Source of the DNA: Flavobacterium paronense
GTDB lineage: Bacteria > Bacteroidota > Bacteroidia > Flavobacteriales > Flavobacteriaceae
Reading direction: 5' to 3'
Assembly (NCBI RefSeq): GCF_030409795.1
Contig: NZ_JAUFQN010000019.1
Location: 2,418,001 to 2,482,000, forward strand
DNA: 64,000 bases
Position numbers and translations under genes: made by a program. The notes beneath the pieces are model-generated. The model was not told the DNA's origin. It searched no databases and saw only the letters and a program-made list of their open reading frames with translations. Shown here one piece after another: positions 1-64,000 of the stretch (positions are counted from its first letter, which is position 1; each line of letters opens with the position of its first letter).

Positions 1-17
1 CGCTTAAATACAATACT

Positions 18-1709
18 ATGCAACTTTCAGAACAAGAAATTATCAGGAGAGATAAATTAAAATCGCTTCGCGAACTAGGAATTAACCCCTATCCTGCCGA
101 TTTATTCCCTGTTAATAATACTTCAAAACAGGTTAAGGAAAATTTCGAAGAGGGTAAAAAGGTTATTGTTGCTGGTCGTTTAATGAGTGTTCGCGATCAA
201 GGAAAAGCATGTTTTGCCGAATTACAAGATAGTGAAGGACGAATTCAGTTGTATTTGAATCGGGATATGTTATGTCTTGGCGAGGACAAGACGATGTATA
301 ACAATGTTTTTAAAAAATTGACTGATTTAGGTGATTTTATTGGAATTGAAGGTGAATTGTTTACTACAAAAGTCGGTGCACAATGCATTAGAGTTGATAA
401 TTTTACTTTTTTAAGTAAAACATTGCGCCCATTGCCATTGCCAAAAACAGATGAAGAAGGAAAAGTGCATGATGCTTTTAACGATGCTGAATTGCGTTAT
501 AGAATGCGTTATGTAGATTTAGTTGTAAACCCACATGTAAAAGAAGTTTTTGTTAAAAGAAACAAATTGTTTACTGCCATGAGAAACTTTTTCAACGCTG
601 CCGGTTATATGGAAGTAGAAACTCCGGTTTTACAATCTATTCCAGGCGGAGCTGCCGCTCGTCCGTTTATAACACATCACAATAGTTTAGACATTCCGTT
701 ATATATGCGAATTGCAAACGAATTATATCTAAAAAGATTAATCGTTGGCGGTTTTGATGGCGTCTATGAGTTTTCTAAAAACTTTAGAAACGAAGGAATG
801 GACAGAACGCACAATCCGGAATTTACCGCAATGGAAATTTATGTAGCCTACAAAGACTACAATTGGATGATGGAAATGACCGAAAATCTTTTGGAATATT
901 GTGCCAATGAAGTGAATGGAACAACCGAGACTATTTTTGGCGAACACAAAGTAAACTTCAAAGCGCCTTATCCAAGAGTTACTATGACTGATGCTATCAA
1001 ACAATTTACCGGTTTTGACATTTCAGGTAAAACGGAAGCCGAGCTATTTGAAGCGGCTAAATCGATGCATATTGAAGTGGATGAAACCATGGGGAAAGGG
1101 AAACTAATTGATGAGATTTTCGGAGCAAAATGCGAAGGCAACTTTATTCAGCCAACGTTCATTACCGATTATCCAAAAGAAATGTCCCCTTTATGTAAAG
1201 AACACAGAGATAACCCGGAATTGACAGAACGTTTTGAATTGATGGTTTGCGGAAAAGAAATTGCCAATGCGTATTCAGAACTTAATGACCCTATTGACCA
1301 AAGACAACGTTTTGAAGCACAAATGGCTTTAGCAGAAAAAGGTGATGATGAAGCAAACGGAATTATAGATGAAGACTTTTTACGTGCATTAGAATACGGG
1401 ATGCCTCCAACATCGGGTTTAGGTATTGGGATGGATCGATTAATTATGTTCTTAACCAATAACCCTTCTATTCAAGAGGTTTTATTCTTTCCGCAAATGC
1501 GTCCGGAGAAAAAACAGTTGGAACTAACCGAAGATGAAAAAGTAATTATTGGATTATTAAAAACGGAAAATAATCAACCATTGTCTCAACTAAAAGATAA
1601 ATCAGGGTTGAGCGGAAAAAAATGGGATGCTGCTATAAAAGGTTTGGCAAAACACGGTTTAACCAAAGTAGCTGTTGAAGGAGAAAACAAAACGGTAGTT
1701 TTAAACTAA
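18..1709 (+). CDS. lysS: Lysyl-tRNA synthetase, class II
   Basis: Charges tRNA-Lys with lysine in the cytoplasm. An N-terminal OB-fold (about residues 48-130) binds the anticodon. The class II catalytic core shows motif 2 (FRNEGMDRTHNPEF, from about residue 255) and motif 3 (GLGIGMDRL, about 465). The protein has 563 residues, against about 500 in E. coli. The extra length is a C-terminal tail of about 65 residues after the FFPQMRPE segment, which looks like a small helical domain; I believe such tails are usual in this phylum, but that is from memory. Only 17 bases precede the start, so its promoter lies outside the window. No strong terminator follows. Confidence 0.97.
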   Translation: MQLSEQEIIRRDKLKSLRELGINPYPADLFPVNNTSKQVKENFEEGKKVIVAGRLMSVRDQGKACFAELQDSEGRIQLYLNRDMLCLGEDKTMYNNVFKKLTDLGDFIGIEGELFTTKVGAQCIRVDNFTFLSKTLRPLPLPKTDEEGKVHDAFNDAELRYRMRYVDLVVNPHVKEVFVKRNKLFTAMRNFFNAAGYMEVETPVLQSIPGGAAARPFITHHNSLDIPLYMRIANELYLKRLIVGGFDGVYEFSKNFRNEGMDRTHNPEFTAMEIYVAYKDYNWMMEMTENLLEYCANEVNGTTETIFGEHKVNFKAPYPRVTMTDAIKQFTGFDISGKTEAELFEAAKSMHIEVDETMGKGKLIDEIFGAKCEGNFIQPTFITDYPKEMSPLCKEHRDNPELTERFELMVCGKEIANAYSELNDPIDQRQRFEAQMALAEKGDDEANGIIDEDFLRALEYGMPPTSGLGIGMDRLIMFLTNNPSIQEVLFFPQMRPEKKQLELTEDEKVIIGLLKTENNQPLSQLKDKSGLSGKKWDAAIKGLAKHGLTKVAVEGENKTVVLN

Positions 1710-1814
1710 AATAAAAAGAACTTAATTAACTTTTTTTGTATAATATTATGTTAAAGATTAAACCTTTTAAAATCATCATCGTCCTAAAGGCACAAAAATT
1801 TAAAACCCTATAAA

Positions 1815-2252
1815 ATGAAAAAAGTATTTGCATTAGCATTATTAGTTGTTGGATTAACAACATTTGCACAAGAAAAAGGTGAAAGAAAAGCCATAAGAGA
1901 AAATTTATCTACGGAACAAAAAGTTGATTTCCAGGTAAAAAAAATGACCAAAGACTTGAACTTAAATGAAAAACAAGTCAAAGAAGTTCGCGTTTTAGTT
2001 GCTAAAGAAGTAGAAAAAAGAGAAGCAAAAAGAGCTGAAATGAAAGAGATAAAAGCTGCAAAAAAAACTGAGATGAAAGCTCAAATGGAAACAGAACAAG
2101 CTGCCGTAAGTTCAGAAATGAAAAAAATATTGACTCCAGATCAGTTTGCCAAATGGGAAAAAATTCGGGAAGAAAGAAGAGAAAAAATGAAAGAAAAGAT
2201 GGCAGAAAGAAGAGAGAAAAGACAACCACAGGAACTTCCTGAAAGTAAATAA
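1815..2252 (+). CDS. Small secreted Lys/Glu-rich protein, Spy/DUF4890-like
   Basis: A 145-residue protein with a clear signal peptide (residues 1-19, ending TFAQ). The rest is almost entirely charged and predicted helical. It contains two segments resembling the LTxEQ motif of Spy/CpxP-type periplasmic proteins (LSTEQ near residue 31 and LTPDQ near 108). The C-terminus is a run of KxREKMKEK-type repeats. By family resemblance it may be a periplasmic chaperone or stress protein, but this is inference. It is followed 68 bp later by another small secreted protein with its own promoter. Confidence 0.75.
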   Translation: MKKVFALALLVVGLTTFAQEKGERKAIRENLSTEQKVDFQVKKMTKDLNLNEKQVKEVRVLVAKEVEKREAKRAEMKEIKAAKKTEMKAQMETEQAAVSSEMKKILTPDQFAKWEKIREERREKMKEKMAERREKRQPQELPESK

Positions 2253-2261
2253 AAATAAATT

Positions 2262-2291
2262 TTGTGTTTAAGTCAAAATAAATTAGTTTTG
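2262..2291 (+). promoter_or_regulatory. Bacteroidota-type promoter for the 2321 gene
   Basis: TTG at 2262-2264, then 19 bp, then TAGTTTTG at 2284-2291. This fits the TTG-N17-23-TAnnTTTG pattern of the primary sigma factor in Bacteroidota. The expected start of transcription is about 25 bases before the 2321 start codon. Confidence 0.6.
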
Positions 2292-2320
2292 GAATTATTA
2301 ATTCAACTAAAAATTTCACA

Positions 2321-2653
2321 ATGAAAAAAATAATTGCTGCTTTAACACTATTGTTAGCATTTTCAATAAATGCAAATGCACAAGATAAAAATGCTCCCTC
2401 ATCAGCTCACGTAAAAGCAAAAAAAGAAGCTGCTGAAATCACAGAATTTTTAGGACTAGATAAAATTCAGAATGAAAATTTTGCAAGACTCTTTGAACAA
2501 AAAATTACAATTCTTGAAGACGTTAACACTTCTGCAGAAAGAAAAGCTGAGTTGTCGAGAGTTATTGAAGCAAAAATAAGAGCTAGTTTGGATGGAAGTC
2601 AAATGGAAAAATTAGAAAAAAATACTACTTTGTTTGAGAAATTAATCCACTAG
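2321..2653 (+). CDS. Small secreted helical protein
   Basis: A 110-residue protein with a signal peptide ending at ANAQ (residue 21). The mature part is helical and charged, with a central segment (AEITEFLGLDKIQNENFARLFEQK) that resembles the repeating helices of its upstream neighbour. The two may be distant relatives arising by duplication. The gene has its own promoter (2262-2291) and a strong terminator (2671-2705). Function unknown; a periplasmic location is inferred from the signal peptide. Confidence 0.7.
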   Translation: MKKIIAALTLLLAFSINANAQDKNAPSSAHVKAKKEAAEITEFLGLDKIQNENFARLFEQKITILEDVNTSAERKAELSRVIEAKIRASLDGSQMEKLEKNTTLFEKLIH

Positions 2654-2670
2654 TATTTTATATAGTAAAA

Positions 2671-2705
2671 AAAAGTCCTCTTGTTTTAGAATAAGAGGAC
2701 TTTTT
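2671..2705. terminator. Bidirectional intrinsic terminator
   Basis: Perfect 12-bp stem AAAAGTCCTCTT / AAGAGGACTTTT with a 10-base loop, A-run on one side and T-run on the other. It lies between the convergent 2321 gene and hemL and can serve both. Confidence 0.9.
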
Positions 2706-2711
2706 ATTTAT

Positions 2712-3998
2712 CTATAAACTTTTAGAAACTTTATCGATTGCTTTTATGGTAAAATCTAAATCTTCATAAGTTAGGGCATCAGTTATAAACCAAGTTTCAT
2801 AGGCTGAAGGCGCAATATAAACTCCTTCTTTTAATAACCCATGGAAAAACTTTTTAAAGGTTTCATTATCTCCGTTTTTGGCTGTATGAAAATCAATAAC
2901 AGGATTTGCATCAAAATGAACCGAAATCATAGAGCCTACTCTATTGATTGTAAAGACAATATTATTTGCTAATAATACTTTCTCAATTCCTTTATGCAAA
3001 TAGGTTGTTTTCTCCTCCAATCTTTTAAAAATAGTTGCATCTTCATTCAATGTTTTAAGCATAGCAAATCCCGCAGCCATTGCTAACGGATTTCCCGAAA
3101 GTGTTCCTGCTTGATATACCGGTCCGAGTGGCGATAAGTAGTTCATTATCTCCTCTCGTGCTGCAAATGCGCCTACTGGTAATCCTCCACCTATAACTTT
3201 TCCGTAACAGACAATATCGGCTCTTACATTAAATAACTCCTGTACGCCTCCTTTGGCTAAACGAAATCCAGTCATTACTTCATCAAAAATAAGCAAGGTG
3301 TTATTTGCATCACAAAGTTCCCTTAGCGATTGTAAAAAACCAACTGTCGGAGGTACACAACCCATATTTCCCGCAACGGGTTCAACAATGATGGCAGCAA
3401 TTTCATTTTGGTTGGCTTCAAAAAGCGCCTTTACATTATCTAAATCATTAAAACTTGCCAATAAAGTATCTTTTGCCGTACCTTGAGTAACTCCGGGAGA
3501 ATTTGGTGTTCCAAAAGTACTTGCGCCACTTCCGGCTTGAATTAAAAAAGAATCCGAATGCCCATGATAGCAACCGGCAAACTTTATAATTTTGTCTCTT
3601 TTAGTAAAACCTCTTGCCAATCGGATAGCGCTCATACAAGCTTCTGTACCTGAATTAACAAACCGAATTTTATCAATATTTGGCACCATTGAAACTGCTA
3701 ATTCTGCAATTTTGGTTTCCAATTCGGTAGGCATTCCAAAAGATGTTCCTTTTTTTGCTTTTTCAATTATGGCTTCAACAACAGGTGGAAAAGCATGACC
3801 TAAAATCATTGGTCCCCATGAATTTATATAATCAATATAGCGATTGTCATCTTCGTCATATAAATAAGCACCTTTAGCACTTTTGGCAAAAATTGGAGTT
3901 CCACCAACACCTTTGAACGCTCTAACTGGTGAATTTACTCCACCAGGAATTACTTTTTCGGCTTCAGCAAATAACTGACTGCTTCTTTGATAAATCAT
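2712..3998 (-). CDS. hemL: Glutamate-1-semialdehyde 2,1-aminomutase
   Basis: PLP enzyme that converts glutamate-1-semialdehyde to 5-aminolevulinate, the C5 route to haem. At 428 residues it has the normal family length. The start [10 protein letters not shown], the FVNSGTEA cofactor-phosphate motif, the FDEVMTGFR segment and the [10 protein letters not shown] segment all match HemL. The PLP lysine is in the [11 protein letters not shown] motif. It is the last gene of a three-gene minus-strand operon, 29 bp after the glucosaminidase gene, and ends at a shared terminator. Confidence 0.96.
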
Positions 3999-4027
3999 CT
4001 TTAAATTGTGAATTTTAATTTTGAAAA

Positions 4028-4924
4028 TTACTTGACAATAATACTTTGCCCAAGAGATAAAGTATTGTCAACTAAATTGTTTTTCTTTTTCAATTCTTCG
4101 ATTGAAATATTAAATTTTTTGGAAATAGAGTACAATGAGTCGCCTTTTATAATCGTATATTTTTGAGGATTCTCAGTGTAAGTAATTGACTTACTTATAG
4201 CTACTGGCACAAATTCTTTCCCTAAAACTTCTGCATCAAATCTATTCAATTGGTATTTTTCAATTAATCCGATTAGTTTATCAGGATACTTTGCATCAGT
4301 TGCATAACCCGCCGCTTTTAATCCGTAAGCCCAACTTTTATAATCATCTTTTCCAAATTCAAAAAGCTCTGCATATCTTGGTCTGCTAGTTAAAAAATAA
4401 GAATGGTCTCTGAAAGATTGGCTTGGATCATCATATTTCCTGAAACATTCATTTTCTTCATCATCAGTATAGCGTATACTTGGTCCTGTCCATTCTTTAT
4501 GACATTTAATTCCAAAATGATTGTTTGCCTGAACACTCAGTGGTCCAGTTCCTGCTCCCGATTCTAATAGCGCTTGTCCTAAAGTTATACTAGCTGGAAT
4601 TCCTGTTCTAGTCATATTTTCTTTGGCTACATTTTTATAATTTTCGATGTAGGCTAAAACCATTGCTGTAGTAACTTTTACTCTGGTCGTTGCTTCTAAT
4701 ACTTCTGTAGCATTGGCGTATTTCCCAACAGTTGGTGAATCTTTCTGTGTAATGGCAACCGGATTTTTTACAGTTGCAGGTCTGTATATAGGTTTTCTAA
4801 CTCTTTGAACGATTAGGCTTTCTGATTTTCTTGGGTCAGGTTTTGTCGTTCGAACCACAGCATGATTGGCATTACACGACACCATAAAAATCATAAGCAA
4901 AACTAAAATGGTTTTATTAATCAT
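4028..4924 (-). CDS. Glucosaminidase (GH73-like) lipoprotein with LysM domain
   Basis: Probable peptidoglycan hydrolase of 298 residues. A lipoprotein signal (lipobox MVSC, Cys17) implies membrane anchoring. A FlgJ/GH73-type glucosaminidase domain spans about residues 80-230, with the catalytic-region pattern [15 protein letters not shown] followed by NNHFGIKC. A single LysM domain ([16 protein letters not shown]) is at the C-terminus and would bind glycan chains. Its start overlaps the end of the upstream PLP-enzyme gene by 8 bp, so the two are translationally linked. Confidence 0.92.
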
Positions 4925-5819
4925 AGATTTTAATTTCTAATTGTTTTTTTTGTTTTAATACTTTATTCATTCCAATTATTCCTTGCAAACCTCCAGTATG
5001 AATTACTAGTATTTTTGAATTTTCAGGAAAATAATTTTTGGTAATCAAATCCATAACACCAAACATCATTTTACCTGTATAAATTGGGTCTAACAAAACT
5101 TTATGTTCTTGATAAAATTCGTTAATAAACTGAATCAATTCTTCTGAAACTTTGGCATATCCTCCAAAATGATACTCCGTAATCAATTCCCAATTTAACT
5201 TGTTAGCAAATTTACAAATATCTTCTCTTAAAAAATCACCTTTTAACGCGGGGAAACCTAAAACTTGTTGACTATTTTTTGAACAATTTATAATTCCTGA
5301 AATAGTGCCGCCTGTTCCAACAGCACAGCAGATATAATCAAAATTTTCATCGGTTTTTGTTAGGATTTCTTCACATCCTTTTATGGCTAAATCATTTGTT
5401 CCTCCTTCGGGAATTAAATAAAAGTCTCCGAATTTTTCGGTTAATTGTTGAATGAATTTGGGATTGTTTTTTTCTCTGTAAATTTTCCGGTTCACGAATT
5501 CAAAAACCATTCCAAAATCTTGTGCTTTCTGCAAGGTTGGATTGTCTGCAATTTTGTCGTGCAGCTCCTCACCTCTTATAATTCCGATAGTTTTAAATCC
5601 TTGTTCATTTCCTGCAGCGGCAACGGCTAAGATGTGATTGGAAAAGGCGCCACCAAACGTTAGTAAGGCTTCTTTATTTTCTTTTTTGGCTTGTACCAAA
5701 TTGTATTTGAGTTTTCTGAATTTATTACCCGAAATATAAAGATGAATCAAGTCTTCTCGTTTTATGTAAAGCGAGATATTCGTGTTTTCTAAATTGATTT
5801 TTTGATTACTAGTTTCCAA
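4917..5819 (-). CDS. 1-aminocyclopropane-1-carboxylate deaminase / D-cysteine desulfhydrase family protein
   Basis: A PLP-dependent beta-family enzyme of 300 residues (PF00291 fold). The segment YISGNKFRKLKYNL near residue 28 contains the PLP lysine, and TFGGAFSNH follows as in ACC deaminase and D-cysteine desulfhydrase. The glycine loop CAVGTGGTISG binds the cofactor phosphate. The true substrate cannot be told from sequence. It is the first gene of the operon with the glucosaminidase and hemL. A -7 box candidate lies at 5834-5841. Confidence 0.88.
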   Translation of the reverse strand: METSNQKINLENTNISLYIKREDLIHLYISGNKFRKLKYNLVQAKKENKEALLTFGGAFSNHILAVAAAGNEQGFKTIGIIRGEELHDKIADNPTLQKAQDFGMVFEFVNRKIYREKNNPKFIQQLTEKFGDFYLIPEGGTNDLAIKGCEEILTKTDENFDYICCAVGTGGTISGIINCSKNSQQVLGFPALKGDFLREDICKFANKLNWELITEYHFGGYAKVSEELIQFINEFYQEHKVLLDPIYTGKMMFGVMDLITKNYFPENSKILVIHTGGLQGIIGMNKVLKQKKQLEIKIYD

Positions 5820-5833
5820 AAAAGATATTTCCC

Positions 5834-5841
5834 CAAAAGTA
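5834..5841 (-). promoter_or_regulatory. -7 box candidate for the 5819 operon
   Basis: TACTTTTG on the minus strand matches TAnnTTTG and sits 14 bases before the start codon. No clear TTG lies 17-23 bp upstream, so support is partial. Confidence 0.35.
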
Positions 5842-5863
5842 GTTTATGCAAATCATTTCACAT

Positions 5864-5893
5864 AAAAAAAAGCGATTATAAATCGCTTTTTTT
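5864..5893 (-). terminator. Intrinsic terminator of the 5901 T9SS gene
   Basis: A 14-bp A/T-flanked stem around GCGATT/AATCGC with a 3-base loop and T-run, directly downstream of the stop at 5901. Confidence 0.85.
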
Positions 5894-5900
5894 ACTATTT

Positions 5901-7727
5901 TTAGTTTGAAGAAACTATTATTTTATGCGTTTTGGATTGTCCGTCAATCGACTGAATTTTGACTAAGTAAACACCATCACTAAACGAAGCAGTTGAATAT
6001 TGATAACTGCTGTTGGTTCCTACCTTTTCTTTATTGAATAGTAATTTACCTGTAATATCAAATAAAGTTACTGTATTTATATCTATTAAATTTGGATTTA
6101 AAACCGTCAATAAGTCATTGGCATTATTCTGCACCACCATCACAGTAGAAACTGTATTGCCTGAAACTGATAAAGCATCGTTTTTAAACGTAATTTGAAA
6201 ACGGCTATTATAAGTTCCTGTTGGAAGTGAGAATTCATACTCACTGTTTTTAATGTCATGGTATAGTCCGGTTTCTGAATCAAATAAATAAACCGCATTG
6301 GCCTGATCAAAGTTTCTGATATCGACTACTGTGATTTTAAAAACGGCATTGGTGGCACATTTAAACGACACCGGAATTCTTTTATTTTCATCAAACTGAA
6401 TTACTGAAATAACGTACTCTTTGTCATTTAATAAAAAGTTCATATCCAATGACGAATCATCCGGATTTTTAGCATCCTTTGCATGATCTACACCATCGGT
6501 AGCGGCACTATCAAAAGCCAAAACCACTTGCTTAATAGCTTCGTTATTTAACATCGTATTGAATCTGATTTGAGGCACTTCATCAGTGGACACAGTGGTG
6601 TAGTCAAAACCTGAAACTGATTGTATTGGTGGTAAAAAGTTACCCGAGTTGGTGTGTGATGTTTGCCCGTTTTTCTCAAAAACAGAATTAATCGCATTTT
6701 CTTTTTGAAAAACTCTGTAGGCATTTTTCATAGTCACCGTTGTCCCCAAAGCATTTCCTTCAATCATAAAACCCTGTCCTATTGGAGCAAACGTTCTGGC
6801 GTAACTATTCATGGGAGACGATGATGTTAAAGGCAATAGCACTCCTGTGATGTCATAAGAATAAAATGTTGCTGGAACATAAATTCCGCTTCCACCTCGC
6901 AGCACAGGTGAAAAAGTTCCATAACCTCCTCTGTACGAAAGCAATAAATGGGAATTGACAGATTTGTCCTGTTCCCAAAAGTAAGCAATCCCTGTACAAT
7001 TGGCGGCGTCTATTAAAAAAGCGGATAAATCGATTGCTGATGGATATGGATTTCCTGTTAAAGTCCAGTTGCCATTCGCTACTGTAATGTCTATATCCCC
7101 ATCATTAGGCTTTCCTCTAAAATCATAACGTTGTTTACTTCCCGGGTTATTTAGGGCTGCTTCTCCAACATCTGTTGCATCAGTACCTGTTGTACCTTTC
7201 ATTGTAAAACCCTGACCGGCTGCAATGTTGGAAGTGCTGAAGGAATGCGTCCATCCGGCATAACCAGGTTGCGCTAAAAATCTAAATATCCAAAAGTCAG
7301 CGATTGATAAAAAGCCCGCACTGGAAAAACCATTGTAGCTTCCACTGTTTATTGCTGCTGTGCTTGCTGTATTTGTTGTTGGCACATTAAGCATGGTAAT
7401 TCCGAAGTTTTCATTTCCGACACCGGCAGAAGCATTTCCTGTTGGAGAACACCAATAGTTGTATGCAAAATTATTTGTTGTTCCTTCCTGAAAGACAGAA
7501 AGTTTACCAACTCCTTTATTTAAACCATTTAAAACGGTACTCCCTTGTAATAACTGTCCTTCATTTCTTAAATAGAAATTACTCGTAGCGTCTTTAATGT
7601 TTACTTCGTTAGTTACGAAAACTAAACTGCCCTTATTGTAGACAAAACTAGTCCCAGTAATATTCAGCTGTGCTAGAGCTAAGTTTACAGAGAATAAAAA
7701 ACAAAAGAAATATAAAGTTGTTTTCAT
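5901..7727 (-). CDS. T9SS type A sorting domain-containing secreted protein (paralogue 1)
   Basis: A secreted protein of 608 residues from the start chosen at 7727, which opens directly with the signal peptide MKTTLYFFCFLF; a start at 7745 would add six residues. The N-terminal part carries the FVYNKGSLVFV...FYLRNEGQL pattern and an NYWCSP segment. The C-terminal 75 residues form a T9SS type A sorting domain (VLNPNLIDINTVTLFDITGKLL ... GVYLVKIQ...KIIVSSN). It should cross the outer membrane by T9SS and be anchored or released. It is a clear paralogue of the next gene along its whole length. Function unknown. Confidence 0.88.
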   Translation of the reverse strand: MKTTLYFFCFLFSVNLALAQLNITGTSFVYNKGSLVFVTNEVNIKDATSNFYLRNEGQLLQGSTVLNGLNKGVGKLSVFQEGTTNNFAYNYWCSPTGNASAGVGNENFGITMLNVPTTNTASTAAINSGSYNGFSSAGFLSIADFWIFRFLAQPGYAGWTHSFSTSNIAAGQGFTMKGTTGTDATDVGEAALNNPGSKQRYDFRGKPNDGDIDITVANGNWTLTGNPYPSAIDLSAFLIDAANCTGIAYFWEQDKSVNSHLLLSYRGGYGTFSPVLRGGSGIYVPATFYSYDITGVLLPLTSSSPMNSYARTFAPIGQGFMIEGNALGTTVTMKNAYRVFQKENAINSVFEKNGQTSHTNSGNFLPPIQSVSGFDYTTVSTDEVPQIRFNTMLNNEAIKQVVLAFDSAATDGVDHAKDAKNPDDSSLDMNFLLNDKEYVISVIQFDENKRIPVSFKCATNAVFKITVVDIRNFDQANAVYLFDSETGLYHDIKNSEYEFSLPTGTYNSRFQITFKNDALSVSGNTVSTVMVVQNNANDLLTVLNPNLIDINTVTLFDITGKLLFNKEKVGTNSSYQYSTASFSDGVYLVKIQSIDGQSKTHKIIVSSN

Positions 7728-7844
7728 AACTAAATTAACATTCAAATATATGAAAATTTGATTTAACTAACTTATTTACAAGTATAAAATCAAAGACACA
7801 ACCTTAAGCGACTAAAGTTCTTAATTTCTAAATTAAAAAAGTGA

Positions 7845-9662
7845 TTATTTAGAATCTATTATAATTTTTTGAACTTTACTTTTTCCGTCAACCGTTTGGA
7901 GTTTGACTAAGTAAACACCAGTGCTGTATGAAGCTGTAGAGAATTCATAGCTAGCTTTAGCTTGCAACTTATCATTATTTAGCAATAGTTTTCCAGCGAT
8001 ATCGTAAATGGTTACCTTATTTATATCCATCAAATTTGGATTTAAAACGGTCAATAATTGACTAGTATTGTTTTGAACAACCATAATACTTTCTTTAATT
8101 AAACTCGGAATTCCTAATGTCGAATCTTTGAAAGTCATTTGGAAACGATTGTTGTATATACCCGTTGGAACAGTTACCTCATAATCGCCATCTTTTAAGT
8201 TGTGGTAGCTACCGTCTAAATCGTCATAAATATAAATCGGTTGCGCCTCATCAAAATTCATAAGTTGAGCCAAACTAAATTTAAAGCTTGTATTGTCCGT
8301 AGCATCAACACCCAGCGGTACACGTTTGTTTTCATCAAAACTAATACCTTCAATAACGTATCTTTCATTGTTTAAAAAGAAATAAGCATCTCTTGTCATT
8401 ATGTCCGGGCTCAAACCATCAATACCTCTATCTACGTCATCAGTTGCTGTTGGAAAAAATGTCAAAGCTATTTGTCGTGTGCCGCTATTGTTTACAATGA
8501 TGTTTAGTCTGATGTGTGAAATAGTATTTATACCAACATCTTGATTATGATTGCTTGAACTACCCCATTGTTTTTCAAAATCAGAATATGTTCCTGATTC
8601 TTTATAATACTCTCTGTGTGCATTTTTTATAGTTACCGATGTTGGTGAACCTGTAGCTTTTCCTTTTACCAAAAACCCCTGACCAATTGGCGCATACCTT
8701 CTTTCTAAAGTAAGCGGAGAAGTTACAGGTGGAGTAGCCAATGGATTTCCAGAATTATCATACTTTACAAAAAATGGTGGCGTATAAACTCCAAAATCTC
8801 CTGGCGCACCAGTTCCTGGAGCAAAAGTACCATAACCGCCTTGATAAGCCAGTAACAAATGTGAATTCACTGTTTTATCCTGTTCCCAATAATAAGCTGT
8901 TGCCACAATATCTGTATTCCCTGAATCTAATAAAAACTTACTTACATCAAGTGCCGATGGATAAGGATTTCCTGTTAACGTAAATTTATCTAAACCTACA
9001 CCAACTGTAATATTTCCATCATTTGGTCTTCCTCTAAAATCATAACGCTGTGCACTACCTGGATTGTTAACTATTACGGCTCCTAGTGTAGTTTTTTCTC
9101 CTACATCAGTGCCATCAGAACCACTGGTTCCCTTCATAGTAAAACCTTCTCCCGCCTTTATAGTTGTATTACTGTAGGCATGCACCCATCCGGAATAGGA
9201 AGTATCTGTCGTATATTTAAATATCCAAAAAGGCGCTATAGCTAATGCTCCTGCACTTGAAAAACCATTGTAACTTGTAGAAGCAGTAGATGAATTGCTT
9301 GCTATGTTTGTTGTTGGCACTTTCAACATCGTTATTCCAAATTCCTGATTAGGAATAGTTGCTGATTGAATACCTACTGGAGAACACCAATAATTATATG
9401 AAAAATTATTTACCGTTCCTTCCTGATAAACGGAAAGTTCACCCAAGCCAGTATTAGTAGATAAACCAGTAGTTCCTTGTACAAATTGCCCCTCATTTCT
9501 TAAATAAAATTTACTGTTTACACCATTAAGGTCTATATTTCCAGTAGAATATACAACTGATCCCTTGTTGTAAACAAGTGTATTATCCTTAACGAAAATT
9601 TGTGCAATTGATGGCGTAAAATTTAAAAGTAAGCAAAGTAACAAGAAGACTATCTTTTTCAT
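7845..9662 (-). CDS. T9SS type A sorting domain-containing secreted protein (paralogue 2)
   Basis: A 605-residue paralogue of the neighbouring gene, sharing the LVYNKGSVVY...FYLRNEGQFVQG, NYWCSPVG, RYDFRGRPNDG, TGNPYPSALD and APIGQGF segments, and the same C-terminal T9SS sorting domain. The start at 9662 was chosen because the signal peptide (MKKIVFLLLCLLLNF) begins there; the reading frame is open 24 codons further upstream without signal character. The two genes lie in tandem with about 180 bp between them, so a tandem duplication is likely. Confidence 0.87.
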   Translation of the reverse strand: MKKIVFLLLCLLLNFTPSIAQIFVKDNTLVYNKGSVVYSTGNIDLNGVNSKFYLRNEGQFVQGTTGLSTNTGLGELSVYQEGTVNNFSYNYWCSPVGIQSATIPNQEFGITMLKVPTTNIASNSSTASTSYNGFSSAGALAIAPFWIFKYTTDTSYSGWVHAYSNTTIKAGEGFTMKGTSGSDGTDVGEKTTLGAVIVNNPGSAQRYDFRGRPNDGNITVGVGLDKFTLTGNPYPSALDVSKFLLDSGNTDIVATAYYWEQDKTVNSHLLLAYQGGYGTFAPGTGAPGDFGVYTPPFFVKYDNSGNPLATPPVTSPLTLERRYAPIGQGFLVKGKATGSPTSVTIKNAHREYYKESGTYSDFEKQWGSSSNHNQDVGINTISHIRLNIIVNNSGTRQIALTFFPTATDDVDRGIDGLSPDIMTRDAYFFLNNERYVIEGISFDENKRVPLGVDATDNTSFKFSLAQLMNFDEAQPIYIYDDLDGSYHNLKDGDYEVTVPTGIYNNRFQMTFKDSTLGIPSLIKESIMVVQNNTSQLLTVLNPNLMDINKVTIYDIAGKLLLNNDKLQAKASYEFSTASYSTGVYLVKLQTVDGKSKVQKIIIDSK

Positions 9663-9944
9663 ATACAGAGGATTTAACTGCGAATTTAAATATTTTTTAT
9701 AAACAGAATAATAAAAAATAAAATAAAATTTCATTCCTGCGCTTTATCGTCATTAAGTGTATTTCATCTGAAAATTTAAATTTCTGCCATCCAATAATTT
9801 ACTTTCGCCGTTAAAATTTTTAATTAATTGTTGTTTTTCTTACCAATTGCAATCTTTGACGCCTTAAAAATATACTCACCTATTTTTTAACTACTTTTTT
9901 ACTATTTATTTACATTTTCTAATTGTTGAATAATTTCATTTTAT
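9663..9944. other. AT-rich spacer without a gene
   Basis: About 280 bases between the start of the T9SS paralogue and the gene remnant that follows. It must hold the promoter of the 9662 gene, but I could not assign a convincing TTG/TAnnTTTG pair. No hairpin or repeat stands out. Confidence 0.5.
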
Positions 9945-10215
9945 AAAAAAATATACATTTTACTTCTATTTATTATATCTTTTAAATATTCACAAGTTGG
10001 GGTTCTAACAAAAAACTCTTTCTCCACTTTAGACATAGTAGGCACAAATGCTAATGGAATATTTACAATAGTTGATGGTCTTTTAATTCCCAAAGCTGAT
10101 AGTCAAAGAGCAGAAGCCATAACTGGCATTCCAGATGCTACTATGATGTATATAAACTGCAACAGGTACTGGTAATTTAAAAGGAGAACTTACTGTTACT
10201 ATTCTTAAAAACTAA
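9945..10215 (+). pseudogene. Decayed, internally deleted relative of the 10359 gene
   Basis: In one frame from 9945 the sequence reads a signal-like start (KKIYILLLFIISFKYSQ), then VGVLTKNSFSTLDIVGTN, VDGLLIPKADSQRAEAITG and TMMYIN, ending at a stop at 10173. This aligns with the first 65 residues of the protein starting at 10359 (KKIYLLLLILSTCGYAQ, ATLDIVATN, VDGIVIPRVDRQRAQNMTG, TMIFVN). The ATG is missing (TAT stands in its place). After the break, another frame encodes GTGNLKGELTVTILKN and stops at 10215, as if N- and C-terminal ends were joined by a deletion. A good terminator is retained behind it. Confidence 0.75.
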
Positions 10216-10250
10216 ATAACTACTTAAAACATATCAAGTTCAAAAACTTC

Positions 10251-10286
10251 AAAAGACCTTAACTATAAAACAGTTAAGGTCTTTTT
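10251..10286 (+). terminator. Intrinsic terminator behind the gene remnant
   Basis: Perfect 14-bp stem AAAAGACCTTAACT / AGTTAAGGTCTTTT with a 7-base loop and T-run. It resembles the imperfect hairpin after the paralogous gene ending at 13847. Confidence 0.9.
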
Positions 10287-10358
10287 GTTAATAAAAAATT
10301 GTTTTTAGGTTAAAACTATAGTGCTTTAAAATTGTATCTTTATTTCCAAAAACAAGGT

Positions 10359-13300
10359 ATGAAAAAGATTTATTTGCTACTTCTTATCCTATCCACTTGT
10401 GGGTATGCGCAAGTAGGTATTGGGACAGCGGCACCAACAGCAACCCTCGATATCGTGGCTACCAATCCAACAGGAGCTTCCACCACGGTAGATGGCATTG
10501 TAATTCCGAGAGTAGACCGTCAAAGAGCTCAAAATATGACAGGCACTACTACATCTACCATGATTTTTGTAAATAGTATCTTAACAGGAACTGCTGCCGG
10601 TACTGCAGTAAATATTACTTCAATTGGTTTTTACTATTATGATGGTACGGTTTGGCAAAAAATAGCCACAGGCGCTAGTACCGACTGGGCACTTAGCGGA
10701 AATGCTTCCACCACACCGGGAACTAATTTTATTGGTACTACTGATGCGACCGACCTTAGAATCAAAACAGGAGGAACGGATCGATGGAATATCTCGGACA
10801 CTAACAGCGGTCAATTACAATCGTATTCTTTGGGTAGCAATACCGCTCCTGCTTATTCTTTTCAGGGCGATACAAATACAGGGATTTTTAGCTCTGCAGC
10901 CGAAAATTTAGGCTTTGTTACCAATGGTACTGAAAAACTTAGAATTCCTGATGCTAATCAGGTTCATGCTATGAGTTTGGGTACAGCGGCGTTGCCATTT
11001 TATTCTTTTAGCAGTGACCCAAACACAGGAATATTCAGCTCTGCTGCCGATGCTTTAGACTTTACAACCAATGGCACAGCACGACTTAGAATTCCGAGTG
11101 CGAATCAAATTCACGCGTTGAGTTTAGGTACAGCTGCCTTGCCTTTTTATTCTTTTAGTGCACAGTCAACAACAGGAATGTTTGGTACTGCCACAGATGT
11201 ATTAGGCTTCTCGACTGCTGGAACAGAAAAAGCTAGAATAGAATCTGATGGGGATGTTGGTATTGGAGTAACTCCGGATGTATCTGCAAAGCTTGATGTT
11301 TCTGATGCCAATAAAGGTTTTTTACCTCCAAGAGTAGCATTGACCTCAACCACATTGGCAGTACCAATTACGACTCCGGCTACGGGTCTTTTAGTATACA
11401 ACACTGCAATTGCAGGAGTAGTACCCAACAATGTTGTTCCGGGATATTATTACAATAGCGGTACCACTGTTGCACCCGTTTGGAAAAGATTTTCTGCTGG
11501 AAATGGAGACAGTTGGCAAACATCGGGAAATTCAGGAACCATTGCAGGAACTAATTTTATTGGTACAAATGATGCTGTCGACCTCCGAATTAAAACAGGA
11601 GGAACGGACCGATGGACCATATCGGATACCAATAGCGGTCAATTACAATCGTTTGCTTTAGGAAGCTCTACGGCTCCAGTATATTCTTTTCAGGGCGATA
11701 CAAATACAGGGCTGTTTAGTTCCGGTACCGATGCTTTAGACTTTACCACCAATGGAACAGCACGTTTTAGAATTCCGAGTGCGAACCAAATTCATGCCTT
11801 GAGTTTGGGTACAGCAGCCTTGCCTTTTTATTCTTTTAGCGGACAGTCAACAACGGGAATGTTTGGAGCTGCTACTGATGTATTAGGATTCTCAACAGCG
11901 GGAACAGAAAAAGCCAGAATAGAATCAGATGGTGATGTGGGTATTGGAACAACTCCGGATGCATCCGCAAAGCTTGATGTTTCAGCTACCGACAAAGGAT
12001 TATTAGCTCCAAGAGTAGCACTAACCTCAACGATAGTAGCGGGTCCAATTACTACTCCCGCTACTGGACTTTTAGTATATAACACTAACACTGCGGGAAC
12101 AGCACCCAACAATGTTGTTCCGGGATATTATTATAACAGCGGCACCACTATTGCACCCGTTTGGAAAAGATTTTCAGCCGGAAATGGAGACAGTTGGCAA
12201 ACAATAGGAAATTCAGGAACAGTAGCCGGAACTAATTATATCGGAACGAACGACGTGCAGGATTTTGTAGTTAAAACAAGTGCCGTTGTGAATACGCCTC
12301 TTGAGCGCATGCGTATTACTACAGCGGGTAATGTTGGGATTAATGCTCCTACTCCAACCACTACTGCTTTAGTAACTATAAATCCCAACACTAATGCTAT
12401 ACGAAGCGGGATTGATATGACTTTAACCAATGCCACTGCTGCTGCTACCGGTTTGAATATTACATCAGGAAACGCATTAGTAAATGGAATATCCGTGAGC
12501 AACTCCTCTAACTCGTCGTCTAATAGTGTATTTGGTATTGGCTCGGTTTTGTCAGCAGGTACTATTGTTTCAGGTTATAATGGCTATAGAATAGATGCTC
12601 TTGGTATTCCTGCGAATATTAAAAGTTATGGTCTTTATGGGGTTAATGGGGTTCCAGGAACTTATGCAACCAATGCCAACACTTGGGCAGGTTTTCTGCA
12701 GGGAAGAACAGTTATATCTTCTGAAAGTTCTCCTACATCTCCAATTGGCACAGATTTAGAAGTACGAAATACAACCACAGGAGCTGGAGCACCAGCAACA
12801 GTTGCATTACGTCAAACCACTGCTCTGGCAACCTCCGGAAATGTTTTAGGAAACCTCAATTTTGGTGATAATTATGTAACCACTCCACAAGCACAAATAC
12901 TAGTACAGCGCGATGCTGCGGCAAGTTCAGTTACTGATATGCCAACGGCTATGACATTTTCAACAACACCAGATGCTAGTGCTACACTTACAGAAAGAAT
13001 GAGAATTGATAATGCCGGAAAAGTTGGCGTTGGGACAACTGCTCCTACTACGTTAGCAGATGTTAATGGCGCCTTATCCTTAAGAGAAGGAGCCGCTTTG
13101 ACATTCAGTAATGGAGCAAACAGCAATATTATCTTAGGAACAACACCCTATTCACTATACAGAATCACCGGACCTACAGGTGTATTTTCATTAACAGGAT
13201 TAGTGCCTGTTGGAACAGCTGATGGTCAAATAGTTACTTTAATAAATACAACTGCGTTTGATTTTACTATTGTTAATAATGCCACCTCAACTGCCGCCAA

Positions 13301-13847
13301 TAGAATTTTTTGTCCCGGAGCTACAGACTTAGTTCTTTCAGGTATTAGCTCCACTGTTACATTAATGTATAATAAGAGCTCATCAAGATGGATTGTAATA
13401 GCCAATACAGATACTCCTTATGGAAGAAATATAAAATCAGTAATTGGAACAACTAATACTTCGACTAACTCCGCTACTTTTGCAGACATGGCCAATATGA
13501 GTATTACATTTACCCCAAAACACAATGTCGTATATTTGAATTTTAGCGCTGCTGGTGACATGGGACTACTTGCTGAGGGCAGCTACGTGGATTTCAGAAT
13601 TGTAAATGTGACGGCAGGAACTAACTTAGGTGGCACTACCTCATTAGCAACTGATTTTGATGATTTAAGTGGTGTAGCAACTTCCTGGAACGCCCAGTTT
13701 GTAATGTTTCCCATAACAGTAACTGCCGGAACGCCAACTACTATAAAAATTCAATGGTTGCGAGACGGAAATGCATTGGATACAGCCTACAATGATGTAG
13801 TTGGTTCTCCAAATTACTCACATAGAAATCTAACTATTTTTGATTAA
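10359..13847 (+). CDS. Large secreted repeat protein with tail-fibre-like repeats
   Basis: A 1162-residue secreted protein. The start at 10359 was chosen because the signal peptide MKKIYLLLLILSTCGYAQ begins there; nine open codons precede it. The body holds repeated modules of the type GTxxWxxSGNxGT, FIGTxDAxDLRIKTGGTDRW, YSFQGDTNTGIFSS, GTARLRIPSANQIHALSLGTAALPFYSFS and KARIESDGDVGIGxTPDxSAKLDV. These resemble phage tail-fibre and S74-adhesin repeats. A module of about 681 bp is duplicated in the DNA. The last 140 residues form a separate beta-rich domain. I see no T9SS sorting domain and no S74 chaperone at the C-terminus. Probably a surface or adhesive protein. Confidence 0.85.
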   Translation: MKKIYLLLLILSTCGYAQVGIGTAAPTATLDIVATNPTGASTTVDGIVIPRVDRQRAQNMTGTTTSTMIFVNSILTGTAAGTAVNITSIGFYYYDGTVWQKIATGASTDWALSGNASTTPGTNFIGTTDATDLRIKTGGTDRWNISDTNSGQLQSYSLGSNTAPAYSFQGDTNTGIFSSAAENLGFVTNGTEKLRIPDANQVHAMSLGTAALPFYSFSSDPNTGIFSSAADALDFTTNGTARLRIPSANQIHALSLGTAALPFYSFSAQSTTGMFGTATDVLGFSTAGTEKARIESDGDVGIGVTPDVSAKLDVSDANKGFLPPRVALTSTTLAVPITTPATGLLVYNTAIAGVVPNNVVPGYYYNSGTTVAPVWKRFSAGNGDSWQTSGNSGTIAGTNFIGTNDAVDLRIKTGGTDRWTISDTNSGQLQSFALGSSTAPVYSFQGDTNTGLFSSGTDALDFTTNGTARFRIPSANQIHALSLGTAALPFYSFSGQSTTGMFGAATDVLGFSTAGTEKARIESDGDVGIGTTPDASAKLDVSATDKGLLAPRVALTSTIVAGPITTPATGLLVYNTNTAGTAPNNVVPGYYYNSGTTIAPVWKRFSAGNGDSWQTIGNSGTVAGTNYIGTNDVQDFVVKTSAVVNTPLERMRITTAGNVGINAPTPTTTALVTINPNTNAIRSGIDMTLTNATAAATGLNITSGNALVNGISVSNSSNSSSNSVFGIGSVLSAGTIVSGYNGYRIDALGIPANIKSYGLYGVNGVPGTYATNANTWAGFLQGRTVISSESSPTSPIGTDLEVRNTTTGAGAPATVALRQTTALATSGNVLGNLNFGDNYVTTPQAQILVQRDAAASSVTDMPTAMTFSTTPDASATLTERMRIDNAGKVGVGTTAPTTLADVNGALSLREGAALTFSNGANSNIILGTTPYSLYRITGPTGVFSLTGLVPVGTADGQIVTLINTTAFDFTIVNNATSTAANRIFCPGATDLVLSGISSTVTLMYNKSSSRWIVIANTDTPYGRNIKSVIGTTNTSTNSATFADMANMSITFTPKHNVVYLNFSAAGDMGLLAEGSYVDFRIVNVTAGTNLGGTTSLATDFDDLSGVATSWNAQFVMFPITVTAGTPTTIKIQWLRDGNALDTAYNDVVGSPNYSHRNLTIFD
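11022..12241 (+). repeat. Internal direct repeat, unit about 681 bp
   Basis: The stretch beginning near 11022 recurs from near 11703 with small differences. For example, the region around 11130-11270 matches 11811-11951, both encoding LGTAALPFYSFS...TTGMFG...DVLGFSTAGTEKARIESDGDVGIG. A related partial module starts near 10697. All lie inside one coding sequence. Confidence 0.8.
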
Positions 13848-13851
13848 CACA

Positions 13852-14175
13852 TTAATACTTTAAAAACCTCCAAAAAGACCTTTGCTTTAAATAGTCAAGG
13901 TCCTTTTCGTTTGCATAAGCCTCTCGTTCAAAAGATATATTTCTATAGGCAACATTCTTGTCTTTACAAATAATCCATCTAACCAAAAATTCTAATCCGT
14001 ACCAAATAAAAAAAGGCAAAACCAGCAGCTCTAGTTGCTGACGAATATGAATTTTTTCATGATTAATCATAACCGCGTTTTGCTTCAAATCACTTTCGGA
14101 AACAATAATAAAAGGAAACAAAGTGAGTCCTCTGAAACCTTTTGGAATTAAATATCTTGAAACGATTACAAACAT
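13852..14175 (-). CDS. Mini HExxH membrane protein
   Basis: A 107-residue protein with an HEKIH motif (about residues 39-43), the zinc-binding HExxH pattern. A hydrophobic segment follows (LELLVLPFFIWYGLEFLV), then FEREAYANE, where the first Glu could be the third zinc ligand as in gluzincins such as M48 and M56 peptidases. It looks like a stripped-down BlaR1/HtpX-type core. Its 3' end is convergent with the gene ending at 13847 (4 bp apart). Its last codons lie in the hairpin region of that gene's terminator. Peptidase activity is inference; it may equally be an inactive membrane protein. Confidence 0.6.
   Translation of the reverse strand: MFVIVSRYLIPKGFRGLTLFPFIIVSESDLKQNAVMINHEKIHIRQQLELLVLPFFIWYGLEFLVRWIICKDKNVAYRNISFEREAYANEKDLDYLKQRSFWRFLKY
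13868..13907 (+). terminator. Probable terminator of the 10359 gene
   Basis: Imperfect hairpin with GACCTT / AAGGTC as core and A/T flanks, ending in CCTTTTCG. It corresponds in position and sequence to the perfect hairpin at 10251-10286 behind the paralogous remnant. It overlaps the 3' end of the convergent 13852 gene. Confidence 0.5.
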
Positions 14176-14203
14176 TTTAGTATTATGCTTTAAATTTGCA
14201 GGT

Positions 14204-14386
14204 ATGAACGAGCAAAATAATGAAAATAAAGTAATCGAAGGTGAAGATTTTTATTTTACACCTGAAGGTTATAAATGTTTCACCGAAAAATACCACTTAA
14301 ACCGTGGCTATTGCTGCAAAAGTGGCTGTCGTCATTGCCCGTATGGTTTTGATAAAAAAACAGGAACAATCAAAAAGACATCATAG
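14204..14386 (+). CDS. DUF5522 protein, cysteine-rich
   Basis: A 60-residue cytoplasmic protein. The start at 14204 was chosen because the open frame upstream overlaps the divergent gene and lacks conservation. The core FTPEGYKCFTEKYHLNRGYCCKSGCRHCPYGF is characteristic of DUF5522. Four clustered cysteines (CC-x3-C-x2-C) could bind a metal or Fe-S cluster. A TAAATTTG -7-like box is at 14191-14198, very close to the start. Function unknown. Confidence 0.85.
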   Translation: MNEQNNENKVIEGEDFYFTPEGYKCFTEKYHLNRGYCCKSGCRHCPYGFDKKTGTIKKTS

Positions 14387-14432
14387 ACTTTTAGATAGTT
14401 AGACCTTTTAGAAAAAAACAAGAAGTCTATTT

Positions 14433-14482
14433 ATCTAACAATCTAAGCAGTCTAAAAATCTAACAATCTAAGAAGTCTAAAA
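14433..14482. repeat. Two tandem 25-bp units directly before hutU
   Basis: Units 14433-14457 and 14458-14482 differ at one base; each contains TCTAACAATCTAAG and AGTCTAAAA. The second unit ends immediately before the hutU start codon. Related phrases occur at 16474-16517 and inside the GSCFA gene at 35467-35516. Confidence 0.85.
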
Positions 14483-16465
14483 ATGACATTTCAAGAACAA
14501 ATACAACAAGGAATTCCATCTATTCTCCCAAATCCAAAACCATACGAAGCAGAAATAAACCACGCGCCAAAGCGAAAAGAAATCCTTTCGGAGGAAGAAA
14601 AAAAACTGGCGTTGAAAAATGCATTGCGCTATTTTGAGCCACAGCATCACGCTACGCTGCTTCCTGAATTTAAAGAAGAATTAGAAAAATACGGGCGTAT
14701 TTATATGTATCGTTTCCGCCCCGATTATAAAATGTATGCCCGCCCTATTTCAGAATATCCTGGGAAATGCGAGCAGGCAAAAGCCATTATGCTGATGATT
14801 CAGAACAATCTGGATTATGCTGTGGCGCAACATCCGCATGAGTTAATTACCTACGGTGGCAATGGTGCCGTTTTTCAAAACTGGGCACAATACCTGCTAA
14901 CGATGCAGTATTTGGCTGAAATGACCGAAGAGCAAACCTTAACCATGTATTCGGGTCATCCGATGGGATTGTATCCATCACACAAAGACGCACCTAGAGT
15001 TGTGGTTACAAACGGAATGGTGATTCCCAATTATTCCAAACCGGACGATTGGGAAAAAATGAATACCTTAGGTGTTTCGCAATACGGACAAATGACGGCA
15101 GGCAGTTATATGTATATTGGTCCACAAGGAATCGTTCACGGAACAACCATAACCGTTCTTAACGGATTCAGAAAGATTAAGAAAGTACCTAAAGGCGGTC
15201 TGTTTGTGACTTCCGGTTTAGGCGGAATGAGTGGCGCGCAACCAAAGGCAGGAAGCATCGCGGGTTGTGTTACGGTTTGTGCCGAAGTCAATCCGAAGAT
15301 AACACACATTCGCCATTCACAAGGTTGGATTAATGAAGTTATAGAAAACATAAACGATTTAGTACCCAGAGTCAAAAAAGCGCTTTACAATCAGGAAGTA
15401 GTTTCGATTGCCTACCTCGGAAATATAGTGGATGTTTGGGAACGTTTTGACCAGGAAAACCTGCATATCGATTTGGGTTCCGATCAAACATCATTACACA
15501 ATCCTTGGGCAGGAGGTTATTATCCGGTTGGATATACTTTCGAAGAATCAAACGAAATGATGGCTAACAATCCGGCTAAGTTTAAAGAAGAAGTCCAAAA
15601 AACATTACGCCGTCACGCCAAAGCAATCAACAAACACACTGAAAAAGGAACCTATTTCTTTGATTATGGCAATGCCTTTTTATTAGAAGCGTCTCGTGCA
15701 GGCGCAGATGTTTTTGCCGAAAACCATATCGATTTCAAATACAATAGTTATGTACAGGATATAATGGGGCCTATGTGTTTTGATTATGGATTTGGCCCGT
15801 TCCGTTGGGTTTGCGCTTCGGGTAATCCGGACGATTTAGCCAAAACAGATGCTATAGCCTGCAGTGTTTTAGAAGAAATGATGAAAAATTCGCCTTCCGA
15901 AATCAAGCAGCAAATGGCCGATAACATCCAATGGATAAAAGGGGCACGGGAAAACAAATTAGTGGTAGGCTCACAAGCCCGAATCTTATATGCCGACGCG
16001 GAAGGAAGAATTAAAATTGCCGAAGCGTTCAACCAGGCAATTGCACTTGGCGATATCGGGTATGTGATTTTGGGTCGCGATCATCATGACGTTTCGGGCA
16101 CCGATTCCCCTTACCGTGAAACTTCTAACATTTATGACGGATCCCGTTTTACTGCCGATATGGCAATACAAAATGTAATTGGCGACAGTTTCCGTGGCGC
16201 TACTTGGGTTTCTATTCACAATGGCGGCGGTGTTGGTTGGGGCGAAGTAATTAACGGTGGATTCGGCATGGTTCTGGATGGTTCAGCTGATGCATCAAGA
16301 CGTTTAGCATCCATGCTTTTTTGGGATGTAAATAATGGAATTTCGAGAAGGAACTGGGCTAGAAATGAAGGTGCTATTTTTGCAATAAAAAGAGCGATGG
16401 AAACGCAACCTTTATTAAAAGTTACCATCCCCAATATAGTTGAAGAAGGATTATTGGATTTTTAG
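14483..16465 (+). CDS. hutU: Urocanate hydratase
   Basis: Converts urocanate to imidazolone propionate, the second step of histidine breakdown, with tightly bound NAD as electrophile. The family signatures YGGNGAVFQNW, SGHPMGLYPSH and the NAD-binding glycine stretch TSGLGGMSGAQPKAG are present, as is FDYGFGPFRWVCASGNP. At 660 residues it is about 100 longer than the proteobacterial enzyme; I believe this longer form is normal in Bacteroidota. No other hut genes are adjacent. Expression signals are obscured by the repeat units directly upstream. Confidence 0.96.
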   Translation: MTFQEQIQQGIPSILPNPKPYEAEINHAPKRKEILSEEEKKLALKNALRYFEPQHHATLLPEFKEELEKYGRIYMYRFRPDYKMYARPISEYPGKCEQAKAIMLMIQNNLDYAVAQHPHELITYGGNGAVFQNWAQYLLTMQYLAEMTEEQTLTMYSGHPMGLYPSHKDAPRVVVTNGMVIPNYSKPDDWEKMNTLGVSQYGQMTAGSYMYIGPQGIVHGTTITVLNGFRKIKKVPKGGLFVTSGLGGMSGAQPKAGSIAGCVTVCAEVNPKITHIRHSQGWINEVIENINDLVPRVKKALYNQEVVSIAYLGNIVDVWERFDQENLHIDLGSDQTSLHNPWAGGYYPVGYTFEESNEMMANNPAKFKEEVQKTLRRHAKAINKHTEKGTYFFDYGNAFLLEASRAGADVFAENHIDFKYNSYVQDIMGPMCFDYGFGPFRWVCASGNPDDLAKTDAIACSVLEEMMKNSPSEIKQQMADNIQWIKGARENKLVVGSQARILYADAEGRIKIAEAFNQAIALGDIGYVILGRDHHDVSGTDSPYRETSNIYDGSRFTADMAIQNVIGDSFRGATWVSIHNGGGVGWGEVINGGFGMVLDGSADASRRLASMLFWDVNNGISRRNWARNEGAIFAIKRAMETQPLLKVTIPNIVEEGLLDF

Positions 16466-16473
16466 AATTATCA

Positions 16474-16517
16474 TCAATCTAATAATCCAAAAATCAAACA
16501 ATCTAATAATCTAAATT
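16474..16517. repeat. Tandem phrase repeat (AATCTAATAATC type)
   Basis: About two degenerate copies of an AATCTAATAATCxAAA phrase fill the gap between hutU and the DUF4136 gene. Same family as 14433-14482. Confidence 0.7.
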
Positions 16518-17051
16518 ATGAAAACACTAAAATTTATCCTTGTCCTCTTACTGTTTGTTTTAGCATCATGTAGTTCCGTTACTGTTAATTCTGACTACGA
16601 CAAAAAAGTAGATTTTGCTCCGTACAAAACTTATGCTTTCCACAAAGCGGGAATAGACAAAGCGGAAATTTCTGATTTAGACAAGAAAAGAATTCTTCAC
16701 TCTATCGATGAAGTGATGTCTTCTAAAGGATTAACAAAAAATGATAGTCCTGATTTATTGATTGCTTTTTTCACTAAAGAAAGAGAACAAGTTAATGTAA
16801 ACCAATTTAATGCGGGTTGGGGCTATGGTTGGGGTTTTGGTTGGAATCCTTATTTATGGGGCGGAAATACTACAGTTACACGATATCCGGAAGGCACTTT
16901 ATATATTGACATTATCGATGCTAAGAAAAAAGAACTGATTTGGCAAGGTGAAGGTGAAGGCGCTTTGACAAAAGACACCAATAAAAAAGACGAAGTGATA
17001 AAAGAGTTTGTTACTAAAATTTTGGAGCAATATCCCCCGAAGAAGAAGTAG
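16518..17051 (+). CDS. DUF4136 lipoprotein
   Basis: A 177-residue lipoprotein with lipobox LASC (Cys19). The mature part starts with VNSDYDKKVDFAPYKTYAF, the usual opening of DUF4136, and ends with a segment giving TLYIDIIDAKKKELIWQGEGEGAL, also typical. A Gly/Trp/Tyr-rich stretch (GWGYGWGFGWNPYLWGG) lies in the middle. Outer-membrane or periplasmic location is inferred from the lipobox; the biochemical role of the family is unknown. Confidence 0.9.
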   Translation: MKTLKFILVLLLFVLASCSSVTVNSDYDKKVDFAPYKTYAFHKAGIDKAEISDLDKKRILHSIDEVMSSKGLTKNDSPDLLIAFFTKEREQVNVNQFNAGWGYGWGFGWNPYLWGGNTTVTRYPEGTLYIDIIDAKKKELIWQGEGEGALTKDTNKKDEVIKEFVTKILEQYPPKKK

Positions 17052-17072
17052 AAAGTTGTCAGATTTAAAAAT

Positions 17073-17103
17073 AAAACCGCAATAGTGATGTTGCGTTTTT
17101 TTT
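17073..17103 (+). terminator. Terminator of the DUF4136 gene
   Basis: AAAACCGCAA / TTGCGTTTT stem with one bulged C, 8-base loop and run of seven T, 20 bp after the stop. Confidence 0.75.
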
Positions 17104-17184
17104 AGCCCAGATAGTAACGGCATCCTTTTTATCTCGTTCTTAAAACGAGATAAAAAGATATAGTGGATAGCTGGAAACTGCTCC
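17103..17184 (+). repeat. Structured interspersed repeat, copy 1
   Basis: Begins TAGCCCAGAT, then AACGGCATC, a perfect 14-bp stem (17125-17138 with 17144-17157, loop CTTAA), then ATATAGTGGATAGCTGGAAA. Shares its ends with the copies at 42527, 55211 and 60150. It directly follows a terminator. Confidence 0.75.
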
Positions 17185-17269
17185 TAAAAAATCATAACGT
17201 TTTAGCTGATTTATAACAATTCTTTACACTAAGATTTGTAAATTTACCAACATAACAATTTTAGATTTT

Positions 17270-19027
17270 ATGGAAGCACCTTATGAAAGCAACGCTTTGA
17301 TTGACCGATTACCCAAACATTTAAAGCAATTTATCAAGCCACAGGATTACACGGATTACACTCCGATTAATCAGGCGGTTTGGCGTTATGTGATGCGTAA
17401 AAATGTCGATTATCTTTCAAAAGTAGCGCATAGTTCTTATTTAGAAGGCTTAAAAAAAACAGGTTTGGAAATTGATAGTATTCCGAATATGTATGGTATG
17501 AACCGCATTCTAAAAGAAATTGGTTGGGCGGCAGTTGCTGTTGATGGTTTTATTCCACCTAATGCTTTTATGGAGTTTCAGGCTTATAATGTGCTTGTAA
17601 TTGCTTCCGATATTCGGCAGTTAGAACATATAGAATATACGCCGGCTCCGGATATTATTCATGAAGGCGCGGGCCATGCTCCTATTATTGCCAATCCGGA
17701 ATATGCTGAATATTTGCGTCGTTTTGGTGAAATTGGTTGCAAAGCGATTTCATCATCACGTGATTATGAAATGTATGAAGCTATTCGTTTGCTTTCGATT
17801 TTAAAAGAAGCAGAAGGAACGCCACAAGCCGAAATTGATGCTGCCGAAGCGCAAGTAGATTTTCTGCAAAACAATATGGGTGAGTTGTCTGAAATGGCCC
17901 GTATTCGGAATTTACATTGGTGGACGGTAGAATACGGTTTGATTGGCACTGTTGAAAACCCTAAAATATATGGCGCGGGCTTATTGTCTTCTATTGGCGA
18001 AAGTGCGTGGTGCATGACTGACGAAGTAAAAAAAATACCTTATGATATTTCGGCTGCAGACCAAAGTTTTGATATTACAAAACCTCAACCGCAACTTTAT
18101 GTAACGCCAGATTTTGCTCACCTGAGTTTGGTTTTAGAAGAGTTTGCCAATACAATGGCTTTGCGAACTGGCGGTTTATCGAGTTTGAAAAAGTTAATAA
18201 AATCAAATGCGTTAGGAACCATTGAATTGAGTACGGGAATCCAAATTTCGGGAGTTTTTACCAATGTAATTGAAGAAGAAGGAAAACCTGTTTATATCCA
18301 AACAACAGGAAAAACGGCTTTATCCTATCGTGAAAAAGAATTAGTGGGTCACGGAACGCAATATCATGCGGAAGGTTTTGGTTCGCCCATTGGGAAACTG
18401 AAAGGAATCAATTTAGCTATTGAAGATATGAGTCCGAGAGATTTACGCGCTTATGATATTTACGAGGCGGAATCGGTAACGCTTGAGTTTGAAGGCAACA
18501 TTACAGTAACGGGAGAAATCATTACGGGTTCTCGAAACTTACAGGGTGAAATTATTATTATCAGTTTTAGAAACTGTACGGTTACGCATAATGACACTAT
18601 TTTATTCCAACCCGATTGGGGAATTTACGATATGGCTGTTGGTAAAAAAGTGATTTCCGCATTTTCTGGTCCGGCCGATGTGAATAGTTTTGATATGATT
18701 CATCATGTGCCATCAAGCCACACTATAAAAGCAAAAAAATCTACTGAACGTGAAGAGTTAGAAAGTTTATACAAATCGGTTAGAACCATTCGAGAAGGAA
18801 ATCTAAACAACGAATCGATATCCAATATTTTTACTAAGTTAAAATCAAATCATCCAAACGATTGGTTATTATCTATTGAAATAGTTGAGATTTTAAAAGA
18901 TAAAAATGAACCAAAATTGTTAGAAGAAGTACTGACTCATTTAGAACTGTTAAAACAAAACCGTCCTGAAATTGCGCACTTGATTACCGGCGGAATGGGA
19001 TTGATCTTTAAATCAGAACTTGTTTAG
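17270..19027 (+). CDS. Aromatic amino acid hydroxylase (phenylalanine 4-hydroxylase-like)
   Basis: An iron- and pterin-dependent monooxygenase, probably turning phenylalanine into tyrosine. The iron ligands are visible: HEGAGH (His131 and His136) and WWTVEYGL (Glu221). At 585 residues it is about twice the length of proteobacterial PhhA. The extra C-terminal half (about residues 300-585) includes repeated beta-type segments (LEFEGNITVTGEIITGSRNLQGEIIIISF) and a helical tail; its role is unknown. It stands alone between the DUF4136 gene and the convergent MORN-protein gene. Substrate specificity among Phe, Tyr and Trp is not provable here. Confidence 0.9.
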   Translation: MEAPYESNALIDRLPKHLKQFIKPQDYTDYTPINQAVWRYVMRKNVDYLSKVAHSSYLEGLKKTGLEIDSIPNMYGMNRILKEIGWAAVAVDGFIPPNAFMEFQAYNVLVIASDIRQLEHIEYTPAPDIIHEGAGHAPIIANPEYAEYLRRFGEIGCKAISSSRDYEMYEAIRLLSILKEAEGTPQAEIDAAEAQVDFLQNNMGELSEMARIRNLHWWTVEYGLIGTVENPKIYGAGLLSSIGESAWCMTDEVKKIPYDISAADQSFDITKPQPQLYVTPDFAHLSLVLEEFANTMALRTGGLSSLKKLIKSNALGTIELSTGIQISGVFTNVIEEEGKPVYIQTTGKTALSYREKELVGHGTQYHAEGFGSPIGKLKGINLAIEDMSPRDLRAYDIYEAESVTLEFEGNITVTGEIITGSRNLQGEIIIISFRNCTVTHNDTILFQPDWGIYDMAVGKKVISAFSGPADVNSFDMIHHVPSSHTIKAKKSTEREELESLYKSVRTIREGNLNNESISNIFTKLKSNHPNDWLLSIEIVEILKDKNEPKLLEEVLTHLELLKQNRPEIAHLITGGMGLIFKSELV

Positions 19028-19089
19028 TCAATTAGGAATTAGAAATTATTAAGTATGAGTTGTCCTAAAAAAGGTTAACTGGATTATTT

Positions 19090-20694
19090 TTATTTTCTAC
19101 AGCAACTACATTTCACATAGGTTGATTGCCCATAAGATGACCGGGTTTCATCATGGCTTATTCCCGTTCCGTTAACAGGTGTAACCGAATAGGTTTTTTC
19201 GCCCATATACATTCCTTTAACTTCTGTTAGTCCTGTACCGTGACAGCATTGACATTTAGCAGTTCTTTCGGCTTGGGCAGCTGAATTCTGGCTTTCTATT
19301 TCATTGTTTTCTCTATTAATAGCTGCAACTTTTGCATTATATTGTTGATAACTAATGTCTGAAGCTAATTTATCACTTTTTGCCAATGCTAAATAATTGA
19401 GTTGATTGTCGTGATCGTCTATAAATTTTATTTGAAATGTTTCCCAATCTATAACGTATAGCGAACTATAATAACCAAATTTATACACATCTGGAACTAA
19501 ACTTTCTGGAAGCTTTGAGTTTAATTTTATACACGATTTTGTAAAATCTTCATTCCAAACTAAATCAATGTATTTCCCATTTACAGTTACTATTTTTTCG
19601 CAAAGATTGCTTATTTTGTTAATGAAATAATAAGTAGTTTTCGTGTCTTTATCCAGTCTATGCAAGTCTTTAAATATGATCTGATTTTCATTGGCAATTT
19701 CAAACTCTACATTGCCTGCGGGCGCTGTTAGTATATTCAAATCATCTATAATTTTCTTTACCGTTTCGTCAGAATAGTTAGGTTTAAATTCATTTGCTTT
19801 CGGATTATTACGCATTTTCTCTAAAAAAAACTTTCCCGCTTCTGTTTCTTCAAAATTTTGTATCGATCCGCTAAAGATTCTTTTTTGACTGCTGGTTGAA
19901 AAAGCAGTAATTTGATCGTTGTTAAAATCGTAACTACTTGGTCTAATTGCTTGTCGTATTATACAAAATAAATTGTCTTTACCATTGCTGAATAATAAAT
20001 CAATATCTGATGTTCGAAAACTCATATTAGAAAAATCGGTTGGATTTGTAATAGGAATGTTGATGTTTTGTACAACTACACCTTTGTTTTTGAGTATGTA
20101 TTGTTGTATTTTGGCATCATGCTCATTAACATATTGCTCATTAGTTGATGTCAATTCACCTTTCTCTTTGGCATCAAACATTTCACGTGTAATTTTTTGG
20201 TTTTCAGAGTTAAAATACTCAAATTTCTCTATTTTCCCTTCTGTATTAAATGCTCCTTCAACAAACATTCCTTTCTTATAGTATCCACTTTTTAAAGAAT
20301 AAATTCCTTCACCATTTTTTTTATACCATCTATCCATTTCGCCAATATATTGGCTTCCATTTAAATAAATCATTTTCCCATATCCATTCGGATTATTATA
20401 AATACTTTTTCCTTCCCAAATATTACCATCCGCACATATTATTTTGGCCTGCCCTTCTTGTCCACCGTCTTTAAATTCAGCAGTAACTTTTGTCCCATCT
20501 GCATAAATTTCTGTTCCAATTCCTTCGAATTTTCCTTTTTTAAATTTCCCTTCATAAAATGTTCCATTTTCATAAACAAATTTTCCAAAGCCATTTTTAC
20601 AATTTCCAGATACACAACTGCCTTTTAGGTTACCTTCTTGTGAAAATAAAATAGTACTAAAAATTAGAGCAGATAACAATAGTAGTTTTTTCAT
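19090..20694 (-). CDS. Secreted MORN-repeat protein with C-terminal zinc-finger-like motif
   Basis: A 534-residue protein with a signal peptide (to about residue 18, ending LFSQ). Around five MORN repeats follow in residues 25-160 (FVYENGTFYEGKFKKGKFEG and similar). The middle part is unrecognised. The C-terminus has CQCCHGTG and, 35 residues later, CSCC, a DnaJ-like paired cysteine arrangement that could bind one zinc. It begins 20 bp after the response regulator gene on the same strand and is probably co-transcribed with it, so it belongs to the signalling island. Function unknown. Confidence 0.8.
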   Translation of the reverse strand: MKKLLLLSALIFSTILFSQEGNLKGSCVSGNCKNGFGKFVYENGTFYEGKFKKGKFEGIGTEIYADGTKVTAEFKDGGQEGQAKIICADGNIWEGKSIYNNPNGYGKMIYLNGSQYIGEMDRWYKKNGEGIYSLKSGYYKKGMFVEGAFNTEGKIEKFEYFNSENQKITREMFDAKEKGELTSTNEQYVNEHDAKIQQYILKNKGVVVQNINIPITNPTDFSNMSFRTSDIDLLFSNGKDNLFCIIRQAIRPSSYDFNNDQITAFSTSSQKRIFSGSIQNFEETEAGKFFLEKMRNNPKANEFKPNYSDETVKKIIDDLNILTAPAGNVEFEIANENQIIFKDLHRLDKDTKTTYYFINKISNLCEKIVTVNGKYIDLVWNEDFTKSCIKLNSKLPESLVPDVYKFGYYSSLYVIDWETFQIKFIDDHDNQLNYLALAKSDKLASDISYQQYNAKVAAINRENNEIESQNSAAQAERTAKCQCCHGTGLTEVKGMYMGEKTYSVTPVNGTGISHDETRSSYGQSTYVKCSCCRK

Positions 20695-20714
20695 TGCTTT
20701 ATTTATTCTACAAA

Positions 20715-21362
20715 TTAAATCAAATTATTATTTTTAGCTTTTTGAATCGCTTCTAGCTTATTATGAACTTGCAGTTTTGTGTAGATATTCTCTATATGTT
20801 TCCGAACAGTTCCTGATGAAAGAAACAAATTATCGGCAATTACATTATAGTTCAACCCTTTACTGAGTTGCTCTAGCACTTCGATTTCTCTATTAGTAAG
20901 TTTAATATCTTCTTGGATATTGCTTTCAAAGTCATGTGGATTTCTGAGTAATTTTAATGTTTTTAACGCTATAGAAGGATTCATAGCAGCGCCTCCGTTT
21001 AAAGTTTCAATAATTCCTTGATGCAATTCTTTTGGATTAACTTCTTTTAGCAAATAGCCATCAGCTCCGGCTTTTATAGCGTTGAAAATATTCTCATCGT
21101 TATCAAAAACAGTGAGCATGATTATTTTAAGCTGTGGGTATTTAGATTTGACCAATTTTGTTGCTTCAATCCCATTGCATTCCGGCATTTCGATATCCAT
21201 CAAAATCAAATCGATGTTTTTATTTTTTTCTAGTTTTGAAAGCAAATCATTTCCGTTGTTTGCTGTGAACTTTAACACTAAATCATCAAAAAAAGAAAGC
21301 TTTTCTGCAACGGCTTTTTGCAAAAAAATATTATCGTCAACTATTACTAATCTTGTAGACAT
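20715..21362 (-). CDS. LuxR/NarL-type response regulator
   Basis: A 215-residue two-component regulator. The receiver domain (residues 3-120) has the acidic pair DD near 9-10, the phospho-acceptor Asp56 in DLILMDIEMPE and the conserved Lys in YLLKE. The output domain is a LuxR helix-turn-helix (about 150-206: LTNREIEVLEQLSKGLNYNVIADNL, SSGTVRKHIENIYTKL). The HisKA_3-type kinases encoded at 25912 and 27871 are of the class that normally pairs with such regulators. An 18-bp palindrome lies upstream at 21565-21582, suggesting autoregulation. The leader is unusually long, about 165 nt from the predicted start of transcription, and contains a terminator-like hairpin. Confidence 0.95.
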   Translation of the reverse strand: MSTRLVIVDDNIFLQKAVAEKLSFFDDLVLKFTANNGNDLLSKLEKNKNIDLILMDIEMPECNGIEATKLVKSKYPQLKIIMLTVFDNDENIFNAIKAGADGYLLKEVNPKELHQGIIETLNGGAAMNPSIALKTLKLLRNPHDFESNIQEDIKLTNREIEVLEQLSKGLNYNVIADNLFLSSGTVRKHIENIYTKLQVHNKLEAIQKAKNNNLI

Positions 21363-21425
21363 CGCTCAGAATTTTATTTGTTTTGACTTTCAATCATTTA
21401 ACAAATTTGGTGATTTTTTTTTGGT

Positions 21426-21484
21426 AAAAAAAGTCCTTTCCAAACTTGTTGATTTAGCTTGAATAAACCACAGAATGAAAAGGA
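21426..21484 (-). terminator. Terminator-like hairpin in the response regulator leader
   Basis: On the minus strand GTCCTTTTC pairs with GGAAAGGAC (9 bp, one G-U) across a loop of about 35 bases and is followed by seven T. It lies between the predicted promoter (21535-21542) and the start codon (21362), so it could attenuate the gene or end a short RNA of about 100 nt. Confidence 0.4.
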
Positions 21485-21534
21485 CAACAATAAAAACAAC
21501 CTAAGTCATTTTATTTCAATACCACTTGATGTTA

Positions 21535-21582
21535 CAAATGTGACGGAATAAAATCAAAAAAGAAATACGACAAATGCCGTAT
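21535..21582 (-). promoter_or_regulatory. Palindromic operator plus -7 box, site A
   Basis: Minus strand: ATACGGCATTTGTCGTAT (21565-21582), then exactly 22 bp, then CACATTTG (21535-21542). Same layout as sites B to E. It drives the response regulator and MORN-protein genes. Confidence 0.75.
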
Positions 21583-21603
21583 TTAATTCATTGATGATTA
21601 TTC

Positions 21604-21633
21604 AAAAAAAAACCATCCGTCGAAACGAATGGT
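21604..21633 (-). terminator. Terminator of the 21655 T9SS gene
   Basis: ACCATTCGT / ACGGATGGT stem (one G-U) with a TTCG tetraloop, followed by a run of nine T. A very stable intrinsic terminator. Confidence 0.92.
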
Positions 21634-21654
21634 CCTTAAAAAATTAAAAACTAC

Positions 21655-24291
21655 TTACTTTTTGATTACTTTGACAGTCTTAGTCATGTCATCGACAGAA
21701 ACTTTTATTAAATAAGTTCCTGATGCATAACGAGCCATGTCAATTTGAACTTCATTAGTTCTACTTTCTACTGAAAATACCTGTTGTCCAATTATATTGA
21801 AAACTTCTACTCCAGAGATTGGCTCTGAATACGAAACAGTTAAAATATCAATTGTTGGATTAGGATAAACTTTCAAATTATTTATTTCAAATTCATCATT
21901 TCCTAAACAGCCACCTAAAGTCATCGTAACGGCTGTTCTACTTGTACTTTCACAACCAGAAATGGTTTGAGAAGCATAATATGTAGTTCCGGAAACTAAA
22001 GCTGTACCATTTGGCACAACGCTTCCACCACTTGCTGCCGTGTACCAAATAATGCTCGGTCCTGAAGGAATAACAGTAATCAGTCCTACCGTTTCTCCGT
22101 TACAGAATGTCTGATTTGCATTGGCAATTGGAGGCGAAGTACTTGATATGGAAGCTGTAACTGCAAGTCTATTGCTAGAACAAGTTCCGTTTGAAGCTTC
22201 AACATAATAAATTGTAGTTGCGCTTATGCTTGGAGTTGTAAAGCTATTTCCAGTTCCTAATAAAGTCCCACCTGTTGCTGCGTTATACCAATTTAGAGTT
22301 CCCGAATCTGCAACAGCATTTAATGTTACTGTTCCTGGTCCACAACGATTTCCACCTGTAGTAGAAAGAATACTTGGTATTGCTCCTGTTACGGTATAAA
22401 CTACTGGGACACGATTTGAAGTACATGTTCCGTTTGTTGTTTGCACATAGTAGGTACTCGTAGAAGGAAGGTTACAGATAGTCAAGTTTGCACCGGTAAA
22501 ATAAACTGCTCCACCAGAAGCAACCGTAAACCATTGAATAGTTCCTGAACTTGCTGTTGAAGCTAATGTTGCACAACCTGGCGTACAAGCACTAGCCGGT
22601 GTAGTTGTCGTAATGCTTGGCGAAGTATTTACTGTTGCCACAACTGGTACTCTTGACGAAATACAAGTTCCATTAACCGATTCGGCATAATAGGTTGTAG
22701 TTGTCAAAATATTCGGTGTTGAAAAACTAGTTCCTGTTCCCAAAGCTGAACCTCCAGAGGCATTTGCATACCAACTAATTGTTCCTGCATTAGCTGAAGC
22801 ACTTATAGTTACCGAACCTGCATCGCAACGACCATTTGGTATTGGAGTTACAGTTGGTGTAGTGTTTACGGTTGCTGTTACAGCAGTTCTTACCGAAGTA
22901 CAGCTTGCGGTTGAAGCTTCAACATAATAAGTCGTTGAAGTACTAATACTTGGTGTTAAATAACTAGTTCCTGTTCCTAAGCTTGTTCCACCTGATGAAT
23001 TTGCATACCAATCTAGTGTTCCAGAACTTGCTGTTGCACCTAATGTTACAGCTCCTGCGTCACATCTACTTGCCGGAGTTGTTGTTAGCACCGTTGGCAA
23101 AGTATTTACCGTTGCAGTAACAGGTGTTCTAGGTGATGTACAACTTCCCGAAGTAGCTTCAACATAATATGTTGTTGTTGTACTAATACTTGGAGTAGCA
23201 AAACTATTGGTTGTTGCTAAAGCAATTCCTCCAGTTGGATTGGCATACCAAATTGTATTTCCTGCACTTGATGTTGCATTTAGTGTTACACTTCCTGAAC
23301 CACAACGGGAGTTTGGAGTAGTAGCAGTAATGCTTGGAGTTGTATTTACAGTTGCAATAACAGCCGTTCTCGAAGATGAGCAGGTTGCATTTACCGTTTC
23401 TACATAATATGTTGTAGTAATTGAAATGCTTGGCGTTGTGAAACTAGTTCCGGTTCCAAGGGCAGCTCCACCTATTGAATTTGCATACCAACTTAAAGTT
23501 CCAGCACTTGCAGTAGCTCCTAATGTTACCGTTCCTGTATCGCAACGACTTGCCGGAGTTGTTGTTTGAACGGTTGGATAAGCCGTTACCGTGATATATC
23601 CCGTCTGTGTTATTGTATCTGTTCCGTTGTAATTTGCAGCTACTAATGTTACTGCATAACTTCCTGGTGTATTGTATGTAATTACTGGATTTTGAACTAT
23701 GGAACTGTTTGGCGTTCCACCTGTAAATGTCCATGTCCAAGCCGATGGAATATTGGTAGACGTATCCGTAAATGTAACCGATTGGCCTACACAAATACTG
23801 GTTGAACTAGCTGTGAAGCTGGCCACTGGCGGTTGAGTTGGGCAAATTGGCGCTGTTTTATCTATAGTGAAACCATCGCCATCGCCACCAAAATAAGCAT
23901 AAAACTGAGGTGGAAATCCACATACACTTTGTTCAAATGTTTCCACATTGGCGCCATCATTATTTCCTCCAAAATAAGCAAAGAATGAAGGTGGAATGCC
24001 ACAGGCTGTTATGCTGGCTTCTTCTGTTGCTGCACCATCAGCTGTTCCGCCCATGTAGGCAAACTGGAATGCTGCTGTTCCGCATGCTGTATTACTTAAT
24101 TCAAAGACACTTGAACCATCATTAACTCCCCCAAAATAAGCATAAAAATGCGGTGGAATAGAACAACTGGTTAAACTTAACTCATCTTTGGATGCTCCGT
24201 TGGAATTTCCACCGTTGTATTGCCCTAATGCGTTAAATTGTGTCAAAAGAAATGTTAAGCAAACAACTAAATATATTTTTGTTGTTTTCAT
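21655..24291 (-). CDS. T9SS-secreted PKD / Ig-like repeat protein
   Basis: An 878-residue surface protein. It has a signal peptide (to about residue 23), then five short repeats of the type CGxPPxFxAYFGGxxDG (about residues 25-145). A PKD domain follows ([24 protein letters not shown] ...). Next come seven to eight Ig-like modules of about 80 residues ([27 protein letters not shown] ... TTYYVE). A T9SS type A sorting domain ends it ([32 protein letters not shown] ... [19 protein letters not shown]). It lies 72 bp downstream of the SUMF1-like gene on the same strand and may share its regulated promoter (site E). Probably an adhesin or matrix protein. Confidence 0.9.
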
Positions 24292-24363
24292 CTAATTTGA
24301 TTTTTAAATTATTATAATTCATTGTATGGCAAGCAAAAAATACTTGCAAATCAAATTGGATTA

Positions 24364-25812
24364 CTATCTTACACCACGACCACCGTTAGTATAGCTTCTT
24401 GCTCCACTTGCTGTTCCTGCAAAAGATCTATCAGATATTCTTACATAAGGAGCGGTGCTTACATATTCTCCTCCTCTTGCTCCAGTTCCTAATCCAGTTG
24501 TTACATCTGGCCAAGTGGCTTGATTAGCATTTCCGATTGGTGTTAAAGTTCCGTCACCAAGATTACCAGTAAAAGCAACACCAGTTGCATTAGCTACTGA
24601 AATTGTTCTTTCCCAAAGATTTCCACCCATTTCCATTGCACCATAATACGCTGCACCAGCAGAAGATCTTCCTGAAGAAGCTGTTGCAAAAACACCTACT
24701 TTTAATGGTCCATATAATGTGCTAGAAGTTCCTATTGCAACTGCACATCTACCATTTACAACTGTAGTTTCGGTTTCTGTTGGTTGTAATGCATTTTCAA
24801 TTGTTGAGCTATAAAACGCATTAATATTGGTATCACCCCAAGGATATTCACCAGCCACTCTAGGTAGTGTACCACGACATACTTTTTCAAATTCTAATTC
24901 GGTCATTGGTCTTAAAGCAGCCCAATCTAAATAGGCAGCTAAGTCACCCCAACTTAAATTTGACATGGCTACACTTTGACCATCATTTACATTATTAACA
25001 ACACCAGCTGTAGCATCACAACCAAATACAGCTGGAATTGCAGCATTATTACCTGGTGTTTCAATCACGATTCCGTTTCTGTAAGCATAACTACCGTAAA
25101 CTACATACGTACCTGCTACACTTGTTGGATCAGAAGTAATACGTGATTGTTGTTGAGCAAAGGTTAATGAATTTAAAAATTCTACATATTGCAATTGAGA
25201 AATTTCATATTTCATACAGTAAAAAGAATTATACCCAACAGGAAAAGTTGCAGGAATTGATGGACCGCCGCCGCCAATAGTTGCAGCACTAATTCCGCCT
25301 GATTGAGAAGCTGCATTAACTGAAATACTATTGAATGTTGAGGCACTTACACCATCACCTAAATCATAAGCTGCTTGTGGTACATTTACCATTTCAATAC
25401 CAAAAACTTTATAGTTGTATGTTCCGGCAGGTATTGTCATTTTTAAAGTAATTGAAGTAGCTCCTATGTTACCACCGCCTAAAGCACTTCTACGAATGAA
25501 TACTCCACGACCGTCAGTTACTGTATCAACTTGCAATGGCGAACCTGCAGTGTGATCTCCTGAAACCGTGCTTAATCCAGCGTGTGCCCATAGTCGCGTG
25601 TTACAATCTTGATATTTTATGAATACCCAAACAGCATCCCAATTGGCTGGTGCCACATTGGCATTCCAGCTATTTTCCCAACTGATATTAAAAGTAATAT
25701 TTGAACCTGATACTGAAGTTCCTGTAATTTCAACATTATTTGCATTACTGTTTAATGCAAATAATAAAAATAGTGTCGAAGCAATTTTAGTAAAATAATT
25801 TTTTGATTTCAT
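24364..25812 (-). CDS. Secreted SUMF1/FGE-fold protein
   Basis: A 482-residue protein with a signal peptide (ending NSNA, about residue 24). An N-terminal beta domain (about 25-160) has features such as WDAVWVFIKYQDCNTRLWAHA. A formylglycine-generating-enzyme (SUMF1) fold domain follows (YCMKYEISQLQYVEFLNSL, LDWAALRPMTELEFEKVCRG, EYPWGD, and C-terminal RISDRSF...GGRGVR). The catalytic cysteine pair of true FGE is absent from the C-terminal part, so formylglycine formation is unlikely; many bacterial members are binding or structural modules. No T9SS tail is seen. It follows regulated promoter E. Confidence 0.85.
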   Translation of the reverse strand: MKSKNYFTKIASTLFLLFALNSNANNVEITGTSVSGSNITFNISWENSWNANVAPANWDAVWVFIKYQDCNTRLWAHAGLSTVSGDHTAGSPLQVDTVTDGRGVFIRRSALGGGNIGATSITLKMTIPAGTYNYKVFGIEMVNVPQAAYDLGDGVSASTFNSISVNAASQSGGISAATIGGGGPSIPATFPVGYNSFYCMKYEISQLQYVEFLNSLTFAQQQSRITSDPTSVAGTYVVYGSYAYRNGIVIETPGNNAAIPAVFGCDATAGVVNNVNDGQSVAMSNLSWGDLAAYLDWAALRPMTELEFEKVCRGTLPRVAGEYPWGDTNINAFYSSTIENALQPTETETTVVNGRCAVAIGTSSTLYGPLKVGVFATASSGRSSAGAAYYGAMEMGGNLWERTISVANATGVAFTGNLGDGTLTPIGNANQATWPDVTTGLGTGARGGEYVSTAPYVRISDRSFAGTASGARSYTNGGRGVR

Positions 25813-25838
25813 TGTATTGATTTTTAAAAGTTATAAGG

Positions 25839-25886
25839 CAAATCTAGGCTACAACAAAACACAAAAAAATACGCATAAAAGCGTAT
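25839..25886 (-). promoter_or_regulatory. Palindromic operator plus -7 box, site E
   Basis: Minus strand: ATACGCTTTTATGCGTAT (25869-25886), then exactly 22 bp, then TAGATTTG (25839-25846), a perfect -7 box. The start codon at 25812 is 26 bases further. The palindrome overlaps the terminator of the upstream kinase gene. Confidence 0.75.
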
Positions 25887-25891
25887 TTTTT
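25863..25891 (-). terminator. Terminator of the kinase operon, overlapping site E
   Basis: AAAAAATACGC / GCGTATTTTTT stem with a 6-base loop and T-run, 21 bp after the kinase stop codon. Confidence 0.85.
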
Positions 25892-25911
25892 AAATTCAAT
25901 GAGTAGTATTT

Positions 25912-27867
25912 TTAACTTTTAGGGAGCTTAATTTGAACTGTCGTTCCGGTTTTTAGAGTTGAATTTATTTCAATTTCTCCGTTAATATCATGAATTCTTT
26001 TTTTCATATTATTAATACCGTTACCCAATTCTATTTTATCAGTTTCAAAACCTTTCCCGTTATCAACTATTGTTATGACTAAAGAATCACTTACTGATTT
26101 GATATCAATTTTAATGCTAGTAGCTTTAGCATATTTAATACTATTGTTTATGGCTTCTTGAATTGTTCTATAAATATTCATTCCCTCTATTGATGTGAAT
26201 TTTATATCTTTTAAACTATCTTCTATTTGAAACAAAAATTGTATTTCTGCTTTTGCTTCTTTTGCTTTTTCAACAAAATTATGAATACGGGTTTGTAAAT
26301 CTTCTAGTGTTATATCACTATTATTCATTGCCCAAATGGTGTCTCTAAGTTCAATAATTGTTGACTTGGCAAAATTGCTAATGTTGGAAAGTTTATCATC
26401 TAACTTTGAATTTTGAATTTCAAAAGCGTATTTAATATTATCAACAGATGAAATGATAAACGTTAGCTGCGAACCAATATTATCATGCAAATCTCTTGAA
26501 ATTTGCAAGCGTTGTTCCTGTAATTTATTTTGGGTTTCTATTTTAGAAATTGCCGATTTAAGTTCAAATTCTTGTTCCTGTTGCTTGTTTTTAAGTTTTT
26601 GTTGGCGGTAAACCAAGAATACAATGATTATTAATGTAAATGAAATTAACGCTAAAATTAGAAACTGCGTTTCCTTTCTTTTTAATTTCAGTTCCCGAAT
26701 GACTATTTCTGCCTTAGATTTTAAAAGAAGTTTTTCTTTTTTTTCAGTTTGGTATTTCGTTTCTAATTCAGCTGTTTGTTTAACCGTATTGTTGACAAGC
26801 ATTTGTTCATTTAAAACAGCCAATTTATTAACGTAATAATTTACGCTATCCGGCTGATTTAGATAAGAAGAAACAATTATTAAGGAATTATAATTTACTT
26901 GCAGTTTATCATTTAGACTTCCCTTTTCGTATGCTTTTTTTGTAGACAACAACAAGGTTTTTGCATTGCTGTATTTTTTATTTGTTATGCATTCTTTTGC
27001 CAAATTAAAATCAAAATTGGCTTTGTCTAAAGTAGAGTTTAACTGCTCTCTTGCATTTTTTGATTTCTGATAAAAGGCCTGTGCATCCTTAGATTTTTTT
27101 TGTTCCGTTTTAATAGTAGCAATATTGTTATATCCTGAAGAAATTCCTTTGTTGTTGCCAACAGCTGTGCATGCTTTGACACTTTTATTGTAGTAATTCA
27201 AAGCGTTCAGCGTGTCATTCATCTGAAGATAAACATTCCCTAAATTCAGACAGGAAACACATAACTCTTCGGTAAAATTATTTTTTTCTTGGTATTTAAC
27301 AACGTCGCTGATGTATTTTAAAGCTTTACGGTAATCTTTTAATTTGAGTAAAATTAATCCAATATTACCCTTAGTGATACTAGCATTTTTTTCGTCTTTT
27401 GTACTTTCAAAATAATGTAATGCTTCTAAAAAAGAGGCCATTGCCGGTTTAAATTGTTCTGTCTTTTCATAAATGTTGGCCAAATTATTATTGATTTTTG
27501 CCAATCCTTTTAAATCATTTCTTAGCTTTCTGATTTTATATGCCGTTAGATAATTTGCTTTCGAGTTTTGAAAATCACCTTTAATAAAATAAACGGCACC
27601 AACATCACTAAATATTTGAGCCATTAAAGTGGAATCGCCCAATTTCTTAGATTCCTGTATCGCTTTGCCGCCATAATACAAAGCAGAATCGGTAGCGATT
27701 TTTGAAAAATACCAAGTTAAATCAGAATAAATTGTTGCTGTTCGCTTTGCGTCAGGATTGCTTTGAAGTTCCTTTTTTAAGTTGTCAATTTGTATTTGAG
27801 CATTTTGCGTAAAGCCAACATTAAAACCCAACATACAGCATAGCAATAATAGCACTATTCGTTTCAT
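25912..27867 (-). CDS. TPR-containing sensor histidine kinase 2
   Basis: A 651-residue membrane kinase. Signal peptide, then a periplasmic array of tetratricopeptide repeats (about residues 30-340). One transmembrane helix lies near 400-420 (FLILALISFTLIIIVFLVY) and a short coiled coil follows. The HisKA_3 dimerisation/phosphoacceptor domain has its His in SRDLHDNIGSQLT (about residue 458). A HATPase domain follows (EAINNSIKYA, DNGKGFE, GNGINNMKKRI). It begins 3 bp after the stop of the neighbouring kinase, so both are in one operon behind promoter B. The first 60 residues of its catalytic half are identical to the neighbour's. Confidence 0.94.
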   Translation of the reverse strand: MKRIVLLLLCCMLGFNVGFTQNAQIQIDNLKKELQSNPDAKRTATIYSDLTWYFSKIATDSALYYGGKAIQESKKLGDSTLMAQIFSDVGAVYFIKGDFQNSKANYLTAYKIRKLRNDLKGLAKINNNLANIYEKTEQFKPAMASFLEALHYFESTKDEKNASITKGNIGLILLKLKDYRKALKYISDVVKYQEKNNFTEELCVSCLNLGNVYLQMNDTLNALNYYNKSVKACTAVGNNKGISSGYNNIATIKTEQKKSKDAQAFYQKSKNAREQLNSTLDKANFDFNLAKECITNKKYSNAKTLLLSTKKAYEKGSLNDKLQVNYNSLIIVSSYLNQPDSVNYYVNKLAVLNEQMLVNNTVKQTAELETKYQTEKKEKLLLKSKAEIVIRELKLKRKETQFLILALISFTLIIIVFLVYRQQKLKNKQQEQEFELKSAISKIETQNKLQEQRLQISRDLHDNIGSQLTFIISSVDNIKYAFEIQNSKLDDKLSNISNFAKSTIIELRDTIWAMNNSDITLEDLQTRIHNFVEKAKEAKAEIQFLFQIEDSLKDIKFTSIEGMNIYRTIQEAINNSIKYAKATSIKIDIKSVSDSLVITIVDNGKGFETDKIELGNGINNMKKRIHDINGEIEINSTLKTGTTVQIKLPKS

Positions 27868-27870
27868 GAT

Positions 27871-29877
27871 TTATTTTGGTAGTGTTATATTAATTTCAGT
27901 TCCAATACCAACATTGGAATCTATGTGTATCTTTCCACCTATTTCTTCGATTCTTTTTTTCATGTTAGCAATTCCGTTTCCTAAATCAACGTGTTGACTG
28001 TCGAATCCTTTTCCGTTATCTTGAATTGTAATTGAAATATCGTTTTCAAATGGGATGATATCAATATCTATTTGATTTGAATCAGCATACTTCATACTAT
28101 TATTTATTGCTTCCTGAATGGTTCTGTAAATATTCATGCCTTCAATAGAGGTGAACTTTATACTCGTTAAACTTTTGTCTATGTTGAAAGTAAATACGAT
28201 TTCCTCTTTGGCTTCTTTGGCTTTATCAATAAAATTGTGGATTCTTGTCTGCAAATCTTCCAGCGTAATTTCACTGTTATTCATTGCCCAAATGGTGTCT
28301 CGAAGCTCTACAATTGTTGATTTAGCAAAATTGCTAATGCTGGAAAGCTTACTGTCTAATTTTGAATTTTGAATTTCAAAAGCGTACTTAATATTGTCAA
28401 CTGATGAAATTATAAACGTTAATTGCGAACCAATATTGTCATGCAAATCTCTTGAAATTTGTAATCGTTGTTCTTGTAATTTATTTTGAGTTTCTATTTT
28501 GGAAATAGCAGATTTAAGCTCAAACTCCTGCTCTTGCTGCTGATTTTTGAGTTTTTGTTGACGGTAAATCAAGAAACCTGTGATGCACAAAAATACAGCT
28601 AGTAGTAATAATCCAATTATCAAACTATTACGCTGTTTTGCTTCGGCATCTTTTTTTAGCAGTTTTGTTTTATTCTCTGCCAGAAGCTTTTCCTTTTTAG
28701 CAGTTTGATATTTTACCTCGGCATCCATAAAAAACTTATGCTTTTCTTTTCCTAAAATACTATCGTTGTAGATAACAAATTGCGTGTGATTTTCATATGC
28801 TTTTTTGTAGTTTCCATTTTTAGAATAGGCATTTGAAAGATCGAGATAGGTTTTTGAAATATCATCCATTCGGCTATCTTCTTTTGCCTCTTTGAGCAAA
28901 TCTTCATAAAGTAAAATAGCTTTGTTACTTTCATTTGTCTTGAGATAACAAAAAGCTAAGTTTGATTTTAAAGAAAAAAATTCTTGTTTATTTCTATTAT
29001 ACTTTTTCCCAATAACTAGAGCTTCTTGTAGAATATTTTTTGCGGCTTCATATTTTTTTAAGGAAACATTTAAACTGCCTTTTGATTTTAACAAGTCGAA
29101 TCTTTGTGGATATAATGATAACGAATCAATTAATTTTTCTTCTTTATCTAAATACATTTCTGATTCTTTATATGCTTTTCTGTCCTGCAATAAATCGGCT
29201 AGTAAAATATAGGAAGTAGATAAATTTTCGACATTTGCTTTGTCGTTGAGAGCGCACTTTAATGCTTTTCTCACACTTTGCTCAGACTTTTTATAGTCAT
29301 CAATTTTCCGATATAAAATAGCAATGTTATTGAACATAGCTGTTTTTATATAAAGGTATTGAGTGGTGTCAATGCTTTTTGTAGCTTCCAATAAATTTAT
29401 AATGGCAAAATCATATTTTCCTTTAATTTGGTATATATCAGACATATTACTTTTGGAAATGACAACGCCTATTTTATCATCAATCTTCGCAAACAATTTA
29501 CCTGCAATTTGAAAATATTTTAACGCTTGGTCTAAATCTTCCTTGTAATAACATGTTTCTGCAATTTCGCTGTAAGCACAAGCTTCTTGCAATTTAATGT
29601 TGTTATCAATAGCGTATTTCCTAGCAATATAAAATCTTTTAAAAGCACCGTCGTAATCTCGAACGGAAGTTTTTTGGGCAATTAATTTTACCAAAAAAAT
29701 GGCTTTTTTATTTTTATCGTGTTTCTTTTCGGCAAGTTGTATTCCTCTTTCTAGGAACCATTTTGCTTTTTCGGGATTAGAAATGTGATTATTGTCATAA
29801 TATTTAAGAATACTATCAATACTTTGTGCTGAAGAAAGTCCGGTAAAAAGATATAGTATAAGGAGAAGTTTCTTCAT
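27871..29877 (-). CDS. TPR-containing sensor histidine kinase 1
   Basis: A 668-residue paralogue of the next gene with the same order: signal peptide, tetratricopeptide repeats (about 30-370), transmembrane helix near 420-440 (SLIIGLLLLAVFLCITGFLIY), HisKA_3 domain (His in SRDLHDNIG, about residue 477) and HATPase domain (EAINNSMKYA, DNGKGFD, GNGIANMKKRI). The sensory halves are clearly diverged while the dimerisation segments are identical in sequence, which would allow mixed dimers. Second gene of the operon from promoter B, 47 bp after the 91-residue membrane protein gene. Likely phosphorylates the regulator encoded at 20715. Confidence 0.94.
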   Translation of the reverse strand: MKKLLLILYLFTGLSSAQSIDSILKYYDNNHISNPEKAKWFLERGIQLAEKKHDKNKKAIFLVKLIAQKTSVRDYDGAFKRFYIARKYAIDNNIKLQEACAYSEIAETCYYKEDLDQALKYFQIAGKLFAKIDDKIGVVISKSNMSDIYQIKGKYDFAIINLLEATKSIDTTQYLYIKTAMFNNIAILYRKIDDYKKSEQSVRKALKCALNDKANVENLSTSYILLADLLQDRKAYKESEMYLDKEEKLIDSLSLYPQRFDLLKSKGSLNVSLKKYEAAKNILQEALVIGKKYNRNKQEFFSLKSNLAFCYLKTNESNKAILLYEDLLKEAKEDSRMDDISKTYLDLSNAYSKNGNYKKAYENHTQFVIYNDSILGKEKHKFFMDAEVKYQTAKKEKLLAENKTKLLKKDAEAKQRNSLIIGLLLLAVFLCITGFLIYRQQKLKNQQQEQEFELKSAISKIETQNKLQEQRLQISRDLHDNIGSQLTFIISSVDNIKYAFEIQNSKLDSKLSSISNFAKSTIVELRDTIWAMNNSEITLEDLQTRIHNFIDKAKEAKEEIVFTFNIDKSLTSIKFTSIEGMNIYRTIQEAINNSMKYADSNQIDIDIIPFENDISITIQDNGKGFDSQHVDLGNGIANMKKRIEEIGGKIHIDSNVGIGTEINITLPK

Positions 29878-29924
29878 AAAAATGGCTTAGAATCTTATAA
29901 AAATAATTAAAATATTCTTAATTG

Positions 29925-30200
29925 TCATTTTCTTGGATATAATTCCTCAACCAATTTAAAGTTTAAATCATAGATGTCTTTATTAAGTGTAGCATTAATT
30001 TGAAGTAATTTATGTTTTAACTCTTCTGACAATTCCAATTGATTGTTTTGAGATTTTTGCTCATTACTTATTTGAACGATAAAATCTTCTAAAATTTTAA
30101 TCCTAGAATGAAATTTTTGACGGTCAAGTTGAATTTTAATAATTAAATAAATAATTAATACTAAAAACAAAATAGTAATTAGAGCTAAAATAGTTGTCAT
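29925..30200 (-). CDS. Small membrane-anchored coiled-coil protein
   Basis: A 91-residue protein with one N-terminal transmembrane helix (about residues 4-22, LALITILFLVLIIYLIIKI), then a polar, helical, coiled-coil-like remainder and a short C-terminal tail. It is the first gene of the operon encoding the two TPR kinases and starts 46 bases after the -7 box of promoter B. By context it could be an accessory subunit that touches the kinases in the membrane, but there is no direct evidence. I do not recognise the family. Confidence 0.7.
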   Translation of the reverse strand: MTTILALITILFLVLIIYLIIKIQLDRQKFHSRIKILEDFIVQISNEQKSQNNQLELSEELKHKLLQINATLNKDIYDLNFKLVEELYPRK

Positions 30201-30245
30201 TGGCCACTGTTAAATGTATTCGTTTTGAGTGATATTTTGATACTG

Positions 30246-30293
30246 TAAATTTGCTGTAAAAGCACTATTGTTACAATACGGCATTCATCGTAT
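30246..30293 (-). promoter_or_regulatory. Palindromic operator plus -7 box, site B
   Basis: Minus strand: ATACGATGAATGCCGTAT (30276-30293), then exactly 22 bp, then CAAATTTA (30246-30253). Upstream of the operon with both kinases. Confidence 0.75.
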
Positions 30294-30322
30294 TTTATAA
30301 AATACAAATGAAATTAATTCTA

Positions 30323-30355
30323 AAAAAACCATCAAGAAGATTATCTTGATGGTTT
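30323..30355 (-). terminator. Terminator of the 30412 lipoprotein gene
   Basis: AAACCATCAAGA / TCTTGATGGTTT-type stem of about 12 bp with a short loop and T-run. It sits between the lipoprotein gene and operator B. Confidence 0.88.
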
Positions 30356-30411
30356 CTTGGTTTTAAATAAGTTTAAAACTTACCTTCTTTTTTTAACTAA
30401 TTTATTTAAAA

Positions 30412-30957
30412 TTAATTACCCGCAGTAATATTAATATTAAATGAACCGTTAGTAATTGATCTAGTAGTAACCGTTTCTGGATTACCCACAGTTAGACTAA
30501 ATGTTCCTTGTACATTAGAAGCTGTTTTACTAGTTATGGTGATTGAACCCGAATTTCCACCACCATCATAAGGCGCACCCCAACTTTGTGATACTGTAGG
30601 GTTGTTTATGTTAATCTCTGAATAAGCACATGATGCAAATAAAGTAGCATTACTTTCTTCAAATTGATATGTTGTACCTGCCGTAATTTCTGTAGCAAGT
30701 ATTGTTAAAATTATTGATTTTCCGCTTGCGTCAACTCCAGAAATAGAGAAGTTATGATACGAACCGTTGAATGCGTCTACAGCCATTGTTCCTTGTGTTA
30801 TTGAAGTAAAGTTAGTGCCTCCAATTTTTGCTTTCAATGTTCCAAGTGCAGCCGTTCCTCCTCCGCTATTACTATCGCTGCTACATGATGATAAAGTTGT
30901 TATTAAGGCTACTACTAATGCAAAACTAAAATGTTTAATTGTGTTCATGGTTTTCAT
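30412..30957 (-). CDS. Lipoprotein, DUF6252-like
   Basis: A 181-residue lipoprotein with a lipobox in TLSSC (Cys25), followed by a Ser/Gly-rich linker. The mature part is beta-rich: LKAKIGGTNFTS near the start, a SGVDASGKSIILTIL strand pair, and SGSITITSKTASNVQGTFSLTV near the end. The last of these resembles DUF6252-type lipoproteins; this assignment is from memory of the family. It has its own regulated promoter (site C) and its own terminator, so it is a single-gene unit. Probably exposed on the outer membrane. Confidence 0.8.
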   Translation of the reverse strand: MKTMNTIKHFSFALVVALITTLSSCSSDSNSGGGTAALGTLKAKIGGTNFTSITQGTMAVDAFNGSYHNFSISGVDASGKSIILTILATEITAGTTYQFEESNATLFASCAYSEININNPTVSQSWGAPYDGGGNSGSITITSKTASNVQGTFSLTVGNPETVTTRSITNGSFNINITAGN

Positions 30958-30983
30958 GCTTTCTTTGTTTTAAAGTTATAGTA

Positions 30984-31031
30984 CAAATTTGAGCTTTAAA
31001 CCACCATGAATCAATACGACATTTATCGTAT
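30984..31031 (-). promoter_or_regulatory. Palindromic operator plus -7 box, site C
   Basis: Minus strand: ATACGATAAATGTCGTAT (31014-31031), then exactly 22 bp, then CAAATTTG (30984-30991). Upstream of the 30957 lipoprotein gene. Confidence 0.75.
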
Positions 31032-31039
31032 TTAGTTAC

Positions 31040-32467
31040 TTAATTTTGTTTTGTTAATTTATTTTTAGGAATAGCAATTGACTTTAAAACATTAATACCA
31101 TCAACAGAAGTAATGAAATAGAGGGTTTCATTTTTTTCATCATAATAAGGTAAGCCGTCAAATTCACTGGAATTAATCTTACTTCCAAGATTTATTGGTT
31201 CAGACCAGTTTTTCCATGTGTCATCCAATCGATAGGAAACATAGATATCAAAATTCCCATAACCACTGAATCCATTACTGCTAAATAGTAATGTCTTTTG
31301 ATCAGAAAGAAGTTGCGCCATATCTTCATCTGCACCTGAATTGATTATTTTACCCATATTTTGTAAAAAACCATAGGTTCCATCTTCTTTTTGTTGCGCA
31401 AAATATAAATCAATTCCGCCTTGTGTAAAATCAGTTTCTAAACACATTATTAGGACTTTCCCATCAGCTGTCATTGTAGCATCTGATGTATCTTCATAAT
31501 TATTGTAAGCGGTAACTTTTATCGGGCCAACCGCTTCATAAGTAGCATTCTTAGTTGAAAAAATCTCATAACCAGTTTCATTGGTACCTTTGTCATATTT
31601 GTTTCCTCCTTTTAATAGAAAATCAGCACTGGCATAGTCAATATAGTTATACGTTGCACCAGTATTTAAAACTGTTTCTATGGTTTTATTCCCCCAGCTA
31701 CCATCTGCATTTTTTGAAAAAGAATAAATCAAGTCTTTGTCTTCATCAACTGCGGTGATATACATTTTCTTACCATCACTGGTTAGTGTAGGGTTTGTTG
31801 GCGTTATTCCATCTAAAGCAACTGTAGTTGAAGGTTGCAATTTATCAAAAGCTTCGTTTGTATTTATTTTGGCATCAAGGGGCGTTTCTGAATCTGAAAT
31901 TCCAATAGCGTCAATTTGCTTTTGTCCCGGTAGCAGTGCAAAATTGAATTCAACCCTAACAGCAACAACGCCAGAAACTGCACTTTCTATAATTGCATGT
32001 TCTATACCCGGATTAAGAACATCAGGTGCTTCCTGTACTTTTCTTCTTTTCCGCTTAAAGTAATAAGCATGATCGGCCGGAATAGTAGCTTTAAAAGTTG
32101 GTGTTTTATAATTTGTTTTTCGGGACCAAACTGTTTCATATTTTCCGGAACCTGTATCAACTCCAATTTTCACGACACAACCTGCATTTAGGTTTTCGAA
32201 AACGGCAACTTGCTTAACGGTTTGTGGTTTCTCAAAACTCACTTCAACCCATTCATACCCATCAAGAGCTTTTTTAGGTGTCCAGGCATTTGGGCTATTT
32301 CCGGCTTGCGGAAAAGCATCTGGTTTTCCCAGAATTCTTTTTATTCCAAATTGTTTTCCTCCTAAATCGGAAGAATATTTTATCAATTTATTGGCCCATT
32401 GCACTTGCTGAGCATCTGCAGAGAAAAGAAAAAAGAAAAAAGAAAAAAGAGTGACTATCGTTTTCAT
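31040..32467 (-). CDS. Secreted beta-propeller (PD40/WD40-like) protein
   Basis: A 475-residue secreted protein with a signal peptide ending ADAQ (about residue 19). The N-terminal half looks like a discoidin-like beta-sandwich (EWVEVSFEKPQTVKQVAVFEN ... VVAVRVEFNF). The C-terminal half has PD40-type propeller motifs (NPTLTSDGKKMYITA, DATMTADGKVLIMC, DEDMAQLLSDQKTLLFSSNGF). It lies 65 bp after the PQQ-repeat gene on the same strand, but a terminator stands between them, so coupling to promoter D is uncertain. Function unknown; such proteins often accompany OmpA-like outer-membrane modules. Confidence 0.8.
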   Translation of the reverse strand: MKTIVTLFSFFFFLFSADAQQVQWANKLIKYSSDLGGKQFGIKRILGKPDAFPQAGNSPNAWTPKKALDGYEWVEVSFEKPQTVKQVAVFENLNAGCVVKIGVDTGSGKYETVWSRKTNYKTPTFKATIPADHAYYFKRKRRKVQEAPDVLNPGIEHAIIESAVSGVVAVRVEFNFALLPGQKQIDAIGISDSETPLDAKINTNEAFDKLQPSTTVALDGITPTNPTLTSDGKKMYITAVDEDKDLIYSFSKNADGSWGNKTIETVLNTGATYNYIDYASADFLLKGGNKYDKGTNETGYEIFSTKNATYEAVGPIKVTAYNNYEDTSDATMTADGKVLIMCLETDFTQGGIDLYFAQQKEDGTYGFLQNMGKIINSGADEDMAQLLSDQKTLLFSSNGFSGYGNFDIYVSYRLDDTWKNWSEPINLGSKINSSEFDGLPYYDEKNETLYFITSVDGINVLKSIAIPKNKLTKQN

Positions 32468-32482
32468 AATACTAAGAATTAA

Positions 32483-32516
32483 AAAAGGACTGTAATTTTC
32501 AAGTTACAGTCCTTTT
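32483..32516 (-). terminator. Terminator of the PQQ-repeat gene
   Basis: Perfect 13-bp stem AAAAGGACTGTAA / TTACAGTCCTTTT with an 8-base loop. Confidence 0.88.
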
Positions 32517-32532
32517 GTACTAACTAAAAATT

Positions 32533-34380
32533 CTAATTATTTACTTTTATTTTTTCTACTTTTTTGCCTTTGAAAGCAAAGATGTATTCTCCGTCAGAAG
32601 TAATATCGATTCCTGAACCATATTTTGGGCTTCCGCCTTTTCCTTTAGATTGAACCGAACCTTTTGTGTCGCCATTGGTCATGTCAATTCCGTATATGAT
32701 ATTTTTACTATTTCGTTGATCTCTCAAGAAATAATTATCACCAATATGATAGAAATAATCTACGCCTTTAATTTTATCAGATGCATAAGCACGTGAACCA
32801 TCTTTCTTATTATAAGCGGCTAATCCTTTTTCAGAAAGCACTACCACTCTGTCTCCAAAATCAATAACGTCTGTTGCTTTTCCAACTTTGGCATCATTGT
32901 GTTTTACATCGAACAATTGATTACCTGAAGCTATATCATATCCATAAAATTCATCTCCATCACCAACAAAAACAGTTTTGTCGTTATCAATAATTAAATC
33001 GGTAATTCTTTTATCAAATTTTTCAGATCGCCAAGCTGTTGTTCCGGTTTTGTCATCCAATGCCAGCACACTGTTCTTTTGTGCTTTGTAATCCCAATAA
33101 ATATAAGGAACCCATTGTTTTACAGTTCCGCCACCAAATCCACCTAAAGCCATTCCTGCTGATAATCCACTAGACGTTTCTTCTAATCTGTATTCTTGCA
33201 CTTGCACTTTTCCTCCTACTTGCACCATTACTTTATCACCCGTTTTATAGATGTTTGGCATACAAAAAGCACCTGTTATTTTTTCGGAAGCCCAAAGCAA
33301 TTTTCCTGAGGCTAAATCATGTTTTTCAACATATTTTGTTCTGTCTCTTGTACCAAGCATTACCAAGTAAACAGCATCATTTGTAAACAAAGGATCAGCA
33401 AGTGTTCGGTAATATTTTTTTCGTGCTGAATTACTGAACATTCCGCCGCCACCGCCGCCCATATCATTTTCATAAAGCGCTTCCCAAAGTTTTTGTCCTG
33501 TGTTATAATCATACACATTCAATCCGTCTAGGTACATAAATATTTTATCTCCTTTAATCCATAAATCAATAATAGCTCTGCGGGTTACCAATTCTTTTTC
33601 AATAGTTCCTCTAAAAGTGGCATCCCAAACTACATCACCGTTAACCGCATTTATTCTAACCAATTGATTTTTAAATCCAGAAAATAATGCCCCAAGAGCT
33701 GTTGGTTTGAAATTCACCATAATGATTTCGTTTCTTTTGGCATCATAAATATATTTTCCCACACCGCCTTTAAAACGATTGGTTTCCCAAACTTTTTCTC
33801 CTGTATTGGCTTTAACCAAAATCACTGAGTTTCTCTGTGAAATTAAAAATGAATCTAACTCATAGATATATTTAACCGTTTCTAACTCTCCCTGATCAGA
33901 ACCTTCCTCTGTTTTTGTTCCGCCTTTTGGAATAAGATCTTGATATAATTCTGAATTCCATAATTCTTTTCCGGTTGCTAAATCTAATACCGCTACTCTG
34001 TCTGTTCCTAAACTTCTTTTATCAAACAGAAATAAGTATCCCCCATTTTCTTTCCAAATGGTATATTGGTATTCCGAATTATTGGTTTTATTGGTGGTTA
34101 ATCTTTTATAATCACCACTCCAGATAACTTTTCCTTCTGAATTTAAAACTGAAGCTGAATTATCATCTGTTCCAATAATGTATTGACCATCACCATCACA
34201 TAAAGCTAATCTTGATGCTTTGTTATCAAATTCCGATTCCCAAACCGTGGCAAAACTTCCCGATTTTTTTCCGGCTGATGATTTGCCCTTAACTTTGTCT
34301 AATAATTTCCCAAATTGGGCTGATGCTGGTATTGTGCACGTCAAGCTGAGTGCTAACAATACAAATGTTGCTTTTTTCAT
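32533..34380 (-). CDS. Secreted PQQ-like beta-propeller repeat protein
   Basis: A 615-residue protein with a signal peptide ending PASAQ (about residue 22). Repeats of the PQQ-propeller type follow through the chain (VAVLDLATGKELWNS, ILVKANTGEKVWET, VRINAVNGDVVWDA, YDYNTGQKLWEA, KHDLASGKLLWAS, ALDDKTGTTAWRS). A glycine-rich loop (GGGGG) interrupts it near the middle. No enzyme motif is visible, so a scaffold or quinoprotein-like role cannot be decided. It starts 27 bp after the 34408 gene and is probably controlled by promoter D. Confidence 0.88.
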   Translation of the reverse strand: MKKATFVLLALSLTCTIPASAQFGKLLDKVKGKSSAGKKSGSFATVWESEFDNKASRLALCDGDGQYIIGTDDNSASVLNSEGKVIWSGDYKRLTTNKTNNSEYQYTIWKENGGYLFLFDKRSLGTDRVAVLDLATGKELWNSELYQDLIPKGGTKTEEGSDQGELETVKYIYELDSFLISQRNSVILVKANTGEKVWETNRFKGGVGKYIYDAKRNEIIMVNFKPTALGALFSGFKNQLVRINAVNGDVVWDATFRGTIEKELVTRRAIIDLWIKGDKIFMYLDGLNVYDYNTGQKLWEALYENDMGGGGGGMFSNSARKKYYRTLADPLFTNDAVYLVMLGTRDRTKYVEKHDLASGKLLWASEKITGAFCMPNIYKTGDKVMVQVGGKVQVQEYRLEETSSGLSAGMALGGFGGGTVKQWVPYIYWDYKAQKNSVLALDDKTGTTAWRSEKFDKRITDLIIDNDKTVFVGDGDEFYGYDIASGNQLFDVKHNDAKVGKATDVIDFGDRVVVLSEKGLAAYNKKDGSRAYASDKIKGVDYFYHIGDNYFLRDQRNSKNIIYGIDMTNGDTKGSVQSKGKGGSPKYGSGIDITSDGEYIFAFKGKKVEKIKVNN

Positions 34381-34407
34381 TGTTTCTATTGTTTTTATTG
34401 TTAGGTT

Positions 34408-34794
34408 TTAAAATGTTACGGTATACCGAATTTTATACCGTTGTTGCTTTTGAAGTTTAAATTGGAATTTGTGTTGCAAAATGTAATCCGACATGAAATT
34501 GATAAAGTCAATATTTTTTATTTCACTATCTACTTTAAAAAAGGAAGAAACTTTTCCATTTTGAACTACGCCAATATCTATAACCATAGTTCCCTTGACA
34601 TCAGCATATTTTTTATTTTTCTTCTTCAGGAAATCTGAAGATTGAAAAATTTCGTCAATCTCTTTAGTTACTGTTGCCGAAACCTCTTCTTCATCAGTCA
34701 AGACAGGCCTTTGAGTAAAGACGTTTTGAGCAGAGAGCGTATTAGTACACAACATAAAAAATGCGAATACTAAAATAGTTTTACAAATTTTCAT
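34408..34794 (-). CDS. Small secreted protein, possible TonB-C-like fold
   Basis: A 128-residue secreted protein with a signal peptide ending LSAQN (about residue 23). The rest has a helical middle (VTKEIDEIFQSSDFLKKKNKKY) and a C-terminal part with the order GTMVIDIGVVQNGKVSSFFKV ... KFQFKLQKQQRYKIRYTVTF. This resembles the energy-transducer TonB C-terminal domain often seen in Bacteroidota; the match is by eye only. First gene behind regulated promoter D. Confidence 0.65.
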   Translation of the reverse strand: MKICKTILVFAFFMLCTNTLSAQNVFTQRPVLTDEEEVSATVTKEIDEIFQSSDFLKKKNKKYADVKGTMVIDIGVVQNGKVSSFFKVDSEIKNIDFINFMSDYILQHKFQFKLQKQQRYKIRYTVTF

Positions 34795-34817
34795 TTATTT
34801 GGTTGTTAGTTACATAA

Positions 34818-34865
34818 CAAATTTACAATTAAATAAAAATTTAACATATACGACAAATGACGTAT
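34818..34865 (-). promoter_or_regulatory. Palindromic operator plus -7 box, site D
   Basis: Minus strand: ATACGTCATTTGTCGTAT (34848-34865), then exactly 22 bp, then TAAATTTG (34818-34825), a perfect -7 box. The start codon at 34794 follows 23 bases later. Confidence 0.8.
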
Positions 34866-34868
34866 TTT

Positions 34869-35819
34869 TTAAAATCTTATATAAGGAAACTGATATTGGA
34901 GTTTATCTATTTTTTCTTTGACAGACAGTAAAAAAAGCTGATGCTCCTTAGAATCAGGATTGAAAGGACGATGTAACAATGCCTTTTGAATGCTGCAAAT
35001 TTCACCCATTAAAGCATGATTTTCTTCTTCAATATAGTTTTCGAAAAAACAAATCCAAATGTAATCAATCGCTGTTTGGCTTGGATGTAACATGTCTTCG
35101 GCATAAAAACGATAATCGCGAAGTTCGTCCATCATTAGTTCATAGCTGGGAAAATAATTGATAATTGATAATTGATAATTGATAATTTCATGCATTGCAG
35201 TTATCAAATGCGCCTTGCTTCTTTGGTTTTCTACAAAACCATCTTTGACGTGGCGAACAGGAGAAATTGTGAAGATGAAAGCACAATTTGGATTGATTTT
35301 TTTGATTAAATCCATTGTGTTTTGAATTGATTTTTCAATTACTTCAACTGATAAAATCTCTTTGTCAAATTGACTTTGTGGTACTTTATGACAATTGGCT
35401 ACAATTTTTTGAGAAGATTTATTTCGATAAACCCATGATGTTCCGTAAGTGATTATGACGTGTGTAGATTGGGTTATTAGATTGTTAGATTGTTGGATTA
35501 TCAGATTCAGATTAGTTAAAAATGTTTCTTTATCCGGATGACTTAACTCGGAATGCACTTCATAACAATGCCACAAATCGTTGTGAAAAAAAACATCGTC
35601 TTCGGTAAATTTTTGATTATTGATAACTCTCGATACCAAGTTTTCAATAGAAACTGGATTAAAAATTATCCCAAACGGATTAACCTCATTTTGGAATTTA
35701 AAATAGCTAAACTTCTCGGCCATATTCTCTGCAAAACAGGATCCCAATGCTATAATTTTAGAATCATAGCTTATAGGATTGTTTGATTTCTCGATTGGAA
35801 TTTTAGTAGTGAAGTCCAT
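34869..35819 (-). CDS. GSCFA domain protein
   Basis: A 316-residue cytoplasmic protein. It opens with the name-giving motif ALGSCFAENMAEKF near residue 27 and has NPFGIIFNP and a C-terminal LHPSQTAIDYIW (SGNH/GDSL-like block V with Asp/His replaced by the usual GSCFA pattern). The family is believed to be SGNH-hydrolase-like; substrate unknown. Two repeat-derived stretches are embedded in the coding sequence: INYQLSIINY (7-bp DNA units, 35154-35187) and IIQQSNNLITQ (35467-35516). The first could cause frameshifts. Confidence 0.88.
   Translation of the reverse strand: MDFTTKIPIEKSNNPISYDSKIIALGSCFAENMAEKFSYFKFQNEVNPFGIIFNPVSIENLVSRVINNQKFTEDDVFFHNDLWHCYEVHSELSHPDKETFLTNLNLIIQQSNNLITQSTHVIITYGTSWVYRNKSSQKIVANCHKVPQSQFDKEILSVEVIEKSIQNTMDLIKKINPNCAFIFTISPVRHVKDGFVENQRSKAHLITAMHEIINYQLSIINYFPSYELMMDELRDYRFYAEDMLHPSQTAIDYIWICFFENYIEEENHALMGEICSIQKALLHRPFNPDSKEHQLFLLSVKEKIDKLQYQFPYIRF
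35154..35187. repeat. 7-bp tandem repeat inside the GSCFA gene
   Basis: ATAATTG repeated almost five times (four full units and six bases). It is translated on the minus strand as INYQLSI-INY. The unit is not a multiple of three. Confidence 0.9.
35467..35516. repeat. TTAGATTGTTAGATTGTT-type phrase inside the GSCFA gene
   Basis: Low-complexity phrase of the same kind as the intergenic repeats at 14433-14482 and 16474-16517 (reverse complement), here read in frame. Confidence 0.7.
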
Positions 35820-35927
35820 TTTAAAATTTTAAACTTCAAAAATACGAAATGATTTTTTAAGGCCAACTTCTCTATCAAATTATAAAGTAATACAATCCAA
35901 AGACAAGCTTAGTACCTATTTATTTTC

Positions 35928-35935
35928 TACTTTTG
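35928..35935 (+). promoter_or_regulatory. -7 box candidate for the ABC exporter gene
   Basis: TACTTTTG fits TAnnTTTG and lies 21 bases before the start at 35957. No TTG at the expected distance. Confidence 0.35.
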
Positions 35936-35956
35936 ACATTCAAAATTTTATACTTC

Positions 35957-37711
35957 ATGAAACTATTATATGCTTATCTCAAAAAACATAAAATGCTGTT
36001 GTTTTTTGCGCTTTTAATGGCTGCCATAAACATTTGTTTTAGCTTATCCGATTCGGTAATTACTGGTAAATTGATGCAGGATTGCGGTGTTGGCATCGCC
36101 AAGTATAAAGGCAATGAAATTGGTTTTATCAAATCGGTTTCGTTTTGGCTTGGATTGTCATTAGGCGCAGCGATGATTTCCAGAATTACAAAAAACTTTC
36201 AGGATTATTTTACGAATATTGTGATACAGCGAACCGGAGCTGAGATGTATACAGACGGAATTAAAAAATCATTGGATCTGCCTTATGAAGAGTTTGAGGA
36301 CCAGCGCAGTGGTGAGACATTAAGCAAATTAACTAAGGTAAGAATTGATTCTGAAAAGTTAATTACGCTTTCAATTTCATTGATATTTCAGACCGTTATC
36401 GGATTTATTTTTGTGATTGTTTATGTGTCCAGAATAGATTATAGAATCTCAATTATCTTTTTGATTACGGCGCCAATTATTGCGCTTATTAGTTCTTATT
36501 TGGGTAAAAAAATAAAAATTGTTTCCCGAAAAATCGTCACACAAACCAATTCTTTAGCAGGTTCGACTACAGAAAGCTTAAGAAATATTGAGCTGGTAAA
36601 GAGTTTAGGTTTAACCTATCAAGAGGAAAAACGTCTGAATTTAAACACTTTGAAAATCCTGCAACTTGAACTTCAAAAAATTCGTTTTATCAGAAGTTTG
36701 AGTTTTATACAAGGAACTACGGTTCATTTTTTACGGACTTGTGTGGTGTTTACGTTATATTATTTTCTGTTTGGAGAAAAAATAATTGTTGGTGATTTGT
36801 TGACGATGGTATTTTTTACCTTCTTTATTTTTGGACCGTTACAAGAATTAGGTTCGTTTATTATTGCACTAAACGAAACTAAAGTCTCTATGGAAAACTT
36901 CAAAGAATTATTAAATGCTCCGAAAGAATATCGTCCGAAAAATGCTAAGCAAATTGGCGCTGTTGAATCGCTTCATTTCTCGAATGTTAGTTTCAAACAC
37001 AAATCAGCAAAATATCCTGCGGTTGAAGATATAAATTTCGATATTAAACAAGGAGAGACTGTCGCATTTGTTGGTCCGTCCGGTGCCGGAAAAACGACAT
37101 TGGTAAAACTTTTGGTTGGATTATATCCTCCGGCAAAAGGTCATGTAAAATACAATTCGATTGACTCATCTGAAATAGATTTATTGGATTTAAGAAAACA
37201 ACTCGGTTTTGTAACACAAGACGCCCAATTATTTTCGGGAACAATTAGAGAAAATTTATTGTTTGTAAAACCATCTGCATCCGATAAAGAACTGCTTGAA
37301 GTATTGCATAAAGCCAGCTGCGACAAATTATTAGAACGCGCCGAGGATGGATTGAATTCAACCATTGGTGAAGGCGGAATTAAAGTTTCCGGTGGCGAAA
37401 AACAACGATTATCAATTGCTCGTGCGATTTTGAGGAATCCAAATTTATTGATATTTGACGAAGCTACCTCAGCTTTAGATTCGATTACTGAGGAAGAAAT
37501 CAATGCAACAATCAGAAATATTTCGGACAAAAACAGAATCACAGTTTTAATTGCTCATCGATTATCAACCGTAATGCATGCTGATAAGATATTTGTACTC
37601 GAGCAAGGAAAAATTATCGAGCAAGGAAAACACGAAGCTTTACTGGAAGAAAAAGGGTTGTATTATGCGATGTGGCGTCAGCAAATTGGCGAGAGAAAGA
37701 AAGTTGAATAA
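35957..37711 (+). CDS. ABC transporter, fused permease and ATPase
   Basis: A half-transporter of 584 residues of the MsbA/exporter type. The start at 35957 is preferred because the protein then begins MKLLYAYLKKHK, as in relatives; eight open codons precede it. Five to six transmembrane helices occupy about residues 15-310. The ATPase domain has Walker A (GPSGAGKTTLVKLL), signature (VSGGEKQRLSIARAIL), Walker B (LLIFDEATSALD) and the H-loop (IAHRLSTV). It should act as a homodimer in the inner membrane; lipid or drug export is the family's usual role, but the cargo is unknown. It is a single gene, ending in a terminator shared with the convergent ureohydrolase gene. Confidence 0.93.
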   Translation: MKLLYAYLKKHKMLLFFALLMAAINICFSLSDSVITGKLMQDCGVGIAKYKGNEIGFIKSVSFWLGLSLGAAMISRITKNFQDYFTNIVIQRTGAEMYTDGIKKSLDLPYEEFEDQRSGETLSKLTKVRIDSEKLITLSISLIFQTVIGFIFVIVYVSRIDYRISIIFLITAPIIALISSYLGKKIKIVSRKIVTQTNSLAGSTTESLRNIELVKSLGLTYQEEKRLNLNTLKILQLELQKIRFIRSLSFIQGTTVHFLRTCVVFTLYYFLFGEKIIVGDLLTMVFFTFFIFGPLQELGSFIIALNETKVSMENFKELLNAPKEYRPKNAKQIGAVESLHFSNVSFKHKSAKYPAVEDINFDIKQGETVAFVGPSGAGKTTLVKLLVGLYPPAKGHVKYNSIDSSEIDLLDLRKQLGFVTQDAQLFSGTIRENLLFVKPSASDKELLEVLHKASCDKLLERAEDGLNSTIGEGGIKVSGGEKQRLSIARAILRNPNLLIFDEATSALDSITEEEINATIRNISDKNRITVLIAHRLSTVMHADKIFVLEQGKIIEQGKHEALLEEKGLYYAMWRQQIGERKKVE

Positions 37712-37747
37712 AAAAATCCCCAAATCATTAATTGAATTTGGGGAAAT
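37711..37747. terminator. Terminator between convergent genes
   Basis: A-run, then TCCCCAAAT / ATTTGGGGA 9-bp stem with a 10-base loop. Serves the ABC gene ending at 37711 and possibly the 37772 gene. Confidence 0.75.
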
Positions 37748-37771
37748 AGTGTTCATTAATTGCATTTTGTA

Positions 37772-38851
37772 TTAACGGAATTTTATTTTCTGACCAACAT
37801 TCAAGCCGTTATTTTTGGCTAACATTCCACACATGTGAAATAACATACGGGCTCCAACATTGCCATCCCAATCGGTTTCGCCGGGCGCCACCTCTACTAA
37901 ATCAAAACCAATTATTTCTTTACCACTTGCTGCTAATTTGTTGAACAAATAAGTGGCTTGCTCAAATGAAAAGCCTCCGGGAACTGGCGTACCTGTATTG
38001 GGTGCATACCATTGATACATGCCATCAATATCAAAACTGACACACACTTTTTGGGGCAAACTGGCAAGTATAGCATCACATTGTTCCGCCCATGTTTTCC
38101 CTTCAAAGGTTTCCGCTTTCATATCGGCATCAGTGTTTACTAAAACTCTTTCTTTAGCTTGTTGCACAACTTCAACTTCTTGTTCACAGAAATCGCGAAT
38201 GCCAACCTGAACTATTTTTGAAATCTGAGGAATCTGCAAGGCATTATACATTATTGAAGCATGTGAAAACGTAAAACCTTCATAGGCAATTCGCATATCC
38301 ATATGGGCATCTAAATGCAAGATTCCAAAGTTATCATGGACAGATGACAAAGCTTCATAATATCCCAATGGCGTAGAATGGTCGCCTCCAAGAAGGGCGA
38401 CTTTCTTTCCTTGTTTCATCCAAAAAAGCACTTTCTCTTTTACTTCAGTATGTAAATCACGACAAGCTTTGTTGATGGTTTCCAAGTCTGAAAGCAAACT
38501 TGGATGCTTGTTCAAATCTTCACCCTTTTCAAGTGCTTGAATTATAGGTTGGGCCAATGATTTGTAACTATTTGAATTAATTTTCCAATGTTCTGGCGCT
38601 TCATCGTAAAACATTCCGAGTTTCCATAGTTCCGGAAAGTCCTGATGGTTTAAATCTACCTGAAATGATGCGTTCAAAACGGCGTCTGGTCCATCAGAAG
38701 CTCCAGCTCCATAACTTACCGTTACTTCCCATGGCACCGGAATAATAATGATTTCTGATTGTTCAGCTGAAAATGGTAATCCAAAAATAGTGGCATCCGC
38801 TAAACCGGGTTGACTTGGATCGAAAGTAGCTATGATTTGTTGCTTAGTCAT
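37772..38851 (-). CDS. Arginase/agmatinase/formimidoylglutamase family ureohydrolase
   Basis: A 359-residue binuclear manganese hydrolase. The start at 38851 gives MTKQQIIATFDP; the open frame continues 27 codons upstream but there encodes a hairpin-rich stretch without family similarity. Metal-binding motifs are GGDHSTPLG, HLDAHMDMR and SFDIDGMYQ. The last differs from the usual SxDxDxxDP, because Tyr-Gln replaces Asp-Pro. It could make urea plus putrescine or ornithine, or act on formimidoylglutamate; sequence alone does not decide. hutU lies 21 kb away and gives only weak support for the last option. Confidence 0.88.
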   Translation of the reverse strand: MTKQQIIATFDPSQPGLADATIFGLPFSAEQSEIIIIPVPWEVTVSYGAGASDGPDAVLNASFQVDLNHQDFPELWKLGMFYDEAPEHWKINSNSYKSLAQPIIQALEKGEDLNKHPSLLSDLETINKACRDLHTEVKEKVLFWMKQGKKVALLGGDHSTPLGYYEALSSVHDNFGILHLDAHMDMRIAYEGFTFSHASIMYNALQIPQISKIVQVGIRDFCEQEVEVVQQAKERVLVNTDADMKAETFEGKTWAEQCDAILASLPQKVCVSFDIDGMYQWYAPNTGTPVPGGFSFEQATYLFNKLAASGKEIIGFDLVEVAPGETDWDGNVGARMLFHMCGMLAKNNGLNVGQKIKFR

Positions 38852-38921
38852 GGTCTTAAAAATTGAAGTAGCAAAGTTATCCCGAAAGTTCGGGATTGCA
38901 AAGTAATTTTGACTTGGATAT

Positions 38922-38961
38922 AAAAAAGCCATCTTGTTTTTTAGAACGAGATGGCTTTTTT
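38922..38961 (-). terminator. Terminator of the 38978 protease gene
   Basis: AAAAAAGCCATCTTGTT / AACGAGATGGCTTTTTT-type stem with a short loop and T-run, 17 bp after the stop codon. Confidence 0.88.
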
Positions 38962-38977
38962 ACTGCTTTGATTTTAT

Positions 38978-41047
38978 TTATTCTTTTATGAACTTATAAG
39001 TTACTTTGGCGTTGTTGAAATAAACGTTATAAATGCCTTTTGCTAAAGATGTAATATCTATACTTTCTTCATTTGAAATTACTGCTTTTGTCAAAACTGT
39101 TTGCCCTAACATATTGAAGACAGTAACACTTTCATTGCTATCAAAATTACCTTTTACGTTTAAGGTAGTTGCAGCCGGATTTGGATATAACACAAAGTTA
39201 TTTTTAACTGATTCCTTAATCCCTAAAGATGATGTTATTGTAAGTTGGAATGTTCTTGTCACTGTAGTTCCACTTGTTGCGACCATGGTAATTGTATAAG
39301 TTCCAGGTACTAAAACTGTACCTATCACAGGACTTTGTGTTAAGGTTGCATCGCAATTATCAGTTATCGGATTAGCTAATGCAGCATAGCTTGGTAAAGT
39401 ATACGTATTGGATGCATCAGCAACAACTGTTTGATTAGCAATGGCGGCCATTGTTAATGTTAAAGCTGGCATGACATATCCTCTGTCTGTGAATTTTTGA
39501 GTAAATACCTGAATATCTGCACAAGGGTAATTCATATTAATGGCAGCCTGTCTTACTGCCCTTGCGGCATTTTGCTGATCTGTAGAACTATTAGTTAATG
39601 CTAAACCTTGTAAAAATGCTTTGTCGGTTTTTGTTCTACCAATCTCATCCCATATTTGCATCAAAGCTGTTACCCATATTTGTCCGTCAGTGTGGGCTGC
39701 ACCACCTTGTAAACCTACTAAATCACCAGGATATACTCCAAAATAATCTGTTGACCTTCCAGCCCAACAAGTGTTATGACCATCCCAACTGAACATATAC
39801 TGCGAGGCTGCGTCTGAAGCAGTCCATTGGTTTAAACTTCTACTGTATGATTGCGCCCAATAGTCACTATTCCCTTCCCCTAAATACTGCGAAACGTTTC
39901 CATTAGTCATCCATTTATGAACTCCGTGACCAAACTCGTGCCAAATAACATCGGCATCTTCGGCATCATCAACACAACCTTCGCCAAAAGCTATTTGATC
40001 TGTAGTTGAAAGAAAATGTGAATTATCAGCACCACTTAATCCTGAAGGATCATATCTAAGAACACCACCATTTAATGATGGTCTGCATGCAATACCCAAT
40101 GTCTCATTTATATAGCGTAAACTTTTATCTAAATGATAAAAAACATTTACTGCTTCAAAAGCGTTATTAGATCTTGTGAAATTGAAAGCACTTGTTGCTT
40201 GTGTAAACAAGCTAGTTGTTGGTGTTTCAAAATCAGTAATTTCAACATAAGAACTTTTTAACTTATAAACTCCAGCTGTTAAATCAATTTCAGGCAAAGT
40301 CACTGAAGTTCTTGCTGCAGTCAATTGTGCAGTATCAGCATCATTCCCATCAACATAACCAGTAGTACCATAAGCTACATGAGCATAGGACAATGGATCA
40401 GACATATACACCATAGCTGTTCCCGATACAAAAGCTAAAGGAGCCATTGGTAGCATTGGATTTGTTTTTTTAATAGTGTTATTTGTGTTCCCTTTTTTAT
40501 GATGGTAAAGAGCCACATCTTTTGTACTTAAAATACTTCCAGTCTGAGCATCAACTAAAACTTCCCAGCTTCCATTACCGCTTTGTGGATTGGTAACCAC
40601 TTTGTAAACTAATTTAGTTTGGTCGTTAACTTTAGTAACAACTAAATTATTTTCGGCAACAGTATATTCACCGGTAATGTTCAAGCTTTTTCTAGAAGCA
40701 TCCAAAGCAGCTTCTTTAGAAAGATTTGGAGTTGTAGCAACATTTTCTATAGTGCTGTCATAAGAATCTGATGTGAAAACCAATTCATTACTCGGGTTAA
40801 AATTAACCACAATTTCTGAGTGATAAACTGGAACATTATTCATCATTTGTTGAAAGCGAAGTGTTTCTCCCGCCAAACCTTTTGTCACAAAAGATAATTT
40901 AAAAGTGTCTGATGATTTAATTTTAAAGTCTTTAGCATGTGATTGTATCCATTGTCTTGCGGCAACTTCGTTTTGAGAAACTTGAGCATAACCAGCAAAT
41001 GAGATTACTGAAAATGCTAAAGTTGCGAAATGTAATTTTAGTTTCAT
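38978..41047 (-). CDS. Secreted zinc metalloprotease (M36-like) with T9SS tail
   Basis: A 689-residue secreted protease. The start at 41047 gives the signal peptide MKLKLHFATLAFSVISFAGYAQ. A fungalysin/thermolysin-type propeptide (about residues 25-200; LRFQQMMNNVPVYHSEIVVNF, VDAQTGSILS) precedes the catalytic domain, which has HEFGHGVHKW (about 366) and a downstream EGNSDYWA with the likely third zinc ligand. A stretch reading TVTRTFQLTITSS precedes the type A sorting domain (NFVLYPNPAATTLNVKGNF ... GIYNVYFNNAKVTYKFIKE). Probably digests extracellular protein after T9SS export. Single gene with its own terminator. Confidence 0.92.
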   Translation of the reverse strand: MKLKLHFATLAFSVISFAGYAQVSQNEVAARQWIQSHAKDFKIKSSDTFKLSFVTKGLAGETLRFQQMMNNVPVYHSEIVVNFNPSNELVFTSDSYDSTIENVATTPNLSKEAALDASRKSLNITGEYTVAENNLVVTKVNDQTKLVYKVVTNPQSGNGSWEVLVDAQTGSILSTKDVALYHHKKGNTNNTIKKTNPMLPMAPLAFVSGTAMVYMSDPLSYAHVAYGTTGYVDGNDADTAQLTAARTSVTLPEIDLTAGVYKLKSSYVEITDFETPTTSLFTQATSAFNFTRSNNAFEAVNVFYHLDKSLRYINETLGIACRPSLNGGVLRYDPSGLSGADNSHFLSTTDQIAFGEGCVDDAEDADVIWHEFGHGVHKWMTNGNVSQYLGEGNSDYWAQSYSRSLNQWTASDAASQYMFSWDGHNTCWAGRSTDYFGVYPGDLVGLQGGAAHTDGQIWVTALMQIWDEIGRTKTDKAFLQGLALTNSSTDQQNAARAVRQAAINMNYPCADIQVFTQKFTDRGYVMPALTLTMAAIANQTVVADASNTYTLPSYAALANPITDNCDATLTQSPVIGTVLVPGTYTITMVATSGTTVTRTFQLTITSSLGIKESVKNNFVLYPNPAATTLNVKGNFDSNESVTVFNMLGQTVLTKAVISNEESIDITSLAKGIYNVYFNNAKVTYKFIKE

Positions 41048-41121
41048 TCTTTTATTAGTTAATTTAGTGGTATTGGTTAATAATGATTTGCAAATCAACG
41101 AATTGTTTTTAAGAAATCAAA

Positions 41122-42405
41122 TTATTTTAAAGATAAAATTCCCTGTTTTAGGATTTGTCCGAATTCATACATATCTTCATAGGAACAGTAAAAAGGCACA
41201 GGCGCGAATCGGATTACATTAGGTTCTCGCCAATCCGTTATAACGCCGTTTTTCATCAAATAATCAAATAAACTTCTGCCTTGTCCGTGCAGAAAAACAG
41301 AAAGTTGACAGGCACGTTCTTGTTGATTTGCCGGAGTTATAATTTCGAATTCAGTTCCTTCAATATCTTTATCTATTTCATGCAGTATGAATTCTAAATA
41401 GCTAGTGATTTGATTTCTTTTTCTGATTAATTTTTCCATTCCAACTTCGGCAAACAGTTCTACAGAAGCTAAATAGGGTGCCAAAGACAAGATAGGCAAA
41501 TTACTTATTTGCCAACCATCAGCACCTACAATTGGGTCGAAAGTAGGTTCCATCAAAAAACGTCTTTCTTTGTTTTGAGCCCACCAACCACCAAAACGCG
41601 GCAAGTCTTTATTAGCATGATGCTTTTCGTGAATAAAACAACCCGAAGCATTTCCCGGTCCGGAATTCATATATTTATAAGAACACCATGCCGCAAAATC
41701 GATATTCCAATCGTGTAATTCTAATTTTATATTTCCGGCTGCATGAGCCAAGTCAAAACCTACCATTGCTCCTGCTTTATGACCTGCTTCGGTGATGGTT
41801 TTCATGTCGAAAACTTGTCCGGTATAATAATTTACGCCTCCAAATAATACCAAAGCTAATTCATCACCAACTTCATTTATTTTAGCAATTATATCTTCTA
41901 AACGAATGTTGTGTTCGCCGTCTCTTCTTTTAATTTCTACAATAGCATCTTCCGTTTTATAACCGTGAAAATTAACTTGGCTTTGGAACATATATTGGTC
42001 GGAGGGAAACGCTTTTTCTTCACAGATGATTTTGTAACGCGTTTTTGTTGGACGATAAAATGACACCATTAACAAATGCAAATTTACCGTCAAGGTATTC
42101 ATGACTGTAACTTCGGAAGGTTTTGCTCCTACTAATGTGCTTAACGGATTGGCAAATCGCTCGTGATAATCCCACCATGGTTTTTCGGCATAGAAATGTC
42201 CTTCAACTGCCAAATCAGCCCAATCTTTCATCACCTCATCAACGTATTGTTTGGTTCTTTTTGGCTGCAATCCCAATGAATTTCCTGTAAAATATATTAC
42301 GTTTTTACCATTGTGTTGTGGAAATAGAAATTCGTTGCGATACTGTTTTAATTCGTCTTGGGTGTCGAGTTGTTGAGCAAATTCGCGTGTATTTTGGAAA
42401 GTCAT
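41122..42405 (-). CDS. kynU: Kynureninase
   Basis: PLP enzyme that cleaves kynurenine to anthranilate and alanine in tryptophan breakdown. Family motifs are FTGNSLGLQPK, FDLAHAAGNIKLELHDW, and CSYKYMNSGPG with the PLP lysine. The start at 42405 gives 427 residues (MTFQNTREFA), the normal length; the upstream open frame of 20 codons runs into a repeat phrase and is not coding. It is alone: upstream lie a repeat element and the terminator of queA. No other kynurenine-pathway gene is in the window. Confidence 0.95.
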   Translation of the reverse strand: MTFQNTREFAQQLDTQDELKQYRNEFLFPQHNGKNVIYFTGNSLGLQPKRTKQYVDEVMKDWADLAVEGHFYAEKPWWDYHERFANPLSTLVGAKPSEVTVMNTLTVNLHLLMVSFYRPTKTRYKIICEEKAFPSDQYMFQSQVNFHGYKTEDAIVEIKRRDGEHNIRLEDIIAKINEVGDELALVLFGGVNYYTGQVFDMKTITEAGHKAGAMVGFDLAHAAGNIKLELHDWNIDFAAWCSYKYMNSGPGNASGCFIHEKHHANKDLPRFGGWWAQNKERRFLMEPTFDPIVGADGWQISNLPILSLAPYLASVELFAEVGMEKLIRKRNQITSYLEFILHEIDKDIEGTEFEIITPANQQERACQLSVFLHGQGRSLFDYLMKNGVITDWREPNVIRFAPVPFYCSYEDMYEFGQILKQGILSLK

Positions 42406-42448
42406 TGGTGTAGTTTGTTTGTCGCGTAAAAGTATTGAAAAAAAAATT

Positions 42449-42490
42449 ATTTCACAGAGATGCACAGAGAAAGAAAGAGATTCACGGAGT
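42449..42490. repeat. CACAGAG phrase repeat upstream of kynU
   Basis: TTCACAGAGATGCACAGAG followed by a purine-rich run and TTCACGGAG. A close relative lies upstream of aroA at 45111-45139. Confidence 0.65.
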
Positions 42491-42526
42491 TTTAAATCCG
42501 AGTCTTTTTGTGCTGACGATTGTATC

Positions 42527-42575
42527 TAGCCCTGATGGGAGCAACTACCGTGTAGTGCGGACAGCAGGAATAGAG
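42527..42575 (+). repeat. Structured interspersed repeat, copy 2
   Basis: TAGCCCTGATGGGAGCA, hairpin ACTAC-CGT-GTAGT (42544-42556), then GCGGACAGCAGGAATAG. The CTAxCGTGTAG core is shared with copy 3. It lies between the queA terminator and the kynU start. Confidence 0.75.
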
Positions 42576-42601
42576 TTTAAAGAATTCCCGAAAGTTTGGC
42601 T

Positions 42602-42631
42602 AAAAAAAATCCCGCCATTGCTGACAGGATT
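42602..42631 (-). terminator. Terminator of queA and the operon before it
   Basis: AATCCTGTCA / TGGCGGGATT stem (10 pairs including G-U) with a GCAA tetraloop and run of eight T, 31 bp after the queA stop. Confidence 0.88.
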
Positions 42632-42662
42632 GATTTTATTGAGAATCAGAAACAAGTTCAGA

Positions 42663-43712
42663 TTAAATAATCAACATTGCATCTCCATAAGAATAGAAAC
42701 GGTATTTTTCTTTGATTGCTTCTTCATATGCTTTTTTCATTAAATCATGACCACAGAATGCAGAAATCATCATCAGTAAAGTTGATTTTGGTGTGTGGAA
42801 GTTTGTTACCATACAATCAGCAATACTGAAATCATGTGGTGGAAAAATAAATTTATTGGTCCAGCCAGTAAATGGATTTAAGGTTCTTTGCGATGAAACG
42901 GAACTTTCAATAGCACGCATAGAAGTGGTACCGATGCAGCAAATTTTACTCTTTCTAATCTTTGCACTGTTGACAATATCACAAGCTTCTTGAGTAATAA
43001 TCAACTCTTCTGAGTCCATTTTGTGTTTTGATAAATCTTCTACTTCCACTGGATTGAATGTCCCTAAACCAACGTGTAGTGTTACTTCGGCAAAGTTGAC
43101 TCCTTTGATTTCTAATTTCTTTAAAAGATGTTTAGAAAAGTGTAAACCAGCAGTTGGAGCGGCTACTGCTCCTTCTTCTTTGGCATAAATCGTTTGGTAA
43201 CGCTCGGCATCTTCTTCGGTTACTTCACGGTTGATGTATTTTGGAATTGGCGTTTCTCCAAGTTCGGTTAATTTTCTTCTGAATTCGTCATACGAACCAT
43301 CATATAAAAAACGTAAGGTTCTTCCACGAGAAGTAGTGTTGTCGATTACCTCAGCAACTAGTGAATCATCGTCGCCAAAATAAAGTTTGTTTCCAATTCT
43401 GATTTTACGTGCCGGATCAACTAAAACATCCCAAAGGCGTTGCTCTGCATTTAATTCTCTTAATAAGAAAACCTCAATACGTGCTCCTGTTTTTTCTTTG
43501 TTTCCATACATACGAGCTGGAAAAACTTTGGTATTGTTCAAAATCATTACATCGCCATCATCAAAATAATCGATAATGTCCTTAAATGTTTTGTGTTCTA
43601 TAGTTTTTGTTTTTCTGTTGACAACCATTAATCTGGATTCGTCTCTGTTTTCTGCTGGATATTCAGCTAATAATTCGGCTGGAAGATTGAACTGGAAATG
43701 AGATAATTTCAT
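42663..43712 (-). CDS. queA: S-adenosylmethionine:tRNA ribosyltransferase-isomerase
   Basis: Adds the epoxycyclopentane precursor to tRNA during queuosine synthesis, using SAM. At 349 residues it has the normal length. It starts [30 protein letters not shown] and contains the typical [23 protein letters not shown] and [15 protein letters not shown] segments. Last gene of the minus-strand series rsgA-dtd-mazG-like-aroA-queA, 160 bp after aroA. Short direct repeats (TTATGAGTTATGAGTT type) lie just before its start at 43725-43756. Confidence 0.96.
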
Positions 43713-43724
43713 CTGTAAAAGTTA

Positions 43725-43756
43725 TGGGTTATAAGTTATGAGTTATGAGTTCTGCT
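43725..43756. repeat. Short tandem phrase (GTTATGAG) before queA
   Basis: Several copies of an 8-9-base phrase GTTATAAG/GTTATGAG lie in the spacer within 45 bp of the queA start. Confidence 0.6.
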
Positions 43757-43871
43757 CATAATTTCAAACGCCTGCAAATATACTATCGTGAGATAGCGAA
43801 TGTCAAGTGTTTTGGTGTTTATTTTTGTAAAAGGTTCTGAAGTACTGAGTTGCTTAGGTTCTGAGGCCTTA

Positions 43872-45101
43872 CTAAAGTTCAGAAATGTTAAAACCAATAC
43901 ATTTTAAATCTTCCCAAAAGGTTGGATACGATTTTGAAACCACTTCAGCTTCTTCAATTATGATATTGGTATTAAGTGCTAGAGGCGCAAAAGCCATTGC
44001 CATTCGGTGGTCTTGGTAGGTTTCGATTCTTATGTTTGCATTTATTTTAGAGGAAGCCTCAAGTGTGAGACTTTCATCAGAAATAGTAACTGACGCTCCG
44101 AGTTTTTCCAATTCGGTTTTCAAAGCTAATAATCTATCTGTTTCTTTTATTTTTAGTGTATGTAAACCTGTTAAATGGCAACCTAATCCTAATCCGAAGC
44201 AAGTTACCGCTATGGTTTGAGCGATGTCGGGAGAGGAATTTAATTGACAATTGATAGTTGATAATTGATAATTATTGCCTTTTCTTAGTTGAATTTTATT
44301 GTTTTCATAAGTCGTTTCTACTCCAAAATCTTTATAGATATCAGCTAAAACCGAATCGCCTTGTAAGCTGTCTTTTTTATAACTCGACAATGTAATTTGG
44401 GTTCCGATTTCGGAAAGTGCTACTATGGAATAAAAATAAGATGCTGAAGACCAATCGCTTTCTACCGAAAGGGTTTGTGGTTTTGGTTTTTGGGGTTGTG
44501 GTTTAACTATAATTTTATTATTTTCAAAGGAAGTTTCTACTCCAATTTCATTTAGCATCGCCAATGTCATTTTAATGTAGGGAACAGAAGTGATTTCTCC
44601 TTGTAAGGTAAGTTCCAAACCATTTTCGAGTTTCGGTGCTATAAGTAAAAGTGCCGAAATATATTGACTGCTGACATTTGCCGGAAGGGAAACTTTATTC
44701 TGAGTTACTTTTTTCCCTTTGATTTTAATAGGAGGAAAACCTTCGTTTTCTTCATAATTAATTTCAGCTCCGAGTTGTCGCAAAGCATCTACTAAAATTT
44801 TAATTGGGCGTTCTTTCATTCGGGATGAACCAGTAAGCACAACTTCCCTATTTTCTTGGATGGCAAAAAAAGCTGTTAAGAAACGCATGGCTGTACCGGC
44901 ATGATGAATATCTATAACCGAATCATTGCTTAATAATGCTTTTGTCATCACCTCTGAATCATCTGAATTGGATGTGTTTTCTAAAATCAGATTTGGATAT
45001 AAGGACTGAAGCAACAACAATCTGTTAGTTTCTGATTTACTTCCAGTTATTTTGATGGAAGATTGTTGGTTACACGTTGCTAATTTTAAAAGTAAATTCA
45101 T
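43872..45101 (-). CDS. aroA: 3-phosphoshikimate 1-carboxyvinyltransferase (EPSP synthase)
   Basis: Joins shikimate-3-phosphate and phosphoenolpyruvate, the sixth step of the shikimate pathway. Motifs are GSKSETNRLLL near residue 20, LTGSSRMKERPI, VSSQYISALLL and YQDHRMAMAFAPLAL. The start at 45101 gives 409 residues. At about residue 280 a repeat-derived insert (NNYQLSTINCQLN, DNA 44240-44276) sits just before the conserved SPDIAQT motif, in a loop. It lies 81 bp after the mazG-like gene and feeds the same aromatic pathway as the pheA operon upstream. Confidence 0.95.
   Translation of the reverse strand: MNLLLKLATCNQQSSIKITGSKSETNRLLLLQSLYPNLILENTSNSDDSEVMTKALLSNDSVIDIHHAGTAMRFLTAFFAIQENREVVLTGSSRMKERPIKILVDALRQLGAEINYEENEGFPPIKIKGKKVTQNKVSLPANVSSQYISALLLIAPKLENGLELTLQGEITSVPYIKMTLAMLNEIGVETSFENNKIIVKPQPQKPKPQTLSVESDWSSASYFYSIVALSEIGTQITLSSYKKDSLQGDSVLADIYKDFGVETTYENNKIQLRKGNNYQLSTINCQLNSSPDIAQTIAVTCFGLGLGCHLTGLHTLKIKETDRLLALKTELEKLGASVTISDESLTLEASSKINANIRIETYQDHRMAMAFAPLALNTNIIIEEAEVVSKSYPTFWEDLKCIGFNISEL
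44240..44276. repeat. TTGATAATTGATAATT phrase inside aroA
   Basis: Degenerate 7-bp units (TTGACAA, TTGATAG, TTGATAA, TTGATAA) read in frame as part of the protein. Same family as 35154-35187. Confidence 0.8.
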
Positions 45102-45110
45102 TTTTGTTTT

Positions 45111-45139
45111 TTCACAGAGAAGCACAAAGAAATACAAAG
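45111..45139. repeat. CACAGAG phrase repeat upstream of aroA
   Basis: TTCACAGAGAAGCACAAAG and a further degenerate unit, starting 10 bp before the aroA start codon. Related to 42449-42490. Confidence 0.65.
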
Positions 45140-45182
45140 ATAAATAGAGAAAATCTTACTACTTAATACTCCTATCTTAATA

Positions 45183-45509
45183 CTACTTTAGTTTATCGTT
45201 ATTGTGATGACGGTCGTGGTCACGATTCGTTTTTAAATCCATTTTTTTATCAAAAGCGGCTTGTAAATCGATTCCGGTTTGGTTCGCCAAGCACAAAACT
45301 ACAAAAACCACATCAGCTAATTCTTCGCCAAGGTCTTTGTTTTTATCACTTTCTTTTTCAGATTGTTCTCCGTAACGGCGTGCAATAATTCTGGCAACTT
45401 CACCCACTTCTTCAGTGAGTTGTGCCATATTTGTTAGCTCATTGAAGTAGCGAACGCCGTGATTTTTAATCCAGTTGTCTACTTCTAATTGGGAGTTTTT
45501 TAGGTTCAT
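45183..45509 (-). CDS. MazG-like nucleotide pyrophosphohydrolase
   Basis: A 108-residue all-alpha NTP pyrophosphatase of the MazG superfamily. The metal-binding pattern is visible as LTEEVGEVARI and, further on, DLGEELADVVFVVLCLAN (EExxE then ExxD). It probably hydrolyses non-canonical or surplus nucleotides. The start at 45509 lies 1 bp after the dtd stop; a start at 45533 would overlap dtd. Part of the rsgA-dtd-mazG-aroA-queA series. Confidence 0.9.
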   Translation of the reverse strand: MNLKNSQLEVDNWIKNHGVRYFNELTNMAQLTEEVGEVARIIARRYGEQSEKESDKNKDLGEELADVVFVVLCLANQTGIDLQAAFDKKMDLKTNRDHDRHHNNDKLK

Positions 45510-45510
45510 A

Positions 45511-45963
45511 TTATTCCTTATTTTTTGTGTCAATTATTATAGTAACCGGACCATCATTTAGTAGTGCTACTTTCATATCGGCACCAAATTGTCCTGTTTG
45601 TACTTTCTTGCTTAATTCGGTTTCCATTTGCTGTATAAAAGATTCGTATAACGGAATGGCTATATCAGCTTTTGAAGCTTTTAAATAAGAGGGACGGTTC
45701 CCTTTTTTGGTGGAAGCGTGCAGGGTAAACTGACTAACGATAATCATGTCGCCATCAACATCTTTAAGCGATAAATTCATCACGTCATTTTCATCTCCAA
45801 AAATTCTAAGATTAGCAATTTTAACGGTTAGCCAATTGATGTCTTCTTGATAGTCTTCATCTTCAAATCCAACTAAAACCAATACTCCTTTTTGGATATT
45901 AGCAACTTTAACGCCTTCGATAGTTACGGAAGCTTCTGAAACACGCTGAATTACTGCTTTCAT
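45511..45963 (-). CDS. dtd: D-aminoacyl-tRNA deacylase
   Basis: Removes D-amino acids and glycine mischarged on tRNA. At 150 residues it has the normal length. It begins MKAVIQRVSEASVTIEG and has the catalytic SQFTLHASTKKGNRPSY motif and the C-terminal cross-subunit region with MKVALLNDGPVTIIID (the NxGPxT motif). The start at 45963 matches the family; four open codons upstream are not needed. Encoded 25 bp after rsgA. Confidence 0.96.
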   Translation of the reverse strand: MKAVIQRVSEASVTIEGVKVANIQKGVLVLVGFEDEDYQEDINWLTVKIANLRIFGDENDVMNLSLKDVDGDMIIVSQFTLHASTKKGNRPSYLKASKADIAIPLYESFIQQMETELSKKVQTGQFGADMKVALLNDGPVTIIIDTKNKE

Positions 45964-45988
45964 ATTACTGAACACTAATTACTGAATA

Positions 45989-46966
45989 CTATTTCCTTGT
46001 TTCATCACTAGCAATTCGATCATCATTAAAAACATCTTGACGGTAATGTTCATCATCACCTTCCAAAATTTTGAGGTAGCTATTGTAACGTGACCAGGCT
46101 ATTTTATTTTCTTCCAAAGCTTTTTTAACTGCGCAATTCGGTTCTTCTTTATGCAAGCAATTATTGAATTTGCATTGGTCTTTTAGTTTGAAAAACTCTG
46201 GAAAATAACCGCTAATTTCTGCTGGTTCTAAATCAACAATTCCGAAACCTTTTATTCCAGGCGTATCAATAATTTTGGCATCAAATGACAAGTCATACAT
46301 TTCGGCAAAAGTCGTTGTGTGTTGTCCTTGCTTACTTTGTTCAGAAATGTTTTTGGTTTTCAGATTTAAATTGGGTTCCAATGCATTGACCAACGTTGAT
46401 TTTCCAACTCCCGAATGTCCTGAAAACATGGATACTTTCCCAATCATCATTTCTTTTAATTCTTCTAACCCTTTGTTTCCTTTGGCTGAAACCTTTAAAA
46501 ATTTATAGCCAATTTGAGAATAGATGTATTGCAAATACAATTGCTCATCCTGCATGGCTTCATCAAACGTATCAATTTTGTTAAAAATCAAAACGGCTTC
46601 AATGCCATAAGCTTCAGCGGTTACCAAAAACCTATCTATAAAACTAGTCGTTGTTGGCGGATTATTGATGGTAATCAAAAGAAAAACGACGTCAATATTG
46701 GAAGCAATGATATGCGTTTGCTTGGATAAATTCACCGATTTTCTGACAATATAATTTTTTCTGTCGTGAATGTTATGAATAGCACCCGTAACTGCATCTG
46801 AATTTTCATCCAACTCAAAATCTACCACATCGCCAACGGCAATTGGATTGGTGCTTTTAATGCCTTTCATTCGGAACTTTCCTTTGATACGGCATTCAAA
46901 AACTTGGTTGTCATCTGTTTTCACAGTGTACCAACTTCCGGTAGATTTATAAACTAGTCCCGTCAT
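45989..46966 (-). CDS. rsgA: Ribosome small subunit-dependent GTPase A
   Basis: Circularly permuted GTPase that helps mature the 30S subunit. The 325 residues comprise an N-terminal OB-fold, the G-domain in permuted order (FNKIDTF for G4, then SGHSGVGKSTLVNAL for G1 and DTPGIKGFG for G3) and a C-terminal zinc knuckle (CKFNNCLHKEEPNCAVK). It begins 101 bp after the DAHP synthase gene on the same strand, so read-through from the pheA operon is possible. Confidence 0.97.
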   Translation of the reverse strand: MTGLVYKSTGSWYTVKTDDNQVFECRIKGKFRMKGIKSTNPIAVGDVVDFELDENSDAVTGAIHNIHDRKNYIVRKSVNLSKQTHIIASNIDVVFLLITINNPPTTTSFIDRFLVTAEAYGIEAVLIFNKIDTFDEAMQDEQLYLQYIYSQIGYKFLKVSAKGNKGLEELKEMMIGKVSMFSGHSGVGKSTLVNALEPNLNLKTKNISEQSKQGQHTTTFAEMYDLSFDAKIIDTPGIKGFGIVDLEPAEISGYFPEFFKLKDQCKFNNCLHKEEPNCAVKKALEENKIAWSRYNSYLKILEGDDEHYRQDVFNDDRIASDETRK

Positions 46967-47067
46967 TTATTTATTTTAAATGATGAATTTTAAATTTTGA
47001 ATGACAAAATTACGGCTTTTGTTCAACCGTTTGTAATAATTTAAAATTCAAAATTCAAAATTTATAA

Positions 47068-48150
47068 TTAACCATTAATGATTTTCTCCTGATGGTTTAT
47101 ACTTTCTTGGTGAATGGCTTTAAATATTCTTAAAATAAATTCTTCACTTAGTCCTTTATCTTCTCCATCTAGGATCATTTTTCCTAAGATTTCATTCCAG
47201 CGTTTGTTTTGTAAAACGGCTACATTTTTTTCTTTTTTCAATGTACCTATTTGTTGCGCTACTTTCATTCTGTTACCAAGCAGTTCTAATAATTTGCTAT
47301 CAGCGATATCAATATTGGCTCTTAGTTTTATCATTTTGGTGTTGAAATCATCATCTTCTGTAGATGTTTTTTTGACTTTCAAATCTTCGAAGATTTGTTT
47401 TAAAACGGTCGGTGTTACTTGTTGTGCTGCATCACTCCATGCATTATCCGGGTCGATATGCGTTTCAATAATTAATCCGTCATAATTTAAATCCAAGGCT
47501 TGTTGCGATACTTCCTGAATCATATCTCTTTGACCTGTAATATGCGATGGATCACAAATCAAAGGTAAATCAGGGAAACGGCTTTGCAATTCGATTGCAA
47601 TTTGCCATTCTGGAATGTTTCTGTATTTTGTTTTTTCGTAAGTCGAAAATCCTCTGTGAATTACACCTAACTTTTTAATTCCTGCATTGTATAAACGCTC
47701 TACACCACCAATCCACAAAGCCAAATCTGGATTTACCGGATTTTTTACCAAAACGATTTTATCTGTTCCGGCCAAAGCATCGGCAATTTCCTGAACCGCA
47801 AACGGATTTACTGTGGTTCTGGCTCCAATCCAAAGCACATCAATATCGTGTTCTAAAGCTAATTTTACGTGCGCTGCATTGGCGACTTCGGTTGCCATTA
47901 ACAACCCTGTTTCGGCTTTCGCTTTTTGCAACCATTTTAATCCGATAGCACCAACGCCTTCAAATCCGCCCGGACGCGTTCTTGGTTTCCAAATACCGGC
48001 ACGAAAAATACTAACGTCTGAATTTTTTAATTCGTGTGCAATTTTTAAAACTTGATCTTCCGTTTCAGCACTACATGGTCCGGCGATTACTAGTGGGTGA
48101 GATAAATTAAAATCTTCTAACCATTTTTTGTTTTCTGTTGTAATATTCAT
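47068..48150 (-). CDS. Bifunctional DAHP synthase / chorismate mutase
   Basis: A 360-residue fusion. Residues about 1-260 form a type I DAHP synthase of the small KDPG-like subgroup (VIAGPCSAETEDQV, FRAGIWKPRTRPGGFEG, VKNPVNPDLALWIGGVERL, CDPSHITGQRD). Residues about 270-360 form a type II chorismate mutase (KLRANIDIADSKLLELLGNRMKVAQQIG). One protein thus carries the entry step of the shikimate pathway and the branch step towards prephenate. It starts 8 bp after tyrA, fourth in the pheA operon. In such fusions the mutase domain usually confers prephenate or chorismate feedback (family knowledge). Confidence 0.95.
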   Translation of the reverse strand: MNITTENKKWLEDFNLSHPLVIAGPCSAETEDQVLKIAHELKNSDVSIFRAGIWKPRTRPGGFEGVGAIGLKWLQKAKAETGLLMATEVANAAHVKLALEHDIDVLWIGARTTVNPFAVQEIADALAGTDKIVLVKNPVNPDLALWIGGVERLYNAGIKKLGVIHRGFSTYEKTKYRNIPEWQIAIELQSRFPDLPLICDPSHITGQRDMIQEVSQQALDLNYDGLIIETHIDPDNAWSDAAQQVTPTVLKQIFEDLKVKKTSTEDDDFNTKMIKLRANIDIADSKLLELLGNRMKVAQQIGTLKKEKNVAVLQNKRWNEILGKMILDGEDKGLSEEFILRIFKAIHQESINHQEKIING

Positions 48151-48158
48151 AGCTTCTA

Positions 48159-49004
48159 TTATTTTCCGTTTAATATTTCTTTTATTCTGTTTGTATTTTC
48201 CATCTCGTTGAAAATTTGCTCGTAATTTTCATTTTCTAATAAATCTTTGAATTGCGATAAATTGGCAATATATTCTTCCAAAGATTTTACGACTTGCTTT
48301 TTATTTTGTTTAAAAATTGGCGTCCACATGGCTGGTGAACTTTTGGCTAATCTTACTGTACTTTCAAATCCGCTGCCTGCCATGTCAAAAATATCTTTTT
48401 CGTCTTTCTCTTTTTCAATGACAGTTTTTCCTAGCATAAACGAACTGATGTGCGACAAATGAGAAACATAAGCAATATGTTTGTCATGTGATTTTGGTTC
48501 CATGTAACGGATTCTCATTCCCAAATCTCTGAACAGTTTCAGTCCTTTTTCCTGTAATTTAAATGTAGTTTTTTCTACTTCGCAAATGATGTTGGTTTTG
48601 TCCACAAATAAATTTCGAATAGCTGCGGTCGGTCCTGAAAATTCTGTTCCTGCAATAGGATGCGTTGCTAAAAAGTTTCTTCTTTTCGGATGATTTACCA
48701 CCGCTTCGCAAATAGGACTTTTAGTCGAACCAACTTCAAAAACTAAAGTATCATCTGAAACCAAATCCAAAACTTTTGGCAAAAGTCCTAAAGCAATATC
48801 TACGGGAACAGCCAGAATTACAAAATCAGCATCGATAACCTCATTTAAATCCGATTTTTGATGGATGATTCCAAGTTCAATGGCTTGTTGCAGATTATTG
48901 TCATTGGTATCAACACCAATAATAACAGCATCTTTATCCAATGCCTGAATATCCAATGCCATTGAACCTCCGATTAAACCAATTCCTATTACGTATACTT
49001 TCAT
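48159..49004 (-). CDS. tyrA: Prephenate dehydrogenase
   Basis: Oxidises and decarboxylates prephenate to 4-hydroxyphenylpyruvate with NAD(P). The N-terminal Rossmann fold starts VIGIGLIGGSMALDI. Conserved THPIAGTEFSGP carries the catalytic-region His, and HIAYVSHLSHISSFML follows. No ACT domain is present in the 281 residues. It starts 10 bp after the aminotransferase gene. Confidence 0.94.
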   Translation of the reverse strand: MKVYVIGIGLIGGSMALDIQALDKDAVIIGVDTNDNNLQQAIELGIIHQKSDLNEVIDADFVILAVPVDIALGLLPKVLDLVSDDTLVFEVGSTKSPICEAVVNHPKRRNFLATHPIAGTEFSGPTAAIRNLFVDKTNIICEVEKTTFKLQEKGLKLFRDLGMRIRYMEPKSHDKHIAYVSHLSHISSFMLGKTVIEKEKDEKDIFDMAGSGFESTVRLAKSSPAMWTPIFKQNKKQVVKSLEEYIANLSQFKDLLENENYEQIFNEMENTNRIKEILNGK

Positions 49005-49014
49005 GTTTATTCTT

Positions 49015-50157
49015 TTAAAATCGTTCTATTGCCTGTTGGATTTTTTCTTCGGTAACGCAAAGCGAAAATCGTATATAACCCTCGCCGTTGCTGCCAAAAA
49101 TAGTTCCAGGCGTGATGAAAATATGCTTCTCAATTAATACTTTGTCGATAAATTCTTCAGACATAATTCCAGATGGAAGCTTTGCCCAAACAAATAATCC
49201 GACGCTATTTTTATCGAAAACACAATTCAGTTTTTCAGCCAGTTTAAAAATTAGGTTTCTTCTTTTTGTATAAATTTCATTCTGTTTTTCAAACCAATCG
49301 TTTTTCAGTTTTAAAGCTTCGATAGCGCCTTTTTGAATGCCATAAAACATACCGCTGTCCATGTTGCTTTTTACTTTTAAAACAGCGTCGATTAGTGTTG
49401 GATTTCCTAAAACCATTCCAACACGCCAACCTGCCATATTATAGGTTTTGGACAATGAATTCAATTCTAATGCAATATCTTTAGAGCCTTCTACTTGCAA
49501 TATTGACAACGGATTTCCATTCAGAACAAAACTGTATGGATTGTCGTTTACTATCAAAATATTATGCTTTTTTCCAAATGCTATTAGTTTTTCAAACAAC
49601 TCCAAAGTGCCATTTGCGCCTGTTGGCATGTGTGGATACGAAACCCACATCAGTTTTACTTTTGATAAATCCGATTTTTCTAAAACTTCAAAATCAGGTT
49701 GCCAATTGGTTGCTGCAGATAAATCATAATTTACCGCTTTTGCCTGAACTAATTCGGTTACCGAAGCATAAGTTGGATAACCCGGATTTGGAATTAAAAC
49801 TTCATCGCCTTCATTTAAAAATGCTAACGAAATATGCATAATTCCTTCTTTGGAACCCATTAACGGAAGAATTTCAGTGTTGAAATCCAAGTCTACATTA
49901 AAGTGATTTTTATAGAAATCAGCCATCCCTTTTCGCAATTCTGGCAAACCTTGATAACTTTGGTATTCATGTGCTTTGTCATCAAACATAGCTTTTTGCA
50001 TGGCTTCGATAACCGTTATATCCGGAGCCAAATCAGGACTTCCAATTCCCATATTGATGACTGGTTTCCCTTCAGAAATAAGTTGGCGTACTTCTCTCAA
50101 TTTTCGGGAGAAATAGTATTCTTGAACGCTTTGTAATCTTTTTGCTGTTTGTATCAT
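49015..50157 (-). CDS. Class I/II aminotransferase of the aromatic pathway
   Basis: A fold-type I PLP aminotransferase of 380 residues. Motifs are GSPDLAPD, the NPGYPTYASVTEL substrate loop, VNDNPYSFV (with the PLP-contacting Asp-Tyr pair) and SLSKTYNMAGWRVG with the PLP lysine near 235. Its place between pheA and tyrA argues that it transaminates phenylpyruvate and 4-hydroxyphenylpyruvate, or prephenate itself. Relatives are also annotated as aspartate or LL-diaminopimelate aminotransferases, so substrate is by context only. Confidence 0.88.
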   Translation of the reverse strand: MIQTAKRLQSVQEYYFSRKLREVRQLISEGKPVINMGIGSPDLAPDITVIEAMQKAMFDDKAHEYQSYQGLPELRKGMADFYKNHFNVDLDFNTEILPLMGSKEGIMHISLAFLNEGDEVLIPNPGYPTYASVTELVQAKAVNYDLSAATNWQPDFEVLEKSDLSKVKLMWVSYPHMPTGANGTLELFEKLIAFGKKHNILIVNDNPYSFVLNGNPLSILQVEGSKDIALELNSLSKTYNMAGWRVGMVLGNPTLIDAVLKVKSNMDSGMFYGIQKGAIEALKLKNDWFEKQNEIYTKRRNLIFKLAEKLNCVFDKNSVGLFVWAKLPSGIMSEEFIDKVLIEKHIFITPGTIFGSNGEGYIRFSLCVTEEKIQQAIERF

Positions 50158-50237
50158 GTTACTTAAATGTCAATTTCAATGGCAATGGCAAATTTCAATA
50201 TTTAGTTGTTTTCTATTGCTATTGACTTTTGATATTG

Positions 50238-51065
50238 TTATTGTATTCCTCTTTTATATTCTCCTAACACTTTGAAATGTGTAGTCATTAATTCTAAAAT
50301 CTTTTTGGCTTTTTCAAAATGTTTGTATTTTTCAAAAATAACATCCACAAAAAAAGAATATTGAAATGGCGTTTCAATAATTGGCATCGATTGGATTTTG
50401 GTCAAATTGAGTTTGCTGTTATTCATGACATTTAATATCGTTGCTAAACTTCCCGGCGTATCATCCAATTCAAATTTGATTGATGCTTTGTTTATTTCTT
50501 CCTTCGGTAATTCTTTATTTTGCGTTTTTACAATTACAAATCGGGTTTTATTGCTTTGAATCGTGTGAATTCCCGCAGAAAGAATTTCTAAATCGTACAT
50601 TTTTGCAGCAATTGGTGATGCTATAGCGGCAACTCCTGCTATTTTTTGGTCATGAATTCTGCGGGCACTTTCGGCTGTATCGCCACTTTCAACTAATTTA
50701 ATATTTGGATATTGAAGAAAGAAATCAGCACATTGAAGCAATGCCATCGGATGCGAATGCACTTCGGTAATATCTTCTATTTTTTGTCCTTTTAGCGCCA
50801 TCAAATTCATGTGAATATCTAAATAATGTTCACCAATAATGTGCAAATTATTACGGTCAATCAAAGCGTAATTTGGAATTATCGAACCCGCAATCGAGTT
50901 TTCTAAGGCCATAATTCCTTTTTGTGATTTGTTTTCCATCAAGCTTTTTACCAAAGAAGTAAAAGACATGCATTCATCCAAATCATATTCGTGGTCAAAA
51001 TATTCTTGAGCCACTTGATGATGAAACGATCCTTTGATTCCCTGAATTGCAATTTTTGTTTCCAT
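50238..51065 (-). CDS. pheA: Prephenate dehydratase
   Basis: Converts prephenate to phenylpyruvate. The 275-residue protein has the catalytic domain (IAIQGIKGSFHHQVA, GIMALENSIAGSI, NKTRFVIV, where the Thr-Arg pair corresponds to the TRF motif). A C-terminal ACT domain follows (KFELDDTPGSLATILNVM, then LTKIQSMPI where ESRP is usual). The start at 51065 gives METKIAIQG; the upstream open frame runs through the terminator hairpin and is not coding. It stands alone without a chorismate mutase domain; that domain is supplied by the DAHP synthase fusion in the same operon. A leader peptide and terminator precede it. Confidence 0.95.
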   Translation of the reverse strand: METKIAIQGIKGSFHHQVAQEYFDHEYDLDECMSFTSLVKSLMENKSQKGIMALENSIAGSIIPNYALIDRNNLHIIGEHYLDIHMNLMALKGQKIEDITEVHSHPMALLQCADFFLQYPNIKLVESGDTAESARRIHDQKIAGVAAIASPIAAKMYDLEILSAGIHTIQSNKTRFVIVKTQNKELPKEEINKASIKFELDDTPGSLATILNVMNNSKLNLTKIQSMPIIETPFQYSFFVDVIFEKYKHFEKAKKILELMTTHFKVLGEYKRGIQ

Positions 51066-51070
51066 AGTGC

Positions 51071-51100
51071 AAAAAAAAATCCCGATTTTCATCGGGATTT
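51071..51100 (-). terminator. Attenuator terminator before pheA
   Basis: AAATCCCGAT / ATCGGGATTT 10-bp perfect stem with a GAAA tetraloop and a run of nine T. It ends only 5 bases before the pheA start codon, so it must be regulatory for that gene. Confidence 0.92.
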
Positions 51101-51151
51101 ATATTTATGTTTTACTAATTTATTTTTTTATGTAACACAATACTAATCCCG
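51093..51151 (-). promoter_or_regulatory. Antiterminator pair of the pheA attenuator
   Basis: Minus strand: CGGGATTAGTATT (51139-51151, near the end of the leader peptide gene) can pair with AATATAAATCCCG (51093-51105), which contains the 5' arm of the terminator. 12 of 13 positions can pair, counting one G-U. The same leader segment borders GTAACACAA / TTGTGTTAC (51194-51202 with 51132-51140), a competing 9-bp hairpin. Confidence 0.75.
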
Positions 51152-51209
51152 TTTTCTGTCCGAAGAAGAAATAAAAGAAATAGTTATAAAAAGTTGTGTT
51201 ACGTAACAT
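51120..51209 (-). CDS. Phe/Tyr leader peptide of the pheA operon
   Basis: A 29-codon reading frame, ATG at 51209 and TAA at 51120. Residues 7-16 are FYNYFFYFFF, nine of ten being Phe or Tyr. The whole peptide has six Phe and four Tyr. It lies between a candidate promoter and the terminator directly in front of pheA. When charged tRNA-Phe or tRNA-Tyr is scarce, a ribosome stalled at 51162-51191 would free the antiterminator segment 51139-51151. When it is ample, the ribosome would cover that segment and the terminator would form. Confidence 0.85.
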   Translation of the reverse strand: MLRNTTFYNYFFYFFFGQKTGLVLCYIKK

Positions 51210-51228
51210 ATTTGTATTTTGTATTTGG

Positions 51229-51261
51229 CTAATGTAAAAAATAAAAGTGTCGGTTTTACAA
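51229..51261 (-). promoter_or_regulatory. Promoter of the pheA leader transcript
   Basis: TTG (51259-51261), 22 bp, TACATTAG (51229-51236; seven of eight bases of TAnnTTTG). The transcript would start about 15 bases before the leader peptide ATG. It lies just after the terminator of the M28 peptidase gene. Confidence 0.5.
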
Positions 51262-51270
51262 GACTTTGCA

Positions 51271-51292
51271 AAAAAAATTACGATAACGTAAT
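51271..51292 (-). terminator. Terminator of the M28 peptidase gene
   Basis: ATTACG / CGTAAT 6-bp stem with a TTAT loop and a run of eight T, 15 bp after the stop at 51307. Confidence 0.75.
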
Positions 51293-51306
51293 AGTAAATA
51301 AGCTTT

Positions 51307-52233
51307 TTATCTAATTTTTGGAACTCTCGTTGGTGTGTCTTCTCCTTTTATAATACTTTCTGAGCTGATGGCAATTGCTTTAATGATTTCGGTCATATTA
51401 TCTAAATCTAAAGTCGAAACTTCATCGGTTAGTTGATGATAATTTTCCTCAGAATCCATTTTTGAAGTGGAGATAGTATGAGCCGGAACGCCATAAGCTG
51501 CTAAAGTAGCATTGTCTGAACGGTAAAAAAGATTTTCTTCTAAATATGGATCTTCGTAAAAGTTGAAATTGCTTCCTTTCAAATTCTTTTGAAGTATTGA
51601 GCCAAAATTAGACTTTTCAAAACCTGTAATGTAGGCGGAATTTTTACCCCATTTGCTTTCGGTTCCTATCATTTCTATGTTGAACATCGCCACTACGTCA
51701 TCAGGATTGATACTTTTGGAAAAATAAGAAGACCCAAACCCGCCAACTTCTTCACCCGTAAAGGCAACAAAAATGATAGTGCGTTCATTGGTGTTTAATT
51801 CTTTAAAATATTTTGCCAGCGCAATTACTGCTGTTGTTCCCGAAGCATCGTCATTAGCTCCATTATATACTTTATCTGTCCCGTCTTCTTTTTTTCCTAA
51901 ATGATCATAATGCGCCGAAAAAACCACATACTCCTTTGGTTTCGATTTACCGGGAAGTATCCCAATCACATTATTTGCCCTTTCATTTCTGGTAGTAAAT
52001 TCTTGTCTGTAATTTTTTAAATCATTGTAGTAAGACAATCCTATTTTGGTAAACTCTTTTTCAATGAATACTGAAGCGGAATCAACACCAGCTGTAAAAA
52101 TTTCTCTTCCTTCCATTTTATCAGAAGCCAATTCTGTTTCAATTCTTACGATTTCTTCTTTTTGGATGATTGGTTTTAGTTGCGCTTGCGTGATAAATCC
52201 AAATAATAAAAACAGCAGCGAAAATTTTTTCAT
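51307..52233 (-). CDS. Secreted M28 family zinc aminopeptidase
   Basis: A 308-residue peptidase with a signal peptide ending TQAQ (residue 18). The two-zinc site motifs are SAHYDHLG, NDDASGTTAVI, AFTGEEVGGFGS and EMIG. A His near the end (ENYHQLTDE) completes the set. Family members remove N-terminal residues from peptides. Probably periplasmic or released; no T9SS sorting domain is visible. Single-gene unit divergent from gldA. Confidence 0.93.
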   Translation of the reverse strand: MKKFSLLFLLFGFITQAQLKPIIQKEEIVRIETELASDKMEGREIFTAGVDSASVFIEKEFTKIGLSYYNDLKNYRQEFTTRNERANNVIGILPGKSKPKEYVVFSAHYDHLGKKEDGTDKVYNGANDDASGTTAVIALAKYFKELNTNERTIIFVAFTGEEVGGFGSSYFSKSINPDDVVAMFNIEMIGTESKWGKNSAYITGFEKSNFGSILQKNLKGSNFNFYEDPYLEENLFYRSDNATLAAYGVPAHTISTSKMDSEENYHQLTDEVSTLDLDNMTEIIKAIAISSESIIKGEDTPTRVPKIR

Positions 52234-52321
52234 GATTAATAATGTTTAAGCGTAAATATATAAATTAAATAAAAACTACAATCGTAATCCTAAAAAGTAA
52301 TAAATCAATATTTTTTCTGTT

Positions 52322-52329
52322 TACATTTG
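52322..52329 (+). promoter_or_regulatory. -7 box for gldA
   Basis: TACATTTG fits TAnnTTTG exactly and ends 17 bases before the start codon at 52347. No TTG at 17-23 bp upstream. Confidence 0.45.
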
Positions 52330-52346
52330 CTCTAAATAGTTCAATT

Positions 52347-53246
52347 ATGTCAATAGAAGTTCAAAATGTTTCCAAAAGTTATGGTTCTCAAAAAGCGTTA
52401 GACAACGTTTCTTTTTCTATCAAAAAGGGAGAAATTGTTGGTTTCCTCGGGCCAAATGGTGCCGGAAAATCTACTTTAATGAAAATTTTGACCACGTTTA
52501 TCAATGCTGATGAAGGCACTGCAACTGTAAATGGAAATGATGTAACTGCTAATCAAAAAGCCGTACAACTTTCTGTTGGCTATTTGCCAGAGCACAATCC
52601 GTTGTATTTGGATTTGTACGTTCGTGAATATTTGGCATTTAATGCAAATGTTTATAAAGTGTCAAAATCTCGTATTGAAGAAGTGATTCAGTTAACGGGT
52701 TTAACTTCGGAAAGCCATAAAAAAATCGGCCAATTATCTAAAGGGTTTCGGCAACGTGTTGGCTTGGCAACGGCTTTGCTACACAATCCGGATGTTTTAA
52801 TTTTGGATGAACCAACAACTGGATTGGATCCAAATCAATTAGTTGAAATTAGAAACGTAATTAAAAACGTAGGCAAAGACAAAACCGTTTTTCTTTCGAC
52901 ACACATCATGCAGGAAGTGGAAGCCATTTGCGACCGCGTAATTATTATTGACAACGGTAAAATAGTAACCGATAAAAAACTGGACAAATTAGTCTCAGAA
53001 GAAAAAGAACAAATCATCGAAGTCGAATTTGATAAAACTATTGATGAAGCCTTATTAGCAAGCTTACCAAACATCAAAAACTACAAAAATACAAGTGAAA
53101 ATCTTTGGACATTAACATTCTCTACAGCAGAAGACATGCGTCCAAAAGTGTTTGATTTTGCTCAAGATAACGGTCTGAAAACATTGCAGATTAGTTTGAA
53201 AAGCAAGAATTTAGAACAGATTTTTAGGGAGAAAACTAAGAAATAG
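52347..53246 (+). CDS. gldA: Gliding motility ABC transporter ATPase GldA
   Basis: ATP-binding subunit of 299 residues, strongly like Flavobacterium GldA in its opening (MSIEVQNVSKSYGSQKAL). Walker A is GPNGAGKSTLMKIL, the signature LSKGFRQRVGLATALL and Walker B LILDEPTTGLDP. It works with the permease proteins GldF and GldG, which are not encoded here, as is common in this genus. The GldAFG transporter supports gliding motility in F. johnsoniae. Single gene, convergent with the DUF2807 gene 13 bp away. Confidence 0.93.
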   Translation: MSIEVQNVSKSYGSQKALDNVSFSIKKGEIVGFLGPNGAGKSTLMKILTTFINADEGTATVNGNDVTANQKAVQLSVGYLPEHNPLYLDLYVREYLAFNANVYKVSKSRIEEVIQLTGLTSESHKKIGQLSKGFRQRVGLATALLHNPDVLILDEPTTGLDPNQLVEIRNVIKNVGKDKTVFLSTHIMQEVEAICDRVIIIDNGKIVTDKKLDKLVSEEKEQIIEVEFDKTIDEALLASLPNIKNYKNTSENLWTLTFSTAEDMRPKVFDFAQDNGLKTLQISLKSKNLEQIFREKTKK

Positions 53247-53259
53247 TACTTAGTTCCTT

Positions 53260-54036
53260 TTAAGGATAAACGACTCTTCCCTGATATAATTCTTCTACTT
53301 CAACAATTGGCGGCACATTCTTGAGAACAACATTTCCAGTGCTTACCATTTTTCCTGTAATACTTTGAATAGGTTTTACAACCATATCATTGAAACCACG
53401 ATGGAAAACTTTAATTGTTTGTGCCGTTAAATTTTCAGCCTGAATTCTTCCGTTTCCATCATATAAATTAAACAATGCTTCATTGGTTTGTCCCGAAAGA
53501 TAAAATCTGGAAACATTGTTGTTTTCAACCACAGTTTGATAATTGCTTACTTGCATATGAAAATCATTAGTTCCTGCACCTGGACCTAAATCCATAGAAA
53601 TCATTCGCAAAATATTATGAGTCAGTACTCCATCTGAATCGATATCTTGCTCTGTTGTTGAAATAATGTCTAACGATTCTAGATGAGGTGTGGTAATATA
53701 AAATTTAATCTGCCCATAAGCACGTGTCCAATTGCAAGAAGAATTATCTTTTAAATGCAACTCATCGCTTCCTCTAAATTCGACCGAAATGTTATTTACT
53801 AAATTATCGCCCGTTATAACCTCAACTTTGTATTCGGTTCCTTCTTTTACGACTAATCCAACGCCTTTATATACATAAATTCTATTAAATGCATTAGTTA
53901 CATCATAAGTTTTGGTAACAGAATTGCCTGTTGTTTCAATGCAATCACTTGGTTTTTCACAAGACACGAGCGTAAGCGAACTGGCAACGCAAATAAAAAG
54001 CACAAAAACCGTCAAAACAGAAATAATTTTCTTCAT
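53260..54036 (-). CDS. DUF2807 (head GIN domain) lipoprotein
   Basis: A 258-residue lipoprotein with lipobox LVSC (Cys26). The mature part begins TKTYDVTNAFNRIYVYKGVGLVVKEGTEYKVEV, the usual head of DUF2807, and continues as a right-handed beta-helix-like series. Function of the family is unknown. It begins 11 bp after the PagL-like gene, so the two form an operon. Confidence 0.9.
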   Translation of the reverse strand: MKKIISVLTVFVLFICVASSLTLVSCEKPSDCIETTGNSVTKTYDVTNAFNRIYVYKGVGLVVKEGTEYKVEVITGDNLVNNISVEFRGSDELHLKDNSSCNWTRAYGQIKFYITTPHLESLDIISTTEQDIDSDGVLTHNILRMISMDLGPGAGTNDFHMQVSNYQTVVENNNVSRFYLSGQTNEALFNLYDGNGRIQAENLTAQTIKVFHRGFNDMVVKPIQSITGKMVSTGNVVLKNVPPIVEVEELYQGRVVYP

Positions 54037-54047
54037 CTTTTTACTTT

Positions 54048-55139
54048 TTAAATTCGAATACCAATTACAAACTCCATCGCTTCTGCCAAAAACATATGCG
54101 TTTTAATAGACAAGCCCGTGAATACTTTTTTACTGATGTAATATTTCATCCCCAAACGGTCATAAACTGGAATGTCAAACTTATAAGGTTGGTAAACATA
54201 ATACCCAATCTGCGCTTCGAGTGAAATTCTGTTGATAAACAATTCGTGCCCGACAAATACCCCAACGCGTTTGTAATCGGTATTGGGATCTAAATTTTGT
54301 TCAGGATAAGCCACCGATTGGTATTTAATAAAGTCTTTATAAAAATTGGAAAAGAAAACTTCTGTACCTAGTTGTAGAGCACTTTTTCTATTCAATCGTT
54401 TATCTGCATAAAACCCAACATGAAAAAAAGTATGTTGTCCACTACCAATAATTGGACTTTCATTTATTCCGCTTCTTATAACAAAATTATAATGAATAGG
54501 TTCTTTAAATTTCAAATCAATTTTAGTTGTATCAATGGTTCGTTTGAAGTTTTTATCCAAATTATAATTCACACCAATATTTAAATTATAGGTATTAACA
54601 CCGCTATTAGGCGCTTTAATTCTGCCATTTGAGAAGTGTGTGAAAATTATTCCGGCTTGAATACCAAATCGGTCAATGATATTTTCTTTTTTGTAAGCGA
54701 AAACAAAATCAGTATTCGCCATTAATGTTGATCCAAAAGCACTATTCTTACTGTTGGTTACTTTGTCCTGAGGATTGGTAGTCATGGCAATACCTTGGGC
54801 AATTTTGAACATCAATTTTTTTCGAAGAAAATAAAAATTGTAAAATGTTCCGACAGCATAATTGTTTCCTAAAATAGGGTTTTTAAAATCCTGGTATAAA
54901 AAATACATTCCATAGTCAGGATTGCCATACAGGCGTTCCCATTCTTTTTCTCCATGAGTTTGGCGCGAAAAACAAACCATAACACCTTCGGGATGACCAG
55001 TAATCAGGTGGTCTAAATCATCCGTATGAGGCAAAATATTTCCTCTTAAATAAGTAACATCAATGGCATTGGTTTCTTTGTTTCCCTGAGAAAAAACAAA
55101 TGTGGTGCACAATAAAAGTAAATAGTAAAATTTCCTCAT
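54048..55139 (-). CDS. Acyloxyacyl hydrolase (PagL-like lipid A deacylase)
   Basis: A 363-residue outer-membrane beta-barrel-type protein with a signal peptide ending FSQ (residue 18). The catalytic-type segment THFSNGRIKAPNSGVNTYNLNIGVNY (near residue 165) contains the His-Ser pair of PagL lipid A 3-O-deacylases. The protein is about twice as long as PagL of Proteobacteria, with extra N- and C-terminal beta segments. Likely trims lipid A in the outer membrane. First gene of a two-gene operon with the DUF2807 lipoprotein. Confidence 0.88.
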   Translation of the reverse strand: MRKFYYLLLLCTTFVFSQGNKETNAIDVTYLRGNILPHTDDLDHLITGHPEGVMVCFSRQTHGEKEWERLYGNPDYGMYFLYQDFKNPILGNNYAVGTFYNFYFLRKKLMFKIAQGIAMTTNPQDKVTNSKNSAFGSTLMANTDFVFAYKKENIIDRFGIQAGIIFTHFSNGRIKAPNSGVNTYNLNIGVNYNLDKNFKRTIDTTKIDLKFKEPIHYNFVIRSGINESPIIGSGQHTFFHVGFYADKRLNRKSALQLGTEVFFSNFYKDFIKYQSVAYPEQNLDPNTDYKRVGVFVGHELFINRISLEAQIGYYVYQPYKFDIPVYDRLGMKYYISKKVFTGLSIKTHMFLAEAMEFVIGIRI

Positions 55140-55210
55140 CCTAAAATTTTAATTCGCACAAATATAACAGAATATCTTTAGGAGTGAATGGTTCGGGCAT
55201 TTTTTGGTTT

Positions 55211-55291
55211 CCTTATTCCTGCTATACGTTGCAATATCTTTGTCAAAGTTTAAAACTTTGACAAAGATGATTTCCACTGCTATCAGGGCTA
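55211..55291 (-). repeat. Structured interspersed repeat, copy 4
   Basis: Minus strand: TAGCCCTGATAGCAGTGG at the 5' end, then a hairpin of 16 perfect pairs with a single-base loop (arms 55236-55251 and 55253-55268), then GTATAGCAGGAATAAGG at the 3' end. It lies in the spacer after metF in the same direction and could also act as its transcript end. Confidence 0.8.
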
Positions 55292-55320
55292 GTTGGGATT
55301 TGTCTTTTGTGAAATCAGCA

Positions 55321-56277
55321 TTAAAAAATAGCAGAAGCTATCGCCTTAATATTCTCCGCTTTACCCATCGAATAGTAATGCAAAACCGGAATTCCGGCAG
55401 CAACCAATTCCTTACTTTGTTGTGTACACCATTCAATTCCAACTTGTTTTACAGCATCATTATCTTTAGCTTTAACAACCGCCATTATCAAATCATCAGG
55501 CAATTCTAAACTAAATCTATGTGGAATTAAATTTAATTGTTTCTTAGTCGCAATTGGTTTTAAACCCGGAATGATTGGAACTGTAATACCTGCAGCACGG
55601 CATTTGGCAACATAATCAAAGAATTTCTGATTGTCAAAAAACATTTGGGTAATGATATAATCAGCTCCGTTTTTGATTTTTTGTTTCAAAAAATGAATGT
55701 CACTATCCAAACTTGGTGCTTCCATGTGTTTTTCAGGATAACCCGCCACACCTATGCAAAAATTAGTCTGAGCCGAATTCTTCAAATCTTCATCCAAATA
55801 AATTCCATTATTCAGATTACTGACCTGCAAAACCAAATCGGTAGCATATTCATTTCCATCTTTTTCTGGATGAAAATACGTTTCCGTTTTTAAAGCATCG
55901 CCACGAAGTGCCACTACATTATCAATTCCAAGGAAATCCAAATCAATCAATAAGTTCTCTGTATCTTCTTTGTTAAAACCGCCACACAAAATATGCGGAA
56001 TGGCATCCACATTATATTTATTTTGAATTCCGGCACAAATACCAACAGTTCCCGGACGTTTTTTTACAATTTTCTTTTGCAAAAGTCCACTTGGCAATTC
56101 CTTGAATTCATATTCCTCACGATGGTAGGTTACATCAATAAATGGCGGATTAAATTCCATCAACGGATCAATACTATCATAAATAGATTGGATATTCTGG
56201 CCTTTCAAAGGCGGTAAAATCTCGAAAGAAAACAATGGTTTTCCGTTAGCGTTTTCTATATGTTGGGTTACTTTCAT
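55321..56277 (-). CDS. metF: Methylenetetrahydrofolate reductase
   Basis: Reduces 5,10-methylene-THF to 5-methyl-THF with FAD, the methyl donor for MetH. The 318 residues show FSFEILPPLKG, FIDVTYHREE, CGGFNKEDTENLLIDLDFLGIDNVVALRGD, and ITQMFFDNQKFFDYV. It is downstream of the two metH genes on the same strand, separated by a 74-bp spacer of short repeats, and probably shares the SAM riboswitch-controlled transcript. Confidence 0.96.
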   Translation of the reverse strand: MKVTQHIENANGKPLFSFEILPPLKGQNIQSIYDSIDPLMEFNPPFIDVTYHREEYEFKELPSGLLQKKIVKKRPGTVGICAGIQNKYNVDAIPHILCGGFNKEDTENLLIDLDFLGIDNVVALRGDALKTETYFHPEKDGNEYATDLVLQVSNLNNGIYLDEDLKNSAQTNFCIGVAGYPEKHMEAPSLDSDIHFLKQKIKNGADYIITQMFFDNQKFFDYVAKCRAAGITVPIIPGLKPIATKKQLNLIPHRFSLELPDDLIMAVVKAKDNDAVKQVGIEWCTQQSKELVAAGIPVLHYYSMGKAENIKAIASAIF

Positions 56278-56351
56278 AATCTGTTGTCTGTTATCTGTTG
56301 TTGGTTATCTGTTTCCAATTTTAACTGAAAACTGACAACCGACAACTGTTC
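56278..56351. repeat. Phrase repeats between metF and metH
   Basis: The whole spacer is built of GTTATCTGTTGTTGGTTATCTG-like and CTGACAACCGACAACTG phrases. A closely matching phrase occurs inside metH at 56956-56984. Confidence 0.75.
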
Positions 56352-59021
56352 TTAATCTGCTATATTTGGACTAAGCCATTTTGTGGCTTTTTCTGTTGAA
56401 ATTCCTCTTCTTTTGGCGTAATCTATTACTTGATCTTCTTTTATTTTTCCGAGTCCAAAATACTTGCTTTCAGGATTTCCAAAATAATAACCTGAAACGG
56501 ATGATGCTGGCCACATCGCCATACTTTCTGTTAGCTTCACTCCTATTTCTTGTTCTACATTTAATAGTTTCCAAATCGTTGGTTTTTCCAAATGGTCCGG
56601 ACAAGCAGGATATCCTGGTGCCGGACGAATTCCTTTGTATTCTTCATCAATTAAATCCTGATTGCTCAAACTTTCTTCTGAAGCATATCCCCAAATTTCT
56701 TTACGGACTTTTAAATGCAAATATTCTGCGAAAGCTTCGGCTAATCTGTCGCCAAGTGCTTTCACCAAAATCGAATTATAGTCGTCTAATTGTTTTTCGA
56801 ATTCAGCTGCTTTTTCATCAACCCCAAATCCTGTCGTAACACAAAAACAGCCTATGTAATCTTGCTTTCCGTTGTCTTTTGGCGTTACAAAATCAGCTAA
56901 CGCGATGTTTGGAGCACCAGCCGTTTTTTGGGATTGTTGGCGAAGCGTTAAGAAAGTTATCGGTTGTTGGTTATCGGTTATAAGTTCTATATCATCATCG
57001 TTAACAGTATTCGCTGGAAAAATTCCCAAAATTCCTTTGGCGGTTAACCATTTTTCGGAAACAATTTGTTTTAGCATTTCCTGCGCATCTGCAAATAAGG
57101 ATGTCGCTTGTTCGCCCACAACGTCATCGGTTAAAATCGCTGGATATTTTCCATATAATTCCCACGAACTGAAAAACGGTGTCCAGTCAATAAAATCAAC
57201 TAATTCCGAAAGTGCTACTTCAATAGTTTTTGTCCCGATGAAATTTGGCTTTATAGGTTGGAAATTATCCCAATCTAACTTCAATTTGTTTTTACGGGCA
57301 TCTTCAATTGACAAGTAATTTTTGTCCCGACTTCTATTTAAATAGCCTTCGCGTAATTTGTCATATTCAGCCCGAACGGTTTTTGCATATTCTATTTTCG
57401 TTTCAGCCTGAAGCAAATTACTCGCTACTGTTACGGCACGTGATGCATCGTTTACATGGACAACGGTTTCCTTATATTCTGGTGCAATTTTCACAGCAGT
57501 ATGCGCACGAGATGTCGTTGCACCACCAATCATAATTGGGATTTTGATATTGAGTTTATCCATTTCTTTGGCGAGATATACCATTTCGTCAAGCGATGGT
57601 GTAATCAATCCGCTTAGTCCAATAATATCTACGTTGTATTCAACTGCAGCTGCTATAATTTTTTCGGGCGGAACCATGACTCCCAAATCGATGATTTCGA
57701 AATTATTGCAACCTAAAACTACAGCTACAATATTTTTCCCAATATCGTGTACATCACCTTTTACCGTTGCCATTAACACTTTCCCCGCACTTGATGATTT
57801 TCCGTCTTTTTGAGCTTCTATATAAGGTAACAAATAAGCTACTGCCTTCTTCATTACACGGGCTGATTTTACCACTTGGGGCAAGAACATTTTTCCGCTT
57901 CCGAATAAATCGCCGACAACGTTCATTCCCGCCATCAGGTTAATTTCAATAACATCAATCGCTTTTTCAGAATTAGCTCTGGCTTCTTCAACATCTATTT
58001 CAATAAACTCGTCGATTCCTTTTACTAATGAATGGGTTAATCTTTCCTGAACCGAACCGCTTCTCCATTCCTGAATTGCTTTTTCATTAGCTTTGAAATC
58101 ACCTTTAAAACTTTCGGCTAAGTCTAATAATCTTTCGGTAGCATCTTCTCTTCTGTTTAGCAAAACATCTTCTACATGTTCCAATAAAATTGGATCGATT
58201 TCATCATAAATTTCAAGCATTTCTGGATTTACGATTCCCATCGTCATGCCATTTTTAATAGCGTGATATAAAAATGCTGAGTGCATTGCTTCACGCACTT
58301 TGTCATTGCCACGGAACGAAAAGGAAACGTTACTAACACCGCCTGAAACTCCGGCATACGGAAGATTTTCCCGAATCCATTTAGTGGCTCTAAAGAAATC
58401 TAAGGCGTTTAGTTTGTGTTCTTCCATTCCGGTTGCCACTGGGAAAATATTCGGGTCGAAAATGATATCTTCTGCAGGGAAATGCACTTCATTAACCAGA
58501 ATATCATAGCTTCTTTTACAGATTTCAATTCTACGTTCGTAATTATCGGCTTGACCATTTTCGTCGAAAGCCATTACTATTACTGCTGCTCCGTATCTTT
58601 TTATAAGTTTAGCATGATGAATGAAGGCCTCTTTTCCTTCTTTTAGGGAAATTGAATTCACGACACCTTTTCCCTGAATTACTTTTAATCCCGCTTCAAT
58701 AATTTCCCATTTGGAGCTGTCAACCATTACTGGAACTCGAGCAATATCGGGTTCAGCTGCTATCAGATTTAGGAATTTGGTCATGGCATAAACGCCATCT
58801 AACATTCCTTCATCCATATTGACATCTATGATTTGGGCACCGCCTTCAACTTGTTCTCTAGCGACAGAAAGTGCTTCTTCGTATTTTTCTTCTTTGATTA
58901 AACGCAAAAATTTACGCGAACCTGTTACGTTAGTTCGTTCTCCGACGTTTATGAAATTGGATTCGGGAGTTACGATTAAAGGTTCAAGACCTGATAATTT
59001 TAAATATTTTGTTTCTGCCAT
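56352..59021 (-). CDS. metH: Methionine synthase, pterin/B12/activation domains (MetH part 2)
   Basis: The 889-residue C-terminal portion of cobalamin-dependent methionine synthase. Order: pterin-binding domain ([20 protein letters not shown] ... [16 protein letters not shown]), helical cap and B12-binding domain with DVHDIG (the lower-ligand His) in [16 protein letters not shown], then SAM-binding activation domain ([12 protein letters not shown] ... [12 protein letters not shown]). The homocysteine-binding part is a separate gene just upstream, so the enzyme works as two proteins, which I recall as normal in Flavobacterium. A repeat-derived insert ([14 protein letters not shown] 56956-56984) is present in the activation domain. 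The start at 59021 gives [11 protein letters not shown]. Confidence 0.95.
56956..56984. repeat. GTTATCGGTTGTTGGTTATC phrase inside metH
   Basis: Read in frame as [11 protein letters not shown] just before the conserved LRQQ segment. Same family as the spacer at 56278-56351. Confidence 0.75.
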
Positions 59022-59032
59022 TTTTGTTTTTA

Positions 59033-59069
59033 CCACGAATTAACAAATTATCACAAATTTAATTCGTGG
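59033..59069. repeat. Inverted repeat between the two metH genes
   Basis: CCACGAATT (59033-59041) and AATTCGTGG (59061-59069), perfect 9-bp arms around 19 bases, with a further CACAAATT/AATTTGTG pair. Lies in the 76-bp spacer; could form a hairpin in the metH mRNA. Confidence 0.7.
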
Positions 59070-59097
59070 AAATTTGTGCAATTTGTGGTTGCTTTTA

Positions 59098-60087
59098 TTA
59101 TGCGTTTTCTAAAATAGTTCTTGGTTTAAATTCTTTGGCTACTTCTGCAATAGCCTTTATATGCTCTGGAGTTGTGCCACAGCAACCACCAATGATATTG
59201 ATTAAATTATCTTGTAAATATTCCTTAATTAATGCTTGCATTTCTTCAGGAGTTTGGTCGTATTGCCCGAAAGCATTTGGCAAACCTGCATTTGGATGTG
59301 CGGAAATATTTAATTGTGTATTCATTGCCAATCTTTTCAAATACGGTTTTAATTGATCTGCACCTAAAGCGCAATTGAATCCGATGCTTAATAAATCAAT
59401 ATGCGCAATTGAAATCAGGAAAGCTTCAACTGTTTGCCCTGAAAGTGTTCTTCCTGACGCATCGGTAATTGTTCCTGAAACCATTACTGGAATATCGAGA
59501 TTGCGTTCTTCTTTTACTTCTTCGATGGCGAATAGTGCTGCTTTTGCATTTAGTGTGTCGAAAATTGTTTCTACTAAAAGTACGTCACAACCTCCGTCAA
59601 TTAAGGCTTCCACTTGTTGTTTGTAGGCGATTCTTAAATCATCAAAAGTCACGGCACGAAAACCTGGATCGTTTACATCTGGAGACATTGAAGCTGTTCG
59701 GTTTGTTGGCCCGATGGAACCCGCTACAAAACGTGGTCTGTCTGTAAATTCGTCAGCAACTTCTCGGGCAATTTTTGCGGATTCGTAGTTTAATTCATAA
59801 ACCAAATCTTCTAAATGGTAATCGGCCATTCCGATAGTAGTTCCTGAAAACGTATTCGTTTCTACGATATCAGCTCCGGCTTGAAAATACAAACGATGCA
59901 CTTGTTTTACAGCTTCTGGCTGAGTTATAGAAAGCAAATCGTTGTTTCCCTTTAGCGGATGAGGGAAATCCTTGAAACGTTCTCCACGGAAATCTTCTTC
60001 GGAGAAGTTGTTGCGTTGCAACATAGTTCCCATTGCCCCGTCGAGCACCAGAATTCTTTCTTTTATGACTTGTTGTATTTTTGACAT
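59098..60087 (-). CDS. metH: Methionine synthase, homocysteine S-methyltransferase domain (MetH part 1)
   Basis: The 329-residue N-terminal portion of methionine synthase as a separate protein. [12 protein letters not shown] starts the barrel, VETNTFSGT follows, and the zinc-binding cysteines are in GFNCALGA and [10 protein letters not shown]. The start at 60087 gives MSKIQQV; upstream codons (to 60111) fall in a repeat phrase. It precedes the part 2 gene by 76 bp and lies after a SAM-I riboswitch and a structured repeat element. Both parts are needed to move a methyl group from methyl-THF through cobalamin to homocysteine. Confidence 0.94.
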
Positions 60088-60089
60088 AT

Positions 60090-60119
60090 TTTGCATTTCT
60101 CGCAAAGGCACAAAGGCGC
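60090..60119. repeat. CGCAAAGGCACAAAGGCGC phrase at the metH start
   Basis: Short repeat of a CAAAGGC unit directly before the start of MetH part 1, inside its 5' untranslated region. Confidence 0.6.
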
Positions 60120-60149
60120 TAAGCTTAATTTATACTATGATTTATTAAT

Positions 60150-60198
60150 TAGCCCCGATTGGCAGTGCTATCGTGTAGCACAGAAAGCGGGAATATGG
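60150..60198 (+). repeat. Structured interspersed repeat, copy 3
   Basis: TAGCCCCGATTGGCA, hairpin GTGCTA-TCGTG-TAGCAC (60165-60181), then AGAAAGCGGGAATATGG. Lies between the SAM riboswitch and the metH start, in the opposite orientation to metH. Confidence 0.75.
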
Positions 60199-60264
60199 AT
60201 TGCAAAAATGCGCAAGCCATTAGCTCGTAAAAAAATATAGTATGTTATCTGAAAGAGAGAAGAA

Positions 60265-60383
60265 TTCTCGGGTTATCTTTATCTGAAAATTTCAGATTAG
60301 AATGTAGCACCTTCTTTTGGCAAAGGGTTGCTAAGCTTTCAACGGGTCTATTCCCTCCAGCTTTCGTGATAACGAACAATAAG
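60265..60383 (-). ncRNA. SAM-I riboswitch (S-box) upstream of metH
   Basis: Minus strand, from 60383: GTTATCACGAAAGCTGGAGG, GAATAGACCCGTTGAAAGC, TTAGCAACC, then AAGGTGCTACATTC and the P4 hairpin ATCTGAAA/TTTCAGAT, closing with GATAAC, which pairs with the opening GTTATC (P1). These are the conserved blocks of the SAM-I aptamer (GGAGGGA, CCxxTGAAA, GCAACC, GGTGCTA-TTC). It should lower expression of the metH genes (and metF) when SAM is plentiful. The expression platform is not clear; a T-run lies at 60227-60233. Confidence 0.92.
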
Positions 60384-60475
60384 TTTATGAACTTTGCAAA
60401 GTAATGACATAGATTTTAGAATTACAACAAAATTTATAAATAAGTTTTTAAAAAACAACTACATCGTTATCATAA

Positions 60476-60503
60476 AAAAGGAGCTTAAAAATAAGCTCCT
60501 TTT
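60476..60503 (-). terminator. Terminator of the 60525 T9SS gene
   Basis: AAAAGGAGCTTA / TAAGCTCCTTTT perfect 12-bp stem with a 4-base loop. Confidence 0.9.
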
Positions 60504-60524
60504 AAAAATATAATTAATTAAAAT

Positions 60525-61409
60525 TTAGTTCTTTATAATTTTTGAAGTTCCAACTCCTAATCCTGTTTTTACTTTAACAAAATAAACTCCAGCATTTAAA
60601 TCAGCAATGTTTATTTGAACAGCATCTATAGTAGAAACCTTAATCTCCTTTACAATTCTTCCATTAATATCTATCACTGAAACATTTTCAATTGTTGCAT
60701 TATTTTTTGAAGTCACACTAAAAATATCTTTAACCGGATTTGGTTGTAATGAGAAATTGTTAGCAAAGAAATCTCTTATCCCAAGTGCTGGTCGGTCTAC
60801 AGAAAAATCATCAATACCTATATAATTTGAATTTACACCTGATGGTCCTCCTTGTTGCACATGATAACGCAGTGCAATTCTGCTATCAGTTGGTCCAGTT
60901 AATCCTGTAATAGTGTAACTATATTGCGTCCATTCAGCAGGGTAATCGGTTGTGTTCAAAGCTGAATTTACTGACAATGCTAAAGTAGTGAAACTGCCAA
61001 CATTGTTAGGGGCATTGGGCATAACTTCTGTTGCGTCTGTGCTAATTCTTAGCTCTAATCTATCAGGAAATGTTGCTGGATTAATAGTAGTACGGGTGTA
61101 AAAGGAAATTATATCACCATTTTGTAATCCAGTTAAAATAGGGGTAAACAACCAAGTGCTTATTCTGCCTGAACCAGTAATGCTATTGAAATTAGCTCCA
61201 ATATATGACGTTGTAGCTCCGCTGTTAGCTACAAAAACAGTTTCTGTTCCTTGAAACCAAGTAGTGGCTCCAACGTTATTAGCTAAATTTGAAAAAATCC
61301 AACCACTTGGTTCTAGTGTGGTAATGTCATCAAAATTTTGAGTGATTAAATTTTGAGCATTCGAAACAATTGTGGTAAAAAATGCGATTAAGAGTAAAGT
61401 TTTTTTCAT
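60525..61409 (-). CDS. T9SS type A sorting domain protein, choice-of-anchor J type
   Basis: A 294-residue secreted protein. Signal peptide ends SNAQ (about residue 19). The first domain (about 20-200; LITQNFDDITTLEPSGWIFSN ... TTWFQGTETVF ... YIGANFNSITGSGRISTWLFTP) is the choice-of-anchor J or cleaved-adhesin-type beta-sandwich. The rest is a type A sorting domain (FSLQPNPVKDIFSVTSKNNATIENVSVIDINGRIV ... KIIKN). Single gene with its own terminator; not related to the methionine genes around it. Function unknown. Confidence 0.88.
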   Translation of the reverse strand: MKKTLLLIAFFTTIVSNAQNLITQNFDDITTLEPSGWIFSNLANNVGATTWFQGTETVFVANSGATTSYIGANFNSITGSGRISTWLFTPILTGLQNGDIISFYTRTTINPATFPDRLELRISTDATEVMPNAPNNVGSFTTLALSVNSALNTTDYPAEWTQYSYTITGLTGPTDSRIALRYHVQQGGPSGVNSNYIGIDDFSVDRPALGIRDFFANNFSLQPNPVKDIFSVTSKNNATIENVSVIDINGRIVKEIKVSTIDAVQINIADLNAGVYFVKVKTGLGVGTSKIIKN

Positions 61410-61600
61410 AAGTTGTTATTTTAAATTTGGACGAAGTTAATTTTATTTTAAAATTTATCTACAACTTTTCTTTCATCTGCAAAAATACTCGACCAAGGGT
61501 TGATATGAGTATGTTTTAGATAAAAATCTGTACCCTAAATAATAAAAATCAACAACAAACTACTACTTTAGTTTTAGTGTCATAAGGTTACTTAAAGATA

Positions 61601-62707
61601 TTAAAGTGATAACCAAACAGCTTCTTTAATTTTTATTGTTTCGGCAACTTTTAAAATATCGGTCAAAACGCCTCGCGCCGTAACTTGTTTTCCGGCTCCG
61701 GCACCTTGAATTACAATTGGAAGTTCGCCATAGGATTTGGTGTAAATTTCAATCAGGTTATCAGCCCCTTTTAATTGACCAAGCGCGGAGCTTTTAGGAA
61801 CGGAAATCAATTTGACTTCCAATTGTTTTGATTTTATGTCAAATTCTCCAACATAGCGCAGCACATGATTATCGGCTTGTGTGATTTTCGCAATGTGAAA
61901 AGGCTTGTCAAAAAGCTGTTTGTTTACCGAATATTCGGCTTTAGAGTTATCTTCATTCAAATTTGGGAGCAAAAGGGATGAAATAGTGATATCTGAAAAT
62001 TCGACTTGTTGTTCTATCTCACGTGCCAAAATCAATAATTTTCTGGCGACATCATTTCCTGATAAATCTTCACGAGAATCGGGCTCTGTGAGACCCGTTT
62101 TTTCCGCTTCGGCCAAAATTTTTGAAAACGGAAGCTCTTCTGATGAAAATCTGTTAAAGATATAGCTTACTGAACCTGAGAATACACCACGAATTTTAGT
62201 AATCTCTTCGCCCGAAAAATGCAACTCTTTTATGGTTTGAACAACTGGTAATCCGGCTCCAACATTGGTTTCGTATAAAAATGACTTATCGAATTTTTTA
62301 AGATTTCTTCTTAACTCTTTGTAGAAATCAGTGTGTAGCGTGTTCGCTTTTTTATTGGCGGATACAATATCAAACCCATTTTGAATGAGTGGAATGTAAT
62401 TTTTGACAATGTCTGAACTTGCAGTAGCATCAACTGCAATAAGGTTTTCGAGTTGTTGTTCCTGAACGTATTCGATGATGTCTTCAATTCGGAACGGAAT
62501 TGCTGATTGAGCAAAGTTAGCTTCCCATTGATTTTTGATTCCGCCTTTTTCGAAAAATGCCAAAGTGGAATTAGTAATTATTGGAAATCGCAACTCAATA
62601 TTTCTTTTTTCGAGAAAGAATTTTTGGCTTTCAATAACCTGATTTATCAATGTACTACCGACATTGCCGATACCAAAAAGAACTATGTTGATTCTAAGCG
62701 CTGACAT
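61601..62707 (-). CDS. hom: Homoserine dehydrogenase
   Basis: Reduces aspartate semialdehyde to homoserine. The 368 residues show the Rossmann start VLFGIGNVGSTLINQV, ISANKKANTLH-type motif as VSANKKAN, GAGLPVVQTIKEL, IRGVFSGSVSYIFN and DLSGNDVARKLLILARE. It is a stand-alone enzyme without an aspartokinase domain. Its start overlaps the end of metX by 14 bp, so the two are co-translated; homoserine made here is the substrate of MetX. Confidence 0.95.
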   Translation of the reverse strand: MSALRINIVLFGIGNVGSTLINQVIESQKFFLEKRNIELRFPIITNSTLAFFEKGGIKNQWEANFAQSAIPFRIEDIIEYVQEQQLENLIAVDATASSDIVKNYIPLIQNGFDIVSANKKANTLHTDFYKELRRNLKKFDKSFLYETNVGAGLPVVQTIKELHFSGEEITKIRGVFSGSVSYIFNRFSSEELPFSKILAEAEKTGLTEPDSREDLSGNDVARKLLILAREIEQQVEFSDITISSLLLPNLNEDNSKAEYSVNKQLFDKPFHIAKITQADNHVLRYVGEFDIKSKQLEVKLISVPKSSALGQLKGADNLIEIYTKSYGELPIVIQGAGAGKQVTARGVLTDILKVAETIKIKEAVWLSL

Positions 62708-63695
62708 AACTTTGTTGTTTTTGTTTGTTAAAAATAGGGGCTAAAATTTGGGCTAACTGGGCAAATTCTATTAAAAAAGCATCGTGACCATGAATGGATT
62801 TTATCTCGTGATAGTATACATTTTCTTTAGTAGAATTCAATAAATTATGGGTTTCCCGATTTTCATCCGGGATGAAAAAATAATCGGTGTCAACCGCCAC
62901 GACGTGAATACTGGTTTTAATTTCTTTTAGAATGCTCAAAAAATCTTTTCTGCCTCGAGTAATGTCATTTGTTTTTAATAAATGATTCATCAACTTATAA
63001 GCTGATAATCTAAAGCGGTTTTTGAGTTTTAAACCATGATTTGTCAACCAATTTTCAATTTGAAAAACGGATAGGTTTCCTTTTTTACTTCTTTGAAATC
63101 TTTGATTGATAGATTGGGGTGTTCTATACAAAAGCATGGCGTGTAACCTTGCATCCGCAATTGGGTCATTAGAATTATTTAGAATTTGATCTTGAATTAA
63201 AACATTCGCAATTACCCAATCCGTAGCTTTCCAATCGGAAGCAATCGGAATTAAATTCTCGACTTTTTCTGGAAAAAGAACAGTCATCTCCCAAGCTAAA
63301 GCGCCACCAAGACTTCCTCCAATAACAGAAAAAACAGCGTCAATTTTTAAAGAAAATAAGCCTTCCCAAAAAATTCTGGCCATATCCCGAATGGTAAAAT
63401 CCTGATAATTTGAAATTAAATTATACAAGTTGTCATCGTATCCATTTCCGGGTATGTTGAATGCAATCACGGTAAAATAAGTAGTGTCGATAATTTTATT
63501 TTCACCAATTAAATCGTTCCACCAGCCGTTTTCTCCTGTAATATTTGAGTTTCCTGTCAAAGCATGATTTACGACAACTACTGGCGCACTTCCGATGGCT
63601 TGTCCAAATTGCTGGAAGAACAATGGAATGTATGGTTTCTGCTTTCCGTTTTCTAAATCGAAATTAAAAATATCTATTTTCTCTAAGTTTTTCAT
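62694..63695 (-). CDS. metX: Homoserine O-acetyltransferase
   Basis: Alpha/beta-hydrolase fold enzyme that acetylates homoserine. The nucleophile elbow is GGSLGGALAWEM, and the C-terminal HGHDAFLIEF carries the catalytic His. The opening PVVVVNHALTGN is typical. At 333 residues it is slightly shorter than most MetX. Lies between metY (69 bp upstream, with a hairpin in the spacer) and hom (14 bp overlap), so the order metY-metX-hom forms one transcription unit. Confidence 0.93.
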   Translation of the reverse strand: MKNLEKIDIFNFDLENGKQKPYIPLFFQQFGQAIGSAPVVVVNHALTGNSNITGENGWWNDLIGENKIIDTTYFTVIAFNIPGNGYDDNLYNLISNYQDFTIRDMARIFWEGLFSLKIDAVFSVIGGSLGGALAWEMTVLFPEKVENLIPIASDWKATDWVIANVLIQDQILNNSNDPIADARLHAMLLYRTPQSINQRFQRSKKGNLSVFQIENWLTNHGLKLKNRFRLSAYKLMNHLLKTNDITRGRKDFLSILKEIKTSIHVVAVDTDYFFIPDENRETHNLLNSTKENVYYHEIKSIHGHDAFLIEFAQLAQILAPIFNKQKQQSYVSA

Positions 63696-63718
63696 TTTTA
63701 TTTTTTTTGTGTTTTAAA

Positions 63719-63754
63719 GAGACCGCCTTCAACCACAAAACTGAAGACAGTCTC
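63719..63754 (-). terminator. Hairpin between metY and metX
   Basis: GAGACTGTCTTCA / TGAAGGCGGTCTC (13 pairs, two G-U) with a 10-base loop; followed by TTTAAAACACA and then a T-poor stretch. It may be a partial terminator or an mRNA processing hairpin. Confidence 0.6.
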
Positions 63755-63765
63755 AACAAACAAAC

Positions 63766-64000
<235 letters not shown>

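Follow-up and report, generated by a model that had tools for sequence, protein, structure and literature searches.

Gene content and sequence parts of the pheA leader

The window, a 64,000-nt stretch of the Flavobacterium paronense genome, carries a pheA leader region of about 160 nt on the minus strand, which lies between a peptidase-like gene (51307-52233) and the pheA start at 51065. The peptidase-like gene is on the pheA strand and sits between pheA and a divergent ABC gene (52347-53246). The initial annotation placed the leader before a pheA-tyrA operon, which is correct but incomplete, since genes for an aminotransferase and for a DAHP synthase fused to chorismate mutase (DAHPS/CM) also belong to the operon. 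The start of pheA was placed at 51065 because relatives start alike, and the mechanical list of open reading frames starts it at 51092, inside the terminator. The features of the locus are as follows.

51236-51229, minus strand: promoter -7-like box TACATTAG, with TTG at 51261-51259 and an N22 spacer
51209-51120, minus strand: leader peptide frame MLRNTTFYNYFFYFFFGQKTGLVLCYIKK, 29 codons, ATG at 51209, stop codon TAA (51122-51120) included
51202-51194, minus strand: segment 1, pairing 9/9 with 51140-51132
51191-51162, minus strand: putative regulatory codons 7-16, nine Phe/Tyr out of ten codons
51151-51132, minus strand: segment 2, formed by the end of the leader frame; 5' strand of the antiterminator stem, also paired in hairpin 1:2
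51151-51093, minus strand: antiterminator hairpin 2:3 (51151-51132 with 51115-51093), 19 bp, -13.3 kcal/mol
51100-51071, minus strand: intrinsic terminator 3:4, stem 51100-51091/51086-51077, GAAA loop, -13.2 kcal/mol
50238-51065, minus strand: pheA, prephenate dehydratase (PDT; ACT just under the Pfam cut-off), start METKIAIQG
49015-50157, minus strand: class I/II aminotransferase
48159-49004, minus strand: tyrA, prephenate dehydrogenase, above the NCBIfam cut-off
47068-48150, minus strand: DAHP synthase fused to chorismate mutase, both Pfam domains above cut-off

The leader frame, first described as holding nine Phe/Tyr residues in codons 7-16, is borne out by direct reading, and it provides the short ORF rich in codons for the operon's products that characterizes class I attenuators. 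The chance level was estimated with 5000 dinucleotide shuffles of the window's 241-nt intergenic region, among which none gave a leader with at least nine aromatics in 12 codons and 42 gave one with at least seven. A terminator occurred in 141 of the 5000 shuffles, while the combination of a leader with at least nine aromatics and a terminator occurred in none (0/5000).

Upstream of the leader, the promoter-like arrangement TTG-N22-TACATTAG is present as previously described. The sequence TANNTTTG with at most one mismatch was found upstream of 198/200 leaders versus 1249/2000 shuffles, and in its exact form upstream of 32/200 versus 119/2000, which lends the promoter-like box modest support only. 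The leader of the window is without a Shine-Dalgarno-like word, and such a word was found in only one of 200 leaders; rarity of Shine-Dalgarno words is expected in Bacteroidota.

Competing hairpins and the proposed switch

The terminator reads AAATCCCGAT-GAAA-ATCGGGATTT (51100-51077) and runs into nine T (51079-51071), and GCACT (51070-51066) forms the spacer from the T-run to the pheA ATG. A 10-bp terminator with a GAAA loop ending 5 nt before pheA, as claimed earlier, is therefore what direct reading gives, and an intrinsic terminator lies between the leader ORF and the first structural gene, as in class I attenuators. The complementarity noticed between 51139-51151 and 51093-51105 holds for 12 of 13 positions, with one A-A mismatch and one G-U pair, and folding lengthens it to 19 bp. 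The competing hairpin noticed at 51194-51202 and 51132-51140 is paired at 9/9 positions and, with its inner pairs, reaches -15.3 kcal/mol when folded from 51209-51125 (hairpin 1:2). The antiterminator is mutually exclusive with both hairpin 1:2 and the terminator, which are compatible with each other. Moreover, the locus possesses two further elements of class I, namely an antiterminator that follows closely on the regulatory codons and is incompatible with the terminator, and an anti-antiterminator hairpin (1:2) that involves the leader coding region.

The full untranslated leader RNA of 152 nt has a minimum fold that combines hairpin 1:2 with the terminator (-29.0 kcal/mol, z = -3.9). RNA 51151-51087, in which the 3' arm of the terminator is not yet made, folds as the antiterminator (-14.4 kcal/mol), while in RNA 51151-51071, with all segments free, the terminator form (-16.0) beats the antiterminator (-14.4) as the minimum. 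The untranslated RNA 51209-51087, however, folds as the antiterminator (-16.8) and not as hairpin 1:2, and together with the win of the terminator form in 51151-51071 this means that the switch can work only through the order in which the hairpins form co-transcriptionally. In the window, the antiterminator core begins 32 nt ahead of the end of the stop codon, out of reach of a ribosome that is terminating, and repression must therefore rely on ribosome release and hairpin 1:2. The last aromatic codon ends at 51162 and leaves a 10-nt gap to the antiterminator start, a distance similar to the roughly 12 nt that, according to PMC4833913, a ribosome extends beyond the codon being translated.

According to these parts, the pheA leader is highly likely to act as a class I ribosome-mediated transcription attenuator sensing charged Phe- and Tyr-tRNA. 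The reading is based on the sequence parts, competing pairings, conservation and spacing, from which we infer translation, stalling, coupling, termination and the amino-acid response. Transcription would start about 10-15 nt before the leader ATG, as the promoter-like box suggests, and a ribosome would follow RNA polymerase. When Phe or Tyr runs low, the ribosome would stall in codons 7-16 with its leading edge just before 51151 and block hairpin 1:2, and 51151-51132 would pair with 51115-51093 once this is made, before the 3' arm of the terminator exists; with the antiterminator formed, pheA, the aminotransferase gene, tyrA and DAHPS/CM would be transcribed. If Phe and Tyr are plentiful, the ribosome would reach the stop codon and leave, hairpin 1:2 would capture segment 2, and the terminator would halt transcription 5 nt before pheA.

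That the leader frame and the hairpins control the translation of pheA, through reinitiation or occlusion of the start codon and not through termination, is very improbable, even though the T-run ends only 5 nt from the pheA ATG and PMC4833913 proposes reinitiation at short leader-gene distances, Bacteroidetes included. From the end of the leader stop codon to the pheA start there are 54 nt in the window and from 51 to about 180 nt in relatives, away from the 11-14 nt peak given in PMC4833913. In addition, the hairpin bears a long T-run, and its 5' arm lies 70, 70 and 132 nt before pheA in loci L007, L016 and L026, versus a usual distance of about 35 nt.

Conservation, spacing and codon content in Flavobacteriaceae

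The Flavobacterium set comprises 81 loci, that is, the best 80 of 219 stretches encoding a relative, plus the window. Loss of the aromatic run and of the stem complementarity in relatives had been named in the initial annotation as what would speak against attenuation; this comparison was made and is not refuting, with a leader (at least seven aromatics per 12 codons) and a terminator present in 81/81 loci of this set and in 119/129 loci of the family set described below. The antiterminator forms in 77/81 loci when the 3' arm is absent, and the longest helix between tail and downstream sequence is matched by at most 2% of shuffled tails in 53/81 and by at most 10% in 69/81. The leaders of L042, L053, L078 and L080 stop directly after the aromatic run. 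On record NZ_WIBJ01000028.1, two pheA loci (L030 and L039) lie about 11 kb apart, each with an aromatic leader and a terminator, which suggests a duplication or a mixed assembly.

The same set bears on a rival explanation, in which the hairpin merely ends transcription of the upstream gene (51307-52233) and the aromatic frame arose by chance in a U-rich tract. That gene ends about 0.2 kb before the terminator on the same strand, the region is AT-rich, and the nearest upstream ORF of at least 100 aa, called mechanically, is on the pheA strand in 46/79 Flavobacterium loci scanned; it is, however, on the opposite strand in 32/79. Leader and terminator are kept in all of the best 80 of 219 relatives, while the nearest of two tested neighbours is the peptidase-like gene in only 3 of these 80, the divergent ABC gene in 37 and neither in 40. 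Conservation thus does not depend on this neighbour, and the peptidase-like gene is probably a lineage-specific insertion. A terminator of the upstream gene would also leave the pairing of segment 2 and the ruler-like spacing unexplained, and the shuffles fail to give the leader, so that we give this explanation hardly any credit compared with attenuation of the pheA operon.

The family set was drawn from 149 Flavobacteriaceae genomes (148 genera), of which 130 had a pheA match, one being the window's own, and 129 upstream regions were read. A leader with at least seven aromatics per 12 codons was found in 122/129 loci, a terminator in 122/129 and both in 119/129, while ten shuffles per locus (1290 in total) gave a leader in 15, a terminator in 66 and both in none. 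The terminator finder allows no mismatch and asks for at least 4 G/C; its call in L142, at least, looks spurious, and it missed true hairpins in L082, L122 and L193 (seen by eye) and in several order and class loci. L082 and L080 of the Flavobacterium set appear to be one record, and the terminator was found in the latter. By eye, L106 has a terminator and an aromatic frame truncated where the contig stops, and L189 has a leader with six aromatics and a terminator. A leader was looked for by eye in L142, L143, L144, L192 and L199, and none was seen. The full operon is still present in all of these but L142, indicating that loss of the leader and loss of the operon are not tied. In L143, the region before pheA contains repeats that are almost identical and have GC-rich hairpins (ATCCCGC...GCGGGAT).

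Downstream gene content was scored in the 97 family loci with at least 4.5 kb from the pheA start onward, the sequence being too short in the remaining 32 of 129. The full operon was found in 85, pheA with DAHPS/CM in 9, an operon without a tyrA match in 2 and pheA alone in one (L142), although an absent match may reflect divergence. A DAHPS/CM match lies downstream of pheA in 96/97 loci. When a counted leader was required in addition to enough sequence, 90 loci were left, all of them with DAHPS/CM after pheA (62 with Trp in the leader and 28 without).

The complementarity of leader tail and terminator arm, noticed in the window, extends to the relatives. The duplex of tail and 5' arm is better than that of shuffled tails at the 2% level or below in 93 of the 119 family loci and at 10% or below in 115, and for the duplex of leader start and tail (1:2) the corresponding numbers are 79 and 103. 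Pairing of at least five arm bases is common in shuffled tails (3932/5950), which leaves the comparison of energies as the only informative one. All 119 loci form the antiterminator when the 3' arm is left out, and in 107 of them its stability is equalled by no more than 2% of shuffled tails. A core of six bases in the 5' arm is fully paired (6/6) to the tail in 92/119 loci, in 48 of these by Watson-Crick pairs only, versus 6/6 in 2816 of 9580 comparisons (29%) of cores with the tails of other core types, G-U allowed.

Covariation was counted in 117 rows, two of the 119 being dropped because of a gap in the core or a final core base other than G. Segment 2 was located ignoring the tested position but with the spacing nearest 11 nt, and the pairs were counted by script, as the MAFFT alignment shifts segment 2 by one column between groups. 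At the most variable core position, the pairs were T-A in 67, C-G in 42, T.G in 2 and C-T in 2, and the segment was not found in 4; within the terminator stem, the same core base is paired in 117/117 (35 T-A, 35 T.G and 47 C-G). The next core position gave C-G in 97, T-A in 9, T.G in 3, G-C in 2 and C-A in 2, with 4 unresolved. There were 8 changes on the pheA tree at the most variable position and 4 at the next. Among tree-independent pairs on supported branches, 4 agree, none opposes and one is neutral at the most variable position (p 0.125, too few for significance), and the next position has a single such pair, also too few.

The antiterminator core starts 11.0 nt (SD 1.6) past the last aromatic codon in 117/119 loci, whereas the SD of the core distance is 5.7 to the stop codon, 3.2 to the ATG and 12.4 for the same choice in shuffled tails. 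This fixed spacing from codon to antiterminator is the strongest sign that a stalled ribosome may set the geometry. It also bears on a ligand-binding riboswitch or a protein-controlled attenuator with an incidental small ORF: a structured leader before a biosynthetic operon and competing hairpins are common to such devices, but the kept aromatic codons and spacing, the weakly conserved stretch from leader tail to terminator (mean column identity 43% over the whole alignment) and the Rfam result make this explanation most unlikely. The Rfam 15 scan of 51071-51261 gave no T-box, riboswitch or other family over its gathering score, and Phe_leader (RF01859), absent from the gathering-level scan, reached 23.4 bits (E 0.66) versus a gathering score of 55.

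With regard to what the attenuator would read, aromatic codons in the run of the 119 family loci number 8.9 per 12 in the leader frame, compared with 2.4 and 3.6 when the other frames are read, an excess that is partly by construction, the run having been picked in the leader frame by Phe, Tyr and Trp. The mix of Phe and Tyr, previously said to fit an operon that makes both amino acids, stands in so far as both occur in the run of 119/119 leaders, but the leaders of many relatives also contain Trp (83/119). Trp accounts for 84 of the 2712 codons of these leaders (3.1%), versus 0.39% of PheA residues, and all 84 lie within the run, again partly by construction. The window's own leader is without Trp, which is present in 29/81 leaders of the Flavobacterium set (best 80 of 219 plus the window) and absent from 52/81, and on the pheA tree it switches between present and absent at least 20 times, so that Trp is optional. 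Retention of the Trp codon for RNA pairing was considered and judged less likely, as it occurs in many contexts and TGG is found 0 and 3 times in the other frames of the 119 runs, making a codon function likelier. Leaders with Trp would be fitting for an operon that contains DAHP synthase, and the frequent Trp codons point to a possible general sensing of aromatic amino acids.

Range, related systems and significance

Other amino-acid genes of the same genome, outside the window, also have leaders. On contig C19 of the genome, hisG is preceded by the leader MNTIISQLHHHHSCKQAS with four His and a terminator (about 2847592), trpE by MKNILNNTWWWNSLRQSS with three Trp and a terminator (about 1619490) and thrA by MWNKKNTFSSATATNLLVAITIATTSTTTPIGVYCFI with nine Thr and four Ile (about 1187208), the last without a terminator by the finder. 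A leader was looked for before ilvD and a second homoserine dehydrogenase gene, and none was seen. Three gathering-level Rfam hits lie in the window, all outside 51071-51261, including a SAM riboswitch (RF00162, 60270-60375, minus strand, 76.6 bits, gathering 44.4), which is a described cis-regulatory RNA, and two Flavo-1 RNAs (RF01705; 17100-17181, plus strand, and 55211-55294, minus strand; 76.1 and 68.1 bits, respectively). The data in PMC9723704 are described there as giving no real clues to the function of Flavo-1.

The wider search used Pfam PF00800, and its figures cover the matches listed. In the order, 38/79 genomes had a match, and 8 of 26 loci outside the family had a leader; by coded family, these were 3/3 in f2, 1/1 in f3, 3/3 in f9, 1/4 in f15, 0/1 in f12, 0/7 in f5 and 0/7 in f16. 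The other three f15 loci have terminators and sub-threshold leaders with five aromatics, and the matched f16 genomes are of 0.6 Mb. In the class Bacteroidia, 31/119 genomes had a match, and 15 of 26 loci outside the order, from 10 families, had a leader among the matches listed, versus 1/260 in the shuffle control. Outside the class, with a match in 88/99 genomes of the phylum, no leader was found in the 28 loci among the matches listed, of which 15 came from one family (f79). The helices between tail and downstream sequence of the 23 order and class leaders differ considerably in sequence (e.g., GAGCGGTC, GGAGGCGGGA, GCCGGGACT and GAACGAGC) and beat shuffles at 2% or below in 10/23 and at 10% or below in 19/23, while those of L244, L245, L246 and L252 were not better than shuffles at the 10% level.

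Leader-peptide attenuation is a classical mechanism. The pheA leader peptide of E. coli is rich in product codons and has alternative hairpins and a terminator; pheL reads Phe only, and E. coli tyrA is under separate control. The window leader shares with the E. coli pheA attenuator (pheL, RF01859) the alternative hairpins and the terminator before the prephenate dehydratase gene. Unlike pheL, it is without a Shine-Dalgarno-like word and precedes an operon of pheA, aminotransferase, tyrA and DAHPS/CM. The ilvGMEDA and ilvBN leaders of enterobacteria are earlier examples of a single leader that reads several amino acids from the same pathway, although these are branched-chain and not aromatic amino acids. 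Candidate attenuators were reportedly surveyed by Vitreschak et al. in 2004, with some Bacteroidetes/Chlorobi included, and are said to have been surveyed by Lopatovskaya et al. in 2010 as well. PMC1183508 lists pheA of E. coli and S. typhimurium and the ilvGMEDA and ilvBN operons as attenuated.

According to PMC9723704, a 2021 transcriptome of F. psychrophilum, there are strong clues for leader-peptide attenuation before amino-acid operons, a structured 5' element precedes pheA, and the pheA and hisG elements are present in other Flavobacteriaceae genera. The F. psychrophilum locus of our set (L015) has the leader MNTNNTFYSNNSFYFYWNIGRDCYMVI and a terminator, and the window element is very probably the same as that pheA 5' element. 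The view that such a leader is little described in this group was thus only partly right, being partly anticipated by PMC9723704, which in what it says on pheA gives no mechanism by name, codon analysis, covariation or range beyond the family. Candidate Phe/Tyr uORFs tied to shikimate-metabolism genes appear among the five genomes of PMC6429828, whose account of them mentions neither a Bacteroidota host nor a position before pheA. PMC7366714 mentions sORFs that resemble leader peptides in Bacteroides, though not for pheA, and PMC8305728 describes his attenuation in enteric bacteria, while a term search of the main text of PMC2965389 found no mention of Bacteroidetes or pheA. Among the matches listed, from a search mostly outside subscription journals, no title or abstract opening describes a Phe/Tyr(/Trp) pheA attenuator in Bacteroidota. 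What the pheA leader may add to the known picture is a ruler from codon to antiterminator, its distribution within Bacteroidia, and a sensing of Phe, Tyr and perhaps Trp.

The observation made in the initial annotation is confirmed, and the mechanism it proposed is very probably right. On a broader scale, the pheA attenuator of Bacteroidia may be ancient and predate the order split; in most Flavobacteriaceae genera it would use a single leader to read Phe, Tyr and Trp and would thereby set the supply of the whole aromatic branch via the operon's DAHP synthase, and its near-fixed spacing would imply tight coupling of transcription and translation in a phylum where translation starts largely without Shine-Dalgarno pairing. 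We hold this broader picture, drawn from comparison of sequences, to be evenly balanced between acceptance and doubt. The pheA leader, together with the his, trp and thr leaders of the same genome, is a starting point for covariance models. Its reach across Bacteroidia would be indirect evidence of close coupling between RNA polymerase and the leading ribosome in the phylum, and it provides a specific model, open to experiment, of how Flavobacteria may regulate the synthesis of aromatic amino acids.
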